From: an uncultured Siphonobacter sp.
Lineage (GTDB): Bacteria; Bacteroidota; Bacteroidia; Cytophagales; Spirosomataceae
Direction: 5' to 3'
Assembly: GCA_913774715.1 (NCBI GenBank)
Contig: CAJYHS010000061.1
Coordinates: 1-64,000 of the forward strand
DNA: 64,000 nt
This document shows positions 1 through 64,000 of this stretch, in pieces. Position 1 is the stretch's first letter; the number at the start of each line of letters is the position of its first letter. The position numbers and the translations under genes are program-made. Under the pieces are notes generated by a model. The model ran no database searches, had not been told where the DNA came from, and worked only from the letters and a program-made list of their open reading frames with translations.

Positions 1-126
1 CCCACTCTTCATCTTCTCGACTTTGCGGGCGTCGATGTCCACGCAAACCACCTGGTTTCCTGTTTCGGCAAAGCACGTGCCCGTGACTAATCCCACGTAT
101 CCGGTCCCTACGACGGCTAATTTCAT
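1..126 (-). CDS. ugd: UDP-glucose 6-dehydrogenase, N-terminal fragment
   Basis: Only the first 42 codons lie in the window; the gene runs off the left edge. The ATG is at 126. The protein begins [20 protein letters not shown], which is the GxGYVG dinucleotide-binding fingerprint of the UDP-glucose/GDP-mannose dehydrogenase family, followed by the acidic end of the second Rossmann strand (VVCVDID). The family oxidises a nucleotide sugar to the uronic acid for surface polysaccharides, in the cytoplasm, with NAD. UDP-glucose is the likeliest substrate, but a GDP-mannose or UDP-ManNAc dehydrogenase cannot be excluded from this fragment. The mannose-1-phosphate guanylyltransferase just upstream on the same strand fits a polysaccharide precursor set. 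Confidence 0.85.
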
Positions 127-186
127 ACTATTGAAAGGTTAAATCGATGGCGGGTGATATAAAAAAATAAATGTTTACAATGTTTT

Positions 187-1263
187 CTACACAAACTCAA
201 GGCCCCGAGTCGAAGCATCGGCTACAAACGTTTTCACTTTCTGTTCCTGATCTTTGGGGCAAATAAGCAGTACATTATCAAATTCAGCGATAATGAAATT
301 GTGAAGACCTTCCACTACGACCAGGCGTTCTTTGGGTGTCTTGATGATGGAGCCCGTAGTATTGTGCGTGACGATATGGCCGTCCGTGGCATTGCCGTTT
401 TCGTCCTTCTTGCTGACTTCATAAAGTGATTTCCAGGTTCCTAAATCCGACCAACCAATGTCGCTTAATACTACGTGGACATTCTGGGCTTTTTCCATAA
501 CACCATTGTCAATGGAAATGCTTTGGCACAGGGGGTACTGCTGAAGAAGTTCTTCGGCTTCTTTTTCAGAATAATAATGATTTTCCAGTTTTTCGAACAC
601 CTCGTGTAATTCGGGGAGGTACGCTTCAAAAGCCCGGCGGATGGAACGGGCATTCCAAACGAAAATTCCGGCGTTCCACACGTAATCACCACTGTCGATG
701 AAGGCCTGAGCTAATTCCAGGTGCGGTTTTTCGGTAAAGGTTTTTACCCGTTTTACTTCCCCTTCATGGCTATCGTCAAACTGGATGTATCCATAGCCCG
801 TATCGGGGCGGGTAGGGGTGATGCCGAGGGTTACCAGTAAATCAGATTCCTGAGTGGCTTGTAGAGCTACGGTGATGCGATTTCTGAATTCCTGCTCCTT
901 TAGAATGAGGTGATCAGCCGGGGTAACCACAATGTTGGCTTCGGGATCACGGGCGGCAATTTTATAGCAGGCGTAGCCAATGCAGGGAGCCGTATTCCGG
1001 CGGGAAGGTTCCAGCAGAATCTGGTGATCCGAAAGTTCGGGTAGCTGCTGCTTGGTTAAGTCGTAATATTCCTGGGAAGTAACTACGTATACATTCTCAG
1101 CGGGACAAATGTCGGCCAGCCGGTCGAAGGTCATTTGCAGCATGGTACGGCCCACGCCCAGTACATCGTGAAACTGCTTGGGGTAAGTCTGGCGGGAGAA
1201 AGGCCAGAATCGGGTGCCTACGCCCCCGGCCATAATAACTACATACGTATGGGATAAGCTCAT
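187..1263 (-). CDS. manC: mannose-1-phosphate guanylyltransferase (GDP-mannose pyrophosphorylase)
   Basis: 358 residues. It makes GDP-mannose from mannose-1-phosphate and GTP in the cytoplasm. The N-terminal nucleotidyltransferase signature is VVIMAGGVGTRFWPFSR followed by PKQF. Further matches are LLEPSRRNTAPCIG, TPADHLI, GYGYIQ, FTEKPHLE, WNAGIFVW and SDIGWSDLGTW, all typical of the family. There is no C-terminal isomerase domain, so this is the short monofunctional form. I chose the ATG at 1263; an upstream TTG at 1293 is in frame but adds residues outside the conserved start. It lies 60 bp upstream of the dehydrogenase on the same strand and probably shares its transcript. Confidence 0.93.
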   Translation of the reverse strand: MSLSHTYVVIMAGGVGTRFWPFSRQTYPKQFHDVLGVGRTMLQMTFDRLADICPAENVYVVTSQEYYDLTKQQLPELSDHQILLEPSRRNTAPCIGYACYKIAARDPEANIVVTPADHLILKEQEFRNRITVALQATQESDLLVTLGITPTRPDTGYGYIQFDDSHEGEVKRVKTFTEKPHLELAQAFIDSGDYVWNAGIFVWNARSIRRAFEAYLPELHEVFEKLENHYYSEKEAEELLQQYPLCQSISIDNGVMEKAQNVHVVLSDIGWSDLGTWKSLYEVSKKDENGNATDGHIVTHNTTGSIIKTPKERLVVVEGLHNFIIAEFDNVLLICPKDQEQKVKTFVADASTRGLEFV

Positions 1264-1709
1264 TTCAAACGGGCGGATGCATTTTAAAAGCAAAGCAAAT
1301 GAGGGTCATTTGCCCAACTTAAGTTTAAGTTCAGGAAAAAGGTCAAGACCCTTGAGGCCTTCGGGGTGGGCAAATTAATTCAGGAAGGTAAGTCGTTAGA
1401 AGTAATCAAAGGGCGATCAGACTTACCAGGTAAAGAATTCATATCAAGATGGCGGTTTAAACAGTTGGCGGAACAAAGACGGCGGTCTTGCATACAACAA
1501 AAATAGGATTTATCTGGGAATAAAAAAGTTTGTCCTCCTACTTTTCTACATTATAAAATTGTAAACTATCAAGACAGTCTTCCGGTTTTGGCGGAGATGC
1601 ATTTTTTATAGTAAGCTGATTGTAAGAAATATATACGCAGAAAGAGCGAAAATGGACTTTCAGGAGCAAGAAAGCGGGGTAAGGTAAGCTAGTAGAACCC
1701 TGAAAATAA

Positions 1710-1798
1710 ATGCTGGATAAATTGTATATTTTTTATAATAATTTATCCAGCATCATTTTCATTTTATGATTTCAAATTTCTGAAATCATAAAATGAAA
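1710..1798. repeat. two adjacent perfect inverted repeats
   Basis: The first has arms 1710-1723 (ATGCTGGATAAATT) and 1740-1753, 14 bp each. The second follows after only 3 bp, with arms 1757-1774 and 1781-1798, 18 bp each and a 6-nt loop; its core is CATTTTATGATTTCA. Both are exact. They could be bidirectional terminators, a palindromic mobile remnant or operators; no gene ends immediately beside them. Confidence 0.75.
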
Positions 1799-1982
1799 GC
1801 TACTCATTAATAATAGAGTAAAATAATTGGGTATCAACGCAAAACAATTGGAAAGAGTAGGACGCTTGTATATTTTTTAAGGCATAATAAAACGGTATAA
1901 TGTTTTCACAGAACTTTATGCCTTAAATTAATATAGAAAGCACTAATCGTTTTAACAGTAGTCTTTGTGACTGAGATGTTAA

Positions 1983-2029
1983 AAAGTATAAAACAAATAT
2001 ATTTTAGAAATATATTTGTTTTATACTTT
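1983..2029. repeat. 22-bp perfect palindrome with a 3-nt loop
   Basis: The arms are 1983-2004 and 2008-2029, exact complements, with loop TAG. The sequence is almost pure A/T (core AAAACAAATATATTT). It lies about 60 bp beyond the stop codon of the XRE regulator on the minus strand, so it may end that transcript. A second, short dyad (CTGTAT-G-ATACAG, 2069-2081) lies between it and the gene. Confidence 0.75.
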
Positions 2030-2090
2030 CTAGATTATGGAAATAATGAGATAAATAATTTTGGATACCTGTATGATACAGCTTATTAAA

Positions 2091-2354
2091 CTAGAATGGT
2101 TTTTCGGGTAAAAAGTCTTTGGGAGAACATTCAAAAAGCTTAGCAAGTTGATTCAAGGATTCCAAATTATATTTTGCTATAAACTTCGGACTTTCAATTT
2201 GTCCTATATAACCTTCAGAAACTTTCAAAAAGTCTGCAATTTGTTCCTGAGTAATCTTTTTGGATTTACGAATTTCTCTTACCCTATCGATTACAAATTG
2301 ATCAATAGGGGTTAATACAGCTCCTTCTTCAGACTTACTTTTTTGATTTTCCAT
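2091..2354 (-). CDS. XRE-family helix-turn-helix regulator
   Basis: 87 residues, starting at the ATG at 2354 (a TTG one codon earlier is less likely). Residues about 25-80 form a Cro/C1-type helix-turn-helix: RVREIRKSKKITQEQIADFL followed by KVSEGYIGQIESPKFIAKYNLESLNQLAKLF. The last segment (ECSPKDFLPEKPF) is also typical of short XRE proteins of Bacteroidota. There is no second domain for ligand sensing or peptidase activity. It stands alone between palindromic AT-rich DNA and a structured intergenic region, with no toxin partner visible. Its targets are unknown; the adjoining dyads are candidates. Confidence 0.85.
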   Translation of the reverse strand: MENQKSKSEEGAVLTPIDQFVIDRVREIRKSKKITQEQIADFLKVSEGYIGQIESPKFIAKYNLESLNQLAKLFECSPKDFLPEKPF

Positions 2355-2861
2355 CAATATGCAAGCAAGACCAAAAAAATGTTTTGTATTCTTATATATA
2401 TATAAGGAAAATTACTATATTCGCATAGTTGTATTATTTTAGCGTCTCTTCAAAAGAAATTGAAGCATTCGCTTAGAGTCTCGCATTAGAAAACTGGTAA
2501 TTTTCATTAGGAACGAGACAATAAGTAGAATAGCTCACGACCCGGGCGTGGGCTCAATGACTTATTTGTTCCTACAAGGTATACCAGTGCCTCTAATGCA
2601 ATAAGTCGAGTTCCACGCCCTCCATTTCACTTTAGTTTCGGCTACTCTGCTTATTAAAGGCTCAATAATCGGTTCCTTTCATTGCTTGAACTAAGCTCAA
2701 GCACTAAACAAGTGCCGTTATGAAGTCTATTATTTCACTAATCATTTGCCCCCCTGACTGAAGGTTTGTGTAACTGTCAGTATTTATGGTGTTGACTCTT
2801 TGCTTTTCGCTTAGAGCCTAAGGTCTTTCTTGTCTTTACTTCATCTAAACTTCTTCATGCA
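2355..2861. other. intergenic region between the XRE gene and tlpA
   Basis: About 500 bp with no supportable coding sequence. Its middle folds into a long nested hairpin (annotated separately). A small hairpin GCACT-AAACA-AGTGC lies at 2701-2715. The promoter of the tlpA-susC-susD operon must lie in the right part, but I do not see a clear Bacteroidota -33/-7 pair. Confidence 0.5.
2509..2677. ncRNA. putative 6S-like structured RNA (strand unresolved)
   Basis: Complementary segments nest in order. AGGAAC 2509-2514 pairs with GTTCCT 2672-2677. 2520-2535 pairs with 2640-2655 (16 positions: one A-C mismatch, two G-U). GGGCGTGG 2544-2551 pairs with CCACGCCC 2613-2620. GACTTATT 2559-2566 pairs with AATAAGTC 2600-2607, leaving a loop of about 33 nt. 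Between the second and third stems is a large asymmetric internal loop (2536-2543 and 2621-2639). A closing stem, a big central bubble and a long upper stem in about 170 nt resemble 6S RNA, which mimics an open promoter. A long mRNA leader is the main alternative. No covariance model could be run. Confidence 0.35.
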
Positions 2862-4211
2862 ATGACACCTCGTTTTTGTAGGCCGGGATTGCTATGGCTT
2901 TCTCCAGCCCTTGTGCTTGTAAACTTGATCCTATTTTTTCTGGTCATGAGCTTTTTTATTTCTGCTTCTGGCCAATCACCTGGGACTCTTACAAAGGATT
3001 TGCGTGTGGGGGACTCTTTACCTGCTTCCACGCACTCTTATCTAACTCATTACGGAGGACAACCTAATGAAGGTAAAATCATCTTGCTAGATTTCTGGGC
3101 TACGTGGTGCAGTCCCTGCATCGCCATGATTCCTAAGGTGCAGGCTTTGCAAGAAGAATTCGCTAGAGATATAGCTATTATCCCAGTTACCTATCAATCA
3201 GAAGCTGAAGTAAATTCTTTTTTAGCTCGGTTGAAACGGCAGAAAGGCTACTCTATCCAGGTGTCTATGATAGTCAAGGACAGCTTGCTGCATAGCTTAT
3301 TTGCTCACACTAGCTTGCCTCATTACGTTTGGATTAGCCCTAAGGGCAAAGTGCTAGCGATTACGGATCACTCGGAAGTAAATGCTACTACCATTCAAAG
3401 GCTCTTACAGCAGGAGACCCTAACCCTTAAAGAAAAAAGAGATGAGCCTAAAGTAGCCTATCAAAAACAAAAGCCTTTTGTATTCGAAGAAAATGGAGCT
3501 AAGGTTTCCAATTTACTCTACCACTCTTTAGCTACGGGCTATGTCCCAGGCTTATCAGGAGGCATTAGCTTTCAAGCAGAAGATAGCTTGAAAGGCCCGC
3601 GCATCACCTGCCGAAACATAGACATAAAGACGCTATATAAGTGGGCGTATGGCGAGCGGAAAGATTTTTTTCACCGCAATCGTATAGAAGTATCCGTTAG
3701 AGATTCTCTGCCGCTACTTTTCCAAATTGATGACTTTAAAACCTGGATGAAAAGTCATACCTACGGCTACGAGCTTCAATTACTTAAAGGAGCTAGTGAA
3801 GCGCAGCTATTTGCTACCATGCGGGAGGATCTCAAGCGCTTATTTCCCTATAAAGTTAGCCTTCAAATAAAGCCTAGGCGTTGCTACGTGCTTAGTCAAA
3901 CCAGTTCAAGCCAAAAGTTTAAAAGCAAAGGGGGCACATCCAAAGTAGCCTTTGACTGCTTTGATGGGCAAGGGATATGGCTCGCAAACGACAGCTTTTC
4001 CAAATTACTTTCCAATCTAAACGGCTATTATCAGCAAAATAGCCGCCTTCCTTTTACCGACGGGACCAACTATCAGGGCAAGGTTGATTTAAAGTTGCAA
4101 TGCTCGCTTTCAAGTCTTGATGATCTCAATAAGGCTTTAGCCGACTATGATCTTGCCTTCGAAGAAAAAGAAGTACTCGTTTCCGTGCTTGTCATTGAAG
4201 ATAAGCCCTAA
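2862..4211 (+). CDS. TlpA-like thiol-disulfide protein with a C-terminal DUF3738-like domain
   Basis: 449 residues. A hydrophobic N-terminus (about residues 8-37) ending in SASGQ looks like a signal peptide or anchor, so the protein acts in the periplasm. Residues about 45-185 form a thioredoxin fold with WATWCSPC (Cys83, Cys86), then a cis-Pro-type segment (TSLPHYVWI). The remaining 260 residues resemble the DUF3738/TIGR03435 type: GPRITCRNIDIKTLYKWAYG at the start, and DGTNYQGKVDLKL...EKEVLVSVLVIE at the end. It is the first gene of an operon with susC (29-bp gap) and susD. A redoxin ahead of a SusCD pair is a common arrangement in this phylum, but its substrate is unknown. Confidence 0.8.
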   Translation: MTPRFCRPGLLWLSPALVLVNLILFFLVMSFFISASGQSPGTLTKDLRVGDSLPASTHSYLTHYGGQPNEGKIILLDFWATWCSPCIAMIPKVQALQEEFARDIAIIPVTYQSEAEVNSFLARLKRQKGYSIQVSMIVKDSLLHSLFAHTSLPHYVWISPKGKVLAITDHSEVNATTIQRLLQQETLTLKEKRDEPKVAYQKQKPFVFEENGAKVSNLLYHSLATGYVPGLSGGISFQAEDSLKGPRITCRNIDIKTLYKWAYGERKDFFHRNRIEVSVRDSLPLLFQIDDFKTWMKSHTYGYELQLLKGASEAQLFATMREDLKRLFPYKVSLQIKPRRCYVLSQTSSSQKFKSKGGTSKVAFDCFDGQGIWLANDSFSKLLSNLNGYYQQNSRLPFTDGTNYQGKVDLKLQCSLSSLDDLNKALADYDLAFEEKEVLVSVLVIEDKP

Positions 4212-4240
4212 GAATCATCTTCATCCAAACCAAAACAGTA

Positions 4241-7200
4241 ATGAAACTACGCGCTATGTATGTATTCCTGCTTTTAGTAGGGATTTGCTCTACTAGCTAT
4301 AGCCAAAAGCTATTAAAAGGGCAGGTGCTCTCAAGTAAAACACTTTTACCGCTCTCAGGGGCCATTATTCGCCTGGAGCAGACCGGAACGGTGAGTGATT
4401 CATTAGGCTATTTTCTTTTAAAAACGCAGGTAGACAATCCCCGCATCACCGTCTCTTACGTCGGCTATCAAACCCAGCAGATTACGCTTTTAGATGGGCT
4501 TAAAATTTACTTAGCCGAAGAAGATCAGCAGTTAGGCGAAGTCATTGTCTCCACGGGCTACGAGCAGTTACCCCAAGAGCGGTTAACGGGTTCTTTTGTG
4601 AGCATAAATAGGGAGCTTCTTAATCGAAGGGTAAGTACGAATTTAATAGACCGCCTGGAAGACATTACTTCAGGACTCGTATTTAACCGCAGCCCGGGCT
4701 CGGGAGCAAGGCCCTTAAGCATTCGGGGGCAAAGCACCCTGTTTTCCAACACCAATCCTTTAATTGTCGTCGATAACTTTCCTTATGAAAACGATCTCTC
4801 TACGATTAATCCCAATGATGTCGAAAGCGTGACGGTTTTAAAAGATGCGGCAGCCGCTTCGATTTGGGGAGCCCGGGCAGCCAACGGGGTAATTGTCGTT
4901 ACCACTAAAAAAGGTCAATATAACCGCCCCACCCAAGTAGCTTTTACGGCCAATACTACTTTTTTGCAAAGACCTGATCTTTACTATCAGCCTACCATTA
5001 CCACGGCTGATTACATCAACGTTGAAAAGTTTCTTTTCTCCAAAGGCTTTTATTCCGCCGCGGAGGCTTCTGCCAATCACCTTCCCCTGACGCCGGTCGT
5101 GGAATTATTAATTCAGCAGCGGCAGGGTCTACTTTCTTCTCAGGAGCTGGAGGCCCGTTTAGCTGAATTCTCCAACAGGGACGTCAGAAAAGAAATCGAG
5201 CGCTATTACCTGCAAACGGGGGTGAATCAGCAGTACGCTTTGTCTTTACAGGGTGGAAGTGCACAGGCCCATCACTTTGCCTCTTTAGGCTATGACCGCA
5301 ACCGCTCTGAATTAAAAGGAAACGGGTTAGAGCGGCTTACGCTTTCTCTTCGCAGCAGTTATAAACTAAAAAAGCTGGAAGTCTCGACTACGCTTACTTT
5401 GGCAAAGAGTCTAAATCTAGCCAATCATGCGGGCTTTCCTCAGGTTTACAATACGCAAGGGTACCCTCAAGACCTGTATCCCTATGCCCAGCTAAGTAGC
5501 AGTAACGGCGAGCCGGTAGCTTTAACGGGACGCTTTCGGCAAAGCTACGCCGAGCAGATGCAAAACCAGGGGTTTCTTGACTTTTCCTACCATCCCCTGC
5601 AGGAAATCGATCTCATGGACAAACAAACCCAGAGTTTGGATTATAGGCTGTTAGGCCAGGTGAGCTACCCCCTTTTCAAGGGGTTAAAAGCGGAAGCCTT
5701 GTATCAATATGCGGGCAGTAACAGTCTTTTTTCCAACCTTCAAAGCCAGCAGAGTTTTTACGTACGGGATTTAATTAATCAATATACCCAGGTAAATGCC
5801 GATGGGTCGCTAAGCCTGCCCATCCCGCTGGGGGGGATACTCGATGAAACTCAAAGCCGGGGCTATGCCCAGTCGGGAAGGCTGCAACTAAGTGTAGACC
5901 GCGCTTTCAAAAAACATCAGCTGGCAGCAGTAGCCGGGGTGGAGATTCGGGAGAATGCGCTAGAGACCCGGGCCGATCGCCGCTATGGTTACGATGCCGA
6001 ACATGTGCTGAGTCAGCCGGTCAACTACCTAATCCGCTTTAGCTCGGTTCTTAATCCCTTTTTTAATAGTGCGATTCCTAATGAGCAGGATCAAAGTCAG
6101 ACGCTCGATCGCTACCGATCGTATTACGGCAATGCTTCCTATACCTATGACCATCGGTACTCGCTTTCGGGTAGTGCCCGCATGGATCAAAGTAATCTCT
6201 TTGGTGTGAAAACCAACCAGCGAAATTTGCCTTTGTATTCACTGGGGGCAGCCTGGACGCTGAGTCAGGAGGATTTTTTGAAGGCAAATTTTATTTCCTA
6301 TCTAAAACTGCGCAGCACCTACGGCTATAACGGTAATATCAACAAGAGTGTTTCGGCCTTAGTAACGGCGGTGTATAGAAGCCCTTCGAGTAGGAACCCG
6401 CTGCTCAATGCCGAAATTGATAATCCGGCTAATCCTGATCTTCGATGGGAGCGGGTAGGGGTACTTAATCTAGGCCTGGATTTTGAACTCTTTAAGGGGA
6501 GGCTTTCGGGCAGTTTGGAATATTACACTAAACACAGCCGGGATCTCATTGCCGAGACTCCCTATCCGGCCTCTTCGGGCGTGACATCTTTTACCGGCAA
6601 TGTGGCCTCCATGCAAACCAGGGGGCTGGATTTGCAGCTTCACTCGGTGAATGTGGAAGGTAAATTTAGCTGGAAAACCACGGGTTTACTTAGTTACGTT
6701 AACAGCTGGGTAAGCACTTTTTCTACCCCCGCCATCACCTCAAGTAGTTATCCTTTGTACGCGGCTGGCATGATGACCTTGCCCGTACCGGGCAGGCCCC
6801 TGTATAGCATCTATAGTTACGCTTACCGCGGCCTTGATAAAGCAACGGGGGCTCCCCAGGGTCTATTGAACGGAGAGCTAAGTCAGGATTATGCATCCAT
6901 TTTTTCTCAAACGACTTTTGATCAACTCGTCTACCACGGGCCGGCTCAGCCGAAAGTATTTGGTTCTATTCGCAATAGCTTTAGCTACGGCCGCTGGAGT
7001 CTGTCGGCTAATCTAAGCTACCGATTAGGCTATTTTTTTAGGCGTAACTCCATAAGCTATGATGATCTACTGCAAGCAAGAGGAGGCCACGCGGATTATT
7101 ACCAGCGCTGGCAACAGCCGGGCGATGAAGCCTTTACCAGTGTGCCTGCTCAACCGGCTTATGGGGCTCAAAGTTACAGCTTACTATACAATTACGGAGA

Positions 7201-7420
7201 AAGTCTCGTGGAAAAGGGGGATCACCTGCGCTGGCAGGATCTGAGCCTTAATTACCACTTCCCTCGACTATCGGGATTGTCCGCACTCGAGTGCTATGCC
7301 TACGTCAATAATCTTGGCGTGCTATGGAAAGCCAGCAAGCAAAACCTGGACCCTGATTATCCAACGTCTACCTACCGGCCCCTGCGGAGTTTGGCACTGG
7401 GCATTAAAGCTAACTTTTAA
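4241..7420 (+). CDS. susC: SusC/RagA-family TonB-dependent outer-membrane transporter
   Basis: 1059 residues with signal peptide (cleavage near YSQ, residue 21). A carboxypeptidase-like domain follows (about 22-105; GQVLSSKTLLPLSGAIIRL and ISVSYVGYQ-type strands), then the plug with the RagA hallmark residues (STGYEQLPQERLTGS, LSIRGQSTL, PLIVVDNFPYE, NPNDVESVTVLKDAAAASIW, GARAANGVIVVTTKKG), and a long 22-strand type barrel. It imports a large ligand across the outer membrane with a SusD lid. Its stop codon overlaps the ATG of the following susD by one base (TAATG), so the two are translationally coupled. The ligand cannot be told from sequence; no glycoside hydrolase is present in the operon, which argues against a standard polysaccharide locus. 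Confidence 0.95.
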   Translation: MKLRAMYVFLLLVGICSTSYSQKLLKGQVLSSKTLLPLSGAIIRLEQTGTVSDSLGYFLLKTQVDNPRITVSYVGYQTQQITLLDGLKIYLAEEDQQLGEVIVSTGYEQLPQERLTGSFVSINRELLNRRVSTNLIDRLEDITSGLVFNRSPGSGARPLSIRGQSTLFSNTNPLIVVDNFPYENDLSTINPNDVESVTVLKDAAAASIWGARAANGVIVVTTKKGQYNRPTQVAFTANTTFLQRPDLYYQPTITTADYINVEKFLFSKGFYSAAEASANHLPLTPVVELLIQQRQGLLSSQELEARLAEFSNRDVRKEIERYYLQTGVNQQYALSLQGGSAQAHHFASLGYDRNRSELKGNGLERLTLSLRSSYKLKKLEVSTTLTLAKSLNLANHAGFPQVYNTQGYPQDLYPYAQLSSSNGEPVALTGRFRQSYAEQMQNQGFLDFSYHPLQEIDLMDKQTQSLDYRLLGQVSYPLFKGLKAEALYQYAGSNSLFSNLQSQQSFYVRDLINQYTQVNADGSLSLPIPLGGILDETQSRGYAQSGRLQLSVDRAFKKHQLAAVAGVEIRENALETRADRRYGYDAEHVLSQPVNYLIRFSSVLNPFFNSAIPNEQDQSQTLDRYRSYYGNASYTYDHRYSLSGSARMDQSNLFGVKTNQRNLPLYSLGAAWTLSQEDFLKANFISYLKLRSTYGYNGNINKSVSALVTAVYRSPSSRNPLLNAEIDNPANPDLRWERVGVLNLGLDFELFKGRLSGSLEYYTKHSRDLIAETPYPASSGVTSFTGNVASMQTRGLDLQLHSVNVEGKFSWKTTGLLSYVNSWVSTFSTPAITSSSYPLYAAGMMTLPVPGRPLYSIYSYAYRGLDKATGAPQGLLNGELSQDYASIFSQTTFDQLVYHGPAQPKVFGSIRNSFSYGRWSLSANLSYRLGYFFRRNSISYDDLLQARGGHADYYQRWQQPGDEAFTSVPAQPAYGAQSYSLLYNYGESLVEKGDHLRWQDLSLNYHFPRLSGLSALECYAYVNNLGVLWKASKQNLDPDYPTSTYRPLRSLALGIKANF

Positions 7421-8772
7421 TGAAGATGAAACGCTTTTTATTAATCCTAGCCTGCGGGAGTCTACTCTTAGCTTGCGGCAAAGAATTTTTAGACGAACGT
7501 CCCAACCGGGCGCTGATGGTGCCCTCCACGGCTGAAGATTTCCAGGCCCTACTTGATAATTACGTTGACGTAATGAACTGGGTAACTACGGGCTCACAAT
7601 CTTGTACAGATGAAGTGAGCATTGCAAATGGAGGCCTGGCTCCTCATTCGGTGGTAGAAATTAATTTTTATACCTGGCAGGAGCGTTTGTATTTACCACA
7701 TCAGATGCCAAGCGAGTGGCAAGCCGCCTACCAACAAATTTACTATGCTAATGTCGTGTTAGAAGGTTTGGAAAAAATAAAAGAACACCAGAGCTACGCG
7801 TCCCTTCGTGGTTCTGCTCTATTTTTTCGGGCTTGGGCTCACTTTAATCTTTTGCAATTGTTTGCACCGCCCTATGAGCCTGACCGAGCAGATGATTTGC
7901 TGGGTATTCCGATTAGATTGGCCGCAGATATCAATGAAAAAGCCAGCCGACCGCCTTTAAGTCAATGTTACGCGCAGATTTTAAAAGATATTACAGAAGC
8001 TACTGAGCTTTTGCCTGAAAAAACAAATCTAATTAACCGGCCTTCAAAAGCGGCCGCCTGGGCTTTTCTAGCCAGGGTGCATTTAGTCAGACAAGACTAT
8101 TTGGCGGCATTGGAGGCAACGGACCGAGCCCTGTCTTTGCAGTCAGGCTTAGTGGATTATGCTACGATCAACGCCAGCGGTAGTCAAGCTTTTGCCGACC
8201 CAATCGTCACGCCCAATCCCGAAATTATCTTTTATGGATTGGCGACCATCTCTGGTGTATCAAGCAATGCACTAGTTCGGGTTGATTCCTTTCTTTATGA
8301 GGCCTATCAGGTAGGGGATCTTCGAAAAACCGTTCTTTTCAATGCCAATCGAAACTTTAAAGCTTCCTATCTAGGGCGTGCATCAAGACTTTTCGCCGGT
8401 TTAGCCACCGATGAGCTGTATTTAATTCGGGCGGAAAGCGCTACTAGACTTAAGCAGGATAGCAAGGCTCGTAAGGATCTACTTACCTTGTTAGAAAAGC
8501 GCTATCAGCCAGGGAAACTTCCAAATCTTGACGGGCTAAGCGGGGCGGCTTTACTCGATTATATTCTTTTAGAGCGGCGAAAAGAGCTGTATTTGCGCGG
8601 TCTTCGTTGGCCGGATTTGCGGCGCTTAAATCAGGACCCGCAGCGGGCTGTAACCCTGCGCCGACAGTTTAATGGCAAAAGCTATGAGCTTCCTCCCAGG
8701 GATTTACGCTATACCATGTTACTGCCGGAAAGTGAAATAGAAGCGTACGGATTAGAGCAGAATCCCCGATAA
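7420..8772 (+). CDS. susD: SusD/RagB-family surface lipoprotein
   Basis: 450 residues. The N-terminus is a lipoprotein signal with lipobox LLAC (Cys19), followed by GKEFLDERPNRALMVPSTAEDFQALLDN, the usual SusD opening. Helical TPR-like segments (YQQIYYANVVLEGLE, LFFRAWAHFNLLQLF) and the C-terminal part (DELYLIRAESATRL, LLERRKELYLRGLRWPDLRRLN) match the RagB/SusD family. It caps the SusC barrel on the cell surface and binds the ligand. It starts inside the susC stop codon. A strong hairpin follows immediately, so it is the last gene of the operon. Confidence 0.94.
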   Translation: MKMKRFLLILACGSLLLACGKEFLDERPNRALMVPSTAEDFQALLDNYVDVMNWVTTGSQSCTDEVSIANGGLAPHSVVEINFYTWQERLYLPHQMPSEWQAAYQQIYYANVVLEGLEKIKEHQSYASLRGSALFFRAWAHFNLLQLFAPPYEPDRADDLLGIPIRLAADINEKASRPPLSQCYAQILKDITEATELLPEKTNLINRPSKAAAWAFLARVHLVRQDYLAALEATDRALSLQSGLVDYATINASGSQAFADPIVTPNPEIIFYGLATISGVSSNALVRVDSFLYEAYQVGDLRKTVLFNANRNFKASYLGRASRLFAGLATDELYLIRAESATRLKQDSKARKDLLTLLEKRYQPGKLPNLDGLSGAALLDYILLERRKELYLRGLRWPDLRRLNQDPQRAVTLRRQFNGKSYELPPRDLRYTMLLPESEIEAYGLEQNPR

Positions 8773-8775
8773 AAC

Positions 8776-8804
8776 ATTCCCGGCCTGCACTGCAGGCCGG
8801 GAAT
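8776..8804. terminator. bidirectional hairpin terminator
   Basis: A perfect 14-bp dyad, ATTCCCGGCCTGCA and its complement around a single central C, starts 3 bp after the susD stop. The convergent small gene on the minus strand ends at 8852, so the hairpin can serve both transcripts. Confidence 0.8.
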
Positions 8805-8851
8805 AAAACTCATTCGAATCGGGATTGATTCTTAAGTAAATGAAAATTTAT

Positions 8852-9112
8852 CTACTCTGATACAAACTCACCACGTTGAATATCACTAATGTTACCCTGA
8901 CTATCCCGGTGAGCAGTGCAATTTGTATCCTCGATGGTATTACAATCGTAATTACCACTAGGAAGGGGTTGCCAATTAGTCGGTTGTCCCGGAGTGGCGG
9001 CATTGTACACATTTTGCTCGGCTACGGGCTTTGTGAAGGCAAAAGCAGTAGTAGCCGTGAGCAGGAAGGCAAAAAGGCCTACTTTGTGAAATGATGATCC
9101 AACAGATTTCAT
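8852..9112 (-). CDS. small secreted two-Cys protein, possibly DUF6520-like
   Basis: 86 residues from the ATG at 9112; an in-frame ATG at 9133 would add seven residues ahead of the charged signal-peptide start. Residues 1-26 look like a Sec signal (VGLFAFLLTATTAFA). The mature part is short and polar, with PGQPTNWQPL, two cysteines six residues apart (DCNTIEDTNC) and an acidic tail. The layout recalls DUF6520 proteins, tiny exported Cys proteins of Bacteroidota that often sit beside a MauE/DoxX membrane protein, as here (the next gene upstream). The family call is from memory of layout, not a search. It may be a redox partner or substrate. No function is established. Confidence 0.6.
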   Translation of the reverse strand: MKSVGSSFHKVGLFAFLLTATTAFAFTKPVAEQNVYNAATPGQPTNWQPLPSGNYDCNTIEDTNCTAHRDSQGNISDIQRGEFVSE

Positions 9113-9236
9113 AATAAGTAAAAGTTTAAACATGAAACAAAATGAGAGTTGGACTTGGGTTTTCAGACGAAGTCCGAAGTCTGGCCGGGTCTAAAAAGCA
9201 CTCCCGCTTTGCATAGATCAGGTCTTGGGCAAGGTC

Positions 9237-9638
9237 TTAATGGCTAGTGCGGTTATGCAGTCGCCATTCATAAAGGCTTAAAAAAAGAAAGCATAAATTA
9301 AAAATCAGGTGAGAGCCCCAGCTTAAACTACTTAGCACACCGCCACAACTGCAGGGTACTCGCTCAAATACATTCAAAAGAATTAAGGCGATGTAGCCCG
9401 TGAAAACAGCCATGAGCATAGCGTAGAGTAAAAGACCAAGGCTTTTAAGTTTAGCAAACACCAGACTCAAGGCAATGGCTAATTCTAGTATAGGCAGGCC
9501 GTAGACAAGCACGGGAACCCAGCTTTCGGGAAGGGGCTGATTAGTAAGCTGCCGACTAAATTCTCTGATGTCAGAAAGCTTACTGCTTCCGGCATACACA
9601 AAAAGAACGATGAGTAATACCGTGCGAAGTTGACTCAT
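9237..9638 (-). CDS. MauE/DoxX-like redox-associated membrane protein
   Basis: 133 residues with four hydrophobic segments (about 5-18, 40-62, 66-90 and 108-124). Between the third and fourth lies PCSCGG, the vicinal cysteine motif seen in MauE-type methylamine-utilisation proteins and related thiol-handling membrane proteins. The opening (VLFVYAGSSKLSDIREFSRQL) is the usual DoxX/MauE first helix. It probably shuttles electrons or disulfides across the inner membrane. It lies between a Crp-like gene and the small Cys-containing secreted protein on the same strand. The TlpA-type redoxin of the neighbouring operon is a plausible partner, but that link is inferred. Confidence 0.75.
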   Translation of the reverse strand: MSQLRTVLLIVLFVYAGSSKLSDIREFSRQLTNQPLPESWVPVLVYGLPILELAIALSLVFAKLKSLGLLLYAMLMAVFTGYIALILLNVFERVPCSCGGVLSSLSWGSHLIFNLCFLFLSLYEWRLHNRTSH

Positions 9639-9752
9639 GGGCTTGATTAAATTAGTCCAGTAAACTTGGGCGATTAACCAAGAGTAAAGCTAGAAGGACT
9701 GTTTTAACCAGGGGCTTTCATTTGCAAGCATCACATCTGCTAAACCCTATCA

Positions 9753-10313
9753 TTAAGAGCGATTTCCCCGTAAACGACTTAAGGTGGTTGCCCGAACGCC
9801 TAGATAAGAGGCAATGTCCTGAACGGGTAAGCGATGACAGGGGAACTGCAGGCAGAAAGCTGCGTAGCTTTTCTGTAAGGGTAAACTGTTAAAGGAGCCA
9901 CGAAGATCTCGTTGTTGCAAGCAATCCGCCAGCACCAGGTTGGCGCACTTGCGTGCCTGGCTGGATTGCTGCAGCAACGTATGTAAGGCTGAAGATTCTA
10001 TACTTTCTAGTTGACAGTTTTCTAATAATTGAATGTATACCTTACTGGGGCGGCGGGAAAGAAAAGATTGCGCGTCCCAGAGAAGGGTACTTTCTTGAAA
10101 GAATTGTTGTACTTCCACTCGTCCGCCACTTTGATAGGCGAAGGCTTTGGCTAAGCCCTTTTTTAGAAAGTAAATTCTAGAAAGAATCCGACCCGGGCGA
10201 AGGAGAAATTCACCCGAAAAAAAGCTTTCTTGGTGAATGATGAGTGCCAATTGGGTTACTAAGGACTGATCGAGTGGAGTAAAACTTTGGATATAATCTA
10301 TGAAGCTAGACAT
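9753..10313 (-). CDS. Crp/Fnr-family transcriptional regulator
   Basis: 186 residues. Residues about 20-110 form a cyclic-nucleotide-binding-type beta barrel (GEFLLRPGRILSRIYFLKKGLAKAF, then FFQESTLLWD). The last 40 residues hold a helix-turn-helix (LPVQDIASYLGVRATTLSRLRG). This two-part form, slightly short, is common in Bacteroidota. It follows the LanB gene by 12 bp on the same strand and is probably co-transcribed. The phosphate-binding arginine motif of true cAMP receptors is not obvious, so a different ligand or none is likely. It may control the adjoining redox genes or the lanthipeptide operon. Confidence 0.85.
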   Translation of the reverse strand: MSSFIDYIQSFTPLDQSLVTQLALIIHQESFFSGEFLLRPGRILSRIYFLKKGLAKAFAYQSGGRVEVQQFFQESTLLWDAQSFLSRRPSKVYIQLLENCQLESIESSALHTLLQQSSQARKCANLVLADCLQQRDLRGSFNSLPLQKSYAAFCLQFPCHRLPVQDIASYLGVRATTLSRLRGNRS

Positions 10314-10325
10314 AATGAAGTAAGC

Positions 10326-13199
10326 TTAAGTGGAAGATCGAGCCAGCAGTGAAGCGTAGTGACGGTTTAAAAAGCAGTAGAGCATAAGCTCATACTGGCG
10401 TGGATGAGAAGAAAACAATCGGTTAATGCTCATATGCAGGTAGTGAGGGAGAAGCTCGGAGGGATCTGCTTTTGCTTTTATTTTTTCAAGGGTAGGGGTT
10501 GTTTTTACTTGCCAGTGCTCAAGAGGAGAATCTGCTTTTTCAAGACTGGCTAGTAGCTGGGGTAGATACTTCCGATACCGCTTTTGGAGCTGCTCTCTAA
10601 GCAGTTTAGGGTTTTCATATTCACTAAAAAAGCGGCTTTCGAGCTTTTGCAGGAGTGAGAATTTAGACCTTAGCGGGAGATCAAACGCCTGTAAGTAAGT
10701 TTCGATCATACGAAAACCTACCAAAAGACGATCTTCAGCCGAAGGCTGGCTTTGCAAATAGCCTATCATCCATTCGCTTTCATGAAAAAACCAGTCTTCG
10801 CTATCTTTTAGTAAGTCAGGACCTCCGTAGCGCTGGATTTCGGGTTCGTACGTATCGATTTGAAGCGTCATGAAATCCTGATCTACTAATGAAGCCAAGG
10901 CCTTTTGAAGCCTAATGAGAGCTTTTGCCGCTTGAAGGGGGGTAGTAAAAAGAATCCTCAATCGAAGGTGGGGTTTGGGATCGGCGTAGCGAACAAAAAA
11001 CCAACGGATCAAGGAGATCTGGGATAAGAAAGCGGGTAATTCATGGGCTAGCCACTCCTCTAAAAGCGCTTCACCCGCGTAGAGCTTAACATAGAGATAA
11101 GAGGAACCTGGGCTAAAACGCTGGACTTTTTCCCGCAAAGCAGGTAGGGGAAAGCTGGAATCAGAGCATGACTTATTTTCATAGAGTAAGACGACTTCAT
11201 GAGCAAAACGCTGCTTGACCTGATTGCGAATCCAGCAGGTTTCCAGGGTTTGAAGCCATTCGTAAACCGCTAGGGTTCCTTTTTTAGATAGTTCATCACT
11301 AAGCAGATCCCGACAGACAAGTTGATGAAGATCCAAAGCGAGTTCCTGATCGGCAAGGTTTAAACAAACCCAGCGCGGTAGGTTAGCCGGCCAGGGTTGT
11401 TTAGCATCGAGTAGCCATCGGGCCCGGCAAAGAATTAAAGGACCCAAACGCACCCGGGGTAAAAAGCTATGCTGGAGAGCAGTAGGCCAGTCGCCTTTCA
11501 AGTGCACGGACTCTTGCTGAAACGCGAGCGTAGCTAAAAAGGAATAAACGCTAAGGCCCGTTTGGTAGTTATGAGCGCAGGAAAGCCGGGGAATGATTTG
11601 CTTTTTTAGGCGTTTAGAATGCAAAAGGATTCGTCCTTTTTCATTAATACTCACTAAAAGATCAGATACCGGAATCTGATAGGCGGGTTTGACACTGGGT
11701 TGACCCAGGCAAGCAATCTCGTAGGAACTAAGCACGGGCCGCTGGATGACATTACCGGCTTTACCTGCTGGCAAATGAATGATTTCAGCCGTCACTGCCT
11801 CCGTAGAATTAGACTCGAAAAAGGCTTCTTTTAATTTGGTTTTTAGTTGCGTATCAACGTGAGCAAAGCGGCCCAGTAACCGGCTTAGACCAGGTCCCTG
11901 CAGGGCTTTTAAATGAAATAAAAAATTGCCCTTGTCAAGATCGGCTTGAGTAGAGCAGAGAATACTGCCCAAGGCGTAATAATTATCGGGAATTGGATTT
12001 CGAGATTCATCCAAATCGGAAAGATGAAGTTTTAACTCAGACAGATTAGGCAAATACTGCTTCTGAGTTGTTTTTTCAAGCGCTGAAAGCAAAAAGGAAG
12101 ACCAATCTTTTTTTTCTTCTTTTAGAGAAGGCGGGTCTAAATCTAACCCCTGCAAGGGGCTTGGCATAAGAGTGCTCTGCGGACCAATACCCCACTCACT
12201 ATCCAAAGCCTCGAGTAAAGGAACGGACTGCTTTCCGTAGCGCTCTTTAAAACGCTCGGCAAAGTTACTCAGTTGCTTAGAAGGTTGAGATAAGGGGAGT
12301 TGGGATAAGGCCTGAAAATAAGGTTCCAATACGGAAAGTACGGAGCCGCTAAGCTGACAACTTGTAGTCCGTATACGAAGGTCCGTTTGTTTTTCAGGAG
12401 TAATTCGGGCTAAGGAACTTTGAAAACTTCGAAAGTCAGGAAGGGTATGACTTTTAAGGTAAGTAGATTTAAGGTGTTTAAGAAAAGAAAGATGGGGACT
12501 AGTGGGAGCTTTGTGTCTTATGACTTTAATTAATTCATCGAGAACGGATTTATTACCCGTGGGCTTCATCCGTAATTCACTAAAAAGTACTTGCTCCTTT
12601 ATGAGCTCTCTAAGGTATTCATGGGCTGATTCAGTAGAGAAACCTAGCTTTTCAAGGCGTTCAAGAAGGGCGGTAAAAGAAAGGCCTGTTTTAGCTTCGC
12701 TTAAAAGTTTATGTAAGAACTTAGGTACGGGGAAAAGTTCACTGACTACAAAATTTTCGCTAGTAGACTCTAGATACCGCAGCCTTCCTGCTTTTTCGTA
12801 AATGGTTTCATTGCTAAAATACGTAAGCTGGGATTGGAGCTCGGTTTCTACCTGCGAAATGAGAGCTTGAGCATAACTACTGTCTATCCGGTGATGGGGT
12901 GTAGGACTTCCAAGCTCCATTTGTGTTTTTAAGCCGACTTCGCCCGTACATACACCGGCAAAATAACCATAAGGAGTAGCCCGGCTACTCATGCGAATGA
13001 GATATTTTAAAGCACTCTTATAAGCTTTATCAGAAAGCGGATCTGAGCTACTAAGTTCCTGATGAAGAGAAGGGGATGCCAGACCAATCGCTTTTTTTAG
13101 CTGAGTGTTTTTTTTTAGCTCATTGGGCGCAGGGAAAGGCAATATCTTTACTAACGGACTAGCTGGAGTCCGCAGTAGGAAAAAGGGAAGAAAGGGCAT
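10326..13199 (-). CDS. lanB: lantibiotic dehydratase (LanB), locus 1
   Basis: 957 residues from the ATG at 13199 (the open frame starts at a TTG 12 codons earlier). The N-terminal part is the Lant_dehydr domain: FLLRTPASPL at the start, then MSSRATPYGYFAGV around residue 70, the usual opening of tRNA-Glu-dependent dehydratases. The last 290 residues form the elimination (SpaB_C) domain: SSYLYVKLYAGEALLEEWL, IRWFFVRYADPKPHLRLRI, YEPEIQRYGG and the terminal LSMSIN-like helix (YLHMSINRLF). The enzyme glutamylates Ser/Thr of a precursor and eliminates glutamate to dehydroamino acids in the cytoplasm. The likely substrate is the 48-residue peptide just upstream. No LanC is encoded in this locus. 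Confidence 0.92.
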   Translation of the reverse strand: MPFLPFFLLRTPASPLVKILPFPAPNELKKNTQLKKAIGLASPSLHQELSSSDPLSDKAYKSALKYLIRMSSRATPYGYFAGVCTGEVGLKTQMELGSPTPHHRIDSSYAQALISQVETELQSQLTYFSNETIYEKAGRLRYLESTSENFVVSELFPVPKFLHKLLSEAKTGLSFTALLERLEKLGFSTESAHEYLRELIKEQVLFSELRMKPTGNKSVLDELIKVIRHKAPTSPHLSFLKHLKSTYLKSHTLPDFRSFQSSLARITPEKQTDLRIRTTSCQLSGSVLSVLEPYFQALSQLPLSQPSKQLSNFAERFKERYGKQSVPLLEALDSEWGIGPQSTLMPSPLQGLDLDPPSLKEEKKDWSSFLLSALEKTTQKQYLPNLSELKLHLSDLDESRNPIPDNYYALGSILCSTQADLDKGNFLFHLKALQGPGLSRLLGRFAHVDTQLKTKLKEAFFESNSTEAVTAEIIHLPAGKAGNVIQRPVLSSYEIACLGQPSVKPAYQIPVSDLLVSINEKGRILLHSKRLKKQIIPRLSCAHNYQTGLSVYSFLATLAFQQESVHLKGDWPTALQHSFLPRVRLGPLILCRARWLLDAKQPWPANLPRWVCLNLADQELALDLHQLVCRDLLSDELSKKGTLAVYEWLQTLETCWIRNQVKQRFAHEVVLLYENKSCSDSSFPLPALREKVQRFSPGSSYLYVKLYAGEALLEEWLAHELPAFLSQISLIRWFFVRYADPKPHLRLRILFTTPLQAAKALIRLQKALASLVDQDFMTLQIDTYEPEIQRYGGPDLLKDSEDWFFHESEWMIGYLQSQPSAEDRLLVGFRMIETYLQAFDLPLRSKFSLLQKLESRFFSEYENPKLLREQLQKRYRKYLPQLLASLEKADSPLEHWQVKTTPTLEKIKAKADPSELLPHYLHMSINRLFSSHPRQYELMLYCFLNRHYASLLARSST

Positions 13200-13225
13200 G
13201 ATAAAGGAGTTTGGAACTGAAGTGA

Positions 13226-13263
13226 AGTCAAGCAAAGCCTTTTTAGAGAGACTTTGCTTGACT
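13226..13263 (-). promoter_or_regulatory. stem-loop between peptide gene and lanB
   Basis: A perfect 12-bp stem (AGTCAAGCAAAG, 13226-13237, with its complement 13252-13263) around a 14-nt loop. It sits in the 81-bp gap between the peptide stop (13281) and the LanB start (13199) and lacks a long T-run after it on the minus strand. Partial terminators or processing hairpins at this position are known from lanthipeptide operons, where they raise peptide over enzyme output. Confidence 0.65.
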
Positions 13264-13280
13264 AAAATCCGAGGATTGAC

Positions 13281-13427
13281 TTATTCAGTAGTTGTCAACG
13301 TACAGGGAATTGTAGAAAGTACAATAGAAATATTCCCCTGAGATGGCTTAGGCTGAGTAACTGCTGAAGCAATCACTTTTTTGGAAGATGCTATCGACAT
13401 TGCCGATAAAGTTTTGGCGCTATTCAT
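13281..13427 (-). CDS. candidate lanthipeptide precursor, locus 1
   Basis: 48 residues, too short for usual ORF calling. It starts at the ATG at 13427 (MNSAKTLSAMSIASSKK) and ends STIPCTLTTTE. Of its 48 residues about 18 are Ser or Thr, and there is one Cys (position 42), with Ser38 and Thr39 just before it, so a single thioether ring is possible. There is no GG cleavage motif and no FNLD-like box, unlike the peptides of locus 2. The support is context: it lies directly upstream of lanB, downstream of a LytTR regulator and its 21-bp repeats, and before a hairpin. It is otherwise unrecognised and could also be a leader peptide. Confidence 0.6.
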   Translation of the reverse strand: MNSAKTLSAMSIASSKKVIASAVTQPKPSQGNISIVLSTIPCTLTTTE

Positions 13428-13506
13428 AAGAGAACGTAGATTAGTTAGTGAGCCTCTAAGCTAGAAACCGCCATACAATACGACAATGGCAACTGCGCTG
13501 TTTTGA

Positions 13507-13555
13507 GGTAAACGCCGTGTTCACTATGGTGAACAGGCGATTTACTAGGGTAAAT
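13507..13555 (-). promoter_or_regulatory. three direct repeats with 21-bp period, likely LytTR sites
   Basis: On the plus strand GGTAAAC (13507-13513), GGTGAAC (13528-13534) and GGTAAAT (13549-13555) are spaced exactly 21 bp. Each is also half of a small dyad, for example GTTCAC-TATG-GTGAAC. They lie about 80 bp upstream of the peptide start and overlap the last codons of the LytTR regulator gene. LytTR proteins bind 9-bp direct repeats two helical turns apart. Confidence 0.7.
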
Positions 13556-14267
13556 CAGTTAACGCTATGGGTGTATAATGAGCCTTCACCCAACCCTGAA
13601 GAACCGTTTGATAAGTATCTCCAATGGGAATTTTAATGAGAATGCCACTTTTACTTACTAGGGAAACCTCCTTTTTAGTGAGCGTATGGATTGCTGATAA
13701 GTTAATGATATGAGAACGATGCACGCGAAGGAAGTGGGTTACCGGAAATTGAGTCTCAAAGGATTTTAGCGTTCTAAAGACGGTAATGTAATAACCCTGA
13801 TGAAGGTGAATTTTTACGTATATATCAAAACCTTCAATATAGAGAATATCTTCAGGGATGATGCGATGTTGATGGTGACCATCTTTAATAAAAAAGGGAT
13901 CAAGAGGCTGGTTAAGAAAAGGGATTTTAGCAACGGCCTGTAAAAAACGTTCTTTAGAGAAAGGCTTTTTTAAAAAATCAACAACATTGTAATCAAAGAC
14001 CTGCTGAGCCAAAGGGTCTTGAGCGGTTGTAAAAATTACTTTCGGTCGATAGGATTCTGGAAGTTGCCGCAACAGATCAAATCCGGAAGCTCCCGGAAGG
14101 GCTATATCTAGTAAGAGTAAGGCGGGGCGTAAGGAGAGAGTAGCTTCGCAGGCGGAATGAGCGGTCTCATAAGTGCCTAGAAGTCTTAATCTATGCGAGT
14201 CTGAAACATAGCGTTTAAGTAAACGCTGGGCAGGAAAATCGTCTTCAATGATAAGGCAGGTGAGCAT
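13545..14267 (-). CDS. LytTR response regulator, locus 1
   Basis: 240 residues. Residues 1-115 are a receiver domain (IIEDDFP acidic pocket, phospho-acceptor Asp54 in LLLDIALPG, Lys in FLKKPF). Residues about 135-230 are a LytTR DNA-binding domain (YIEGFDIYVKIHL, FRTLKSFETQF, FLRVHRSHIINLSAIH). It is cytoplasmic and takes phosphate from the sensor kinase encoded 28 bp upstream on the same strand. Its most likely target is the set of three 21-bp repeats at its own 3' end, ahead of the peptide and lanB, so the four genes could form one regulatory unit. Confidence 0.93.
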   Translation of the reverse strand: MLTCLIIEDDFPAQRLLKRYVSDSHRLRLLGTYETAHSACEATLSLRPALLLLDIALPGASGFDLLRQLPESYRPKVIFTTAQDPLAQQVFDYNVVDFLKKPFSKERFLQAVAKIPFLNQPLDPFFIKDGHHQHRIIPEDILYIEGFDIYVKIHLHQGYYITVFRTLKSFETQFPVTHFLRVHRSHIINLSAIHTLTKKEVSLVSKSGILIKIPIGDTYQTVLQGWVKAHYTPIALTDLP

Positions 14268-14295
14268 GGCTGATAGGATTATTTGGCTGGTAGGA

Positions 14296-15384
14296 TTATA
14301 ACGTTAAACAGAGTTGAGTGGTAAAGGAATTTTTTTCCCGGAGACAGTCTAATCTATGTCGATTAGGGTAAAGTAAGGCTAGTCGTTTTCTAGTTAAACA
14401 AAGCCCTTCTCCAGGTGGGTAAGAAGAGTCAAAAGCGGAATTGCGAATGAGTAAGCTAAAAGTACCCTGCTCAGAAATTTGAATGGAAATGTCAATCCAG
14501 GAATATTCTCCCCGGGGTGATATACCGTGGCGAAACGCATTCTCAATGCAAGTAATAAGCAGGAAGGGATAAATTTCAAAATCTAATTTGGCAAGCTGAA
14601 CGCTGAATGTCAGAGGAAAATCAGGGCGAAATCGTAATTTCTGTAATGAGATGTAATGACTAATGAATTCTAATTCCTGAGCTAAAGGTAAAGCGGCGTC
14701 TTTATTGGACTTACTCTGATAATGTAAAAGCTCAGATACACGGAGTATGTAATCAGCTAACTCCTCGTTGCGTTCAAGAGCGATTGCGTATAGATTATGG
14801 AGGGTGTTGAGAATAAAATGGGGTTGTATCTGAGCTTTTAATTGATGAATTTCTAGCTTAGCGTTTTCTTGATCTAGAGCCTGTTTTTCATAACGTAGTA
14901 AAAAATGTAATTTGAAGCCTTTAGCCATGAGGGGTAATAAAAGCATAGAAAAGCTGAAAGACCAATTGTAAAGAAATACCTGATAGCTTGTTAATACCGA
15001 AAGAAAACTCTTTTGGCTATACGTTTGAAATAAGTGAAGATAGTACGATGAAGATCCTATAACTATGGGTATGCCGTAAAAATACAGGGTAGTAGTAACT
15101 ACATAAGCCACCAATAAAGCAAAACAGGTTTTTCCATAATTTTGCTGTTGTAAAGCGGGAAATGCAAATAGACTTAAAAGATAATAAGCTATTAGTAGAC
15201 TGCACATGATGAGACCAACTAATCTGCTAAGCATGAACAAGGGCACTTTGTAGCCAACACTTGAATAAAGTTGACTAAAAATGAAACCAGCGACTACCAG
15301 CCAAAAAAGGGTATGGTACATGAGTCGGATACGAGAATCTGGGTAGGATCGGTCTAGATAAAGCCATTTAAACAGGAAATGCAT
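14296..15384 (-). CDS. LytS-type sensor histidine kinase, locus 1
   Basis: 362 residues. Four or more hydrophobic segments occupy residues about 20-160 (RLMYHTLFWLVVAGFIF at the start), so the sensing part is in the membrane. The His_kinase domain has QIQPHFILNTLHNLY (phospho-acceptor His) and the degenerate ATPase has NAFRHGISP, with a final segment LCLTRKRLALLYP. No extracytoplasmic domain of size is visible; the ligand could be a peptide or a membrane signal. It heads the regulator pair on the minus strand and is transcribed away from the hypothetical gene at 15656. Confidence 0.92.
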   Translation of the reverse strand: MHFLFKWLYLDRSYPDSRIRLMYHTLFWLVVAGFIFSQLYSSVGYKVPLFMLSRLVGLIMCSLLIAYYLLSLFAFPALQQQNYGKTCFALLVAYVVTTTLYFYGIPIVIGSSSYYLHLFQTYSQKSFLSVLTSYQVFLYNWSFSFSMLLLPLMAKGFKLHFLLRYEKQALDQENAKLEIHQLKAQIQPHFILNTLHNLYAIALERNEELADYILRVSELLHYQSKSNKDAALPLAQELEFISHYISLQKLRFRPDFPLTFSVQLAKLDFEIYPFLLITCIENAFRHGISPRGEYSWIDISIQISEQGTFSLLIRNSAFDSSYPPGEGLCLTRKRLALLYPNRHRLDCLREKNSFTTQLCLTL

Positions 15385-15655
15385 AGGGAAGATTTTAATA
15401 GGGTTGAAAAGAAATCATGGACTCCTAAGGTGATATTAGCAGCACAGTAATGGGAAAGCAGAATTGGACTATATTTTAGTAATACGTAAATTTCTAAAAT
15501 AATATATCAGTATATAGTAGATAAGTTTTTATTTTTACTTGCTTTTTCAAGAAAAACCCACTTTTCTTAAATCGGTTGCATTGATTTTCCTGCTTGAATT
15601 CCAACTGGAATTTGAAAAGGGATGGTATTTCTTCCTAATTCAAAACCTTGCTCTT

Positions 15656-16801
15656 ATGAAGAATTTAGCAACCATTTTTCATGGCATTGATACGTTCTTG
15701 AAGGTATCTGCTTCTAATCAATTAACAAACCAGATTACGCCAAACCTCATTAAACAAGTTCAGGACTCAAGCCAAAGGCTCGAGGATGCAATGGCTCCCT
15801 TGCTAAGTCTGAAGAAACGAGATTTGCAACGTTTGCATAACCGGCTCATTGAGTATCACAACCAGCTCAGCAGTCGGCTTTATCAGGAGAATACGCCGTC
15901 GATGCGACCTTTGATTGAGAAGCTATGGCTGGGCCTAGATCAATTTTTACAACTATTTCAACAGATGCACGGCAGTGACTTGAGCCTAGAAGTCCCTATC
16001 CCCATCTACTACTGGCAACAGTCCTTTCTCAAACGTAAGCAGCGGTTAGAAAATTTGAGACAAAGTCTAACCCAGAAATCCTACGCAACGATAGAAGTTA
16101 ATCTGCTCATTGATATTCTGAGCTCGTATTGTGAGCAGGTAAGACCGAGCCTTACCTATCAACAGATTATGTATTTGCAAACATTGTTGTATGAGTTAGA
16201 AGAACTTGATCGTTTGACAAGTGAGACAACCGTGCTGACTCCTTTGCAGAAGTGTTTAATTAGCAACAACTTTAATTCACCTCTTTATTTAAAATACCTA
16301 ATCGAGCGTTTTCAACAATACGCTACGGGTAAAGCCCAGGACCCGGTTTTTCTTTGGCGACTTTGCTTAAAGCAAGTCGAGCAGTTACCCCGACTCGTTA
16401 GTCAGCCCGCCCTTTTTCCTCAGCAGGAATCCTTACTCAACGTGCTACAGCGTTACTTAGAAAAAGAAATTGACTTTCTCCAAAGCCAGGCTCCTAAAGG
16501 CGAGCGTATGCTCGTGCTTGAAGGAAAAGTGCAGTTTACTTGTTCGGTGGATCAATTAGGCATCCTCTTGAGGAGCACTGCCGATGCCAAACTGCTTAGT
16601 GCCCCGTCGTATCGTCAGTTGTTTAAGGCCATCACGCCTCTGCTCTCAACTGAGCATCAAGCGAATATTTCGGCTGAGAGTCTGCGGGCCAAATCAATGA
16701 ACTGGGAGGATAAGGATCGAAAAAAAGTACTCGAATTCATTGACCAGCTTCGGCACTGCGTTGTGACGGGGCCAGTCATAAACTCCGGTTATCCTTTATA
16801 A
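15656..16801 (+). CDS. hypothetical helical protein with an RteC-like C-terminal segment
   Basis: 381 residues from the ATG at 15656; the open frame extends upstream to a TTG but that part reads as non-coding. The protein is soluble and mostly helical, rich in Gln and Leu, without signal or membrane segments. The last 75 residues (VQFTCSVDQLGILLR, then ISAESLRAKSMNWEDKDRKK) resemble the end of RteC-like and other accessory-element proteins of Bacteroidota, where RteC controls excision of conjugative elements. The match is weak and from memory. A terminator follows at 16881. It lies alone between two minus-strand regions. Function unknown. Confidence 0.7.
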   Translation: MKNLATIFHGIDTFLKVSASNQLTNQITPNLIKQVQDSSQRLEDAMAPLLSLKKRDLQRLHNRLIEYHNQLSSRLYQENTPSMRPLIEKLWLGLDQFLQLFQQMHGSDLSLEVPIPIYYWQQSFLKRKQRLENLRQSLTQKSYATIEVNLLIDILSSYCEQVRPSLTYQQIMYLQTLLYELEELDRLTSETTVLTPLQKCLISNNFNSPLYLKYLIERFQQYATGKAQDPVFLWRLCLKQVEQLPRLVSQPALFPQQESLLNVLQRYLEKEIDFLQSQAPKGERMLVLEGKVQFTCSVDQLGILLRSTADAKLLSAPSYRQLFKAITPLLSTEHQANISAESLRAKSMNWEDKDRKKVLEFIDQLRHCVVTGPVINSGYPL

Positions 16802-16880
16802 CGTATAGGAATAGGGGTGGCCTGATGGGTTAGGCTATCTTTGCTTCTCACCGTAAAGAAAGGTGTGGGTTAGTGAAGGA

Positions 16881-16912
16881 AAAGACGTCTGGTACTACCG
16901 GGCGTCTTTTTT
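16881..16912 (+). terminator. intrinsic terminator
   Basis: AAAGACG (16881-16887) pairs with CGTCTTT (16903-16909) across a loop, followed by more T residues. It comes 80 bp after the stop of the hypothetical gene and just before the end of the convergent small gene. Confidence 0.65.
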
Positions 16913-16923
16913 GAACGTACTCG

Positions 16924-17139
16924 TTAGAGGTAATCAATGGTTTCCACGAATCCTGAATTCCGATCGATCTGAAGTCTTACCCGGCCCAGGCCCTTTTGTT
17001 TAATGGCTTGAAACTGTTGCTGAGAGATGCGCAAAAGGCGAGTGTCGGTATTGGAAACGTAGAGTTCCAGTGTATACGTGGTTTGTTGCGGGGAGAGCGT
17101 GTGGGTCTCAATGGCTACAATGCGTCCGTTTACATGCAT
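16924..17139 (-). CDS. small hypothetical protein
   Basis: 71 residues, starting MHVNGRIVAIETHTLSPQQ. Alternating hydrophobic and polar residues suggest an all-beta fold (YTLELYVSN, RLLRISQQQFQAI, RVRLQIDRNSGFVETIDYL). It has no signal peptide and no cysteine. I recognise no family. It shares a convergent terminator with the preceding plus-strand gene. The coding call rests on the clean ATG and reading frame and is moderate. Confidence 0.5.
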   Translation of the reverse strand: MHVNGRIVAIETHTLSPQQTTYTLELYVSNTDTRLLRISQQQFQAIKQKGLGRVRLQIDRNSGFVETIDYL

Positions 17140-17556
17140 AGGGGGTAAAAAATAAAGTAATCGAATCCTGACTTAAGAATAGTTAAGAGGAGCTTAACTT
17201 AGCCATTATTTTTGAGAATGGCTAGGGAGCTTAACGGCTGGCTAGCAAGAATCGCTACCCGAAAGCAGACTAGTGCATGGAAATTAGACTAACGTAGCCT
17301 AGCTGCAGGGCAAAGATCGGAATTAAGGTAGGCCTGGTCATTAACTCACGACCGGCTGCGGTGAGCACTTACCTGGGTCGTGAGTAGTCACTGCCCATGC
17401 CAGCCCCCCTTTTTAAGGCGGCTAGGAAAACCTTGCCGGAAACGATTGGTAAGCAAACCTGGGCCAGTTAACTAATCAGGGCACCTGTCTTTTTTACAAT
17501 CCGATGATTTTTTAGGGTAGCCCCCATAGAAAAAAAAGCAAAGCTGGACTATGAGC
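17140..17556. other. 417-bp intergenic region with small dyads
   Basis: No gene is seen. Dyads include TAGCCATT 17200-17207 with AATGGCTA 17217-17224, and ACTCACGACC 17344-17353 with GGTCGTGAGT 17376-17385. The second could end the LytTR/kinase transcript that enters from the right, though it has no T-run on that side. Confidence 0.5.
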
Positions 17557-18282
17557 CTAGCCCAGATCATTCATGAACAGCGGCCGGAAATGTTTTCCAA
17601 TGGGAATTCTACTCCCGTTGGTGAGATAGACCGAGTGATCTTCGATGTAGTGGATAAACTTTTTATTGACGATAAAGGACTTATGGATTCGAAGGAAGCA
17701 GTCACTGGGTAATTGTTCTTCAAAGCTAAGCAGGGTGCGGGGGGTAAGCAGAAATTTCTGCGATCCCCACACCTTGACGTAATTGCCCAGGCTTTCCAGG
17801 TAAAAGACTTCATCGAGTATGACTTTCACGCGTTTGCGGTCCGATTTCAGGTATATGAACCGGGGCTCTGAATCAGGTATCGGGGCTAGCTTGGACTCCG
17901 CCGTTGATAGTTGCCATCGCAATTCTAACTGGGTCTGGGCCCGGGTGACGGCTTTTAAAAACCGTTCAAATCGAAAGGGCTTGAGCAGGTAATCACACAC
18001 CTCCAGATCAAAACTCTCCAAAGCGTAGGTGGGGTAGGCCGACGTGATAATGATCAAGGGAGGATGCGTAAGGGATTTAATCAAATCAAGCCCGTTGAGT
18101 TTGGGCATCTCAATGTCTAAGAACATGAGATCCACTCTTTGACTGCTCAGCAAGGGCAACGCCTGGGTAGCCTGGTAACACTGCCCTGCGTTTTTGAGAA
18201 AGTCAAGCTCAGCCATGTACCTGAGTAGCACCTCATGGGCCAGGGGTTCATCGTCAACGATTAAACAGTGGGTGTGCCGCAT
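17557..18282 (-). CDS. LytTR response regulator
   Basis: 241 residues. Receiver domain at 1-115 with LIVDDEPLAHEVLL, Asp56 in FLDIEMPKLNG and Lys in LLKPFRFERF. The LytTR domain follows (FYLESLGNYVKVW, RTLLSFEEQLP, FLRIHKSFIVNKKFIHYI, RIPIGKHFRPLF). Its start lies 29 bp inside the end of the sensor kinase gene, so the pair is translationally coupled. The neighbour across the divergent promoter region is an ABC transporter operon, the most natural target, but I find no convincing repeat pair there. Confidence 0.93.
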   Translation of the reverse strand: MRHTHCLIVDDEPLAHEVLLRYMAELDFLKNAGQCYQATQALPLLSSQRVDLMFLDIEMPKLNGLDLIKSLTHPPLIIITSAYPTYALESFDLEVCDYLLKPFRFERFLKAVTRAQTQLELRWQLSTAESKLAPIPDSEPRFIYLKSDRKRVKVILDEVFYLESLGNYVKVWGSQKFLLTPRTLLSFEEQLPSDCFLRIHKSFIVNKKFIHYIEDHSVYLTNGSRIPIGKHFRPLFMNDLG

Positions 18283-19756
18283 TTTCTAATTCTAGCTCAG
18301 CTTTAAAAAGGTTTTCTTGCGTGTAAAATTGCAGGCGGTGGCGGCCCGGGTAGAGCAGCTCGAGCCGCTTTTGTAAATTACTCAAGCCAATGCCGGGTTG
18401 CGATTTTTCCTGCCCGACGAATGAATTTTCAGCCCTGAAGTAGAGTTGATTCGAATCGATTCGCAGGCTCATGCGCAAAAATCCACTACCCCCGGCGGGC
18501 TCAATGCCGTGCTTGAAGGCATTCTCCATGAGCACAATCAGCAGCAGTGGGGCAATCAAGAAGGTCTCATCTTGGATTTGAACCGTGAAGGTAAGATCAA
18601 ACTCATCTTTCAGCCGAATCGATTGCAGGTGCAGATAATGACGTAAGTAGTCTACCTCCTCGTCAATGGCAACGTAGGGCTGCTGGGCTGTGTAGAGCAC
18701 ATAGCGCATTAAATCCGATAGCTCGAGTACGACCTCAGGGGTGTGGGGGGATTGCTGCAGACTCAGGGCATAGAGGTTATTGAGGGTATTGAAAAAGAAG
18801 TGGGGGTTGAGCTGCTGCTTTAACAAGTCGAGCTCAGCCTGGGTTTTTTCCTTTTCCAAAAGCAGTAAAGCGGCTCTTTGCTTGGACCATTGCATTGCCA
18901 GCAGCAGGGGAAGACTCAGTAGTAAAATCATGAGGGCGGCAAAGGCATTCTCCCAGACAAACGGATTTTTAGAAAAAAGTCCCCCCAGCCGTTGACTCAA
19001 AGGCAATCTGGTGAGCAGCTCCGCCATGAAGGGATACAAAAGGCCCACCACCGCCAGGCAACTAAGCAAATAAAGCAACAGGCCCCTTTGCCTTAACACC
19101 TGGGCTACCAATAGCCGATTGTTGAGCACAAACAGCAAGTACCCGCACAAATACATTAGCAAAAGCTGAGCAGCGTAGCTTAGAAAGGTCGGAAACCGGG
19201 AGAGTATTTGGAAGGCATTGAACTCAAATCCGATTAAAAGCTGCTCAGCCGTATCGTAGCGATCAAGGCCCAGACTCGACACGGCCATGGCCGAGAGTAT
19301 GAGGGCAATCAATGAAAGGGAGATGAATACGGATTTTTCTAGACTCAGCCTTTGCACCCAAACCCTGGAGAATACCCACTGAGTCAGGTGATGATTCATA
19401 AGCAGGATTACGTGCAGGCTTAAGCTAGCCAGGCAGCCTAGAAAGATGGTATTTCTTAGCGGAGCCAGCCACGGTCCCGGGAGTTGACTAACTAGCGCCA
19501 GCAGGGGCAGATACAGCCCAAACCATAGGCTTTGCTCTCTAAAGCCAGAAGCAAACTTGCCCTCAACAGGGGCGCTCTTCCAGGAGTAGAGTAAAACGGG
19601 TACCTGCGACACAAGAAGCACGCTGGCACTGCTCAGGTAAACCCACCAGCTACCCTGCTCAGCCATGGCTTTGCTGATGGCAATCCACTGCAAAAGCCCC
19701 AGGTAAAGGTAAAACTCTAGTTTTTCTGCGTAACGCTGGCTGATGATGCGGCTCAT
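18254..19756 (-). CDS. LytS-type sensor histidine kinase
   Basis: 500 residues from the ATG at 19756; an upstream TTG at 19876 is in frame and would add a hydrophobic stretch. Many membrane segments (about ten) fill residues 10-310. The kinase part has QLNPHFFFNTLNNLYALSLQ, with a coiled-coil-like linker before it (LLLLEKEKTQAELDLLK), and the ATPase has ENAFKHGIEPAGGSG and GIGLSNLQKRLELLYPG. The long membrane part without a loop domain suggests sensing within the bilayer. Its partner regulator overlaps its 3' end. It is divergent from the ABC transporter at 19956. Confidence 0.92.
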   Translation of the reverse strand: MSRIISQRYAEKLEFYLYLGLLQWIAISKAMAEQGSWWVYLSSASVLLVSQVPVLLYSWKSAPVEGKFASGFREQSLWFGLYLPLLALVSQLPGPWLAPLRNTIFLGCLASLSLHVILLMNHHLTQWVFSRVWVQRLSLEKSVFISLSLIALILSAMAVSSLGLDRYDTAEQLLIGFEFNAFQILSRFPTFLSYAAQLLLMYLCGYLLFVLNNRLLVAQVLRQRGLLLYLLSCLAVVGLLYPFMAELLTRLPLSQRLGGLFSKNPFVWENAFAALMILLLSLPLLLAMQWSKQRAALLLLEKEKTQAELDLLKQQLNPHFFFNTLNNLYALSLQQSPHTPEVVLELSDLMRYVLYTAQQPYVAIDEEVDYLRHYLHLQSIRLKDEFDLTFTVQIQDETFLIAPLLLIVLMENAFKHGIEPAGGSGFLRMSLRIDSNQLYFRAENSFVGQEKSQPGIGLSNLQKRLELLYPGRHRLQFYTQENLFKAELELENAAHPLFNR

Positions 19757-19955
19757 ACGCTCCAAAACAAAGGTTAATTTGACGCTTAGCCAAATGAGAA
19801 TGATGAACGTAGCGATTTTAATGACGTGAGTCAAAAAAGTGCATTTAACCTGAGTTTTTAGCCCTTCACCAGTCAAGAGAATCCCTTGCTCATTTTCATT
19901 TGCTTAAGGCCTGGCCCAGGCGGCATCTTCAAGTAATCAATCAGATCAGCAGCTC

Positions 19956-20855
19956 ATGTCAAGACTGAAAATAACTGGACTCACCAAAACGTATTCCAAT
20001 GGCCTTAGGGCCCTCGACAACGTCAGCCTTAGCGTAGGCAACGGGATGTTTGGCTTACTGGGCCCTAACGGGGCGGGAAAATCTTCACTCATGAAGATTC
20101 TGGCTACGTTACTGCTAGCTGACCAGGGGGAAATAAGCTTTGACGGGGTGTCGATTAATAAAAATCCGGATTTCTTGCGGCGGCAACTCGGCTACTTGCC
20201 GCAGGATTTTGGTGTATATCCCCGAGTTTCCGCCGCGGTCCTGCTGGATCATCTGGCCGTTTTAAAGGGCGTCAGTCATTCCGGTGACCGCAAGCAACAA
20301 ATCCAGGCCCTCTTGCAGCAGACCAACCTCTATGCCCATCGCAACCAGGCCGTTAGTACCTTTTCCGGGGGCATGCGGCAGCGATTTGGCATTGCCCAGG
20401 CCCTGCTGGGCAATCCGCAATTACTCATCGTTGATGAACCCACGGCCGGATTAGATCCCCAGGAGAAAAACCGCTTTCATGACATGCTCAGCGAAATCGC
20501 CGGGCGAATCGTGGTGATTCTCTCCACCCATATAATTCAGGACGTGTACGAATTGTGCGGAGAGATGGCCGTACTCATGGGCGGCCAAGTACTCCTGGGC
20601 GGAAAGCCCGCTGGCTTAATTCAGCAGCTCAAAGGCAAAGTTTGGCAGCAAACGCTTAGCCAGGAGCAGTGGGCTAGTCAGCCGGCCCAGCCGCCCGTTA
20701 TCTCCACGCGCCTAGTGGGGGGACACCACCTGATTCGCCTTTTTTCCAGCGGCCCGCCCCCTGGGGGTGGGCAAGGCGTGGAACCCAGTCTAGAAGACGT
20801 ATACTTTTCTGCGTTAGCCGGCCTGCAACCGGCAAAACATCAACTACGATCATGA
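19956..20855 (+). CDS. ABC transporter ATP-binding protein
   Basis: 299 residues. Walker A GPNGAGKSS (about 37-45), Q-loop YLPQDFG, signature TFSGGMRQR, Walker B LLIVDEPTAGLDP and switch His in LSTHI are all intact. After residue 215 comes a C-terminal extension as in exporters of the NatA/CcmA type. Its stop overlaps the start of the next gene (ATGA), a permease fused to an M1 peptidase domain, so the two form one transporter. The substrate is unknown; pairs like this are common next to LytTR systems and may handle peptides or antibiotics. Confidence 0.93.
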   Translation: MSRLKITGLTKTYSNGLRALDNVSLSVGNGMFGLLGPNGAGKSSLMKILATLLLADQGEISFDGVSINKNPDFLRRQLGYLPQDFGVYPRVSAAVLLDHLAVLKGVSHSGDRKQQIQALLQQTNLYAHRNQAVSTFSGGMRQRFGIAQALLGNPQLLIVDEPTAGLDPQEKNRFHDMLSEIAGRIVVILSTHIIQDVYELCGEMAVLMGGQVLLGGKPAGLIQQLKGKVWQQTLSQEQWASQPAQPPVISTRLVGGHHLIRLFSSGPPPGGGQGVEPSLEDVYFSALAGLQPAKHQLRS

Positions 20856-23800
20856 TGGCAAGGCTGCTTACATTCGAGCTTAACTACTACGGCAAGCAAC
20901 GAATCTTTCAGGCTTCGGCCGTGCTGTTTTTTATTCTGGGTTTGTTGATGACTCAGGGCCGCTTTGGCGGGCCGGAAGTCTACAAAAACGGTCCCTATGT
21001 CATTACCTTCATTAGCGGTCTTTTGTCGATTGCGTTAATTTTTGTAAGTGCTCTTTTGTGCGTTAATGCCGTGCTCAGAGACCGCACCCACGGCATGCAG
21101 GCCCTGATTTTTACAACGGGCATTGGCAGGCCCCTCTACGTGGGCATTAAACTACTGGGTTTGCTCCTGGCGCTTAGCTTGATTGCCAGTCTGGCTTTGC
21201 TGGGGAGTATGCTGGGACCCTGGGTGCTTGCCTTAGCCCCCCTGGGACGTTTTCAAATGAGCTACTACGGGCAGGCTTTTTTCTTTTTTAGTTTGCCCAA
21301 TGCCTTATTTTGCGGATGCTTTTGCTTTGCAGCGGCGATGGCTAAGCCCAAAGCCAGCACTGTTTACGCGGCGGCGGCGCTGCTTTTCATGGGGTATTTT
21401 GCCGCATCGATTTGGGGACATTCTCCCTTGATGGCGAGTTCGGCCTTTCGCCCGCAGGCGCCGAGCCTGTGGGCGCAGCTAGTGGATCCCTTTGGATTGG
21501 TTTCCTTTTTGGGAGAAACCAAGCGTTGGTCCGTCTACCAGCGCAATCACGAGTGTTACCACTTGACTCTACCCTTTTGCGTTAACCGGTTGCTCTGGAC
21601 GGGTATATCTGCCCTGGTGCTAGCCTTTTTTTATGCGCGCTATAAGCTGCGGCTCCCCTCGGAGGCCTCATCCACCCGCCGGCTATCGACGGACTCTTTC
21701 GGCCCATCCCCCTACCGGCCCGTAACTACGCTTGCCCGGGGGGGAAGGTATGCCTGGGAAGTGCTCGTTTCCCAGGTAGGCCTGGAACTGCGCCTGCTGT
21801 TTGGGCAGGCTACCTATCTATGGGTGGCGGCCTTGTGGGTCTTTGCCTACGGAGTAGAAATAAAAGAAAACCTGACCCACGGTCCCTATGATACTCGGTT
21901 TTATGTCACCACGGCTCTCGTCGTCGAGCAGCTTCTGCCGGTACGTTTAGCCCTGTTATTACTGGTTTTTTACGCATCCGAGCTCATCTACCGAGGCCAG
22001 CACACGCGCATGCAGCCGCTTTTGTTATCTACGCCCCTTACCAGGCCCCTGGTCTACCTATCAAAAATGGCGACGCTGACCATCGTCATTTTTCTGCTCC
22101 TGAGCCTGCACCTAGGCCTGGGCATTGCCGCCCAGGCCTTGATGGGAGAAGAGAAAATAGAGCTGGGGCCTTACCTGGCTCTTTACTACTACAGTGGCTA
22201 TCCGCTCCTGCTCTTTGCTGGCTTGATTGTAGGAATTCAAACCCTGATTTCCAATACTTACCTGGGCATGTTAATGAGTTTGGTGGTCATGGCCAGCAGC
22301 GTCTTTGGTACAACGCTCGGTCTGGAGGCCTATTGGCTCCGCTTTGCTTCCGCTCCCGAGGTAACGTATTCCGCCATTAGTGGATTCGGCCACTACGCCA
22401 GGGCCCATCAGGGCTATATGCTGTACTGGACGCTGGCTGCGGGCTGGCTGGCCATGCTGACCATGAAGCTATGGCCTAATGCCTACCAGCAGACCCCTTG
22501 GCAGCGCATGAAGGCGGCATTAGGGCAGTGGAGTACCCGGGAGCTGCTCACCGGGGGGGGAATTCTGGTTTTACTGGGCTACACGGGCTTTAACATCGCT
22601 CAAAAAAGTCAGGGCGTTGCTTTGGGGGCCAACCGAAGTCAGGATCAACGCTGGCAAGCGCGCTATGAGCAAGTCTATCAATCAAGGGCCGGGTGGCCCC
22701 AGCCCGTTTTGACTGCCCTAACGCTTACCACGGATTTGTATCCTGCCCAGCAGCGCTACGTCGTCTCGGGTCGCTACCAGCTAAGGAATGAATCCGATTC
22801 GTTGATACGAGTGCTCTGGTTGGGCCGCGACCCGTCAGTAACCAGCTTAAGGCTGCAAGTGGCGGGCACGCTAGATTGCCAGGCAGACGAAGCCTTGGGG
22901 CAGTTTTTCTATCCATTAAAGCAGCCCCTGGCGCCCGGTCAAGTCATGCGAGTGGATTTTACCATGGAAGTGGACCGCTCGGGTGATCATCCCTTTGATA
23001 GTGAAAACGCAGTGGTCAGTAATGGAAGCTACATTGAACTCGAAAAGTTTATTCCCTGGGTTGGCTATAATGAACGGATGGAATTAAAGGACTCACAGCT
23101 TCGCGCCCGCCACGGATTAAAGCCCCGGACGGCCGTTGCAGAAACGGATGGGCGCTACCATCGCCTTACCTATGAAAACACCATTTCAACCCCGGCCGGC
23201 CAGCGGGTCGTGACCGTTGGCGCGTTGAAAAGGACCTGGCAAAACGCAGGCCGAGCCTATTTCCAGTATCAAACCGAGCAGCCCATCGAGCCCATGTTTG
23301 CCCTAAGCAGCATGCACTACGAAGTCCGCACCCAGCATCGGGATGGGATAACCTTTCAAGTCTACTATCACCCCGGGCAAAGTCGTAACGTGCCGGCCAT
23401 GATGGAGTCGATGCAAAAGACGATCCGCTACGCCAGCAGGCAATGGAGTCCCTACCCGTTCAAACACGTCACACTGGCCGAAATTCCGGCCTACGGCGGG
23501 GCGGCTACTGCGTATCCCGGTGTTATCTTTAGTCATGAAAAGTATAATTTTCTGCTCAATGCCAGCGATACGTCTCGGTTGAATCTGGTCTACGCCACCA
23601 CGGCCCACGAAACAGCCCATCAGTGGTGGGCCTATACCATTCGTCCGAAAGCAGGGCCAGGGGAGGCCTTTCTAACCGAATCACTTGCCAAATACACCGA
23701 GGCCGTGATCGTGCAAGCCCGGCAGGGGCCACTAAAACTAAGTTCCTATCTAAAGGCTGACAATGAATTGTATTTTAGTCAGCGAAACCGCTCGGCCCGC

Positions 23801-24367
23801 CAGGAACTACCCTTGAATCAAAGCTGGCAGCAGCCCTACGTGCATTATCAGAAAGGGGGCCTGGCTCTGTACGCCCTGGGCCAAAGCCTAGGGGAGGCCT
23901 GGATCAATCGCGCCTTGCGAAGACTGATTCATCACCAGGCCTATCCCAAGCAAAAGCCGGTGGCTCAAAACCTAATTGATGAACTCAAAGGGCAAGCCCC
24001 GGTTTGGAAGCAAAAATTAATTGAGAATCATCTGGAAAAAGTAGTGATTTACGACAACCGCATTCAGCTACGTTCCCTAAAGGCTTTGCCCCAAGGGGGC
24101 TACCAGCTAGGCCTGCGGATTGGGGTTGATAAAACTGACCAAACGGCCCTGCAGCGCCTTCCCATTAACGATGCGGTGGAGATCGCCGTATGGGGGGCTC
24201 CGTCCGGCCCGGCTAAACTCCTCTACTGGCAAACCCATCACCTCACTAAGCGCCAAACCCTACTTGAGCTGCGACTTGACCAAAAGCCTACCCTGGTCCA
24301 GGTAGATCCCTTGCATTATTTACTCGATGAGAACCTAGCCAATAATACGGTGGCACTCGGGCCCTAG
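20852..24367 (+). CDS. ABC-2-type permease fused to an M1-family metallopeptidase
   Basis: 1171 residues. Residues about 15-590 hold two sets of six or so membrane segments (ABC-2 permease type), separated by a soluble loop. Residues about 620-1165 are an M1 aminopeptidase-like domain. The zinc site HETAHQWW is at about 919, and a second glutamate follows in GEAFLTESLAKYTE; the GAMEN-like exopeptidase loop is replaced by AYGGAATAYPG, so specificity may differ from true aminopeptidases. The peptidase part would face the periplasm. It overlaps the ATPase gene by 4 bp. The role is inferred: transport coupled to cleavage of a peptide. Confidence 0.88.
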   Translation: MMARLLTFELNYYGKQRIFQASAVLFFILGLLMTQGRFGGPEVYKNGPYVITFISGLLSIALIFVSALLCVNAVLRDRTHGMQALIFTTGIGRPLYVGIKLLGLLLALSLIASLALLGSMLGPWVLALAPLGRFQMSYYGQAFFFFSLPNALFCGCFCFAAAMAKPKASTVYAAAALLFMGYFAASIWGHSPLMASSAFRPQAPSLWAQLVDPFGLVSFLGETKRWSVYQRNHECYHLTLPFCVNRLLWTGISALVLAFFYARYKLRLPSEASSTRRLSTDSFGPSPYRPVTTLARGGRYAWEVLVSQVGLELRLLFGQATYLWVAALWVFAYGVEIKENLTHGPYDTRFYVTTALVVEQLLPVRLALLLLVFYASELIYRGQHTRMQPLLLSTPLTRPLVYLSKMATLTIVIFLLLSLHLGLGIAAQALMGEEKIELGPYLALYYYSGYPLLLFAGLIVGIQTLISNTYLGMLMSLVVMASSVFGTTLGLEAYWLRFASAPEVTYSAISGFGHYARAHQGYMLYWTLAAGWLAMLTMKLWPNAYQQTPWQRMKAALGQWSTRELLTGGGILVLLGYTGFNIAQKSQGVALGANRSQDQRWQARYEQVYQSRAGWPQPVLTALTLTTDLYPAQQRYVVSGRYQLRNESDSLIRVLWLGRDPSVTSLRLQVAGTLDCQADEALGQFFYPLKQPLAPGQVMRVDFTMEVDRSGDHPFDSENAVVSNGSYIELEKFIPWVGYNERMELKDSQLRARHGLKPRTAVAETDGRYHRLTYENTISTPAGQRVVTVGALKRTWQNAGRAYFQYQTEQPIEPMFALSSMHYEVRTQHRDGITFQVYYHPGQSRNVPAMMESMQKTIRYASRQWSPYPFKHVTLAEIPAYGGAATAYPGVIFSHEKYNFLLNASDTSRLNLVYATTAHETAHQWWAYTIRPKAGPGEAFLTESLAKYTEAVIVQARQGPLKLSSYLKADNELYFSQRNRSARQELPLNQSWQQPYVHYQKGGLALYALGQSLGEAWINRALRRLIHHQAYPKQKPVAQNLIDELKGQAPVWKQKLIENHLEKVVIYDNRIQLRSLKALPQGGYQLGLRIGVDKTDQTALQRLPINDAVEIAVWGAPSGPAKLLYWQTHHLTKRQTLLELRLDQKPTLVQVDPLHYLLDENLANNTVALGP

Positions 24368-24950
24368 CCAATTTTTAGGTCCAGTGAGCGGGGCCTGGTC
24401 AAGGCAGGGCTGACGCTTTTGGGGTTTATTCAACGCACTCTAGCGCCGGCCGGCTGGGGATCTAATCCGGTCTGAAGGGCCTAAAGCGGAACGGACACTT
24501 TCGGGCTGAGTTGCCGTCTGTAATGGGGGCGAGATCAAACAAACGACTCGGCTAAATTTTTACCATCAAGCCACCTGATACGGGGTAGATAAAGAGCGTA
24601 GCCGCCTGCACTTTTTATCTACCCCTTGGCTTGCTTATAGGCTTCTGGCCAACCGTAGATGACTGCGAGCCTGGCTAGGGTAGGCTCTCTAGCTAGCTTA
24701 GGCCTGCCTTTAAGAGCGATTTGAACGCGTAAAAGGGGGATAAAGTCAGAAAAAATGGGCCCTTCGTACGAAATTCAAAAGAATGGTATTTTATCTTTTT
24801 ATGTGCGTAAATTAACAGAATTGACCTAAAAAAGGGGGGGGTACCAGGGGGTACCACCAACTGGTACTTTTCTGCAAACGCCACCAGGGCTTGTTTTGTC
24901 AACGTAAGCCGCCGCTACAGGCGCTACTGTCCACTTAACAATCCTTGCTT
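24368..24950. other. intergenic region before the conjugation genes
   Basis: 583 bp without a supportable gene. It contains a strong hairpin (24582-24625) and, nearer the tra genes, three GGTAC units (24840, 24850 and 24863) of which two are full GGTACC palindromes. These are possible operator or processing sites. A 69-codon minus-strand frame here starts only at TTG and is not annotated. Confidence 0.5.
24582..24625. terminator. hairpin terminator after the ABC operon
   Basis: GGGGTAGATAAA (24582-24593) pairs exactly with TTTATCTACCCC (24614-24625) around a 20-nt loop. It lies about 215 bp beyond the permease/peptidase stop. Confidence 0.6.
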
Positions 24951-25415
24951 ATGTTACACGCTGTCTCCTGGCCCGTCTTTGGATTAATCCTGGCGGCTGG
25001 TTTGCTCCTTTACTACGCCTGGTTTTTGGGCCGTGACTTCCTTCGCTTGCGCGCTGATTCCCCCAAGCAGCCGCCTAATCATAGGTTTGACTTTCCCTTT
25101 GAGTCTAACCCAGGAGAGCCGTCTTTAGAAGCAGCTAGGGAAAGTGAAGCGTCGCTGGCTTCAGCGTATGAGATGCACTCGGATGATTTGGAGTATTTGG
25201 TTTCAAGCATTCAACACCTGAGTCAGCGGGTTAGAAAAAAGCGGCTAAGTCCAGTGGATTTTCCCAAGCAGCTCCAAGAACTCTTTTCTCACTTTGCCGA
25301 CTTGGAAAGCTCGGATTATAAAAAAGCGGTTGAAATCACGCTGCAGCAAGAGTACCAACAACTGCGATTAACTCCCCTGAGCGCCGAAGAATTCAACCGG
25401 CTTTGGCCCAACTAG
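24951..25415 (+). CDS. membrane-anchored protein at the head of the tra operon
   Basis: 154 residues from the ATG at 24951 (a TTG lies two codons earlier). One membrane segment (about 5-22: WPVFGLILAAGLLLYYAW) is followed by a cytoplasmic or periplasmic helical domain rich in Glu and Gln, with no cysteine. I do not recognise a domain; its place directly before the DUF4134 gene is that of traD-like genes in Bacteroides conjugative elements, but the sequence does not prove it. It is probably a conjugation accessory component. Confidence 0.65.
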   Translation: MLHAVSWPVFGLILAAGLLLYYAWFLGRDFLRLRADSPKQPPNHRFDFPFESNPGEPSLEAARESEASLASAYEMHSDDLEYLVSSIQHLSQRVRKKRLSPVDFPKQLQELFSHFADLESSDYKKAVEITLQQEYQQLRLTPLSAEEFNRLWPN

Positions 25416-25450
25416 TACTATTTGTTTCACCCTATAAATCTACCAATCGT

Positions 25451-25756
25451 ATGAAATCTTCCCTTCGCATCCACTTGCTGACTCTGGCCCTGGGCCTGCT
25501 TAGTTTACCCCTGCTTGCCCAAGACGGCAATGCGGGCATTGATGAAGCCAATTCCATGGTTAGAGGCTACTTTGAATCCGGTACCCAGCTCATGTACGCC
25601 GTGGGCGCAATCCTGGGCCTGATTGGCGCGGTGAAAGTGTTTCAAAAATGGAACGGTGGCGATCAGGATACCAATAAGTCGGCGGCGGCCTGGTTTGGCA
25701 GCTGCGTCTTTTTAGTGGTGGTGGCCACGGTGATTAAATCGTTCTTTAACATATAG
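25451..25756 (+). CDS. traE: conjugal transfer protein TraE (DUF4134, VirB2-like)
   Basis: 101 residues from the ATG at 25451. A signal peptide (about 1-23, ending LLAQ) is followed by GIDEANSMVRGYFESGTQLMYAVGAILGLIGAVKVFQKW, then NGGDQDTNKSAAAWFGSCVFLVVVATVI. The two membrane helices and the GAVKVFQKWNGGD link are the DUF4134 hallmark. It is thought to be the pilin-like part of the type IV secretion channel. It precedes traF by 21 bp. Confidence 0.92.
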   Translation: MKSSLRIHLLTLALGLLSLPLLAQDGNAGIDEANSMVRGYFESGTQLMYAVGAILGLIGAVKVFQKWNGGDQDTNKSAAAWFGSCVFLVVVATVIKSFFNI

Positions 25757-25777
25757 TCCCAAGCGTTCGCTGCTCTC

Positions 25778-26107
25778 ATGAAGTCGTTTGCCTTACACGA
25801 GCGCATCAACCGGCCGATGGAATTTGCCGGTTTGCAAGCCCGCTTTATTGCCTACGGGATTGCAGGGAGCTTATCGGTTTTTCTTTTGTTTGCGCTTTTA
25901 TACGCCCTGGGTCTCCCTTCGCTAGTGTGCATACTGCTAGCGGGGGGCCTGGGCCTGGGCCTATGGCTGAGCATTCAAAAGTTAAGCCGCCGCTACGGCG
26001 CCCACGGGCTTGAAAAGCACTCGGCCTACGGCCGCTTGCCCCGCGCCATTCGCGTGTATTCTCATCAGGTTTTTAACCTAGAACTCAACTCATGGAAAAG
26101 CTTTTAG
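25778..26107 (+). CDS. traF: conjugal transfer protein TraF (DUF4133, VirB3-like)
   Basis: 109 residues. The opening HERINRPMEFAGLQARFIAY matches the DUF4133 consensus (INxPIEFxGLxAQYI). Two adjacent membrane helices follow (about 27-45 and 49-68), then a basic tail (RRYGAHGLEKHSAYGRLPRAI). It is an inner-membrane component next to the VirB4 ATPase. It overlaps the start of traG by 16 bp. Confidence 0.92.
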   Translation: MKSFALHERINRPMEFAGLQARFIAYGIAGSLSVFLLFALLYALGLPSLVCILLAGGLGLGLWLSIQKLSRRYGAHGLEKHSAYGRLPRAIRVYSHQVFNLELNSWKSF

Positions 26108-28536
26108 AGCAGGTATTCCCCATTTGCGGGGTCGAAGATGATTGCTTGATTTCCCAGAAAGGGGATGTCACCATTGGTTTTAAAATCCAGTTGCCCGAAC
26201 TATTCATGCTCACGGGCGACGAATACGAGCAGCTGCATCAAAGCTGGGTAAAAGCCTTAAAGGTATTACCCACGGGCAGCCGGATTCACAAACAGGACTA
26301 TTTCCTAGAGCGGCAGTTTAAGTCTACACCCGACCCTTCCAAGAGTTTCCTGCAGGGCAGTAGTGATGCTTTTTTTGAAGGCCGGCCCTACCTGCATCAC
26401 CACTGCTACGTCTTTCTTACCCGGCCTTCCAAACAAAAAAATGGGGGAGCCTACCATCTAAACTCTGTTTTTCAAACGCATTTGGGGCCTCTGACCCGGC
26501 TCGATAAAAAAGAGCTGACGGAGTTTTTAGCCCAGGCGTGGCAGTTTAAACGACTTTTGGAGGATCATCCCTTGCTAACACTCAAGCAGCTAAAAGCGGC
26601 CGACTACAGCTCCCAAGGCCAGCGGCCCGGCCTTCTCGAGCGGTATTTTTATCTGGAATCTAATGATGCCCTCATCAGGGACGTTCAGATGAAGCCTTTC
26701 CTGCAAATCGGGGGACAGCGCCTGGCCCTGTATTCGTTAGGGGATGCTAAACTATGGCCAGGTGCCTGCGCTCCCAGTAGGCGTTTAGAGCGGTATTCCA
26801 CGGAAGTCTCCCAGGTGTCTGCGGGCTTTGTCAGTCCTTTAGCGCAGTTACTGCCCTGCAATCATATTTACAATCAGTACTTGGAAATGGAAGATACGGC
26901 CCGGGTGGTGGCTAAGCTTGAGCAAAAACGCTTACGCATGCGGGCGCTTTCGGCGCATTCGCGCGAGAATTTGCTCGCCAGTGAGAGCATTGATGCCTTC
27001 CTGCAGGAAACCATTGCCAGGCAGGCGCAGCCCGTTAGGGCCCATTTTAACCTTTTAATCTGGGCCCCAACCGAGGCCGGCCTATCCCAGGCTCAGGAGC
27101 AGACGGTTGCTGCTCTATCGGGCATGAACGTAGTGGCCAAGCAGGAAAGCCTTGCCGCCCCTCAGCTTTTCTGGGCGGGCATTCCGGGTAACGCCACCGA
27201 TCTTCCCCGGCAGGAAACCTTTCAAACCCTTTTGGAGCCGGCCGTTTGTTTATTGAATATGGAAGGCGAAAGCCGGGAGTCGACCCTTCCGCTGGGCTTA
27301 CGATTAGGCGAACGCTTGAGTGGCAAACCCCTGACGATTAATCTCAATGAAGAGCCCATGCGCAAGGGAATTACCACCAATGACAATAAATTCATCCTAG
27401 GTCCTTCGGGTAGCGGTAAATCTTTTTTCACCAATCACCTCATTCGCAGCTACTTTGATGCCGGCGCTCACCTGGTGTTAATCGATGTGGGGGATAGTTA
27501 CCAGGGACTCTGCGCGCTACTGAAGGGCTATTATTTTGCCTACGAGGATGACAAGCCCTTTCGTTTTAATCCTTTTCTGCTTAGCCAGAAGATGATCCAG
27601 GAAGGCGCCTATGACATGGAAAAGCGGGAATTTTTAAAAACGCTGCTCATTACTCTTTGGAAGTCGCCCCATGAATCTCATACCATGCAAGAGTATACGG
27701 GTTTGTCCGACGCCATTCGCTTGTACGGTATGGAAATGGCTAAAGCCCTGGAGTATCCCTGCTTTGATTCCTTTTATGAATACTTAAGCAGTGATTACGC
27801 CAAAGAGAAATTCCATTCGGCGTTTTTTAATCTCTATGATTTTCTCTACGTCTTACGTCCTTACTACAAAGGCGGGGAATTCGATTACCTTTTAAATGCC
27901 CGCGAGCAGGTAGATGCATTATCCCAGCCCTTTATCGTCTTTGAGCTGGCTCGCATCCAAGAGCATCCCATTTTGTTTCCCGTGGTGACGCTAATGATCA
28001 TGGACGTCTTCTACAATAAAGTGCGAAGTTTACCTACCGTGCGCAAGGTCATTTTAATTGAAGAAGCCTGGAAGGCTCTGGCTCAAAATGCCATGGCTAC
28101 CTACATTCAGGGTCTTTTTAAGACCCTGCGAAAGAAGACGGGCGAAGCCATTGTCATCACCCAGGAAATCGAAGACATCATCTCAAGTCCCATCGTCAAG
28201 CAAACCATCATTAATAATTCCGACTGCAAGATTATTCTCGACCAGCGAAAGCAGCTCCACCGCTTTGATGAAATCCAGCAATTACTGGGCTTATCTGCCA
28301 AAGAAAAAGCGCAGATTCTTTCGCTCAACCGGGCCAATCACTCCGCTCATCGCTACAAGGAAGTCTTCATCAGTCTGGGCAATGAATGGTCGAATGTTTA
28401 CCGGGTGGAGACCTCCCGCCAGGAATACTACTGCTACACTTCCAAGGAAGATGAAAAATTCCGGGTCCAATCCTACGTAAAAAAATACGGGAGTCTACCC
28501 GCGGGCATTACGGCCTTACTCGAAGAATCAGCGTAA
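26092..28536 (+). CDS. traG: conjugation ATPase TraG (VirB4-like)
   Basis: 814 residues. The C-terminal half holds Walker A GPSGSGKSFF at about 437-446 and Walker B-type VILIEEAWKAL near 660, followed by TRKKTGEAIVITQEIEDI-like helices (as LRKKTGEAIVITQEIEDII). The N-terminal half is the CagE/TrbE/VirB4 region. It powers assembly of, and substrate movement through, the type IV secretion channel at the inner membrane. The length is usual for TraG of Bacteroidota. The gene overlaps traF at its start and is followed by traI-like genes. Confidence 0.94.
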   Translation: MEKLLEQVFPICGVEDDCLISQKGDVTIGFKIQLPELFMLTGDEYEQLHQSWVKALKVLPTGSRIHKQDYFLERQFKSTPDPSKSFLQGSSDAFFEGRPYLHHHCYVFLTRPSKQKNGGAYHLNSVFQTHLGPLTRLDKKELTEFLAQAWQFKRLLEDHPLLTLKQLKAADYSSQGQRPGLLERYFYLESNDALIRDVQMKPFLQIGGQRLALYSLGDAKLWPGACAPSRRLERYSTEVSQVSAGFVSPLAQLLPCNHIYNQYLEMEDTARVVAKLEQKRLRMRALSAHSRENLLASESIDAFLQETIARQAQPVRAHFNLLIWAPTEAGLSQAQEQTVAALSGMNVVAKQESLAAPQLFWAGIPGNATDLPRQETFQTLLEPAVCLLNMEGESRESTLPLGLRLGERLSGKPLTINLNEEPMRKGITTNDNKFILGPSGSGKSFFTNHLIRSYFDAGAHLVLIDVGDSYQGLCALLKGYYFAYEDDKPFRFNPFLLSQKMIQEGAYDMEKREFLKTLLITLWKSPHESHTMQEYTGLSDAIRLYGMEMAKALEYPCFDSFYEYLSSDYAKEKFHSAFFNLYDFLYVLRPYYKGGEFDYLLNAREQVDALSQPFIVFELARIQEHPILFPVVTLMIMDVFYNKVRSLPTVRKVILIEEAWKALAQNAMATYIQGLFKTLRKKTGEAIVITQEIEDIISSPIVKQTIINNSDCKIILDQRKQLHRFDEIQQLLGLSAKEKAQILSLNRANHSAHRYKEVFISLGNEWSNVYRVETSRQEYYCYTSKEDEKFRVQSYVKKYGSLPAGITALLEESA

Positions 28537-28554
28537 GCAAAACTAGTGATCATC

Positions 28555-29226
28555 ATGAAAAAACGTGCACTCGTATTGACACTCATGAGCTGGCTATGGC
28601 CCCTGAAGACGGCTCAGGCCGCCTTGCCCATTGCCGAGATCATCAAAGCCGCTATTATCAAGGCCATCAAAGCGGCTGATTTATTCATTCAGCGGCAGCA
28701 AAGTCAGATCATCTGGCTGCAAAATGCCCAGAAGACCCTGGAAAATACCATGGCCAAACTCCGGCTCGATGAGATTGCCGAGTGGCTGGAAAAAAATCAA
28801 AAACTCTACGAAGACTACTTTAAAGAGCTCGATGAAATCAAGCAAAGCATCGCTACCTACCAGCGCATTCAAACAGTCAGCCGCCGTTTGCAGAGCTTGC
28901 AATCACTTTACGCTAAACGCTGGCAGCTCATTACTCAGGATGCCTACTTTCAGCCCCAGCAAATCCGCTACATGGACAGCGTCTACGAAGGAATCCTAAA
29001 GCAGAGTCTAGAAGCCATGGACCGCCTGCTCCTGAGCATAAGTCCTGGCAAGGCCCGCATGAGTGACGCCGAGCGCTTAGCGATGATTAATCAGGCAGCC
29101 CAGGAAATTGAGCATCACTACGAAAATTTGCTGGCCTTTAATGCGCAAATCTACCACCTGCGGCTTTCCAAGGCCCGCTCGGTTACCGAACTCGAAGGCC
29201 TTAAACGCTACTACGGACTGCCCTAA
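28555..29226 (+). CDS. traI: conjugal transfer protein TraI-like (DUF4141)
   Basis: 223 residues from the ATG at 28555 (the GTG three codons earlier is less likely). A signal peptide (MKKRALVLTLMSWLWPL, cleaved near AQA) precedes a helical periplasmic protein with QIIWLQNAQKTLENTMAKLRL and WLEKNQKLYEDYFKELDEI, the DUF4141 pattern. The final segment ELEGLKRYYGL is shared with the gene at 29832. It sits in the VirB5-like position and may form a pilus or channel part. Confidence 0.87.
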   Translation: MKKRALVLTLMSWLWPLKTAQAALPIAEIIKAAIIKAIKAADLFIQRQQSQIIWLQNAQKTLENTMAKLRLDEIAEWLEKNQKLYEDYFKELDEIKQSIATYQRIQTVSRRLQSLQSLYAKRWQLITQDAYFQPQQIRYMDSVYEGILKQSLEAMDRLLLSISPGKARMSDAERLAMINQAAQEIEHHYENLLAFNAQIYHLRLSKARSVTELEGLKRYYGLP

Positions 29227-29237
29227 GCTAAAATTTC

Positions 29238-29825
29238 ATGAAAGCATGGCTAGTCTTGCTGAGTCTTTGGAGTCCAGGACTTCAGGCTCAGAACATCGAA
29301 GAGATCACCCAGCAAAAAGCCACCCAGCGCAAGTATCTACTCGAGCAGATTGCTGCTTACCGGCTCTATGCCGGCTATCTTAAAAAAGGCTACGAAATCG
29401 CTCAGCAGGGCCTCTCCCTGGTGCACACCATCCAAGATAAAAAGCAAGGTGATGATGAGCATCACTTTAAGCTGTTGGTAAACCCTCACCCCTGGCTGGA
29501 CCAAACGCCCCTGCAATCCAAGCAGCAGCAAGTCGAAAGCCTTTTAAAAGCCTGCCAGGCCCAGACTCAGCAATTGCCTCAAAAGCAGCGACAAGTCTAT
29601 CAACGCATCATTAGGCGTATAGAAAGTCTGCCTTTCGTGCTGGCTTCTAACGACACGAGCCAACTGGGCAGTGTGTATCAGCGCCAAAAAGTAGTTAGTA
29701 GCCAAGAAAAGACACTAGAAACCCGCAGGCAGCTGGCTCAGGGACTCTATGCGCATCTCAAACAACTGGTTTTAATTACCCGCCAGCAGCAGCGGGATCT
29801 TAAACGCCGGCGTAGCCTGCATTAA
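29238..29825 (+). CDS. periplasmic conjugation protein, hypothetical
   Basis: 195 residues. A signal peptide (MKAWLVLLSLWSPGLQAQ) is followed by a helical, Gln-rich mature part: NIEEITQQKATQRKYLLEQIAAYRLYAGYLKKGYEIAQQGL. No Cys-pair or catalytic motif is visible. Genes of this size and opening lie between the two TraI-type genes in many Bacteroidota conjugation loci, where they are left as hypothetical. Intergenic gaps are 11 and 6 bp, so it is co-transcribed with its neighbours. Confidence 0.75.
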   Translation: MKAWLVLLSLWSPGLQAQNIEEITQQKATQRKYLLEQIAAYRLYAGYLKKGYEIAQQGLSLVHTIQDKKQGDDEHHFKLLVNPHPWLDQTPLQSKQQQVESLLKACQAQTQQLPQKQRQVYQRIIRRIESLPFVLASNDTSQLGSVYQRQKVVSSQEKTLETRRQLAQGLYAHLKQLVLITRQQQRDLKRRRSLH

Positions 29826-29831
29826 AAAGCA

Positions 29832-30446
29832 ATGAAAACCTACCTTTTACTGCTGGTGCTTTTAGTGCCAGCCCGGCAGGGCTTGGCCCAGGCCGAAGAA
29901 ATTGAGCAGCTCGTGTTAAATGTTGAGAAGCTGGCTCAGCTCAAAGAGATCCTTTCGAATCTGGAAAAAAGCTACCAGATTTTAAACGGGGGCTATCAAA
30001 CCATCAAGGGATTATCAGAAGGCAACTTCAAGCTTCACGAGGCCTTTCTCGATCGTTTGTTACAGGTAAGTCCGGTGGTTAAAGACTATTACCGGGTAGG
30101 GCTCATCCTTGAGCGCCAGCGGCAAATGCTTAGGAGTCTTCGGAGTTTGCAAAGTAGTACTCTCTCGGGACTAAGTGCCCAGGAATCCGCTTACCTGCAA
30201 CTCGTCTATAGCCGGCTGTATCAGCAGAGTGAGCAGCTTATAAAGAGTCTGACTCTGCTGCTGACGCCTAAAGCGCTGCGCATGAATGATGCCGAGCGGC
30301 TTTCAGCCATTGACAGGCTTTACGAAAGCGGGCAGCAGCAGTGGCAGTTTCTTGAGGATTTTAACCGGCAAACCAGCCTGTTGCTGCTAAGCCGGCAGCG
30401 GGAAAAAAGCTCGCTTGAAGGCCTTGGCCGCTTATACACTCCCTAA
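29832..30446 (+). CDS. second TraI-like periplasmic protein
   Basis: 204 residues with a signal peptide (cleaved near GLAQA). The mature part is helical: VEKLAQLKEILSNLEKSYQILNGGYQTIKGLSEGNF, LTPKALRMNDAERLSAIDRLY and the end SSLEGLGRLY. The MNDAERLSAI segment closely parallels MSDAERLAMI in the gene at 28555, and the ends match too, so these two are distant paralogues. It is probably a channel or pilus tip component. Confidence 0.78.
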   Translation: MKTYLLLLVLLVPARQGLAQAEEIEQLVLNVEKLAQLKEILSNLEKSYQILNGGYQTIKGLSEGNFKLHEAFLDRLLQVSPVVKDYYRVGLILERQRQMLRSLRSLQSSTLSGLSAQESAYLQLVYSRLYQQSEQLIKSLTLLLTPKALRMNDAERLSAIDRLYESGQQQWQFLEDFNRQTSLLLLSRQREKSSLEGLGRLYTP

Positions 30447-30458
30447 TGCTTTTATCTC

Positions 30459-31427
30459 ATGCAAAGTCTTCACCAGGTACTCGACGAGATTTATCAGCAA
30501 ATGCTGCCCCTGTGCAGTCAGCTCACGGCAACGGCCCGGGCCATAGCCGGGTTTGCCGCCCTGTTTTACATTGCCAACCGCGTCTACAAGCATTTAGCCG
30601 CCGCTGAGCCCATTGATTTTTACCCCCTGCTTCGGCCCTTTGCTTTGGGCCTGGCCATTACCCTTTTTCCCCAGGTACTCGGCTGTATGAATGGGATGTT
30701 AAAGCCCATTACCCTGGCCACTGAGCACATGGTGCAGGGCTCTAATCAGGCCATTGAAGTGCTGCTCCAGCAAAAACAGCAGGCCCTTGAAAAGACGCCC
30801 GCCTATCAGATGTATCTGGGAATGAATGGGGAAGGGGACCGCTCGCGCTGGTATGAGTACACCTACGGAGAAAACGCGGGCGAGGGCTGGCTGGAAAGCG
30901 TAGGCCATGATCTGGAATTTACCATGGCCAAGGCCGCCTACCAGTTTCGAAATTCCATCAAGGAATTCATGAGTCAGGTCCTCGAGCTTTTGTTTGAAGC
31001 GGCGGCCTTATGCATCAATACCATTCGCACCTTTAATTTAATTGTGCTTTCCATTTTAGGGCCCATTGTCTTTGGCCTGGCCGTCTTTGACGGGTTTACG
31101 CACTCGCTCAAGGCCTGGATGGCTCGCTACGTGCACGTGTATTTGTGGTTACCGGTAGCCAATATTTTTGGCAGCATCATCGGAAAAATTCAGGAGAACA
31201 TGCTCCTGCTGGATCTCGACCAAATTGCCCAGCAGGGCGATACCTACTTTAGCTCCACGGATTCAGCCTATTTGATTTTCTTGATCATGGGTACGCTGGG
31301 CTACTTTGCCGTTCCTTCCGTGACGGGCTACATCGTTCAGGCCAGTGGCGGCTCGACTCTGGTTGAAAAAGTAAACGGCGTGCTCATTGGGGCCCTGAGC
31401 GCTTCTTCCCAACCTTCCAAATCCTAA
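30459..31427 (+). CDS. traJ: conjugal transfer protein TraJ (VirB6-like)
   Basis: 322 residues. Several membrane segments: about 30-45, 55-80, 165-195, 195-215, 220-240, 270-295. The pattern FYPLLRPFALGLAITLFPQVL near the N-terminus and FNLIVLSILGPIVFGLAVFDGF in the middle are typical of Bacteroides TraJ. It is the polytopic inner-membrane channel part. Gaps to its neighbours are 12 and 5 bp. Confidence 0.92.
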   Translation: MQSLHQVLDEIYQQMLPLCSQLTATARAIAGFAALFYIANRVYKHLAAAEPIDFYPLLRPFALGLAITLFPQVLGCMNGMLKPITLATEHMVQGSNQAIEVLLQQKQQALEKTPAYQMYLGMNGEGDRSRWYEYTYGENAGEGWLESVGHDLEFTMAKAAYQFRNSIKEFMSQVLELLFEAAALCINTIRTFNLIVLSILGPIVFGLAVFDGFTHSLKAWMARYVHVYLWLPVANIFGSIIGKIQENMLLLDLDQIAQQGDTYFSSTDSAYLIFLIMGTLGYFAVPSVTGYIVQASGGSTLVEKVNGVLIGALSASSQPSKS

Positions 31428-31432
31428 GTGTT

Positions 31433-32041
31433 ATGTTTAAACGCATGCAAACCCTGGACGATCGGTTTCAAGCCATTCGTCTCTACGCGCTGCTGCTGAG
31501 CTCCGCGAGTGTAGCCCTGGGAGGCTACGCGCTTTTCCAAAGCCGCAAAATCGTATCCGATGCGCAGACCCGGGTCTTGGTGCTGGCTCCGGGGCAGGTC
31601 TATCAGGCCTACGCCGTTGCCGAATCCGAGCAGCTACGCATCGAAGCCCGCGATCACGTGCGCAGCTTTCATGAATACTTTTTTAGTCTGGACCCCGACG
31701 AAAAGCTCATTGAAGCCAATCTCAAACGGGCCCTCTACCTTTCGGATGCTTCGGCCAAACAAACCTATGACCTCTTGCGGGAAAAGGGCTACTACGCGGG
31801 GTTAATTTCGGGGAATATTTCCCAGCGTCTTTTGCTGGATAGTTTGCAGGTACAGGTCCAATCGCCTCCCTACTGGTTTCGCTGTCAGGCCACCCAGCAC
31901 ATCATTCGCAGCAGCGGCGTGAGCCGGCGCCGGCTCATGACCGAAGGCAAGCTGCGCCGGGTGGGACGCTCCGAGCACAATCCCCACGGCTTTCTCATTG
32001 AAAACTGGAAAATTCTGGAAAATACCGATCTGCGGCCATGA
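31433..32041 (+). CDS. traK: conjugal transfer protein TraK (VirB8-like)
   Basis: 202 residues. A short cytoplasmic start (FKRMQTLDDRFQAIRLYALL) leads into one membrane helix (about 16-38), then a periplasmic domain with VAESEQLRIEARDHVRSFHEYFFSLDPDEKLIEANLKRALYLSD, the TraK hallmark. It links inner-membrane and outer-membrane parts of the channel. Its stop overlaps the ATG of a small gene at 32038. Confidence 0.93.
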   Translation: MFKRMQTLDDRFQAIRLYALLLSSASVALGGYALFQSRKIVSDAQTRVLVLAPGQVYQAYAVAESEQLRIEARDHVRSFHEYFFSLDPDEKLIEANLKRALYLSDASAKQTYDLLREKGYYAGLISGNISQRLLLDSLQVQVQSPPYWFRCQATQHIIRSSGVSRRRLMTEGKLRRVGRSEHNPHGFLIENWKILENTDLRP

Positions 32042-32199
32042 AGTTCAAATCGATTTTTCAAGCCCAGCACCTTTCCCTTTTCATTGCCCTGCTGCTGGGA
32101 GTCGTGATGGCCACGCTGCTTTTTTTCCTGGCCCGGGATCTGTTTGATCCTTTAAATCAACACTTTTTTAAATCCACCTCATCCTCATTTCAATCATGA
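32038..32199 (+). CDS. traL: small membrane protein, TraL-like
   Basis: 53 residues, too short for usual ORF listing. It begins MKFKSIFQAQHLSLFIALLL, spans one membrane helix (about 12-33) and ends in a polar tail (KSTSSSFQS). It overlaps the stop of traK (ATGA) and the start of traM (ATGA), so all three are translated in a coupled row. Position and size match the traL slot between traK and traM in Bacteroides elements. Confidence 0.8.
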   Translation: MKFKSIFQAQHLSLFIALLLGVVMATLLFFLARDLFDPLNQHFFKSTSSSFQS

Positions 32200-33266
32200 A
32201 AACCCTACTTGTTTCACCCGAAAAAAAGAAAGTACTTCTTTTTGGACCTTTGCTTTTTCTGCCCTTTATTACCCTGATTTTTTACAGTCTGGGTGGGGGG
32301 GTAGGTGCTTCTCAGGCGGCCGCTTTGGATTCGTCGGCGTTGGGCTTAAACTACCAATTACCCCGCATTCACCTGGAAGATCCCGTCGATAAGCTCGCCT
32401 TTTATCAAAAGGCCAAGCTGGATTCAATGGCTGCCCTTAAAAAGCGCCCCCCCGTGGATACGACTCACTTGGCCTCCCGCCGCCAGCACGAGCGCCTGCT
32501 TTCAAGTCTGGATGAATTAGAGCACTTAAGCCGCAGTAAGGGGGTAAGTCGTTCTTTCACGCCGCTTAGGCCGCTAGCTGAGCCGGCGCCATCTTTGGAG
32601 CTGCCGCCGCGGCCGGTAAAAGAATCCGCCTTTAGCCCTGATCCGGAAATTGCCCAGCTCGAGCAGCTACTCGATAAAGTGCTGGCCATTCAAAAAAACG
32701 AGTTGGGCAGCGATTCACTGACTTTGCCCGAGCAGCCGAGCTCTAGGGAGCAGGCGTTAGGAGATGATTTAGTGGATACTACTCAACAGGCGAGCGGATT
32801 TTTTGGATTAATCGAGCCGCCCGCCCCGCCCTCAAAAAAGCGCATCAGCGCCCTCATTGAGAAAAGCCAGCGCATTAGGCCCGGAGCCAAGCTTCGCATT
32901 CGGCTGCTGGAGTCCCTGCAAAGCAAACACTGGCACTTAGCTAAGGATGAGCAGCTCTATGCGACGGTTCAAATAAAAGACGACCGGCTGCTGCTGGAAA
33001 TTAAAGCCCCGAGCCCCCAGGAGCATCTCATTGCCTATGACTTGGAAGGACAGCTGGGCCTAGGCTTACCCGCTACTGCGGCCTCGCTGCTTTCTCCGGC
33101 CAGCCGTGTATCTCAACAGCTGATGCTAGCTAGCCTGCCGCCCGGCCTTAGCAGTCAACTCGCCCAGACCGGACTCTATACCGCCCGTGGGCTTTTGCAA
33201 TCCCGATCCAAAGCCGTTAAAGTCAAAGCGGGCACATTGTTTCAACTTCACCTTGGCGCTCATTAA
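32196..33266 (+). CDS. traM: conjugal transfer protein TraM (VirB10-like)
   Basis: 356 residues. One membrane helix (about 12-33, LLFGPLLFLPFITLIFYSLG with a GGG after it) follows a basic start. A disordered Pro- and charge-rich stretch lies at about 60-200. The C-terminal part (about 215-356; GAKLRIRLLE, AYDLEGQLGLGLP) is the conserved TraM domain. It spans from the inner membrane towards the outer-membrane ring. It overlaps the traL-like gene by 4 bp. Confidence 0.9.
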   Translation: MKTLLVSPEKKKVLLFGPLLFLPFITLIFYSLGGGVGASQAAALDSSALGLNYQLPRIHLEDPVDKLAFYQKAKLDSMAALKKRPPVDTTHLASRRQHERLLSSLDELEHLSRSKGVSRSFTPLRPLAEPAPSLELPPRPVKESAFSPDPEIAQLEQLLDKVLAIQKNELGSDSLTLPEQPSSREQALGDDLVDTTQQASGFFGLIEPPAPPSKKRISALIEKSQRIRPGAKLRIRLLESLQSKHWHLAKDEQLYATVQIKDDRLLLEIKAPSPQEHLIAYDLEGQLGLGLPATAASLLSPASRVSQQLMLASLPPGLSSQLAQTGLYTARGLLQSRSKAVKVKAGTLFQLHLGAH

Positions 33267-33268
33267 TC

Positions 33269-33976
33269 ATGAAATACCTGCTGATTTTTACGCTCTTTGG
33301 CCCGGCTCTATTCGCGCAAACCATTCTGGAGCCCATGAGCCTTGAGATTTGCGCGCACAAAACCACCCACCTGGTTTTTTCAAGCCCCATTGTCAGTGTG
33401 GACCGGGGTAGCAGTCAAGTACTGCTACAGCAAATGAAGGGGGCTGCCCACATTCTCCAGCTAAAGGCCGCCCAGCCTGGTTTCAAGGCTACCAACCTAA
33501 CGGTGTTAACCTCGGATGGTTTCCTGCGCAGCTTTGAGCTTAGCTACGCCGAGCAGCCCCGTCTGCTTACGTACGCCATCGGCCGGGATCCTCAAAAAGC
33601 TCAAAGCGACTCACTTGAGGCGTTCAAGCTTAAGGCCGCTCAACAAACAGGGCGGTTTCAAAAGCCACCGAAACGGTTGAAAAGGATTCACCTGCAAGGC
33701 GTCTATCGGAGTGGACCGTATTATTTGATTGCCTTACTAGTGAAAAACGACTCTAAAAAAACCTGGCTGCTGCAAAAGGCCCGCTTAGCGCGCACTCAGC
33801 AGGATGCCCTGGGTTTTACCAGTCAAAGCCTATCTCCTGGCCAGCTCTTTCCAGTAGTGCTGGTTTTTAAGGGCCAGGCACTGGGAAAATCGGAGCGTTT
33901 AGAGCTGCTGGGTCCCCCCAAGAAGATTAGCCTTCGTCTTTCCTCTAAGCTGTTTTTGCAGGCCCCCTTACTCTAA
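33269..33976 (+). CDS. traN: conjugal transfer protein TraN (DUF4138, VirB9-like)
   Basis: 235 residues with a signal peptide ending near LFAQ (residue 17). The mature part is beta-rich: HKTTHLVFSSPIVSVDRGS, then ATNLTVLTSDGFLRSFELSY, the DUF4138 opening. It is the outer-membrane-associated ring component. At 235 residues it is shorter than many TraN proteins, which are often near 300. No traO, traP or traQ follows; a 69-bp gap separates it from the next gene. Confidence 0.9.
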   Translation: MKYLLIFTLFGPALFAQTILEPMSLEICAHKTTHLVFSSPIVSVDRGSSQVLLQQMKGAAHILQLKAAQPGFKATNLTVLTSDGFLRSFELSYAEQPRLLTYAIGRDPQKAQSDSLEAFKLKAAQQTGRFQKPPKRLKRIHLQGVYRSGPYYLIALLVKNDSKKTWLLQKARLARTQQDALGFTSQSLSPGQLFPVVLVFKGQALGKSERLELLGPPKKISLRLSSKLFLQAPLL

Positions 33977-34044
33977 AGTAAGGCTACGAAAATCTCCTTG
34001 GAATTGTTAACGTATAATAAATAGCGTTAGAATGAATAGGTCTT

Positions 34045-34893
34045 ATGAAAAACCGCCTTGAAAACGAGTTGAAGCGCTACGAGCGGTCCCAGGATCGGCT
34101 ACGGGCCCTGTTTAGTCCGGCCGCCTTTGCTTCCACTGACTATCAAAAGCAGCAAATGGCCTTTTTTAAAAAGCTGCGTCAGCAGAACCCCAATGCCAAT
34201 CCCTTGCTGCTGGCTTTGCTCAAAGCCGAAGAGCAGGCCCTTGAGCGTAAATTATTTCCCAAAGCTATGTTCCGCTGGCTGCGAAGAGCCCTGCTTGCAG
34301 TCAAAGCCGAAAAAGCAGAAAGAGCCGACACGCGCCGAATTGCTTTTTCCTACGCGCTTTCTCCTCAGCATCACCTGCGCCTAGAACTTTCCTTTCAAAA
34401 GCAGGGTCACCGGCAGCGCATGATCAAGTACCAGGTGGGACTATTCTCGGGAAAAGAACCCGTCCGCTCGCATCAATTAGACGGCAAAGAAGGGCTGTTA
34501 GCGCCCCAGGCCCTTTATAACCTGCTTTCGGGCCGGCCCGTTGCCCTCAAGGACCGCTGGATTCAACTCGATTTAACCGATGCCAATGCCCGGGGCGAGC
34601 ACCGGGTAATTACTTCCAAATTTGACCTGGAAAAAAGCCTGTCTTCCCTGCCCCTGCAGGAAAAGAAAGATCCCCGGCAGTACGAAAAGCTACTAAGGGA
34701 GCTACAAAAGGGAAACCAGCCGCTAATCATGCTGGGCCAGCCGCCCCAGCCCACCTTTTTAGAAGTGAATCCAGCTTTTAAAACCATTCAATTCAGACCC
34801 CAAACGCCGGCTTCTTCTCATAAACCCGCTGTAGGTCCGCGTCGGCAGCAGTTCCAACGAAAAAAAGGTCACAAGCCTTCTAAAGGATTATGA
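34045..34893 (+). CDS. DUF3945-like mobile-element protein
   Basis: 282 residues, soluble and basic. The N-terminal 90 residues are helical. The region about 155-250 reads LYNLLSGRPVALKDRWIQLDL, then FDLEKSLSSLPLQEK and FLEVNPAFKTIQFRP, which matches the repeated motif of DUF3945/DUF4099 proteins found on Bacteroidota conjugative elements and plasmids. The tail is Lys/Arg-rich. No enzymatic motif is visible and its role in transfer is unknown. A small dyad TAACG/CGTTA (34008-34012 and 34025-34029) lies just upstream. It overlaps the next gene by 4 bp (ATGA). Confidence 0.7.
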   Translation: MKNRLENELKRYERSQDRLRALFSPAAFASTDYQKQQMAFFKKLRQQNPNANPLLLALLKAEEQALERKLFPKAMFRWLRRALLAVKAEKAERADTRRIAFSYALSPQHHLRLELSFQKQGHRQRMIKYQVGLFSGKEPVRSHQLDGKEGLLAPQALYNLLSGRPVALKDRWIQLDLTDANARGEHRVITSKFDLEKSLSSLPLQEKKDPRQYEKLLRELQKGNQPLIMLGQPPQPTFLEVNPAFKTIQFRPQTPASSHKPAVGPRRQQFQRKKGHKPSKGL

Positions 34894-35216
34894 ATCAGGA
34901 AAAAAGATCCAAATCACTCACCATCTGGCTGCAACCAGCCGAATACGATGCCTTAAAAACCCGGGTGCAGGAAAGCAATTGTCGGCACCTGAGCATTTTT
35001 GCGCGGCGGTGTTTACTGGGTAAACCCATCACGCTTTTGCACCGCAATGCTTCACTCGATGAGATCATGGAAGCCCTATCCCAGCTAAAGCCGGCATTAG
35101 ACCAACTCATCCACACCCTCGAGCAAGGAGGACATCCCGATGTGGAGTCCCTTCGCGAGCCCTACCTTCAAACGCAGAATCTCATCTATAAAGCAGCAGA
35201 TCTATGGTTGCAGTAA
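34890..35216 (+). CDS. mobA: mobilisation accessory protein (relaxosome component)
   Basis: 108 residues. The start KSLTIWLQPAEYDALKTRVQESNCRHLSIFARRCLLGKPI is the MobC/MobA-type ribbon-helix-helix pattern: a beta strand, an Arg/Lys-rich helix and SxFARRxLLGKPI. The rest is helical (LDEIMEALSQLKPALDQLIHTLEQ). Such proteins bind oriT and help the relaxase. It lies directly before the relaxase gene and overlaps it by 13 bp. Confidence 0.82.
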   Translation: MNQEKRSKSLTIWLQPAEYDALKTRVQESNCRHLSIFARRCLLGKPITLLHRNASLDEIMEALSQLKPALDQLIHTLEQGGHPDVESLREPYLQTQNLIYKAADLWLQ

Positions 35217-36307
35217 TGTTTGCCCTCAAGCACGTCAAGGCCCCCTTGCTTTACAACGAAGAGAAGGTAAGACTGGGCCAGGCTGATCTCATTGACGCGG
35301 GCTATTATTTAAAAGAAGCCCAGCACTTAAGCGCCAAGGAAAAAATGGCCCGCCTGACCAACCGGGCCGCCTTGAATCTACGAACTCAGCATCCCTTTAC
35401 GCACCTTTCGCTGAATTTTCACCCTTCCGAAAAGATTCCCCTTCCGGTGCTTAAAGCCATTGCTCAGGCGTATTTAAATGAAATTGGCTACCGCCATCAA
35501 CCTTATTTACTCTACGAGCACCACGACGCGGCTCATCCGCACGTGCACGTGCTGACAACCTGCATTCAGGCCGGGGGCCAGCGCATTGACGTAGGGCCCA
35601 CGCTCATTAAGACGGCCAGTGAGCGAATCGAGGAGCATTTTCAGCTTCGAAGGGCTCAAGAATCCTCCGCTCCAGGCTTAGTAGCTCAGCTTCGCCGGGC
35701 CGAGTACGCCCAGGCGCCCACCCTGCAGGCCGTTGACGCCGTGGTTTCTCAACTACTGCCCCGGTATAGTTTTACCAATGAAGCCGAGATGAACGCGCTG
35801 CTTTCCCTCTACGGGGTTCGCCTGGCCATCCACCGGGGCAAGGGCCGCCGTAACGGGCTGCGCTACCAGATTATTTCTTCCCGGGGAAAACCCCAGGGCG
35901 TGCCCGTCAAAGCCCAGGATCTAAGCATTAACCCCAACCGGCAGTATTTGCGCAAACAGTTCGCCTTTCACGGTCTATCCCGCCGGCATATGCCCCTGGA
36001 GGCTTTGGAGCGCCGCATCCGGTTGTGTTTGTATCCGGCCAGGCAACTCGCTGATTTCATCGATCATTTGTCGCGTCAGGGGCTAAACCTGGTAAAAGAA
36101 GCCCGCTCGGGAGCCCTGGTCTACATCGATCACGAGCGCAAAGCGGCCCTTTTGGCCTCGAGTCTGGGACCTCAGGTGGACACTACTGCCCTGTTATCGC
36201 AGTTTCGACTCAGTGCAAGCCAGCTCGAACTGGCGTTAAAACCCCTTGAGCTTGAGCAGCGGGGCCAGCTGCGCTCGCTGGGAAGAGCGCTTTCTTTTCA
36301 CCTTTGA
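35204..36307 (+). CDS. mobB: relaxase/mobilisation nuclease
   Basis: 367 residues. The start MVAVMFALKHVKAPLLYNEEKV follows the MVAxI...GALxYNExKV pattern of Bacteroidota relaxases, which is why I use the ATG at 35204 and not 35216. The metal-binding histidine triad is HPHVHV (His111, His113, His115) after YEHHDAA, and NRAALNLRTQHPFTHLSLNF matches the family. The enzyme nicks oriT and stays attached to the transferred strand. At 367 residues it is of usual length and has no helicase domain. Confidence 0.92.
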   Translation: MVAVMFALKHVKAPLLYNEEKVRLGQADLIDAGYYLKEAQHLSAKEKMARLTNRAALNLRTQHPFTHLSLNFHPSEKIPLPVLKAIAQAYLNEIGYRHQPYLLYEHHDAAHPHVHVLTTCIQAGGQRIDVGPTLIKTASERIEEHFQLRRAQESSAPGLVAQLRRAEYAQAPTLQAVDAVVSQLLPRYSFTNEAEMNALLSLYGVRLAIHRGKGRRNGLRYQIISSRGKPQGVPVKAQDLSINPNRQYLRKQFAFHGLSRRHMPLEALERRIRLCLYPARQLADFIDHLSRQGLNLVKEARSGALVYIDHERKAALLASSLGPQVDTTALLSQFRLSASQLELALKPLELEQRGQLRSLGRALSFHL

Positions 36308-36319
36308 ACCCCACGGCTT

Positions 36320-38320
36320 ATGGCAACTGGAGAAAACAATCAGGCTTTTTTAAAAATTACCGATATGACGCGTTTGATGGGCTTGAGCTTGCTGGCCCTT
36401 CACAGCTATTACTTTGCCTATAGTTGGCTTTTAGAGCTGGGCCTGACGCACTGGGCCCTGGATTTGCTGCTGATCAAATGCCGTCATACGGGTTTGTTTG
36501 AGCGGGCGTATTACTCCAAAGGGCTTTGTCTGATTCTGCTGAGCATTTCTTTGCTGGGCACCAAGGCTAGAAAGCAGCCAGGCTATACGTTTACAAAAGG
36601 GGCACTCTGGCTGCTTCTGGGCCTGGCTATGTACTGGGGCAGTTCTCTATTTTTGCTGGGCGCCCAGCCTAACTATTATTTATACCTGGCCACAACGCTG
36701 CTGGGATTTCTGGTTTTTTTAGTGGGGGGGACCCAGCTTTCGCGTATTCTGCATCAGCAGTTTAACTGGGATCATCCCTTTAACGATGAAAACGAGACCT
36801 TTCCTCAATTTGAAACCCGGCTTATGAATCCCTATTCGATTAATCTGCCGGCCGAGTACCGCTGGAAAAACCGGATGCGATCCAGCTGGATTAATATCAT
36901 TAACCCCTTTCGGGCTTTGCTGGTGCTGGGCACACCGGGATCGGGAAAATCCTACTTTGTCATTCGTCACGTCATCACTCAGCACCTAGAGAAAGGCTTT
37001 ACCATGCTGCTCTACGATTTCAAATACGATGATCTAACTAAAATTGCCTATTATACGCACCGGCAGATTTCTAAAAAGAAGGCTTTGCCGGGCGCCCCAC
37101 CCAAGCCCTCTTTTTACGTGATTAATTTTGAGGATTTATCGCGATCCCACCGCTGTAATCCCTTTGAGGTGGCCCGCATGAAGGATCGATCGGATGTCGA
37201 TGAGTTAGCCCGCACGCTGCTTTGCGCGCTTAATCGCGACTGGATCAAGCGGCAGGGTGAGTTTTTTGTTGAATCGGCCATTAGCTTAGTGACGGGGGTC
37301 ATCTGGTTTTTAAAATCCTATGAACAGGGCCGCTACTGCACCTTACCGCACGTTATTGAACTGCTTCAGACGGATTATGAGCGCCTTTTTAGCATTCTTA
37401 GGCTGGCGCCGGAAAATGAAACGATCCTAAGTATGTTCATTAACGCCTACTTAAACGGAGCCATGGAGCAGTTAGAAGGACAGGTGTCTTCGGCGAAAGT
37501 TTCCCTGGGCCGGCTTTCCTCCCCGCGTTTGTACTACGTGCTTTCAGGTAATGATTTTTCACTGGATTTGAATAATCCTGAGGAGCCTAAAATTCTTTGT
37601 CTGGGAAGTAATCCCCAAAAATCCCAGATTTACGGAGCCGTACTCTCGCTCTACATCAATCAGGTCGTCAAGCTCATCAATCAACCCGGCAAGCTGCCTT
37701 GCAGTATGGTTTTTGATGAATTTCCAACCATTTTTCTCAATGAAATGTCTACCTTGATTGCTACCGCCCGGTCCAATAAAGTAGCAACGACTTTAGGAAT
37801 TCAGGATTTTACGCAGCTTCGCAAGGACTACGGCCGCGAGCAGGCTGACGTACTCATGAACCTGGCGGGCAGCGTCATTGCCGGTCAGGTCAATGGGGAT
37901 ACGGCTAAGTTATTATCGGAGCGAATCGGTAAAATTCTGCAACTACGGCCCAGCTTTTCCGTCAATAGCTCGGACACCTCCCATAGCTTTTCGCGTCAAT
38001 TAGACTACGCCGTGCCCGTTTCCAAAATAGCTACCTTGTCTTCGGGGGAGTTTGTCGGCATTGTGGCCGATGATGCCAAGTGTCCGATTCCTAAAAAAGC
38101 CTTTCATGCCCGGATTGTCAATGACCATAAGGCCCTGGAAAAAGAGCAGCAGGCGTATCAAGCCTTCCCCCTGATTCGAAAGGTAACTCCTGAAATGGTG
38201 CAAGAAAATTATACCCTCATCCGCCGCCAGACGCGTGAACTAGTCGATAGCTGCATGGAGCGTCTGTATCAGGATCCGGCTTTGCGGCATCTACTTGTCA
38301 ATAAGGCACCGCATGAGTAG
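36320..38320 (+). CDS. mobC: type IV coupling ATPase (VirD4/TraG family)
   Basis: 666 residues. Four or so membrane segments at 15-145, then Walker A LGTPGSGKSYF at about 204-212, Walker B-like SMVFDEFPTIFL near 465 and TLGIQDFTQLRKDYG. The YWG-type DNA-binding region (INPFRALLVLG; MNPYSINLPAEYRWKNRM) precedes Walker A, as in MobC of Bacteroides elements. It brings the relaxosome to the secretion channel. It is the last gene of the plus-strand module; the next gene converges 84 bp away, with no clear terminator in between. Confidence 0.93.
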   Translation: MATGENNQAFLKITDMTRLMGLSLLALHSYYFAYSWLLELGLTHWALDLLLIKCRHTGLFERAYYSKGLCLILLSISLLGTKARKQPGYTFTKGALWLLLGLAMYWGSSLFLLGAQPNYYLYLATTLLGFLVFLVGGTQLSRILHQQFNWDHPFNDENETFPQFETRLMNPYSINLPAEYRWKNRMRSSWINIINPFRALLVLGTPGSGKSYFVIRHVITQHLEKGFTMLLYDFKYDDLTKIAYYTHRQISKKKALPGAPPKPSFYVINFEDLSRSHRCNPFEVARMKDRSDVDELARTLLCALNRDWIKRQGEFFVESAISLVTGVIWFLKSYEQGRYCTLPHVIELLQTDYERLFSILRLAPENETILSMFINAYLNGAMEQLEGQVSSAKVSLGRLSSPRLYYVLSGNDFSLDLNNPEEPKILCLGSNPQKSQIYGAVLSLYINQVVKLINQPGKLPCSMVFDEFPTIFLNEMSTLIATARSNKVATTLGIQDFTQLRKDYGREQADVLMNLAGSVIAGQVNGDTAKLLSERIGKILQLRPSFSVNSSDTSHSFSRQLDYAVPVSKIATLSSGEFVGIVADDAKCPIPKKAFHARIVNDHKALEKEQQAYQAFPLIRKVTPEMVQENYTLIRRQTRELVDSCMERLYQDPALRHLLVNKAPHE

Positions 38321-38404
38321 GCTAGAAGCTGCTTTATTAGCATAAAATGGAGCAATACATGCCCTACGCCCGTACTGATTGCATGGTGGGGTTGCCGCTT
38401 TACT

Positions 38405-39112
38405 TTAAAAAGGAATGAGCCGGCGCAGCAGACTACGTTCTTCTAGTAGAATTTCCGCTCTCCCTTTCAAATGAAACTGCTTGGGAATCGTAAAATTAGT
38501 CGTAGTGACTAGTCCTTTTTTTAAGCGAATTTCCGCTTGATAATGTTGATTGATTAGGGTAGCGGAAACGTAGGAAATCCTACCTTCGATGATCCCAAAT
38601 TTGTCCGCTGGATAAGCATCTAAATAAATATTTACCTTTTGATTCATACTGACCTGTCCCGCCCCCAGGGTCGGTAAGGCCGCGTAAACTTTAATGGATG
38701 TAATGGAAGGCTCAATGACGAGCGTATTTTTTTTAGGATTATTCGCATCTCCCTTCGTTAACAAAGCCCGGCCACTCAAAGGAGCCAGCGTTACTTCCTG
38801 CTTCTGGGTTTGCTGATCATACTCAATGAGTAGGGTATCTCCCCGGGTGACGGCCTGTAACGGCTCAACCGGAGTATGGTAGGTAAGGGAACCCGAATTA
38901 TACCAACTCACGTAAGCGGGTTGTTCTTTGGCAGAAATCATGACTTGAGCTTTGAGCACATCAGGAAATCGGATGTAATGAGTACAGATTAGACCCATAC
39001 AAAAAACGAGTCCCAAGAGAAAAATGCCCCACCGAAGAATCCAGTTAGGAATGAATTCAATGAAGTCTTGTTCCGTTTCGCAGAAAGGAGTTTGCTCAGC
39101 AGGGGTCATCAT
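38405..39112 (-). CDS. HlyD-family secretion adaptor, minus arm
   Basis: 235 residues. One membrane helix (about 27-48) precedes a periplasmic domain with a hairpin-like central part (VTLAPLSGRALLTKGDANNPKK) and NQKVNIYLDAYPADKFGIIEGRISYVS, the HlyD C-terminal pattern. It lacks the long coiled coil and is shorter than classic HlyD (about 400). It follows the C39-ABC exporter by 2 bp and is the last gene of the minus-strand peptide operon. It has a paralogue at 57369 (VHIQLDAYPSHEFGSVTGQVY). Confidence 0.86.
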   Translation of the reverse strand: MMTPAEQTPFCETEQDFIEFIPNWILRWGIFLLGLVFCMGLICTHYIRFPDVLKAQVMISAKEQPAYVSWYNSGSLTYHTPVEPLQAVTRGDTLLIEYDQQTQKQEVTLAPLSGRALLTKGDANNPKKNTLVIEPSITSIKVYAALPTLGAGQVSMNQKVNIYLDAYPADKFGIIEGRISYVSATLINQHYQAEIRLKKGLVTTTNFTIPKQFHLKGRAEILLEERSLLRRLIPF

Positions 39113-39114
39113 GA

Positions 39115-41400
39115 TCAGGCCGGAATAGGCGCTTGAAGTTGATTTTTTACTAATTCGTAATAAGGACCGCTGGTGTGAGCAGTCAAACTTTCATGGGTGC
39201 CTACTTGCACTATTTGGCCCTGATGCATCACAATAATCTGGTCAGCCTGCTGAATGGTACTTAATCTGTGAGCGATGACTACTACGGTCCTGTCCACAAA
39301 AAAAGTTTCCAAATTGCGCAGTACCTGGCGTTCGTTTTCGGCGTCAAGGGCGCTGGTGGCTTCATCGAAAAATAAATACGCCGGGTTTTTGTAGAGAGCT
39401 CTGGCAATGAGCAAACGTTGTTTTTGCCCGCCGCTTAAAGCTAAGCCCCCGTAGCCTACTTTGGTGGCAAACCCCATAGTGGTCTGCTCGACGACCTCCA
39501 GAAAATTGGCGGCTTTAACAGCCTGCATCAAGCGCTGCTCCTCAATGGGTTGGCCATCGACGGCAATATTGCGAGCAATCGTATCCGAAAAGACATACCC
39601 ATCCTGGAACACCACTCCGCAACGCTTTCGCCAGGCTTGACTAGAAGTTTCTTTTAACCGTTTCCCTTCCACTTGAATAGTACCTGAAGTAGGTTCATAA
39701 AATTTAAGCAATAGCTTTAAAAGGGTGGTTTTGCCACTGCCACTTGCGCCAACGATTGCCGTTATTTTCCCGGGCGGAATGTGCATAGAGATGCGAGATA
39801 AAGCTAGTCTATCCTTCGAATTTTCATAATGAAAACTTAGCTGCTCCAGGTGAATGCCGGGAGCAGAAGTAGAGCGTTGATGAAGGTGGCTATTTAGAGA
39901 AGATGACTCATAAAACGAATGCGTAAAAGCAGCTTCGTCTTCCATTTTTAAGTGTCTGGCAATGGCTTGATCGGTCTCTTCATCTGATCTGGCATGAATT
40001 TCACTCAAGCGTTTTACGCTCATGTGGGCATCTTGCCAACTATGAAGAAAATGGATCAATTGAAGAATCGGGCTATTCATCTGACCCACCACGTAAGAAA
40101 TACTAAACATGATGCCCAGGGTGAATTCCTGCTCAATTACAGCCAGGGCTATTACGTAAGAAATGGTTAAGTTTTTAGCGTAAGTGAGCAGGGAAGCCCC
40201 TATCTCTTGGTATTGTTGCAGGGCAAGTGCTTTAATATTGACTCTGAATAATTTAGCCTGTACATTTTCCCATTCCCAGCGCCGGGCTCGTTCTCCAATA
40301 TTGAGTTTTATTTCGTGTATACCCGTAATGAGATCATAAATACTATTTTGTTGTTCCCTTAAGCGTTGAAATCGGTGATAATCGAGTTGATTTCTTTTTT
40401 TTAAAAACAGAAGAATCCACAAAAAAGTAAACAGGCTACCAACCCCGAATAGGAGAAGGATGAAACGGCTGTAAATCCCTAAGATGACGGAAAAGGTTAC
40501 TAAATTGACTAAAGCCAAAAGGGTTTGCAGGGAAGAACCCGTTAGAAATGATTCAATGCGTTGATGGTCAGCAATGCGCTGAATGATATCTCCTACGTTT
40601 TTTGAATCATAGTAGCGCAAGGGTAATTTCATTAATTTGGTCAGAAAGCTGGTAATAATGGAAACGCTGACTCGGGAGCTGACGTGAAGGACAATCCAGT
40701 TTCGAATAAAATCTACACTTAAACTGCCCACGAGAAACAGTCCCTGGGAGAAAAGTACTAAATGAATAAAACGATAGTTACGCTGCTGAATGCCGTAATC
40801 AACCAGGCTCTGGAGTAAAAACGGAAAAAGCAGTGCTAAAAGGCTTGAGAATACTATTCCCAAAAGTACTTGTAGACCATACCGGCGATAAGGAATAAGG
40901 TATTGAAATAAAAAAGAAAAGCTGTTTTCAGGAGTTTGGGGTCCTTTGGAAAGCGAATAGAATTCAGCCGTTGGTTCCATCAATAGGGCAATGCCTTTTT
41001 CCTGGCTATTTTGCCAGGTTTCCCTGAACACTTCTTCACTTAATTCTACTAGGGCGTGGGCGGGATCGGCAACGACGAAGGTGGGATGAGCTTTCCAGAA
41101 GTTTTTCTTTACGGCATAGAGGACGACAAAATGGTCTTGATTCCAGTGCAGAATACAAGGCCTAGGCACTTGCTGTTGGATTTCCTGCAGCGATACCCGC
41201 ACGGGCAAGGTCTTCAAGCCAATGCTTTCAGCGGCTTCACATAAGCCCATAAGCGTAACGCCTTCTTTGCTAACGCCCGTGATGGCTCGCATAAAATCCA
41301 TGGAATACTCCTTGCCGTAATAAGAAGCAACCATTTTTAAACAGGTAGGACCACAATCCATGTAATCCAGTTGCCGGTGAAATGCATACCTACTTTTCAT
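39115..41400 (-). CDS. C39 peptidase-containing ABC exporter (PCAT), copy 1
   Basis: 761 residues. The N-terminal C39 peptidase has Cys16 in DYMDCGPTCLKM, His90 in ILHWNQDHFVVL and Asp112 in VADPAHA, an intact triad. Six membrane helices span about 170-450. The ATPase has Walker A GASGSGKTT near 548, signature LSGGQKQR near 650 and Walker B YLFFDEATSALDAE. Such proteins cut leader peptides after GG and export the product. It lies 2 bp from the radical SAM gene and close to HlyD, so it probably serves the peptides of this locus. Confidence 0.95.
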   Translation of the reverse strand: MKSRYAFHRQLDYMDCGPTCLKMVASYYGKEYSMDFMRAITGVSKEGVTLMGLCEAAESIGLKTLPVRVSLQEIQQQVPRPCILHWNQDHFVVLYAVKKNFWKAHPTFVVADPAHALVELSEEVFRETWQNSQEKGIALLMEPTAEFYSLSKGPQTPENSFSFLFQYLIPYRRYGLQVLLGIVFSSLLALLFPFLLQSLVDYGIQQRNYRFIHLVLFSQGLFLVGSLSVDFIRNWIVLHVSSRVSVSIITSFLTKLMKLPLRYYDSKNVGDIIQRIADHQRIESFLTGSSLQTLLALVNLVTFSVILGIYSRFILLLFGVGSLFTFLWILLFLKKRNQLDYHRFQRLREQQNSIYDLITGIHEIKLNIGERARRWEWENVQAKLFRVNIKALALQQYQEIGASLLTYAKNLTISYVIALAVIEQEFTLGIMFSISYVVGQMNSPILQLIHFLHSWQDAHMSVKRLSEIHARSDEETDQAIARHLKMEDEAAFTHSFYESSSLNSHLHQRSTSAPGIHLEQLSFHYENSKDRLALSRISMHIPPGKITAIVGASGSGKTTLLKLLLKFYEPTSGTIQVEGKRLKETSSQAWRKRCGVVFQDGYVFSDTIARNIAVDGQPIEEQRLMQAVKAANFLEVVEQTTMGFATKVGYGGLALSGGQKQRLLIARALYKNPAYLFFDEATSALDAENERQVLRNLETFFVDRTVVVIAHRLSTIQQADQIIVMHQGQIVQVGTHESLTAHTSGPYYELVKNQLQAPIPA

Positions 41401-41402
41401 AC

Positions 41403-42644
41403 CTAGTTGCGAGCAAAGGACTGCAGACCATAATCGGCCTGGTAATCCGTTGAGTTGGGCAAAGCGCCTGGCAAAGGCAATAATTCAAGCCCACTGCGTT
41501 TTCTAAAGGACGCGGGAAGCTGTAACAAGAGCCGATGCTGAATGTGAGTAATGAGCATTTGTAAATCCTGACAGTATACCGAAGGATTATCAAACCCCCG
41601 CGACTCACTGTAGCGGTGGGGCAGGTATCCTCCTCCGCACACGGCATAGAGATGGCAATTCTGACAGGCTTGACAACTGCGCTGATGACTTAATTGATAC
41701 AGGGTGGCTAAGGGGGTTTGCAGGGCTTCGTCAATTTCGTGCGTTTGGATATTGACTCCTGCCTTGGTGAATCCCGAACCGCAGGCTTTAAGCGTGCCTA
41801 CGGCTTCTAAGGATCCATCCGTTTCTACAATTAAAAATTCATTGCGGCGCTGGCCAAAATACTCAAAGCCATTATCAATGCCGGCAATCAGACCCATAAT
41901 CTGGTCAAATAGGCGGACATTGGGACGGGGAGAGGGCTGGTTCCACCACGCCTCAAATACCTGAATTAACCACCGGCCAAAGGGCGCCTGTGCAAGTTCC
42001 TGCGCGCTACTAAGGCCTAGGGGTAGGAGGTTGTGGTGCGCATCGGGAAGAGCAAAGTCTATTTCAGAAATTCCCAGGGATGCCAAGTGCGAGTAGGTCA
42101 GCTCGGCATCAGCCTGACAGTTGATAACGCTTAGGAGCGAGAGCGGATAGCGGTAATGCTGCTGAGCTAATCGTATTCCTGCTTCGACGCGATGATAAGA
42201 TCCCCGGCCGGCGTGATCTTGTCGGTAGGTATCGTGATTAGAAGGTAATCCATCTAGGCTGATACTCAGACGAATCTTGTATTGAGAAAGAAATTGGCAC
42301 CAGGGTTTCGTGAGTAGGGTAGCGTTGGTTTGTAGGCCAAACCTAAGCTTGAGAAAAGGGCTCAAACGTTTCTGGGCTTTCGCTAAAAAATGGGCGTAAA
42401 AATCAGGCCTCGCCAGCAGGGGTTCCCCGCCGTGGAAAATAAATTCATATTCTTTCAAGCCGTGATGCTGACTATGCCGGAGTACCCGCTCCAAGATGGC
42501 ATCAACCGTCTCAGGCGACATGACTTTGGGCTGACTTTTATAGGTAGCATCCCCTAAATTATACATGTAGCAGTAGCTGCAATTTAAATTGCATACACTC
42601 ACGGTTTTTAAAATCAGGGTTTGGCATTGAAGCGAGGGAATCAT
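41403..42644 (-). CDS. radical SAM/SPASM peptide maturase
   Basis: 413 residues from the ATG at 42644. The radical SAM cluster is CNLNCSYC (Cys18, Cys22, Cys25) followed by YMYNLGD, and FIFHGGEPLL is the SAM-binding stretch. A SPASM-type region lies near the C-terminus, with CGSGF, then CQACQNCHLYAVCGGGYLPH and a final Cys in VYCQDL, giving ligands for extra iron-sulfur clusters. The enzyme is anSME-like and could crosslink or otherwise modify a peptide. It lies 14 bp after the small GG peptide gene, its probable substrate. Confidence 0.93.
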   Translation of the reverse strand: MIPSLQCQTLILKTVSVCNLNCSYCYMYNLGDATYKSQPKVMSPETVDAILERVLRHSQHHGLKEYEFIFHGGEPLLARPDFYAHFLAKAQKRLSPFLKLRFGLQTNATLLTKPWCQFLSQYKIRLSISLDGLPSNHDTYRQDHAGRGSYHRVEAGIRLAQQHYRYPLSLLSVINCQADAELTYSHLASLGISEIDFALPDAHHNLLPLGLSSAQELAQAPFGRWLIQVFEAWWNQPSPRPNVRLFDQIMGLIAGIDNGFEYFGQRRNEFLIVETDGSLEAVGTLKACGSGFTKAGVNIQTHEIDEALQTPLATLYQLSHQRSCQACQNCHLYAVCGGGYLPHRYSESRGFDNPSVYCQDLQMLITHIQHRLLLQLPASFRKRSGLELLPLPGALPNSTDYQADYGLQSFARN

Positions 42645-42658
42645 AGGGGAAGCGTTAA

Positions 42659-42841
42659 TCAAGCTTTAGGTGGTGTTTTAATACTGTCGGTTTCCTCTTC
42701 GGGGTTGCGTCCCATTTCTTTCCATCCTCCGAAGATTTGTTCACCGGAAATTTTAACGCCGTCTTTCCCTAACATATCCAGTAAACTAGAGGCGTTCTTC
42801 TTGGAATCCGAACGCTGGAAGAACCATTTTTTCTTTGCCAT
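42659..42841 (-). CDS. putative precursor peptide of the radical SAM enzyme
   Basis: 60 residues, starting MAKKKWFFQRSDSKKNA. The leader-like part ends KISGEQIFGG (Gly38, Gly39), and the remaining 21 residues begin WKEMGRNPEEE. There is no Cys in it, so the product would not be a lanthipeptide; a Trp next to the GG is a possible target for a crosslinking radical SAM enzyme. It lies between the helical-repeat gene and the maturase. It is unlike the LNLD peptides on the other arm. The precursor role is inferred from size, GG and position. Confidence 0.68.
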   Translation of the reverse strand: MAKKKWFFQRSDSKKNASSLLDMLGKDGVKISGEQIFGGWKEMGRNPEEETDSIKTPPKA

Positions 42842-42901
42842 TTTATTGAAAGTTAAGTGTAGTCAAACTGATAAATTACTGGAAATTATGTCCATAAGGC
42901 C

Positions 42902-42915
42902 CCCGCATGTGCGGG
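42902..42915. promoter_or_regulatory. short GC-rich hairpin ahead of the GG peptide gene
   Basis: CCCGCA-TG-TGCGGG, a perfect 6-bp stem with a 2-nt turn, lies between the stop of the helical-repeat gene (42930) and the start of the peptide gene (42841). It may end or process the upstream transcript, which would separate output of the peptide and the upstream genes. Confidence 0.45.
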
Positions 42916-42929
42916 CGGCAGAATTGGCG

Positions 42930-43964
42930 TTAGGGCTTTTGTATGTCAATGAAAGCCTTGAGTCGAGACTTGACCATGAGCTTATCTTCTACGTACCTCA
43001 GCAGGTGTTGATGCATCGTAGGCGCGTTTGAATAGGGAAGGCTGCCCGTGAGATAAAGCAGGTTTTGGCACAGCGATAATTTCAATACATCAAAATGCCG
43101 GGGTAAGCGCTCACTTAAAAAGACCGGGATGCCTTCTAGAAAACATTCATATTCCTGGGCGTAATAAGCCCGCTTCAAGTACAGCCAGTTATAGATGATA
43201 ACCCGGTCCAGGGTAGGGGTATTGAAGTCTGAGAAAGGCCCCAGAATGGCCTTGAATAACTCCTGTTCCCTGGCTTGGCAATGGGCTCCGGCTTCCATGA
43301 GTTTAGTAGCGATGAGTTCCATATAGGAGCGAAGGGTACCCTCCTGAACGTATTCTAGATAACTACTGCCTTGACGAAGCGTTTCGGTATACATGGTTCC
43401 CCAAACCCCGGTAGCATTGTTTTCGAGTAAGAACCCACTAAGCGACTTAAGTAGTCTTTGCTCTTCCTGGTAAAGACCCTGCTTGGCATAAATGCGACTG
43501 ACATTGATGTTTTGTTCCAAACATCTAAACATCATGGAAGGGCACCCTTGCCGAATAAGGTATTCGTTAATGGCAATGCATTCCAGGGTTAAAGAAAAAG
43601 CGGCTTCAAACTGCCCTTGTTTGTGGAAGTAAAGTGCCCGGGCTGAAAGTTGAAACTGTTTGACAAAGAGGTAGGCCAGGGTATCCGACAGGGCCAGGGC
43701 CTGCCGGTCGCCTTCTTCGATGAGTGCCAGGGCCCGGACCAGGTCTCCTTCTTTCATCCACTGGACCGAATCAAAATAATACAGACGTATGGCCATCGCC
43801 CGCTCAAAGACCGAGGGAAGCATGAGCTGCTGAATTTCTTTTTCAACGAAGAGTACCCACACTTTTCCGTCGTCGTGCGCAGGCTGGGGGGCTGATTTGG
43901 ACGCAGGAAAATGCTCCCAAAGATCCAAGAGCTTATCTAGCTGTTGAGTAAGCGTAGCATTCAT
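42930..43964 (-). CDS. helical-repeat protein of the peptide locus, unknown role
   Basis: 344 residues, with no signal or membrane segment. It is strongly helical, with TPR-like pairs: MKEGDLVRALALIEEGDRQAL, YFHKQGQFEAAFSLTLECI, IYAKQGLYQEEQRLLKSLS. I recognise no enzymatic motif. It lies 6 bp after the C39-ABC gene and 88 bp before the GG peptide, on the same strand. It could be a scaffold or a peptide-binding partner of the maturase or exporter. Confidence 0.7.
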   Translation of the reverse strand: MNATLTQQLDKLLDLWEHFPASKSAPQPAHDDGKVWVLFVEKEIQQLMLPSVFERAMAIRLYYFDSVQWMKEGDLVRALALIEEGDRQALALSDTLAYLFVKQFQLSARALYFHKQGQFEAAFSLTLECIAINEYLIRQGCPSMMFRCLEQNINVSRIYAKQGLYQEEQRLLKSLSGFLLENNATGVWGTMYTETLRQGSSYLEYVQEGTLRSYMELIATKLMEAGAHCQAREQELFKAILGPFSDFNTPTLDRVIIYNWLYLKRAYYAQEYECFLEGIPVFLSERLPRHFDVLKLSLCQNLLYLTGSLPYSNAPTMHQHLLRYVEDKLMVKSRLKAFIDIQKP

Positions 43965-43970
43965 AATACA

Positions 43971-46160
43971 TTAGTTTCCTAATTCTAATTGATTTCGAAT
44001 CAGCTCATAGTATTCTCCCCGAAGGGCTACTAACTCCGCGTGGGAGCCTTGCTCGGCAACTCTACCCTTGTTAAGCACAATAATTTGGTCGGCATTCTTT
44101 ACCGTACTCAACCGGTGAGCGACTACGACCACGGTTCGTCCCTGACAAAACGTATCTAAGTTTTGCATGATGATTCGCTCGTTATTGGCATCTAGGGCGC
44201 TGGTGGCTTCGTCAAAAAAGATAATTTCAGGGTTTTTATAAACGGCCCGGGCAATCATGATTCGTTGCCGTTGACCCTGACTAATGCCATTGCCCTCGGC
44301 CCCGATTTTTGTATTATAGCCCAGGGGAGAGGATTCAATGAATGAAAAGATGTTGGCAATGCGAGAGGCCTGGTTTAGCTTCTCTACATCGGGTTGTTCA
44401 TCGGTAATGGCAATATTGCGCGCAATGGTATCCGAAAAGATGAAGCCTTCCTGCATGACCACGCCGCATTTACTGCGCCAAAAACGATGACTCAGATTCT
44501 TTAAGGAGAGCGAGGAGCCTAGGCTGATTTGACCCGAATCGGGATCATAGATTCGTAGGAGTAGCTTGAGTAAAGTCGTTTTACCACTACCACTGGTCCC
44601 CACAATGGCCGTGGTTTTGCCGGCTGGAATGCTAAAACTTACATTTTTTAAGACGGGCTCATTGCCAGCGCCGGGGTACGAAAAAGATACTTCCTCAAAG
44701 GTAATAGATAGATGGTCGGGCACTTGAGCGATGAGATTCTTACTGGCGGGTTCTTCTTCTTCAAGGCCATGAATGTCATTGAGCCGCTCTAAGCTAATTT
44801 TGGCATCCTGAGCCACCTGCATGAATTGGATCAACTGCTCGACTGGACCGTTCATTTGGCCAATGATGTATTGAATGGCCAGCATCTCGCCCAGACTCAT
44901 TTCTCCCGCAATGACGGCTTTGGCCGCCAAGAAGATGATAAAAATGTTTTTGCCTTGATTGATTAGGAAAGCGCCGGCTTGTTGGTTTTGGGCCAGTACC
45001 AGGTTTTTGACGTTGAGTCTAAATAAGCGCGCCTGAATTTTTTCCCAGTCCCATAGTTTTTGCGTACCGCAATCGCTGAGCTTGATTTCATGCACGCCCG
45101 TAATGAGCTGAATGACATTGTTTTGGTTGCGGGCCGACACCTCAAATCTTTTGTAATCCAAATTTTTGCGGCGCCCCAAAAACAAACTAATCCATCCGGC
45201 GTATAGAAGACTGCCGATTAAAAAAGTCCAGAAGATAGTAAGCTTGTAGTAGGCCAGAATCAATCCGAAAATCAATAAATTGATTAAGGAAAACAAGGTA
45301 TTTAACGTGCCATTGGTTAAGAAATTCTCAATCCGCCGGTGATCATTCATGCGCTGGAGAATGTCCCCCGTCATTTTGGTGTCAAAAAAGGACAAGGGTA
45401 GCCGCAGGAGTTTAACCAGAAAATCCGATAAAATGGATATGTTCAAGCGGGCACTGATGTGTAGAAAAATCCATCCCCTGACGAATTCAATGCAGGTCTG
45501 ACCCAGCGATAAAAAGACCTGCCCGAGTAAAATCAGGTAAATAAAGGGCAAATCGTGATGGTTGACGCCAATATCAACAATGGATTTAGTTAAGAAGGGA
45601 AACAGCAATTGGAGTATGCTTCCCGCAACCATTCCAATGAAGAGTTGAAATAACAATCGCTTGTATTTCAATAAATGCTTCATGAGGTGATCAAACCCCA
45701 TGGAAAGCTGTTTTTCGTCGCTTTGCTCGAAAAACGTGGCCGTTGGTTCCAGCAGCAGAACAATGCCTTCCTTGCGGTTTTCATGCTGGGTACTGGCCCA
45801 ATGCTCTAAAAACTCATCCTTGGAATACACCATCAAGGACTTGGCCGGGTCCGCGATATGTACTTTTTTGCGGGTCACTTTGTGGATGACTACAAAGTGA
45901 TTTTTATCCCAGTGGGCTACGCAGGGAAGCGAAATATTTGATTCTAGCTTATCATAGGATATACGCCCACCCAGCGTACGGAATCCCAAACTTTCAGCGG
46001 CTTTGCTGATGCCTAACAGGGATACACCGGATCGACTGATGCGGGATTTGGTACGCAGTGAATCCAGGGTAAAATTACGACCGTAGTGCTTGGCAATCAT
46101 GCGCAGGCATGTTGGACCACAGTCCATCATATCGAGTTGTTTATAATGCGGAAAAGCCAT
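43971..46160 (-). CDS. C39 peptidase-containing ABC exporter (PCAT), copy 2
   Basis: 729 residues from the ATG at 46160; the open frame runs 35 codons further up but overlaps the LanC-like gene. Peptidase triad: Cys14 in MMDCGPTCLRM, His88 in AHWDKNHFVVI and Asp104 in IADPAKS. The ATPase has GTSGSGKTT, ISQGQRQRIMIARA (signature variant with SQGQ in place of SGGQ) and IIFFDEATSALDAN. It is a paralogue of the exporter at 39115, roughly half identical by eye. It probably cuts and exports GG-leader peptides of the locus. Confidence 0.94.
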   Translation of the reverse strand: MAFPHYKQLDMMDCGPTCLRMIAKHYGRNFTLDSLRTKSRISRSGVSLLGISKAAESLGFRTLGGRISYDKLESNISLPCVAHWDKNHFVVIHKVTRKKVHIADPAKSLMVYSKDEFLEHWASTQHENRKEGIVLLLEPTATFFEQSDEKQLSMGFDHLMKHLLKYKRLLFQLFIGMVAGSILQLLFPFLTKSIVDIGVNHHDLPFIYLILLGQVFLSLGQTCIEFVRGWIFLHISARLNISILSDFLVKLLRLPLSFFDTKMTGDILQRMNDHRRIENFLTNGTLNTLFSLINLLIFGLILAYYKLTIFWTFLIGSLLYAGWISLFLGRRKNLDYKRFEVSARNQNNVIQLITGVHEIKLSDCGTQKLWDWEKIQARLFRLNVKNLVLAQNQQAGAFLINQGKNIFIIFLAAKAVIAGEMSLGEMLAIQYIIGQMNGPVEQLIQFMQVAQDAKISLERLNDIHGLEEEEPASKNLIAQVPDHLSITFEEVSFSYPGAGNEPVLKNVSFSIPAGKTTAIVGTSGSGKTTLLKLLLRIYDPDSGQISLGSSLSLKNLSHRFWRSKCGVVMQEGFIFSDTIARNIAITDEQPDVEKLNQASRIANIFSFIESSPLGYNTKIGAEGNGISQGQRQRIMIARAVYKNPEIIFFDEATSALDANNERIIMQNLDTFCQGRTVVVVAHRLSTVKNADQIIVLNKGRVAEQGSHAELVALRGEYYELIRNQLELGN

Positions 46161-46177
46161 GGCTGAGAGAAGATCGT

Positions 46178-47368
46178 TTAAATGGTCATTAATAATCCAT
46201 CTAGCGTAGGTAAGTCTTTTCGAACGTACTGCATGAGTGAAATGCCAATACCGGTAATGCCCCAACCCAATGAAATTTGCATGAATTCATTGGATTCACT
46301 ACTGAAGCGATTGTGAAATCCGGCGTAGGGTCCCCCCTGATCATAGGACATAATCTGACTGTACCAATCCTGAGCGGCGGCTTGGTAGCGAATGTGACCA
46401 CTACGGCGGTACAAATCATCAAAGACGGCCGCTAATCCCGCTGCTCCATAGGTTATGGTGGCATCGGGCGTGCATCCATCGGCGATGCTTCGCTGACAGC
46501 ATTGACTTAAGATGTCATCTACCCGCTGGGCTAAAGCAAAGTCCTCTGTCAATACCTGAGAAGCTCTAAACAGCCCAAAGGCGGTTCCTAGATCACCATA
46601 ACACTGGGAAAACTGTTTGGCCTCTACCGCATCGCCCGCAATCAAGGGGAACAGGCCTAGCGGGTGGCTGCGCTGTTGAGACAGCACAAACTGACTGCCG
46701 GCTTGAAGCAGGCGCCGGGTTTGCTGCGTTCGAATGCCGGCTTCGTGCATGGCGGCTAAAAAGGCCAGAATCATACCTGAGCCGTGTGACAAGCCCAAGT
46801 AAACGGCATTTTTCAACGTAGGGGATTGCCAATAGGCGCCTCCTTGTGAATCGTAACGAGCCCAGGAATCAATGCAATCAATGACCTGCTCTAGCTGCGA
46901 ACGCACCGAGGGAGAGGAATTCATTCGGGCGTAAAAGTAGTGTCCCGCATGGAGTACGCCTCCAAATAAGTCCAAATCACCTACCTTCGAGCGGCGTTGT
47001 AAATGATCACTGATGAGCTCGTCCGTATTCCCTAAAAAATGGTTGGTGTCCATTTCTAGGAAGTGGTGTTTGAGGCAGTACTCCAGGTAACGACCCAGAG
47101 AAAGGTATTCATTGCAGACATAGTCCTGTTTAAAGCGTTTGACAAAGTGATCAGGTCCCATCAACGTCATGGCCTCATCAAAGTGTTTTTCGGCCTGAGT
47201 AAAGTAGGAGTCATCCCCACTGTATCGAGCGTAAAAACAGTAGTATAGGCTTACTCCTAATAATCCCTGTTCATAATCAGCCATGGTCAACAGGGGAGTA
47301 TAAGCCGGCAAGGCCTGCGTAATTTGTTCTATTTTTTGAACCGTTAGGGGGTTGGATAGAGATTTCAT
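46178..47368 (-). CDS. lanC: LanC-like cyclase with altered zinc site
   Basis: 396 residues from the ATG at 47368. The alpha-toroid motifs of LanC are present: YEQGLLGVSLYY, GLSHGSGMIL (His195), QCYGDLGTAFGL (Cys256). The expected second zinc motif CHG is replaced by ITYGAAG (Thr306, Tyr307), so two of three zinc ligands are missing. LanC normally activates Cys thiols with zinc to form (methyl)lanthionine. Either this protein acts without zinc in that way or it has another role. It lies directly between the TonB receptor and the C39 exporter. Confidence 0.85.
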   Translation of the reverse strand: MKSLSNPLTVQKIEQITQALPAYTPLLTMADYEQGLLGVSLYYCFYARYSGDDSYFTQAEKHFDEAMTLMGPDHFVKRFKQDYVCNEYLSLGRYLEYCLKHHFLEMDTNHFLGNTDELISDHLQRRSKVGDLDLFGGVLHAGHYFYARMNSSPSVRSQLEQVIDCIDSWARYDSQGGAYWQSPTLKNAVYLGLSHGSGMILAFLAAMHEAGIRTQQTRRLLQAGSQFVLSQQRSHPLGLFPLIAGDAVEAKQFSQCYGDLGTAFGLFRASQVLTEDFALAQRVDDILSQCCQRSIADGCTPDATITYGAAGLAAVFDDLYRRSGHIRYQAAAQDWYSQIMSYDQGGPYAGFHNRFSSESNEFMQISLGWGITGIGISLMQYVRKDLPTLDGLLMTI

Positions 47369-47428
47369 CGACAAAAGGGATTAGGGGTAGGTGCGAATAA
47401 ACGAGCCTGGATGAGTTAGAAAAAGAGA

Positions 47429-49813
47429 CTATAAGCGATTGGTTTCACTTTCATTGCCCAGCTTTTTCTCCTTGATTTGAGCTACCGTTTTCTTGCCAAA
47501 GTTGACCATCAGCGTAAAGCCCAAACGGCGGGAATCGCTATAGGTACGGGAATGAATTTGAACGGTTTGGTAGTCAATCAGACTTCGATACACGCTGCCC
47601 CGGGTAATGTCATTGGCGTATACCTTCAAGGTGGCTTTTTTCTGCCAGAGCTGTTTGGCTAGGCCCAGATGAATGGCGTGTAAGCTTCTTTCCTGGTAGA
47701 CGGCCGTTTGGCCCGGCGAATAGTAGTGGCCCGTTACTTCAAACTTCCAGGACTTGGGAAGATTAAAAGTATGGGTCGTGTTAAAACCTAAGTAGGCACT
47801 CGAGCGGGAGAAAGCCTGCAGGCCGGCCAGATTACCAAATTCAATCTGATCATAATTGGCCCAGACTGAATAAGTCGCCTGCCACCAGGGTTGAACCTGA
47901 TGCGAGAAGGAACCGCTTAAGTTGAGCCGGCGGATATGATCGAGGTTTCGCTGCCCGTAAATGGTAATCTTATTTTCTAAATCCTGGCGGGGGGCCCAGG
48001 CCATGAAGTTATTAATATAGCTGTAGCCAGCAATCAGGTTTACGTTTTTAACGCCATAGCTTAGCTCTAGGGTATTATCGTACTGCGGCTTGAGCAAGGG
48101 ATTGCCTTCCGAGGCGGTAAACCGATCATAGAGGCGGTAAAAAGGGACCATATTATTATAGTCCGGCCGGCTGATGCGCCGACTATAGGAAAGCGAAAGC
48201 TGCTGATCGGCGTTTAATTCCTGTTGCAGGTTTACACTGGGGAAATAATCCAAATAGTGGTAGCTGGCAATGTGGCTGATTTGTGCCTGGGTATGCTCGG
48301 CTCGTAGGCCCGCTTGAAGAGAAGTCGAATGCCATTTTTTTTGCGTCATGACATAGCCCGCCCGTACATTTTCTACGTAGGCACTCTGATTACTTAAGGA
48401 TTCATTGGTGATCCACTGGCCTCCGAGCAACTCCTGCTGGGTCAGGGTATTCGACGTTTGAACGCGTACCCATTTAACTCCCGCTTCTAGATCCCAAGCC
48501 TGGCGCAAGGGGTGATGATAATCAAGCTGGGAAACCCATAGGTTAATCGAGGAAGGATTGTAGGAGCGTAGTTTTTGGGTCGGCTGCTTGATTTCTGAAG
48601 TCGCGTTGAAGACGTCAATATCAAAGAACTGATTGGTTTGGGAAGTAAAGGGCGTGTAGGTTAGATTAAAGGTAACCTCCCGGCCCAGGCTATCTAACTT
48701 TCCTTGGTAGTTGAATCCGAAATTATCCGTTTTACGGGCAATGTCCCAGTTGGCTTGGGTAAAATAGGTCGAATCTTGTACCTGCCGCGCATTTGAAAAT
48801 CCGGTACGGGTTTCAAGTCGTCGATCATTATCAACACGGTTGGCATTATACGTCAGTCGGAACGTGTGCCAGGGGTGGAGTTGATAGTCCACACTAATTC
48901 GCATTGAATGCGTATAGGCGAGGGTATTGCTTTGGGTATTGTCATCAATTCTGCTGGCGGCTTCTTGGGTAAATAAACGGTATCCGGTTTCATCGGTGAA
49001 GCTGCGACGAGCACTCAGAAAATATTGACCCGAAAGACTTAATTTCTTTTTCCGATAGCCGAGGGTAAGACCCGTGTTGGAAAGACTAGGGCCTATGCCT
49101 TGCGAGAAAGTCGTTCGGGCGGTTCCGGTAAAACCCGTCTTTTCACTTTTTTTAGTGACAATATTAATGACGCCGCCGCCGGCGGAGGCATCGTAGCGGG
49201 CCGGAGGGTTGGTAATGACTTCAATGCGGGCTACTTCATCGGCCGGCATGGCCTCTAAAATGGCCTGTAATCCTCCTTGCTGGGGCCGCCCGTCAATGAG
49301 TACCAACACGCCACTCTTGCCTCGAACTGATATGCCACCACTGGGCGAAACCGATAGCAGCGGCATGACTCCCAGCACCTCCAAGGTATTACGCCCCAGC
49401 GCAACGGGACTATTGGCAATGTTCATGACGAGCCGGTCATTGTGGCGTTCGACTAAATTCTTTTGCGCTTTGACAACCACCTCTGAAAGGTTTTGCTTGT
49501 GTTCTTCTAAGGCAATGGATCCCAACTCCACCGGGGCTTTTACCGCGAAGACGGGGGTGGTTTTCTTGGCAAAGCCCACGTAAGTAATGTGAATTTGGTA
49601 GGAACCAGTCGCTACTGATTCAAAGCTAAAGCGACCGGATTCATCGGCAATTTTAACCTTTACGGCGGTTGAATCTTGCACAGAGCGTAAACTCACAGTC
49701 GCAAAAGAGGCCGGTGCTTGGGCTTTCTCAACGATCTGACCCGAGACGATCACTTGCGACCAAGCCGTTAGCTTTCCAAGCAAGAAGACGGCTATAAAGG
49801 CGTATCTTTTCAT
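47429..49813 (-). CDS. TonB-dependent outer-membrane receptor, heading the minus operon
   Basis: 794 residues. Signal peptide (ends WSQ, residue 20), carboxypeptidase-like domain (about 22-110), then plug segments VRGKSGVLVLIDGRPQQGG and MPADEVARIEVITNPPARYDASAGGGVINIVTK, and a beta-barrel of the OMP_b-brl type. It is not SusC-like and has no SusD partner. It is the first gene of the operon with LanC-like, exporters and radical SAM genes, and two 21-bp spaced repeats lie just upstream. It could take up or recognise the peptide, or give immunity or sensing. Confidence 0.9.
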   Translation of the reverse strand: MKRYAFIAVFLLGKLTAWSQVIVSGQIVEKAQAPASFATVSLRSVQDSTAVKVKIADESGRFSFESVATGSYQIHITYVGFAKKTTPVFAVKAPVELGSIALEEHKQNLSEVVVKAQKNLVERHNDRLVMNIANSPVALGRNTLEVLGVMPLLSVSPSGGISVRGKSGVLVLIDGRPQQGGLQAILEAMPADEVARIEVITNPPARYDASAGGGVINIVTKKSEKTGFTGTARTTFSQGIGPSLSNTGLTLGYRKKKLSLSGQYFLSARRSFTDETGYRLFTQEAASRIDDNTQSNTLAYTHSMRISVDYQLHPWHTFRLTYNANRVDNDRRLETRTGFSNARQVQDSTYFTQANWDIARKTDNFGFNYQGKLDSLGREVTFNLTYTPFTSQTNQFFDIDVFNATSEIKQPTQKLRSYNPSSINLWVSQLDYHHPLRQAWDLEAGVKWVRVQTSNTLTQQELLGGQWITNESLSNQSAYVENVRAGYVMTQKKWHSTSLQAGLRAEHTQAQISHIASYHYLDYFPSVNLQQELNADQQLSLSYSRRISRPDYNNMVPFYRLYDRFTASEGNPLLKPQYDNTLELSYGVKNVNLIAGYSYINNFMAWAPRQDLENKITIYGQRNLDHIRRLNLSGSFSHQVQPWWQATYSVWANYDQIEFGNLAGLQAFSRSSAYLGFNTTHTFNLPKSWKFEVTGHYYSPGQTAVYQERSLHAIHLGLAKQLWQKKATLKVYANDITRGSVYRSLIDYQTVQIHSRTYSDSRRLGFTLMVNFGKKTVAQIKEKKLGNESETNRL

Positions 49814-50146
49814 AAATTTTGTCGTTTGTTGACAACAAAACTCCTAGTCTCCCAAGCGCCTTGCAATAAATTTCGACTAACCTATCCTGGGTTTCGACAG
49901 AATATTAAAATGCCCCCCACTAGCCCTAATGGCCTTGTATTTTCAAGCCGTAAGGTGGCCTTATTGATTTGGTAGACTCACTTAGTGGACTGATAGACTT
50001 GATTCCGGATTTGGACTACTAATTGTTTTTAATAGCAAGTAGTCTCCCTTTAGCGGTAGAAATCTGTGACTAAAAACTTATCTTTACTTACCCTATTGTA
50101 TAAGGATTACATTCCTTATACAATTTACAACCCTAGTTTTACCTCT
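49814..50146. other. divergent regulatory region between TonB receptor and LytTR regulator
   Basis: 333 bp without a gene. It holds the 21-bp repeats for the receptor (49871-49899) and, further right, two TAGACT hexamers also exactly 21 bp apart (49973-49978 and 49994-49999), which could be weaker sites for the regulator genes. The regulator coding sequence starts at 50147. Confidence 0.55.
49871..49899 (-). promoter_or_regulatory. two direct repeats with 21-bp period upstream of the TonB receptor
   Basis: TTTCGACT (49871-49878) and TTTCGACA (49892-49899) are spaced exactly 21 bp. Read on the minus strand they are (A/T)GTCGAAA, the same unit as the repeats at 52062-52111. They end 58 bp before the receptor ATG and point in its direction. 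Likely binding site of the LytTR regulator at 50147. Confidence 0.75.
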
Positions 50147-50869
50147 ATGAATAGAATTGCATGCATTATTGTGGATGATGAAGAATTAGCCTTAGATGTA
50201 CTAGAAGCCTTCATTAATCGACTTGCGGATGTAAATCTGCTGGGCCGCTTTACCAATGCCTTCGATGCGCTGGATTTTCTACAGACGCATGCCGTCGACC
50301 TTATTTTTACCGACATTGAAATGCCCCAGGTAAGCGGTATTGAAATGATACGATCGCTGAGCTCAACTCCGGAGGTGATTTTCACGACGGCTTATCCTAT
50401 CTACGCCGTCGATGGATTCGAGTTATCGGCGGTGGATTACTTATTGAAACCTATTTCTTACGACCGCTTTACCAAAGCAATCCATAAGTTTAAAAGCCGG
50501 CTGCTCTCTGACGTATCTTCTGTACCGTTAGCGAATCCTGAGCGCTCGGAGGTGCCGTACATGTTTGTGCGCGAAAACGCCAAAGTGGTTCAAATTTTCT
50601 TCAACGATATTCTGTGGGTGGAAGGCCTGCGAGATTACGTAAAAATCGTCACCAGTAACCGCACCATCATTACTCATACGACCATGAAGCGTATGGAAGA
50701 GCTATTGCCTTCCTTGGACTTTGTGCGCACGCAGCGATCCTATATTGTTCGCATTGCGGCCATAAAAGCCATTAATGGTAATATGATCGAGATGAAAGAT
50801 GGGTCACAAATACAAATTGGCCTGCAGTATAGAGATCAGTTAATGAATGTACTCAAACCCATTAATTAA
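50147..50869 (+). CDS. LytTR response regulator, locus 2
   Basis: 240 residues from the ATG at 50147 (the open frame begins at a GTG 27 codons earlier). Receiver domain with CIIVDDEELALDVLE, Asp56 in IFTDIEMPQVSG and Lys in LLKPISYDRF. LytTR domain with WVEGLRDYVKIV, TTMKRMEELLP, FVRTQRSYIVRIAAIKAI. It partners the sensor kinase 14 bp downstream. It is placed between two operons whose promoters both carry AGTCGAA direct repeats, so it probably switches both on. Confidence 0.93.
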   Translation: MNRIACIIVDDEELALDVLEAFINRLADVNLLGRFTNAFDALDFLQTHAVDLIFTDIEMPQVSGIEMIRSLSSTPEVIFTTAYPIYAVDGFELSAVDYLLKPISYDRFTKAIHKFKSRLLSDVSSVPLANPERSEVPYMFVRENAKVVQIFFNDILWVEGLRDYVKIVTSNRTIITHTTMKRMEELLPSLDFVRTQRSYIVRIAAIKAINGNMIEMKDGSQIQIGLQYRDQLMNVLKPIN

Positions 50870-50883
50870 CTCTTTTCGATCGC

Positions 50884-52056
50884 ATGACTTTTTCAAGTAC
50901 CTTACGGCACTGGTTTACGGCCTTTGTGTATGACCAGCCTGCGTACCGTCGGATTCGTTTGTGGGTGCATTTGGTCTTTTGGACCATTGAATTATTTCTT
51001 CAGTTTTGGATTTACAAGGATTTGCACCCCGGCCATAAACCCGGCTATCTCTGGGCAGAAGGACTCAAGCATGTCTTTAGTAACGCCTTTGTGTTCTATG
51101 GTCTATTATGGTGGTGGCACTATCCGTGGCGCCGTCACCGCTGGGTGGCCTTAGTCATGCTGGTAGTGGTGGCCTTGTTAAATGCGGTGGTCGTCACTTA
51201 CGTTCACGACTACTTTATATTAAAGTATGAATTAATCCCTTCCAACCGGGCGTATTGGCAGCTCATGGCGGACCGCTTTAATTTAGGATTTAAAGACTTT
51301 CTCATTGCCCAGTGGAATCAAGGACTCATCCTGAGTCAATTTGTGTTCATTGAATCCTTGTGTTTTGTTATTAAATTATCCAAGGAAGCCATTAAGTATG
51401 GAAATCGAAGTTTGCTACTCGAGCAAGAAAATCTAAAAATTCTCAAAGCCCATACCGATTTAGAATTAAGCTTTCTCAAGGCTCAGATTAATCCTCATTT
51501 CTTTTTCAATACCTTAAATAGCCTCTATTCTCTTTCACTTAAAAAATCAGATCAAGCCCCTGATTTAATTTTACAATTATCAGACTTGATGCGGTATGCT
51601 TTATATTCAACCAATGTGCCTTGGGTAAGTCTAGAGCGAGAACTGCAGTTCATTGAGGACTACCTTTCCATAGAAAAAATACGCTTAGGTAATCGGGTTC
51701 AGATTGATTATCAGGTAGAAGGCTCGGTAGAAGCTCTTCAAATACCTCCCTTGCTGCTCATTGTTTTCATTGAAAATGCGTTTAAACATGGCATTAAAAA
51801 TGAGCTTTACCAGGGTTGGATTCGACTCAAGCTCTGGGTGGAAAACGAATCCTTTACCTTTGAAATAGAAAATAGTAAACCCGATGATTCCAAGCTTCGT
51901 AAAGACGTTCAGGCCGAGCCTAATGGCGGTATTGGTCTAGCCAACGCTCGTCGCCGTTTATCGCTTCTGTATCCCAATCAGTTTGATATTTTTATTGACG
52001 ATACCCCAACTCGTTACCGGTTGGTATTACAAATAATGCCTAAGCAGTCTGAATGA
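50884..52056 (+). CDS. LytS-type sensor histidine kinase, locus 2
   Basis: 390 residues. Four membrane segments at about 28-48, 63-80, 86-106 and 145-165. Kinase core: KAQINPHFFFNTLNSLYSLSL with the phospho-acceptor His, IENAFKHGIKNELYQG for the ATP site, and IGLANARRRLSLLYP. No large periplasmic domain. Its signal is unknown; the exported peptide of the locus is the natural candidate, as in quorum-controlled lanthipeptides. The three repeats start 6 bp after its stop. Confidence 0.92.
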   Translation: MTFSSTLRHWFTAFVYDQPAYRRIRLWVHLVFWTIELFLQFWIYKDLHPGHKPGYLWAEGLKHVFSNAFVFYGLLWWWHYPWRRHRWVALVMLVVVALLNAVVVTYVHDYFILKYELIPSNRAYWQLMADRFNLGFKDFLIAQWNQGLILSQFVFIESLCFVIKLSKEAIKYGNRSLLLEQENLKILKAHTDLELSFLKAQINPHFFFNTLNSLYSLSLKKSDQAPDLILQLSDLMRYALYSTNVPWVSLERELQFIEDYLSIEKIRLGNRVQIDYQVEGSVEALQIPPLLLIVFIENAFKHGIKNELYQGWIRLKLWVENESFTFEIENSKPDDSKLRKDVQAEPNGGIGLANARRRLSLLYPNQFDIFIDDTPTRYRLVLQIMPKQSE

Positions 52057-52061
52057 AATTT

Positions 52062-52111
52062 AGTCGAAAGCGTGGGGTAGTCAGTCGAAAACTGATCCAC
52101 TTCAGTCGAAT
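52062..52111 (+). promoter_or_regulatory. three direct repeats with 21-bp period upstream of the peptide genes
   Basis: AGTCGAAA (52062-52069), AGTCGAAA (52083-52090) and AGTCGAAT (52104-52111): the 7-mer AGTCGAA occurs three times, each exactly 21 bp from the next. The last ends 67 bp before the first peptide ATG. Position, orientation and spacing match those ahead of the TonB receptor. Likely LytTR sites. Confidence 0.8.
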
Positions 52112-52178
52112 AAACTTGGGAAGCCTATCCAGGCGCTGCATCTTCGAATCGAAAACAAAACGAAACCCAGTTAACCTA

Positions 52179-52331
52179 ATGAAAAAACAAATCCTAACCT
52201 CCGAGCTCGAATTCAACAAAGAAATCATTAGCGTACTTTTAGATCTGGTAGGAATGGGCGCTTTAGCTAATCCTACGGATGTGACCATCAACACAACTAC
52301 GGCGGGAACTACTCGTCCTGGGGCACTTTAA
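52179..52331 (+). CDS. small Thr-rich peptide without Cys, possible precursor
   Basis: 50 residues from the ATG at 52179 (the longer open frame upstream covers the repeats). The first part, SELEFNKEIISVLLD, resembles the LxLNKE leader box of Bacteroidota class I lanthipeptides. The end is rich in Thr: VTINTTTAGTTRPG. It has no Cys and no clear GG. It could yield a dehydrated but ring-free product or be a partner peptide. It is first in the peptide gene row after the LytTR sites. Confidence 0.6.
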   Translation: MKKQILTSELEFNKEIISVLLDLVGMGALANPTDVTINTTTAGTTRPGAL

Positions 52332-52341
52332 AACTTCCGCT

Positions 52342-52551
52342 ATGAATCTGTATCATTATCTTCAAAAGTTCACCAAACGCGGTCATTTATCGCGCGTACC
52401 TTCCGATTTTTCACGGATGAACCCTCAGGAACTTTCTACTGTAGTGGGCGGGAACCAATACATGAGCCGGCTCAGTAGTGTCGATTCAGCTACCCAGCCC
52501 GATGATTCAATAGAGCCTATGAATTTGCCTGAAAAGCCAACATTCTCCTAA
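52342..52551 (+). CDS. GG-leader peptide without Cys
   Basis: 69 residues. The leader ends MNPQELSTVVGG (Gly36, Gly37), a canonical double-glycine site for the C39 exporters. The remainder (NQYMSRLSSVDSATQ, then DDSIEPMNLPEKPTFS) has several Ser and Thr and no Cys. It follows the Thr-rich peptide by 10 bp. No further family assignment. Whether LanB acts on it is unknown. Confidence 0.65.
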   Translation: MNLYHYLQKFTKRGHLSRVPSDFSRMNPQELSTVVGGNQYMSRLSSVDSATQPDDSIEPMNLPEKPTFS

Positions 52552-52665
52552 TAAAAATTTAGCTAATCCTATGATTTTCACTAAGGCTTAAGTGACTTAG
52601 GCAGGATTCTTACGCTCCATAATCACTAGTTCTAATCACTACTAGACGCTGCATTGGCAAATCGT

Positions 52666-52842
52666 ATGAAAAAAGTAAAGGCTACTTCTTTAGGCTTAGA
52701 CAAGCAAATTCTAGCCAATCTTGACGAAGAGGAATTAACTCAAATTATAGGTGGGCAACACGAGACGGATGAGGAGCAGGGGGAGGATACCATCCCTATC
52801 AAAACTGAAACCTGCATGCTTACGGTTCAAACAACGGCCTAA
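52666..52842 (+). CDS. class I lanthipeptide-type precursor with one Cys
   Basis: 58 residues from the ATG at 52666 (a TTG four codons upstream is in frame). The leader reads SLGLDKQILANLDEEELTQIIGG, matching the others downstream, with GLDK in place of LNLDKE. After GG the core is very acidic (HETDEEQGED) and ends TETCMLTVQTTA with a single Cys. Thr residues on either side of that Cys are possible dehydration sites. It is the most divergent member of the row. Confidence 0.78.
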   Translation: MKKVKATSLGLDKQILANLDEEELTQIIGGQHETDEEQGEDTIPIKTETCMLTVQTTA

Positions 52843-52926
52843 TCTATCCATTAAAATTTCAGTACGCTTCCGCAGCTATGGATTCGAAAATTCTGATCAA
52901 TTCATCCAAAGAGGCAAGCGCAAGAC

Positions 52927-52940
52927 TTTCACTTTTTAAA
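52927..52940 (+). repeat. 14-mer leader repeat, copy 1 of 3
   Basis: TTTCACTTTTTAAA occurs here, at 53200-53213 and at 54138-54151. In the first two it sits 10-11 nt before a peptide ATG; the third lies 73 nt before the LanB ATG. Identical short sequences ahead of three genes of one locus suggest a shared translation or RNA-processing element. Confidence 0.65.
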
Positions 52941-52950
52941 CCAAAAACAA

Positions 52951-53139
52951 ATGAAAAAGACAAACGTAAACCCCTTAAATCTTGACAAGGAAACCTTGGC
53001 CAATTTAGATGAGCAGGAATTAGCTCAAATTGCTGGGGGCCAGGAAGAGTCCATCATCGAAGAAGAGAGCGATTGCCAGGAAAAAAGCTGCATGAAAAAT
53101 ACCGGTAATTGTATTGGGACAGTTAAAACCAAGGAATAG
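52951..53139 (+). CDS. class I lanthipeptide precursor A
   Basis: 62 residues. The leader is MKKTNVNPLNLDKETLANL followed by DEQELAQIAGG: LNLD corresponds to the FNLD box that LanB enzymes recognise, and the GG (29-30) is the exporter cleavage site. The core has an acidic start (EESIIEEESD), then DCQEKSC, MKNTGNC, IGTVKTKE: three Cys, three Thr and a Ser in front of the second Cys. Thr-Gly-Asn-Cys would make a four-residue ring. It is one of three tandem copies. Confidence 0.85.
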   Translation: MKKTNVNPLNLDKETLANLDEQELAQIAGGQEESIIEEESDCQEKSCMKNTGNCIGTVKTKE

Positions 53140-53199
53140 TTTATTAGTCAAGTACAACCTTCTTTCGTTTATAGATTTTACTTTTTAATTATTCCATTT

Positions 53200-53213
53200 T
53201 TTCACTTTTTAAA
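53200..53213 (+). repeat. 14-mer leader repeat, copy 2 of 3
   Basis: Same TTTCACTTTTTAAA as at 52927, 11 nt ahead of the second precursor ATG (53225). Confidence 0.65.
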
Positions 53214-53224
53214 CAAAAAACAAA

Positions 53225-53413
53225 ATGAAAAAGACGAACGTAAACCCGCTCAACCTCGACAAAGAAACCTTGGCTAACCTTGACGAAAAAGAGCTGTCTC
53301 AAATTGCCGGTGGTCAGGAAGAGTCCATCATTGATCAAGAAGATGGTTGCCAGAAAGAAAGCTGTATGGAAAAAACGGATGGTTGCATTGCTACCGTTAA
53401 AACCAAAGCTTAA
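53225..53413 (+). CDS. class I lanthipeptide precursor B
   Basis: 62 residues. The leader is almost the same as in precursor A (DEKELSQIAGG in place of DEQELAQIAGG). The core differs: EESIIDQEDGC, QKESC, MEKTDGC, IATVKTKA. Three Cys and the Thr ahead of the third are kept. Divergence is mostly in acidic and basic residues between them, as expected for duplicated core peptides drifting under a common enzyme. Confidence 0.85.
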   Translation: MKKTNVNPLNLDKETLANLDEKELSQIAGGQEESIIDQEDGCQKESCMEKTDGCIATVKTKA

Positions 53414-53465
53414 TGGTTAGGCTTGCCCTTATTTAGTAATCTCTAAAGTATATACTATCAAGCAA

Positions 53466-53654
53466 ATGAAAAAGACGAACGTAAATCCGCTCAATCTTGA
53501 TAAGGAAACCCTGGCAAACCTTGATGAGCAAGATTTAGCCCAAATCGCCGGCGGTCAGGAAGACGTCGTCGAGGAGGAGGCTGACTGTGAAGAAAAGAGT
53601 TGCATGAAAAATACCGGTAATTGTATTGGTACAGTTAAAACGGTTTCTCTGTAA
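53466..53654 (+). CDS. class I lanthipeptide precursor C
   Basis: 62 residues. Leader identical in pattern (DEQDLAQIAGG). The core is EDVVEEEADC, EEKSC, MKNTGNC, IGTVKTVSL. MKNTGNCIGTVKT is shared with precursor A. The Ser of the ESIIEEES part is absent, so the first Cys has no Ser or Thr before it in the core, and only the later rings can form. It is the last peptide before the GC-rich hairpin at 53660. Confidence 0.85.
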   Translation: MKKTNVNPLNLDKETLANLDEQDLAQIAGGQEDVVEEEADCEEKSCMKNTGNCIGTVKTVSL

Positions 53655-53659
53655 GTAAG

Positions 53660-53700
53660 AGGTCCGTCGCGCGTTACTAACGTAGGCGCGTGACGGACCT
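53660..53700 (+). terminator. strong hairpin after the precursor row
   Basis: AGGTCCGTCGCGCG (53660-53673) pairs with CGCGTGACGGACCT (53687-53700), one G-U in 14 bp. There is no T-run after it, so it could be a partial terminator or a stability or processing site that sets the ratio of peptides to the LanB genes downstream. It corresponds in position to the hairpin between peptide and lanB in locus 1. Confidence 0.75.
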
Positions 53701-53726
53701 AATTAAAGTCATAATATTTAATTACT

Positions 53727-54131
53727 ATGCTTGTATTATGCTTAGTTGTCGATGATGAGCCTCTAGCACAAGATGTACTACTGCATTACCTGCAGCAGTT
53801 GGATGATGTACACGTAATTGGGGTGTGCAGCAATCTAATGGAGGTCGAAACCGCCCTAGAGAAGCATCCCGATATTGATGTCATTTTTATGGATGTGGAA
53901 TTGCCAGGCTATACGGCCCAGGACTGGTTTCTAATCAATGAGTCCCTACCGTGTCCCGTTTGTATTGTCTTGACAACGGCATACCCATTAGCCTTATTGG
54001 ATGAGCAATTAAAGCAGAACGCATTTGCCATCTTACATAAGCCTATTCGCTTTGAGAATTTTAAAGCCGTATTGGAAGAAATTTTAGTATTGAAAAAAAA
54101 AAGTAGTCGCTACTCAAAAGAGCGCGACTAA
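53727..54131 (+). CDS. receiver-only response regulator in the lanthipeptide operon
   Basis: 134 residues. A complete receiver domain, LCLVVDDEPLAQDVLL, Asp56 in IFMDVELPG and Lys in ILHKPIRFENF, is followed only by a basic tail (LKKKSSRYSKERD). There is no LytTR or other output domain. The sequence style (VVDDEPLAQDVLL, TTAYPLALL) is that of LytTR regulators, so it looks like a regulator that has lost its DNA-binding half. It may compete for phosphate with the regulator at 50147 or act by protein contact. Confidence 0.85.
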   Translation: MLVLCLVVDDEPLAQDVLLHYLQQLDDVHVIGVCSNLMEVETALEKHPDIDVIFMDVELPGYTAQDWFLINESLPCPVCIVLTTAYPLALLDEQLKQNAFAILHKPIRFENFKAVLEEILVLKKKSSRYSKERD

Positions 54132-54137
54132 CTCGAC

Positions 54138-54151
54138 TTTCACTTTTTAAA
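54138..54151 (+). repeat. 14-mer leader repeat, copy 3 of 3
   Basis: Same TTTCACTTTTTAAA as at 52927, in the 93-bp gap between the receiver gene and the LanB gene. Confidence 0.6.
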
Positions 54152-54224
54152 ATCAAAACTCAAATCTAGGATTTTAATTAAGATTTTCAATTGATTCCAG
54201 AAACTTGTTCTCTTTTGCCAACCT

Positions 54225-57200
54225 ATGACTACGCTATTATCCACTGAAGCTTATTATTTATTACGTACGCCCGTTTTTCCTCTTACGGATCTACTGGATC
54301 TCCACCAACGAATCCTACAAGAGGGTTCTCTGACCTTGCCAGAGGAGCTAAAGGCATTATTCTCTACTCCCTTCTTACGGGAAGCCTTGTACACTAGCTC
54401 GCCAGAATTATACGCAGAATTTGAAAAGTGGATTCAGGTGTCCCCCCTTCCCCAGGCGGATCGAATGCTACTTTCTTTATATAAATATTACTTACGATTA
54501 ACCTCTCGTGCCACCCCTTATGGATTATATGCCGGCTGTAGCACCGGGCAAATTTCCGATGGCTGTACTCAATTAGAGTTTGCAGAAGAAAAAATACGTA
54601 GCGAATCACGGCTGGATATGAACTACGTAGCTGAACTTAGCAAGTCCTTACTAACCCGGCCAGAAATTCGTCAGCAAATTCTTTATTATCCCAACACCAG
54701 CCTCTACACCTTAGGCGATCAAGTCCGGTACGTAGAGCATACCCTTCGCAACAAATACCGATCTTTTAATTTAAGTGGGGTCAAAGCAACGCCGTATATC
54801 ATTGCCTTGCTGAAGCGGGCCAAGAACGGAGTACGCCTGGAAGAACTCGTAGATCATTTAATGGCTATGAATATTGACGAAACACCAGCTCGGCGTTTTG
54901 TCAATCAACTCATCGATAATCAATTATTACTAAGCGAATTAGAACCCAGCGTCACGGGCCCTGAATTTTTTTATCGCCTGCTGGACAAACTCAAAGAGTT
55001 TAAATACGTAGAAAAAGAACTAGAGAATCTTGAGCAAGCCGCCGCTCTGTTAAAAACAAAAGAAGCGGGCATTGGTCGCTACTTACGAATCAAAGAGCTA
55101 GTAGGAGACATTACCGCTACTCAGAGCAAGGATCTCATTCAGACGGACTTGTATTATGCTACGAAGGCTAACAACTTAAGTCAGAAAAGTTTAAATCATT
55201 TGCTTCCAACCCTGGATCGGTTGGTACGGGCCGGAAGTGTTAGTTCACCTCGGATTCTTGACGATTTTAAGAATCGGTTTCTGGATCGCTGGGAAACCAT
55301 GGAAATTCCCTTAGCTCAGGCGCTAGATAGTGAATCAGGCATTGGCTATGGTCTGACCAGCCAAGGAAACGCCGATAATTTGGTACTGCTTCAGCAATTA
55401 CATTTGCCCCGCAAAGAAAGAAAAAACACTATCCTTTCCTGGAACAAGCTTGCTGATCTGACCTTATCTGTATATAATCGATTCATTCAAGATGGCCAGG
55501 CTCATCAATACCTTACTGAGGCTGACTTAGCGGCCGTAAGTCAACCCGATATTGTCGAAAAAATTCCCGCGAGTTTATATGCGTTTGGCAGTTTTCTGGC
55601 CTCCTCCCCAGAAGCATTAGATCAGGGTGATTATACCTTTTTGCTGGGGACCTTAACGGGCCCGAGTGCCGCTAATTTGCTGGGACGGTTTTGCCACGGC
55701 GATGAAGTGCTGACGAGGCATGTCCAAGAAAGTTTGCGAAAAGAAGAATCCCAGTATCCGGATGCCATTTTTGCCGAAATCGTCCATTTGCCCGAAGCTA
55801 GGGTGGGTAATATCTTAGCCCGGCCCCACTTAAGGGAATATGAGATTTCCTACCTGGGGCAGTCCATTCTTCCTCAGCAGCAGACGCTGACTTTGGATGA
55901 TTTAATGATTTCCGTGCAGGCAGATGAGATTGTACTACGTTCTAAGAAACATAACAAGCGGGTATTTCCTCGCCTGTCAACGGCTCATAACTACAGCCGG
56001 GGATTAGCCGTTTACCGATTTTTAGCCGATTTGCAGCAACAAAATACGGCTCATAGTTTTCAGTGGGATTGGGGAATCTTTACCAAGCAGGCCTACCTGC
56101 CCCGCATTAGCTACCAACAGGTGATCTTGAGCAGAGCTCGTTGGTACCTTGAATCGCTTTCAGACGTAAATCCTGCCCAGGCCGGGTCCAGACTCAATGA
56201 ATTTTGCCAGTTACATAAGGTTCCTCGTTGGGTGATTTTATCCGAAGGAGATAATGAACTCCCCTTGGATCTTTACCAGCATCCTGCCCGGTTACTCTTA
56301 CTTGAAAAGCTTAAAAAGAAAGCTGTGACCCTCTATGAGTGGGTATTTGATTCTAAAAATTGCTGGGTGAAGGACCAAGGGGGAAGCTATACCCATGAAG
56401 TTATTCTACCTCTTCACCGGTCCAAGCCGTCGGCCGTAGCCAGTCCCATCGTTTTTGCTGAGCCCAAAATCAAGCGACAATTTGCCATCGGTAGCCAATG
56501 GCTCTATGTGAAAGTATATACGGGTACAAAAACGGCAGATCGGGTTATTTCTGAAGTGCTTCAGCCGCTAACGCACTACCTGGAAAACGAAGGGATTATT
56601 GAAAAATGGTTCTTCATTCGCTATAATGACCCTAAACCCCATATTCGAATTCGTTTTCAACACCGAAAGCATGCTACGTTTTGGATGGAAGTGCTTCAGC
56701 TCTTGCAGGAAAAGTTACAACCGTATTTACAAACCGGATTAATTAGTAAAATCATGGTTGATACCTATCAACAGGAGATCGAGCGGTATGGCGAAAAAAG
56801 TATCGAGTTATCCGAGGAGTTGTTTCACAAAGACAGTACTGCCATTGCGGATTTTTTAACCTTGATCGAAGGGGAGGATGGAGAGCAGTACCGCTGGAAG
56901 TTTGCTCTTTTGAGCGTTGATCGGTTGCTGAATGATTTTGGCTATAGCCTTTCGCAAAAAGCCGAGCTCATGAATGCCCTGGCCGCTAGTTTCCAGGATG
57001 AATTTGGAGGCAAGCGCAAGCTGATTCATCAACTCAATGAAAAGTATCGCACCCATAGGGGCTTTGTTGAGTTTTTCTTAAGCGGAGTCATCGAAGATGC
57101 TGATCTACAACTGGCCATCGCCTGCTTTGACCGACGCTCCCAATCCCTGCAAGACATGATCGCATCTTTACAGAATAGTCAGGGACAATCGGGTGTTAGT

Positions 57201-57365
57201 GCTATTGAGGAGCTATTGCCTAGCTACATTCATATGACGTTGAATCGAATTTTCTTATCCCAGCAACGGGCGCATGAACTCGTCATCTATCATTATTTAG
57301 CCAAGTACTATACCTCTTTACAGGCCCAACAAAAACAAAGGAATCTTAGCCCTTTAACTCTATAA
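54225..57365 (+). CDS. lanB: lantibiotic dehydratase (LanB), locus 2
   Basis: 1046 residues, full length with both parts. The glutamylation part has YYLLRTPVFPLTDLL near the start and LTSRATPYGLYAGC near residue 95; DYTFLLGTLTGPSAANLLGRF and FPRLSTAHNYSRGLAVYRFL are further family stretches. The elimination part has SQWLYVKVYTG, IIEKWFFIRYNDPKPHIRIRF, DTYQQEIERYG and YIHMTLNRIF. It should dehydrate Ser/Thr in the peptides encoded just upstream, reading their LNLD box. It is closely similar in layout to the LanB at 10326 (for example RYxDPKPHxRIR), but about 90 residues longer. Confidence 0.95.
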   Translation: MTTLLSTEAYYLLRTPVFPLTDLLDLHQRILQEGSLTLPEELKALFSTPFLREALYTSSPELYAEFEKWIQVSPLPQADRMLLSLYKYYLRLTSRATPYGLYAGCSTGQISDGCTQLEFAEEKIRSESRLDMNYVAELSKSLLTRPEIRQQILYYPNTSLYTLGDQVRYVEHTLRNKYRSFNLSGVKATPYIIALLKRAKNGVRLEELVDHLMAMNIDETPARRFVNQLIDNQLLLSELEPSVTGPEFFYRLLDKLKEFKYVEKELENLEQAAALLKTKEAGIGRYLRIKELVGDITATQSKDLIQTDLYYATKANNLSQKSLNHLLPTLDRLVRAGSVSSPRILDDFKNRFLDRWETMEIPLAQALDSESGIGYGLTSQGNADNLVLLQQLHLPRKERKNTILSWNKLADLTLSVYNRFIQDGQAHQYLTEADLAAVSQPDIVEKIPASLYAFGSFLASSPEALDQGDYTFLLGTLTGPSAANLLGRFCHGDEVLTRHVQESLRKEESQYPDAIFAEIVHLPEARVGNILARPHLREYEISYLGQSILPQQQTLTLDDLMISVQADEIVLRSKKHNKRVFPRLSTAHNYSRGLAVYRFLADLQQQNTAHSFQWDWGIFTKQAYLPRISYQQVILSRARWYLESLSDVNPAQAGSRLNEFCQLHKVPRWVILSEGDNELPLDLYQHPARLLLLEKLKKKAVTLYEWVFDSKNCWVKDQGGSYTHEVILPLHRSKPSAVASPIVFAEPKIKRQFAIGSQWLYVKVYTGTKTADRVISEVLQPLTHYLENEGIIEKWFFIRYNDPKPHIRIRFQHRKHATFWMEVLQLLQEKLQPYLQTGLISKIMVDTYQQEIERYGEKSIELSEELFHKDSTAIADFLTLIEGEDGEQYRWKFALLSVDRLLNDFGYSLSQKAELMNALAASFQDEFGGKRKLIHQLNEKYRTHRGFVEFFLSGVIEDADLQLAIACFDRRSQSLQDMIASLQNSQGQSGVSAIEELLPSYIHMTLNRIFLSQQRAHELVIYHYLAKYYTSLQAQQKQRNLSPLTL

Positions 57366-57368
57366 CCC

Positions 57369-58076
57369 ATGCCTGCACCCTTAGAAGTCCGTAGTGAAGA
57401 AATTCAGGAAATCATGGGAGCCGTTCCCAATCGTCTCATTCGTTGGGGTAGTGCAACGGTACTAGTGATAGTGATTGGAATGGTGACTGCTAGTTTTTAC
57501 ATTGAATTTCCGCAAACGGTTGCCCTGGCTATTAAAATTTCTGCTCAGAACCCCTCTCAACTCTACGTAGCCCCAGATGATTTAAATCTAGGGAAGGTGT
57601 GGGCGCACTCCAATCAGATTGTGGGTAAGAACGACTCCTTATTTTCCTACTCAGATCAAAAGCAAAACCATAAGGTAGTTACCTCGCCCGGTATTTACCG
57701 GGTAGAGTGGTTAAGGCCTTTGACATCAGGAGCATTTTTAGAAAAAAATAGTAATATTATGGTGCTTGTGGATACTTCCGGCGCTTATATAGGGCAGGGA
57801 GAATTAGCGGGTGAATTGATGGCTGGGGTTCGTAAAGGACAGCCCGTTCACATTCAACTAGATGCCTATCCTTCCCATGAGTTTGGTTCGGTGACTGGAC
57901 AAGTGTACGCCATTTCTCCTATTTTGAAAGACAAGAAGTATGGGATAAGTTTTTTCCTTCCTCAGGGTCTTCAAACTACCCGGGACAAGATTTCCCCTTC
58001 TCAGTCTGAATTAACAGCCCAGGCTGAGATCATTATAAAACGCAGGCAACTTTTTTGGCAATTTTTCTCGCATTAA
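57369..58076 (+). CDS. HlyD-family secretion adaptor, plus arm
   Basis: 235 residues, the same length as its paralogue at 38405. The start EEIQEIMGAVPNRLIRWGSATVLVIVIGMV gives a membrane helix at about 28-47. The C-terminal part reads VRKGQPVHIQLDAYPSHEFGSVTGQVYAIS, the HlyD pattern. It follows lanB by 3 bp. Its exporter partner is not on this arm, so it may join with one of the two C39-ABC proteins of the minus arm. Confidence 0.85.
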   Translation: MPAPLEVRSEEIQEIMGAVPNRLIRWGSATVLVIVIGMVTASFYIEFPQTVALAIKISAQNPSQLYVAPDDLNLGKVWAHSNQIVGKNDSLFSYSDQKQNHKVVTSPGIYRVEWLRPLTSGAFLEKNSNIMVLVDTSGAYIGQGELAGELMAGVRKGQPVHIQLDAYPSHEFGSVTGQVYAISPILKDKKYGISFFLPQGLQTTRDKISPSQSELTAQAEIIIKRRQLFWQFFSH

Positions 58077-58130
58077 ATCAGCCCTTATAGACCTTACGTA
58101 GGCCTCTCTAGTGCTTATTGAAAGCTAAGC

Positions 58131-58151
58131 CGCCTGGATTGTAAGCAGGCG
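58131..58151 (+). terminator. weak hairpin after the plus-arm operon
   Basis: CGCCTG (58131-58136) pairs with CAGGCG (58146-58151) in the 218-bp gap after the HlyD stop. It has no clear T-run, so termination here is only a possibility. Confidence 0.35.
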
Positions 58152-58294
58152 CCCAAACCTCTAAAGGGCCTAGTTGAAAGAAGTACCAAGTCAGAAAAAA
58201 TAACCGCCAAGTCAGGGTACGTACGCCCGGTGGAAAAAGAAAAGAAAAACAGACTCTACAGTTGTATTCTCTAACATAATCGACAATCCTATAC

Positions 58295-58717
58295 CTAAGC
58301 GTCTACTTCAAAATAGGTCTCTACTAACTGCGTAAACATTTCGGGCCGCAGGGGCTTATGCATGAAACTCACGATCTGATTATCGAGCTTGGCCCGGTCT
58401 TCATCGTCGGGGTTCAGAGAGGTCGTGAGCATGGTCACGATTACTTTGACTTTAAATTTTTCCTCCAGCTCGTGATAGGCCTTCATAAAATCCCAGCCGT
58501 TCAGACCCGGCATGTTGATATCGAGCAGGATAATGCCGGGCTTGGGTAAATCGCCGTTTTCATGGCTGGTTAAAAACGCCAATGCATCCGTAACGTTTGA
58601 AACCGCCGTTACCTTCACGTCAATGCCGGTGCGTTCAATGGCTTTGGTATGAATGAGGTTAGTAAACTTGTCATCGTCTACGAGTAATACCCCGTTTAGA
58701 TCTTTATACTTTTTCAT
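58295..58717 (-). CDS. response regulator receiver protein
   Basis: 140 residues from the ATG at 58717 (a GTG four codons up is in frame). Single receiver domain: GVLLVDDDKFTNLIH, Asp66 in ILLDINMPGLNGWDF, and Lys in FMHKPLRPEMF. There is no output domain; this is the CheY-like type that signals by contact. It follows the PAS kinase gene by 8 bp, so the two are a pair. It is not linked by sequence to the lanthipeptide regulators. Confidence 0.92.
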   Translation of the reverse strand: MKKYKDLNGVLLVDDDKFTNLIHTKAIERTGIDVKVTAVSNVTDALAFLTSHENGDLPKPGIILLDINMPGLNGWDFMKAYHELEEKFKVKVIVTMLTTSLNPDDEDRAKLDNQIVSFMHKPLRPEMFTQLVETYFEVDA

Positions 58718-58725
58718 AAAACTTA

Positions 58726-59904
58726 TCACAGACTTAAGAAAGGAAGCGTAATCAAAAAGGTAGAGCCCTGACCGGCTTCGGAATTTATTTGGATACTACC
58801 GCCGTGCATCTCCACAATTTTTTTGCAGTGCGCCAGTCCAATGCCGTTCCCCTCGTAGCTTTCCCGCTCATGAAGTCGCTGGAAGATGAGAAAGATCTTT
58901 TCCCGGAATTCGGGGGCAATGCCGATGCCATTGTCGGAAACGGCAAAGCACCAGCCCTGAAGAGTTTTCTCAGCCGTGATGCGGATGTCGGGGCACTGGC
59001 CGGGTTTTCTAAATTTAATGGCGTTGCTTAAAAGGTTTTGAAACAGCTGATGCAGCTCCGTGGCGTATCCCACCAGAGAGGGAAGTTGCTGGAAATGAAT
59101 CTGAGCACCCGCCTTTTTTATGGGGACGGATAAATCGCTGCACACGGTTTCCATCAGCACTTGCGTATCGACTTGGGAGAGTTCTACGTGCTGACCCAGG
59201 CGCGAATAATCCAGCAAACAGCGAATGAGGTTGCGCATGCGGCTGGCTCCCTGACTAATGACCTCAAAGTACATACTCGCCGTTTCATCGAAGAGTTCAC
59301 CGTACTCGTACTGGAGCAGCTCTACGAAGTTGGTCAGATTAAGCAGGGGTTCCTGTAGATCATGGGAGGCAATGTAGACAAACTGCTCAAGCTCTTTGTT
59401 TTTGCGTTCAATTTGCTGGGCATGCTGCTGGATGGTCCGCTCGGAGAGGATGCGCTCGGTGAGATCACGCGTGATTTTAGCATAGCCAATGACAGCTCCG
59501 TCCGGATCGTGCAGGGCGGTAATGGTTACCGAGCCCCAAAACATAGTTTGATCTTTTTTGACCCGCCAGCCTTCCCGGTGCGTACTGCCTTTCAGAGCCG
59601 CTTCTTCTAGGATTTGACCCGGAATATCGATTAGCACGTCGGCATCCGAATAAAAGGTGCGAAAGTTTTTGCCAATGATTTCTTCGGAAGAATACCCTTT
59701 GATATGCTGGGCGCCTTTGTTCCAGGACTGGATGTAACCCTGTTGATCTAAAAGTATAATAGCGTAGTCTTCAACTTCTTCCATCATCTGCAAAAGTCGG
59801 AGCTTGGTGGGGTCAGATAATAGCGAAATACCACTGGGAGCAAATGGCGTAATGGACATAATGAATAGAGCTTCTAGTGTGGTGACATCTAAATTAGGGC
59901 GCAT
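58726..59904 (-). CDS. PAS-domain sensor histidine kinase
   Basis: 392 residues (an internal ATG 15 codons later is an alternative start). PAS domain at about 40-160 (EDYAIILLDQQGYIQSWNKGAQHIKGYSSEEIIGKNF, then YAKITRDLTER). HisKA with ELEQFVYIASHDLQEPL (phospho-acceptor His), and ATPase with NLLSNAIKFRKPGQ, DNGIGIAPEFREKIFLIFQRLH and GNGIGLAHCKKIVEMHGG. No membrane segment, so it senses in the cytoplasm. The receiver gene follows on the same strand. Confidence 0.94.
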   Translation of the reverse strand: MRPNLDVTTLEALFIMSITPFAPSGISLLSDPTKLRLLQMMEEVEDYAIILLDQQGYIQSWNKGAQHIKGYSSEEIIGKNFRTFYSDADVLIDIPGQILEEAALKGSTHREGWRVKKDQTMFWGSVTITALHDPDGAVIGYAKITRDLTERILSERTIQQHAQQIERKNKELEQFVYIASHDLQEPLLNLTNFVELLQYEYGELFDETASMYFEVISQGASRMRNLIRCLLDYSRLGQHVELSQVDTQVLMETVCSDLSVPIKKAGAQIHFQQLPSLVGYATELHQLFQNLLSNAIKFRKPGQCPDIRITAEKTLQGWCFAVSDNGIGIAPEFREKIFLIFQRLHERESYEGNGIGLAHCKKIVEMHGGSIQINSEAGQGSTFLITLPFLSL

Positions 59905-60372
59905 CTATAAGCAGGGATAGTAACGTACGTGCCTGTTTATGAGAATATTTACACTAACCAGATTTTACCAGCAAGGTTTTAATAGAAACTATCTCCCAAT
60001 AGGGTATCTAACCCACGGATGTTCTTATGGCTGGCTCAATTGGCGCTTTAGTGATTCAAACCCCAAATCTGAATGTAATTCAACTACAAAAAAGTTAATT
60101 TTTTAATAAAAAGCCTAAAAATAGCTGGCGAAAACTGCTCACTTAGCTAGATAAGTATACCAGGCGGGATCTTCTAAAGACGTGAGTAGAAGTAAGTAGT
60201 TGCTTTATTTTCTGATTATCAGTAACTTAAGCTTGCATAAGAAAAATTTAAGCTTTAATAGAAGATACTTCTGGCGGGTCCTGCCATTTCATAAGAGGAG
60301 ACAAAAATCCCCAGTCTTCCCTTGAGAAAACTGGGGAAAAGTAATTCAGCCCAGGCCTTAGCCGGGCCAGGT
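59905..60372. other. 468-bp intergenic region
   Basis: AT-rich and without a supportable gene. It carries the terminator at 60308-60337 and, presumably, the promoter of the PAS kinase pair. Confidence 0.5.
60308..60337 (-). terminator. intrinsic terminator of the hybrid sensor gene
   Basis: TCCCCAGT (60308-60315) pairs with ACTGGGGA (60330-60337). On the minus strand it is followed by a T-rich run (ATTTTTG). It lies about 35 bp past the stop of the hybrid sensor gene. Confidence 0.75.
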
Positions 60373-63300
60373 TTAGTCACTGCTTTGTCTGGCGTATTCG
60401 GAAGGTGTCAATTGATAGAGATCTTTAAAACATTTCGTGAAATAAGCCGGACTCTCAAACCCCACGCGGTAGGCCGTTTGCGAACTGTTAAAACCCTGCT
60501 CTAAGAAAGCCGTTGCCCGCTTAAGCCGGTAGTTACGAATGACTTCGCTAACGGGAAGACCCGTGAGCGCTTTGATTTTGCGGTGCAGACTCACCCGGCT
60601 CATGCCCACAAGCCGAGCAAACTCTTCCACGCCCAGGGAGGAATCATCCAGCCGCTCTTCCAGCAGCGTATAACAACGGGCTAAAAAGGGATCTTCCTGG
60701 GTCACCGACGAGACGTGCGGCTGGGTGAGGTTCTGGAGGGCATACTGCTGGATGAGTCGCTGCTGATCGAGTAGATTGCGAATCTTGAGCTGGAGCTCTT
60801 CGATGTGAAAGGGCTTGGTAAGGTAAGCAGTAGCTCCCGAGCTCAGGCCTTCAATCCGGCTTTCATAACCGGATTTGGCCGTGAGTAAAATGATGGGAAT
60901 GTGATTGGTCTGCTCATCTTTTTTAAGCGACTGACACATTTCAAGACCCGTCATCACCGGCATCATCACATCACTAATGATTAGATCAGGTCCCTGAGAT
61001 TGGGCCTGCTTGAGCCCTTCGGCTCCGTTGGTAGCCCAGCTTACCCGGTAGTGCTGAGAAAGCGTGTCAGTAATAAACTCCGCTAGCTCGGCATTGTCTT
61101 CCACAACTAACACATGCGGGGTTTGAGCATCTACCTGCGTGTTGGCAGTGGCAAAGGCCGGACTACTCACGGGTTGATAAGGCAGCCAGATGAAGAAACG
61201 CGAGCCCACGTTAAGCTCGCTATCGACATGGATGTACCCTTTCTGAATCTCCACAAGCTCCTTTACCAGCGATAAACCAATCCCGGTTCCCTGACGGTAA
61301 TGGCTCTCGTCGACTTGATAGAATCGATCAAAAATATGGGGTAAGGCTTCCGAGGCAATCCCGATGGCCGAGTCTTCGACGCTCAGGTAAACGCCACCGG
61401 ATAAATCCTGCCAGTGGCTGGGCAGACTGACTTCAGTCGGGGGTATATCAAACAGTCGAAGGGTAACCTGATCGCCAGATTTAGAGAATTTTAGGGCATT
61501 GGAAAGCAAGTTATAGGTAATGCGTTCGAGTTTATCCACATCGAAAAGATAGGCTTGGGTAAGTCCACTGGTGAAAGCCTGAAGCTTAATTTCTTTTTGT
61601 TCGGCTTCTACTTGAAAGGAGGCCATGAGCTGATCAATGACCTCCTGGAGGTAGCCTCTGACGAGGATGGGCTGCATCATGCCCGACTCTAATTTAGCCA
61701 AGTCCATGAGCTGATTGATCAAACCTAGCAGTTGATGGGCATTGCGGTCAATACTTTCCACCCACCGCAACTGATGAGGGGATTGAAGCTCCTGACGCAG
61801 CCGCTCGGCCGGGGTTAAAATCAGCGTCAGCGGCGTTCTGAATTCATGGGTAATGTTAGAAAAGAAACGGGTTTTTAACTCATCGAGCAGGCGGAGCTGA
61901 TCGGCTTCTTTTTCCTTTAAAGCAATGGCCTGCTGGAAGCGGTCACGGTTGATACGGTACTGAATAAAGGCCCAAATCAAGCTACCGCCTAATATGACAT
62001 ACAAGCCATAAGCCCACCAAGTGCGGTAGAAGGGGGGATGGATCGTTAGTTTGAGCTCGTATAGGTGCGGACTCCACTGACCCATCGTATTGCTAGCATT
62101 GATTCTAAGCACGTAATCACCAGGGGGCAATTTGGTGTAATGAGCCAGCGAAGCGTGACCCGAATAGGTCCAGTCTTCGTCGTAGCCCAGTAGTTGATAG
62201 CGATACTTGAGTTTATGAGGCTGGTTATACTGTAGCCCTGAAAAATGAAAAGTCAGCGAATTTTGATCGTAGGGTAGGCTCAGCTCCTGAAGACTAGAAA
62301 CGGCCTGAGCATAGGGCGTTTGAGCCAGGGGAATATTGTTGATATTCAAACTCGTCAGGGCCGCCCGGGGCTGATAGCGATCTACGTACGACGAAGTAGG
62401 GGTGAACAGGGTCCATCCTTCAATGCCTCCAAAGGCCAGGCGGCCATTGGGAAGTTGTAAGAAGTGAAACCGGTTGAATTCCTCGCCCGGAAGACCGTCT
62501 GAGGCCCTGAAGATGCGGATTTGATGCGTGCGGGGCTGAAACTGACTGAGTCCTTTGTTGGTAGCTAGCCAAAGATTTCCTGCCTCATCAGAAAGAATGG
62601 AGTAAATGGTATTATCCGGTAAGCCTTGGTTACTGGTAAAAAACTGACTGGTTTGGGTGCTTTTGTGAAAGCTAATCAACCCATCGTAACTGCCAATCCA
62701 AAGAATGTCAGCCCGGGTCGGGTCTTTGACTAGGCCAATGAGCTGATTGGTGGGCAGGGCTCCAGGATTAGTTTCGCGGGTAATGAAACGGATTTGATGG
62801 CTCTGACGGTCAATGCTGACTAAGCCATCTGACTCCGTAGTCAGGTAGATGGTTCGCTCATCGACGGCCAGATCCACGGGAATCACGGGCCGGGTATCTT
62901 TCTTGGCAGACAGCGACTGGCGAAACTCGGCGGCTGAAGACTGGGTAATCCATTGCCGGCTGCTGGCATCAAACGAAGCCACGTAGCCATCCTGACCCAG
63001 AATCCACAGGTCTCCTTTCTCATCAAAGCTCAGTCCGCGAATCCCTTCATAGAGGTAATTATTAATCCTTAACTCGGGCGGGGATGGTAGTAATACGAAG
63101 CGTTTCTGGCGTTCATCGTAGTAGCCCACGTTTTTCCATAAGGCCAGATAGAGGCGTTTTTTAGCATCGTACTGAGAGCGGACGGTGTAGCTGGAGAGTT
63201 GATACTCCGGATCGTTTTTAGGCCAGCCAAAGGTTTTAGCAATGGAAAGACCAAACTCTTTTTGAAAAAGGTCTTCATGAAAAGAATCTTTGTTAGCAAA

Positions 63301-64000
63301 GACCTGAAAATAGGGAGCGTCGAGATCAATCTGGTGAATGCCAGCGGCGTTAGTGCCCAGCCAGATCAGCCCTGAGCGGTCCACTAAAAAGCAGCAGGCC
63401 TCTCTAAGAGTCTCTAGCGAAGATTCTCCCACGTGGACAATGCCGGTTTTATCGGTATACCGATACACGCTACCCTGAATTTCCCAGTACTCCTTGCCGT
63501 CAGGGCCGGTTCGAATCCAGCGAATCGACTGATTATGATCTTTTAGGAAGGGGACTTGTCGGAAGCTATCGCGCTCAAGATTAACGAACATCAGTTTTTT
63601 GCCGTCGCTAAACATGATCTCGCCGTTGCGCCGTTCAATCATGGAAATCATGTCGGTAAACAAGGAGGGACTGCTGCCAAATTCCAGCGGGAAGGGAAGA
63701 GCAACGGGCGTATACTGGGTTCTTAATGGGTTGATATAGCCCAGGCCCTTCATGCTAATGATCCAGAGGCGGTGGTGACTATCCTCCATGATGCCCCGAA
63801 TGGTGTCCGAAGGCAGGTGATGGGATTGATGGGTAAAATGGGTGAGTTGTTGCTGCTGGCGGTTGTAGTAGTACAGACCATTTCTGAGTTCAATGCCCCA
63901 GACGTTACTTTGATGATCAGCTAAAAGGCCCTGGCTGATGAAATACCGGGGATTCTTGCGAAAAACGGGCTCCTGGGAAACGTGCGTAATTTTTTCGGTT
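60373..64000 (-). CDS. hybrid two-component sensor/AraC regulator, partial
   Basis: At least 1208 residues; the frame stays open to the right edge, so the N-terminus is missing. Order: propeller repeats (GLYYYN, DSHHRLWIISMKGLGYINP, NLWLATNKGLSQF), a Y_Y_Y domain, one membrane helix (WWAYGLYVILGGSLIWAFI), HisKA with HEFRTPLTLILTP, ATPase with GTGIGLSLVKELVE, receiver with VVEDNAELAEF and SDVMMPVMTGLEMC, and a C-terminal AraC domain (EEFARLVGMSRVSLHRKIKAL, then FESPAYFTKCFKDLYQLTPSEYA). Such HTCS proteins sense oligosaccharides in the periplasm and control SusCD-type loci. No SusCD pair lies beside it in view, so its target is outside or distant. Confidence 0.93.
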   Translation of the reverse strand, partial: TEKITHVSQEPVFRKNPRYFISQGLLADHQSNVWGIELRNGLYYYNRQQQQLTHFTHQSHHLPSDTIRGIMEDSHHRLWIISMKGLGYINPLRTQYTPVALPFPLEFGSSPSLFTDMISMIERRNGEIMFSDGKKLMFVNLERDSFRQVPFLKDHNQSIRWIRTGPDGKEYWEIQGSVYRYTDKTGIVHVGESSLETLREACCFLVDRSGLIWLGTNAAGIHQIDLDAPYFQVFANKDSFHEDLFQKEFGLSIAKTFGWPKNDPEYQLSSYTVRSQYDAKKRLYLALWKNVGYYDERQKRFVLLPSPPELRINNYLYEGIRGLSFDEKGDLWILGQDGYVASFDASSRQWITQSSAAEFRQSLSAKKDTRPVIPVDLAVDERTIYLTTESDGLVSIDRQSHQIRFITRETNPGALPTNQLIGLVKDPTRADILWIGSYDGLISFHKSTQTSQFFTSNQGLPDNTIYSILSDEAGNLWLATNKGLSQFQPRTHQIRIFRASDGLPGEEFNRFHFLQLPNGRLAFGGIEGWTLFTPTSSYVDRYQPRAALTSLNINNIPLAQTPYAQAVSSLQELSLPYDQNSLTFHFSGLQYNQPHKLKYRYQLLGYDEDWTYSGHASLAHYTKLPPGDYVLRINASNTMGQWSPHLYELKLTIHPPFYRTWWAYGLYVILGGSLIWAFIQYRINRDRFQQAIALKEKEADQLRLLDELKTRFFSNITHEFRTPLTLILTPAERLRQELQSPHQLRWVESIDRNAHQLLGLINQLMDLAKLESGMMQPILVRGYLQEVIDQLMASFQVEAEQKEIKLQAFTSGLTQAYLFDVDKLERITYNLLSNALKFSKSGDQVTLRLFDIPPTEVSLPSHWQDLSGGVYLSVEDSAIGIASEALPHIFDRFYQVDESHYRQGTGIGLSLVKELVEIQKGYIHVDSELNVGSRFFIWLPYQPVSSPAFATANTQVDAQTPHVLVVEDNAELAEFITDTLSQHYRVSWATNGAEGLKQAQSQGPDLIISDVMMPVMTGLEMCQSLKKDEQTNHIPIILLTAKSGYESRIEGLSSGATAYLTKPFHIEELQLKIRNLLDQQRLIQQYALQNLTQPHVSSVTQEDPFLARCYTLLEERLDDSSLGVEEFARLVGMSRVSLHRKIKALTGLPVSEVIRNYRLKRATAFLEQGFNSSQTAYRVGFESPAYFTKCFKDLYQLTPSEYARQSSD

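Follow-up and report, generated by a model that had tools for sequence, protein, structure and literature searches.

A putative LytTR operator of three direct repeats in a lanthipeptide cluster of an uncultured Siphonobacter

What switches on a lanthipeptide cluster in Bacteroidota, a step that seems little described? The question is raised by the 64,000-nucleotide stretch analysed here (the window), which comes from an uncultured Siphonobacter sp. and carries the 7-mer AGTCGAA three times on the + strand, at 52062-52068, 52083-52089 and 52104-52110, with spacings of 21 and 21 bp, between a kinase gene whose stop codon ends at 52056 and a run of small peptide genes. An earlier note on this DNA had pointed to these exactly spaced copies after the kinase gene, and they are as it described; its start at 52062 stands, whereas the array ends at 52110 rather than 52111 and 68 rather than 67 bases lie between it and the first peptide ATG at 52179. 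None of the open-licence papers found treats the operator of a two-component LytTR system in Bacteroidota; closest are the predicted repeats in LRS-like operons of Bacteroides, from the excerpts of PMC6193735. Comparison of related loci leads us to propose that the array is very probably an activator operator of the locally encoded LytTR regulator, acting at two divergent promoters.

The surrounding genes combine a two-component system with a class I lanthipeptide cluster. Upstream of the array, on the + strand, lie a LytTR response regulator (50147..50869; receiver and LytTR domains, PF00072 and PF04397 over cut-off, with an ITHTTM stretch), which is the presumed binder and the regulator that the earlier note had placed there, and a histidine kinase of the LytS/AlgZ type (50884..52056; PF06580 over cut-off). 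A PF06580 kinase beside a receiver-LytTR regulator is what marks a LytS/AlgZ-LytTR two-component system. Downstream on the same strand follow a first small peptide gene of 50 aa (52179..52331) and a second of 69 aa with a GG motif (52342..52551), both without a family match and both with positional equivalents in the two syntenic clusters described below, then four class I lanthipeptide precursors (52666..52842, 52951..53139, 53225..53413 and 53466..53654). The class I lanthipeptide leader profile NF038153 is over cut-off in these last four of the six small peptides and in neither of the first two. Beyond them come a receiver-only protein (53727..54131; PF00072 only), a LanB dehydratase (54225..57365; PF04738 and PF14028 over cut-off) and an HlyD-like protein (57369..58076; PF13437 over cut-off). 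The − strand carries a TonB-receptor-like outer-membrane protein (47429..49813; PF14905 and PF07715 over cut-off), a LanC-like cyclase (46178..47374; PF05147 over cut-off) and a LanT-like ABC exporter with a C39 peptidase (43971..46265, start codon provisional; PF03412, PF00664 and PF00005 over cut-off). LanB, LanC and precursors with a class I leader are thus all present, as expected of a class I lanthipeptide cluster.

The repeats differ from background in their spacing. Single copies of AGTCGAA mean little, since the 11 in the window (both strands) compare with 5.8 expected and are reached by 5 of 100 shuffles. The array is the only equally spaced triple of any 7-mer in the window at spacings of 8-40 bp; triples of this kind arose in 1% of 400 first-order Markov simulations of 64 kb, and at spacings of 20-22 in 0.25% of them. 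On the strength of its being the only triple, at a frequency of 1% of simulated windows, we set a chance origin aside. Across the whole 5.7-Mb genome, AGTCGAA-N13..15-AGTCGAA matches the array only, as two overlapping matches; the reversed control pattern also gives 2, so AGTCGAA pairs alone are not rare genome-wide. The exact pattern GTCGAA-N15-GTCGAA has three matches in the genome (reversed control, 2), two of them the overlapping + strand pairs of the array and the third on the minus strand, in the promoter of the TonB-receptor-like gene.

Comparison with other loci (below) widens the half-site to the consensus TTNGTCGAA, so that the three AGTCGAA copies proposed as the motif are real but AGTCGAA is not its general form. 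Against this consensus the distal half-site, TTAGTCGAA at 52060..52068 (+), matches at 8/8 positions; the middle one, TCAGTCGAA at 52081..52089 (+), 21 bp further on, and the proximal one, again TCAGTCGAA, at 52102..52110 (+), match at 7/8, both having TC instead of TT before the core.

The arrangement recurs in orthologous clusters. Only 7 of 222 genomes of the family, the Siphonobacter genome included, encode a regulator at E <= 1e-64, and two of these, G042 and G007 (loci L113 and L114), which are two species of one other genus, share the gene order of the window to the left and right. Each of them carries, in the stretch from kinase to first peptide gene, GTCGAAAA, which aligns with the middle half-site of the window, and ATCGAAAA exactly 21 bp apart. 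Over 58 bases that span the pair and the predicted −33 element the two sequences are identical, and they differ on both flanks. A comparison of related loci, which the earlier note had proposed, therefore shows the 21-bp NTCGAA pair to be kept and a clear third copy not to be: at the distal position G042 has only GTCTGG, 21 bp upstream of the pair, which we did not count as a site, and neither genome has a clear third copy. In all three syntenic clusters a receiver-only protein lies between the peptide genes and LanB (window 53727-54131, L113 9890-10264, L114 9401-9775), and a short receiver-like ORF precedes LanB in a Chitinophaga cluster (L076 8259-8624); such a protein could compete for the kinase's phosphate.

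Six LanB-bearing LytTR/kinase loci of named genomes are more mixed, with a 21-bp pair in three and no clear site in three (L033, L034 and L103). The Pedobacter pair (L078) lies before LanT, has one weak half-site and is followed by TTTG at offset 32; that of Chitinophaga filiformis (L090) lies before a small peptide gene, with TTAG at this offset; and that of Chitinophaga niastensis (L076) is divergent from the kinase, with TTTA. The second cluster of G010 (L119) has a weak site only.

A second putative operator, which the earlier note had missed, lies within the window itself. This GTCGAA-N15-GTCGAA element (49872..49898, −) reads towards the TonB-LanC-LanT genes and has counterparts in G042 and G007, so that GTCGAA pairs at 21 bp are found in the divergent TonB promoter of each of the three genomes; no site facing the regulator's own gene was found in the window. 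Both syntenic clusters have an NTCGAA pair, at 21 bp, at the peptide and the TonB promoter alike, at the same distance from the predicted promoter as in the window.

We compared seven promoters, namely the peptide and TonB promoters of the window, G042 and G007 and the peptide promoter of a related RiPP cluster in G010. Common to all seven, gapless from the proximal half-site, is the layout NTCGAA-N15-NTCGAA-N5-TTG-N20 followed by an 8-base −7 element. TTG stands at offset 5 after the proximal half-site in 7/7 promoters and TTTG at offset 32, but the latter reads TTCG in the peptide promoter of the window. Here the predicted −33 element is TTGG (52116..52119, +), its TTG at the same offset as in the other promoters, and the predicted −7 element is CATCTTCG (52139..52146, +), which has one mismatch in its TTTG part and aligns without gaps, from the proximal half-site on, with CAACTTTG of G042 and CAATTTTG of G007. 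By the same comparison the TonB promoter would have TTGC (49863..49866, −) as its −33 and GAGTTTTG (49836..49843, −) as its −7 element. The −7 consensus of Bacteroidota promoters is TAnnTTTG, and the shared layout would represent a promoter of this Bacteroidota type (TTG-N24-TTTG). A table in PMC6193735 gives the −7 element as TATCTTTG in Bacteroides. A sigma-70 scan, using a consensus foreign to Bacteroidota, found no more than in shuffles. G010 has two further sites with TTTG at equal distance, before other genes of its RiPP cluster; one of the two precedes a small Cys/Ser/Thr-rich peptide gene behind the kinase. Directly after the predicted −7 element, positions 52147-52155 of the window read AATCGAAAA, and G042 and G007 have AATCGTCAA there; conservation may extend around the transcription start too.

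These positions suggest how the operator would work. The kinase would sense a signal and phosphorylate the LytTR regulator, which would then bind the direct-repeat half-sites of the TTNGTCGAA type, on one face of the DNA and two turns apart. Because 5 bp separate the end of the proximal half-site from the predicted −33 element, the bound regulator would activate, recruiting polymerase at the peptide promoter and at the divergent TonB-LanC-LanT promoter. Transcripts from the former would cover the peptide genes and probably also the genes behind them, and the two divergent promoters together would couple peptide production to maturation and export. With its distal third half-site, the peptide promoter would have a variant of the common two-site layout, and this extra half-site probably adds affinity or cooperativity.

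The same operator could instead be bound by the regulator as a repressor that hinders RNA polymerase. CoxC sets a precedent, being a known repressor at a LytTR operator of three repeats, but its repeats overlap the −35 box in the excerpts of PMC11347149, whereas in the seven promoters compared 5 bp lie between the proximal half-site and the predicted −33 element downstream of it, which puts the half-site near the place that the parts of PMC6193735 drawn on here describe for activating LytTR repeats. We regard repression as unlikely and activation by the regulator as the better account of these promoters.

The array has three features by which LytTR-type operators are recognized: at least two imperfect direct repeats of 8-13 bp, a period of about two helical turns (21 here, with a peak at 21 in other LytTR loci) and a location just upstream of the predicted −35/−33 element. 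In the excerpts of PMC6193735 and PMC4064291, the promoters of AgrA, VirR, PlnC/PlnD, HdrR and other LRS systems are directly preceded by imperfect direct repeats, 8-13 bp long (9 bp for HdrR) and separated by about 12 bp, and the array resembles these operators in period, half-site length and location. Its half-site, TTNGTCGAA, differs from AgrA's ACAGTTAAG as quoted from PMC11039898 and, unlike the operators of AgrA, VirR, PlnC/PlnD and HdrR, the array would serve a predicted Bacteroidota promoter and a lanthipeptide cluster. Closer in phylogeny are the LRS-like operons of Bacteroides, for which the same parts of PMC6193735 predict direct repeats of 11 bp that are separated by 11 bp and lie 11 bp upstream of TGTA-19-TATCTTTG. 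These belong to the same phylum, and their four-base −33 and eight-base −7 elements are likewise 19 bases apart, but their period is 22, their half-site is TCCGGTATTCA or ACCGGAAATCA, and their regulator has membrane segments where the window encodes a kinase-receiver pair instead.

Two further systems resemble the array in part. The core recognized by Pseudomonas AlgR, which works with the kinase AlgZ/FimS, is given in the excerpts of PMC4064291 as CCGTTCGTC or CCGTTTGTC; it has TTNGTC in common with the consensus here and is otherwise distinct, and the 9-bp core CCGTTCGTC is absent from the array, whose copies read TTTAGTCGAA, GTCAGTCGAA and TTCAGTCGAA. In the operators of RcoM1 and CoxC, as excerpted from PMC11347149, a LytTR domain binds direct repeats that are again three in number and spaced by about two turns. 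These operators differ in the half-site (TTCNNGCA or TTNNNGCN), and CoxC senses carbon monoxide and represses; the RcoM/CoxC consensus TTCNNGCA / TTNNNGCN does not occur in the array of the window, though three repeats are present.

How widespread is the site? In 109 other loci with LytTR/kinase matches (1.05 Mb), seven GTCGAA pairs lie at offset 21 and at most one at any other offset from 7 to 60. A motif-free search for repeated 7-mers in 126 LytTR/kinase loci, confined to DNA outside ORFs of at least 90 aa, peaks at offset 21 as well (57 repeats, followed by 42 at offset 45 and 41 at offset 18); offsets 27 and 54 are also raised, probably through simple tandem repeats. Across the 222 family genomes, TTNGTCGAA-N12-TTNGTCGAA has 48 matches, in 34 genomes, against 11 for the reversed control. 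The bare pair GTCGAA-N15-GTCGAA is not clearly commoner than its reversed control in the same 222 genomes, so that the TT flank is needed in the search pattern. At class level (395 genomes), the enrichment is weak, at 38 matches against 14 in the control, with 10 of the 38 from one genome. Genomes of genus g31 are rich in GTCGAA-N15-GTCGAA, G217 and G216 for example having 35 and 24 matches against 2 and 4 reversed, none of them with TT flanks.

Within the family, sites of this kind show a strong association with LytTR genes. A LytTR gene was found within 5 kb in 23 of 41 family loci (among them one overlapping pair), in 4 of 26 class loci and in none of 33 control loci; about 3% would be expected from the 19 LytTR genes in the 5.73 Mb of the Siphonobacter genome. 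The 41 loci cover 45 of the 48 matched places; the other three, in G010, G042 and G007, were excluded as the source of the idea. The control loci were hand-picked from the listed matches of the bare-core pair, and 30 of the 33 lie inside ORFs, which makes them a soft control, for core sequence and not for intergenic position. The distance from site to LytTR gene is often about 0.5 or about 1.5 kb. Together with the conservation between syntenic clusters, this family-level association supports the candidate-operator reading put forward in the earlier note.

The count bears equally on whether some other DNA-binding protein, rather than the local LytTR regulator, recognizes the site. The 18 of 41 family loci in which the profile scan found no LytTR gene within 5 kb would fit such a protein, although remote LytTR genes may be missed there because the profile derives from 32 relatives of the window's LytTR domain. 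Against it stand the 23 loci that do have one, a spacing equal to that of LytTR sites in the excerpts of PMC6193735 and PMC4064291, and the confinement of the genome's three exact pairs to the lanthipeptide cluster. We consider recognition by another protein improbable and keep the local regulator as the candidate binder.

The promoter geometry can also be followed across the family. Of 42 family sites, a set without three places that lie within ORFs of at least 130 aa, 13 have TTTG at offset 32, against a mean of 0.44 per offset; relatedness inflates the count of 13, since 10 of them come from one genus. Among 17 class-level sites there is no TTTG peak at offset 32.

A period of 21 bp is also a period of seven codons, and the repeats could therefore encode a repeated Ser-Arg motif in an N-terminally extended first peptide (52053-52331, 92 aa). 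The frame is indeed open from 52053, where an ATG overlaps the kinase stop, through the repeats into the first peptide, and the peptide frame of G007 is open over the repeats in the same register (Cys-Arg-Lys, His-Arg-Lys). With that frame open too, the case against a coding repeat rests on two features of the syntenic clusters: the only in-frame ATG, GTG or TTG within 81 upstream codons in G007 is a single TTG, after the repeats, and in G042 a stop codon interrupts the peptide frame after the repeats, 9 bases ahead of the ATG. A pair of this kind is also present in the divergent promoter, and we set the coding repeat aside as very improbable. That the repeats act as RNA, as a leader structure or attenuator in the mRNA of the peptide genes, is barely credible and was likewise set aside: read-through from the kinase gene would place them in a transcript, but 52053-52178 folds no better than shuffles (z 0.19; 108/200 shuffles as good), no Rfam match exceeds its gathering score in 49700-54300, and the predicted promoter lies downstream of the repeats.

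With a DNA operator as the preferred reading, the third half-site can be placed among its relatives. A third copy matching at 6/8 or more positions stands 20-22 bp outside the pair in 13 of the 42 family sites, against 0 or 1 at each other distance tested from 14 to 30; three copies are thus a recurrent form, seen in the window and elsewhere. Among the 13 are five near-identical promoters from one genus, in which the third copy is proximal and the promoter is shifted along, and one (L231) is a longer tandem repeat. A longer series, which may be an operator array or an unrelated repeat, occurs in genome G527 (L255 5001-5177), where nine copies of TTAGTCGAA follow one another head to tail at exactly 21 bp within a 116-aa ORF; no LytTR gene was found in the 10 kb around it.

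Most regulators near these sites share a residue in the DNA-binding domain. The histidine of an HxT(M/I) stretch (ITHTTM in the window) is present in 29 of 31 LytTR domains of site loci (28/29 and 1/2), compared with 1 of 18 other LytTR domains (paralogues) of the Siphonobacter genome; it is missing in L272, whose LytTR gene lies 3.5 kb from the site, and in the second of the LytTR genes at the G010 locus. The sole paralogue with the histidine (L324) has TTGGTCGAA-N12-CTGGTCTAA upstream, facing away, and then CAACTTCG at the expected distance. This degenerate site of the same geometry agrees with prediction, as a single case sought after the alignment had been seen. By profile alignment the histidine falls on a tyrosine of AgrA, which we count as residue 183 by taking the His seven columns into the stretch as the H169 of PMC11039898 and PMC12482169. 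The tyrosine lies near N185 and L186 and is not among the contacts named in the excerpts of these two papers.

Whether the pattern extends beyond this cluster is, in our estimate, evenly poised: two-component LytTR regulators of Bacteroidota with HxT(M/I)-His may form a large subgroup that switches on peptide and transport clusters through one rigid cassette, TTNGTCGAA-N12-TTNGTCGAA-N5-TTK-N24-TTTG, to which a third half-site may be added at one end or the other. If so, the target promoters of uncharacterized lanthipeptide clusters could be read from DNA. With half-site, spacing and promoter distance defined, and a signature residue in the regulator, the operator, its regulon and its specificity become open to direct test, and expression of the regulator is a suggested way to wake silent clusters. 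A related repeat with the same period and an altered half-site, GTTCATCG at 21 bp, occurs within the 100-210 bases before the kinase ORF in four Mucilaginibacter loci (L046 5451, L063 5450, L067 5309 and L072 5452).
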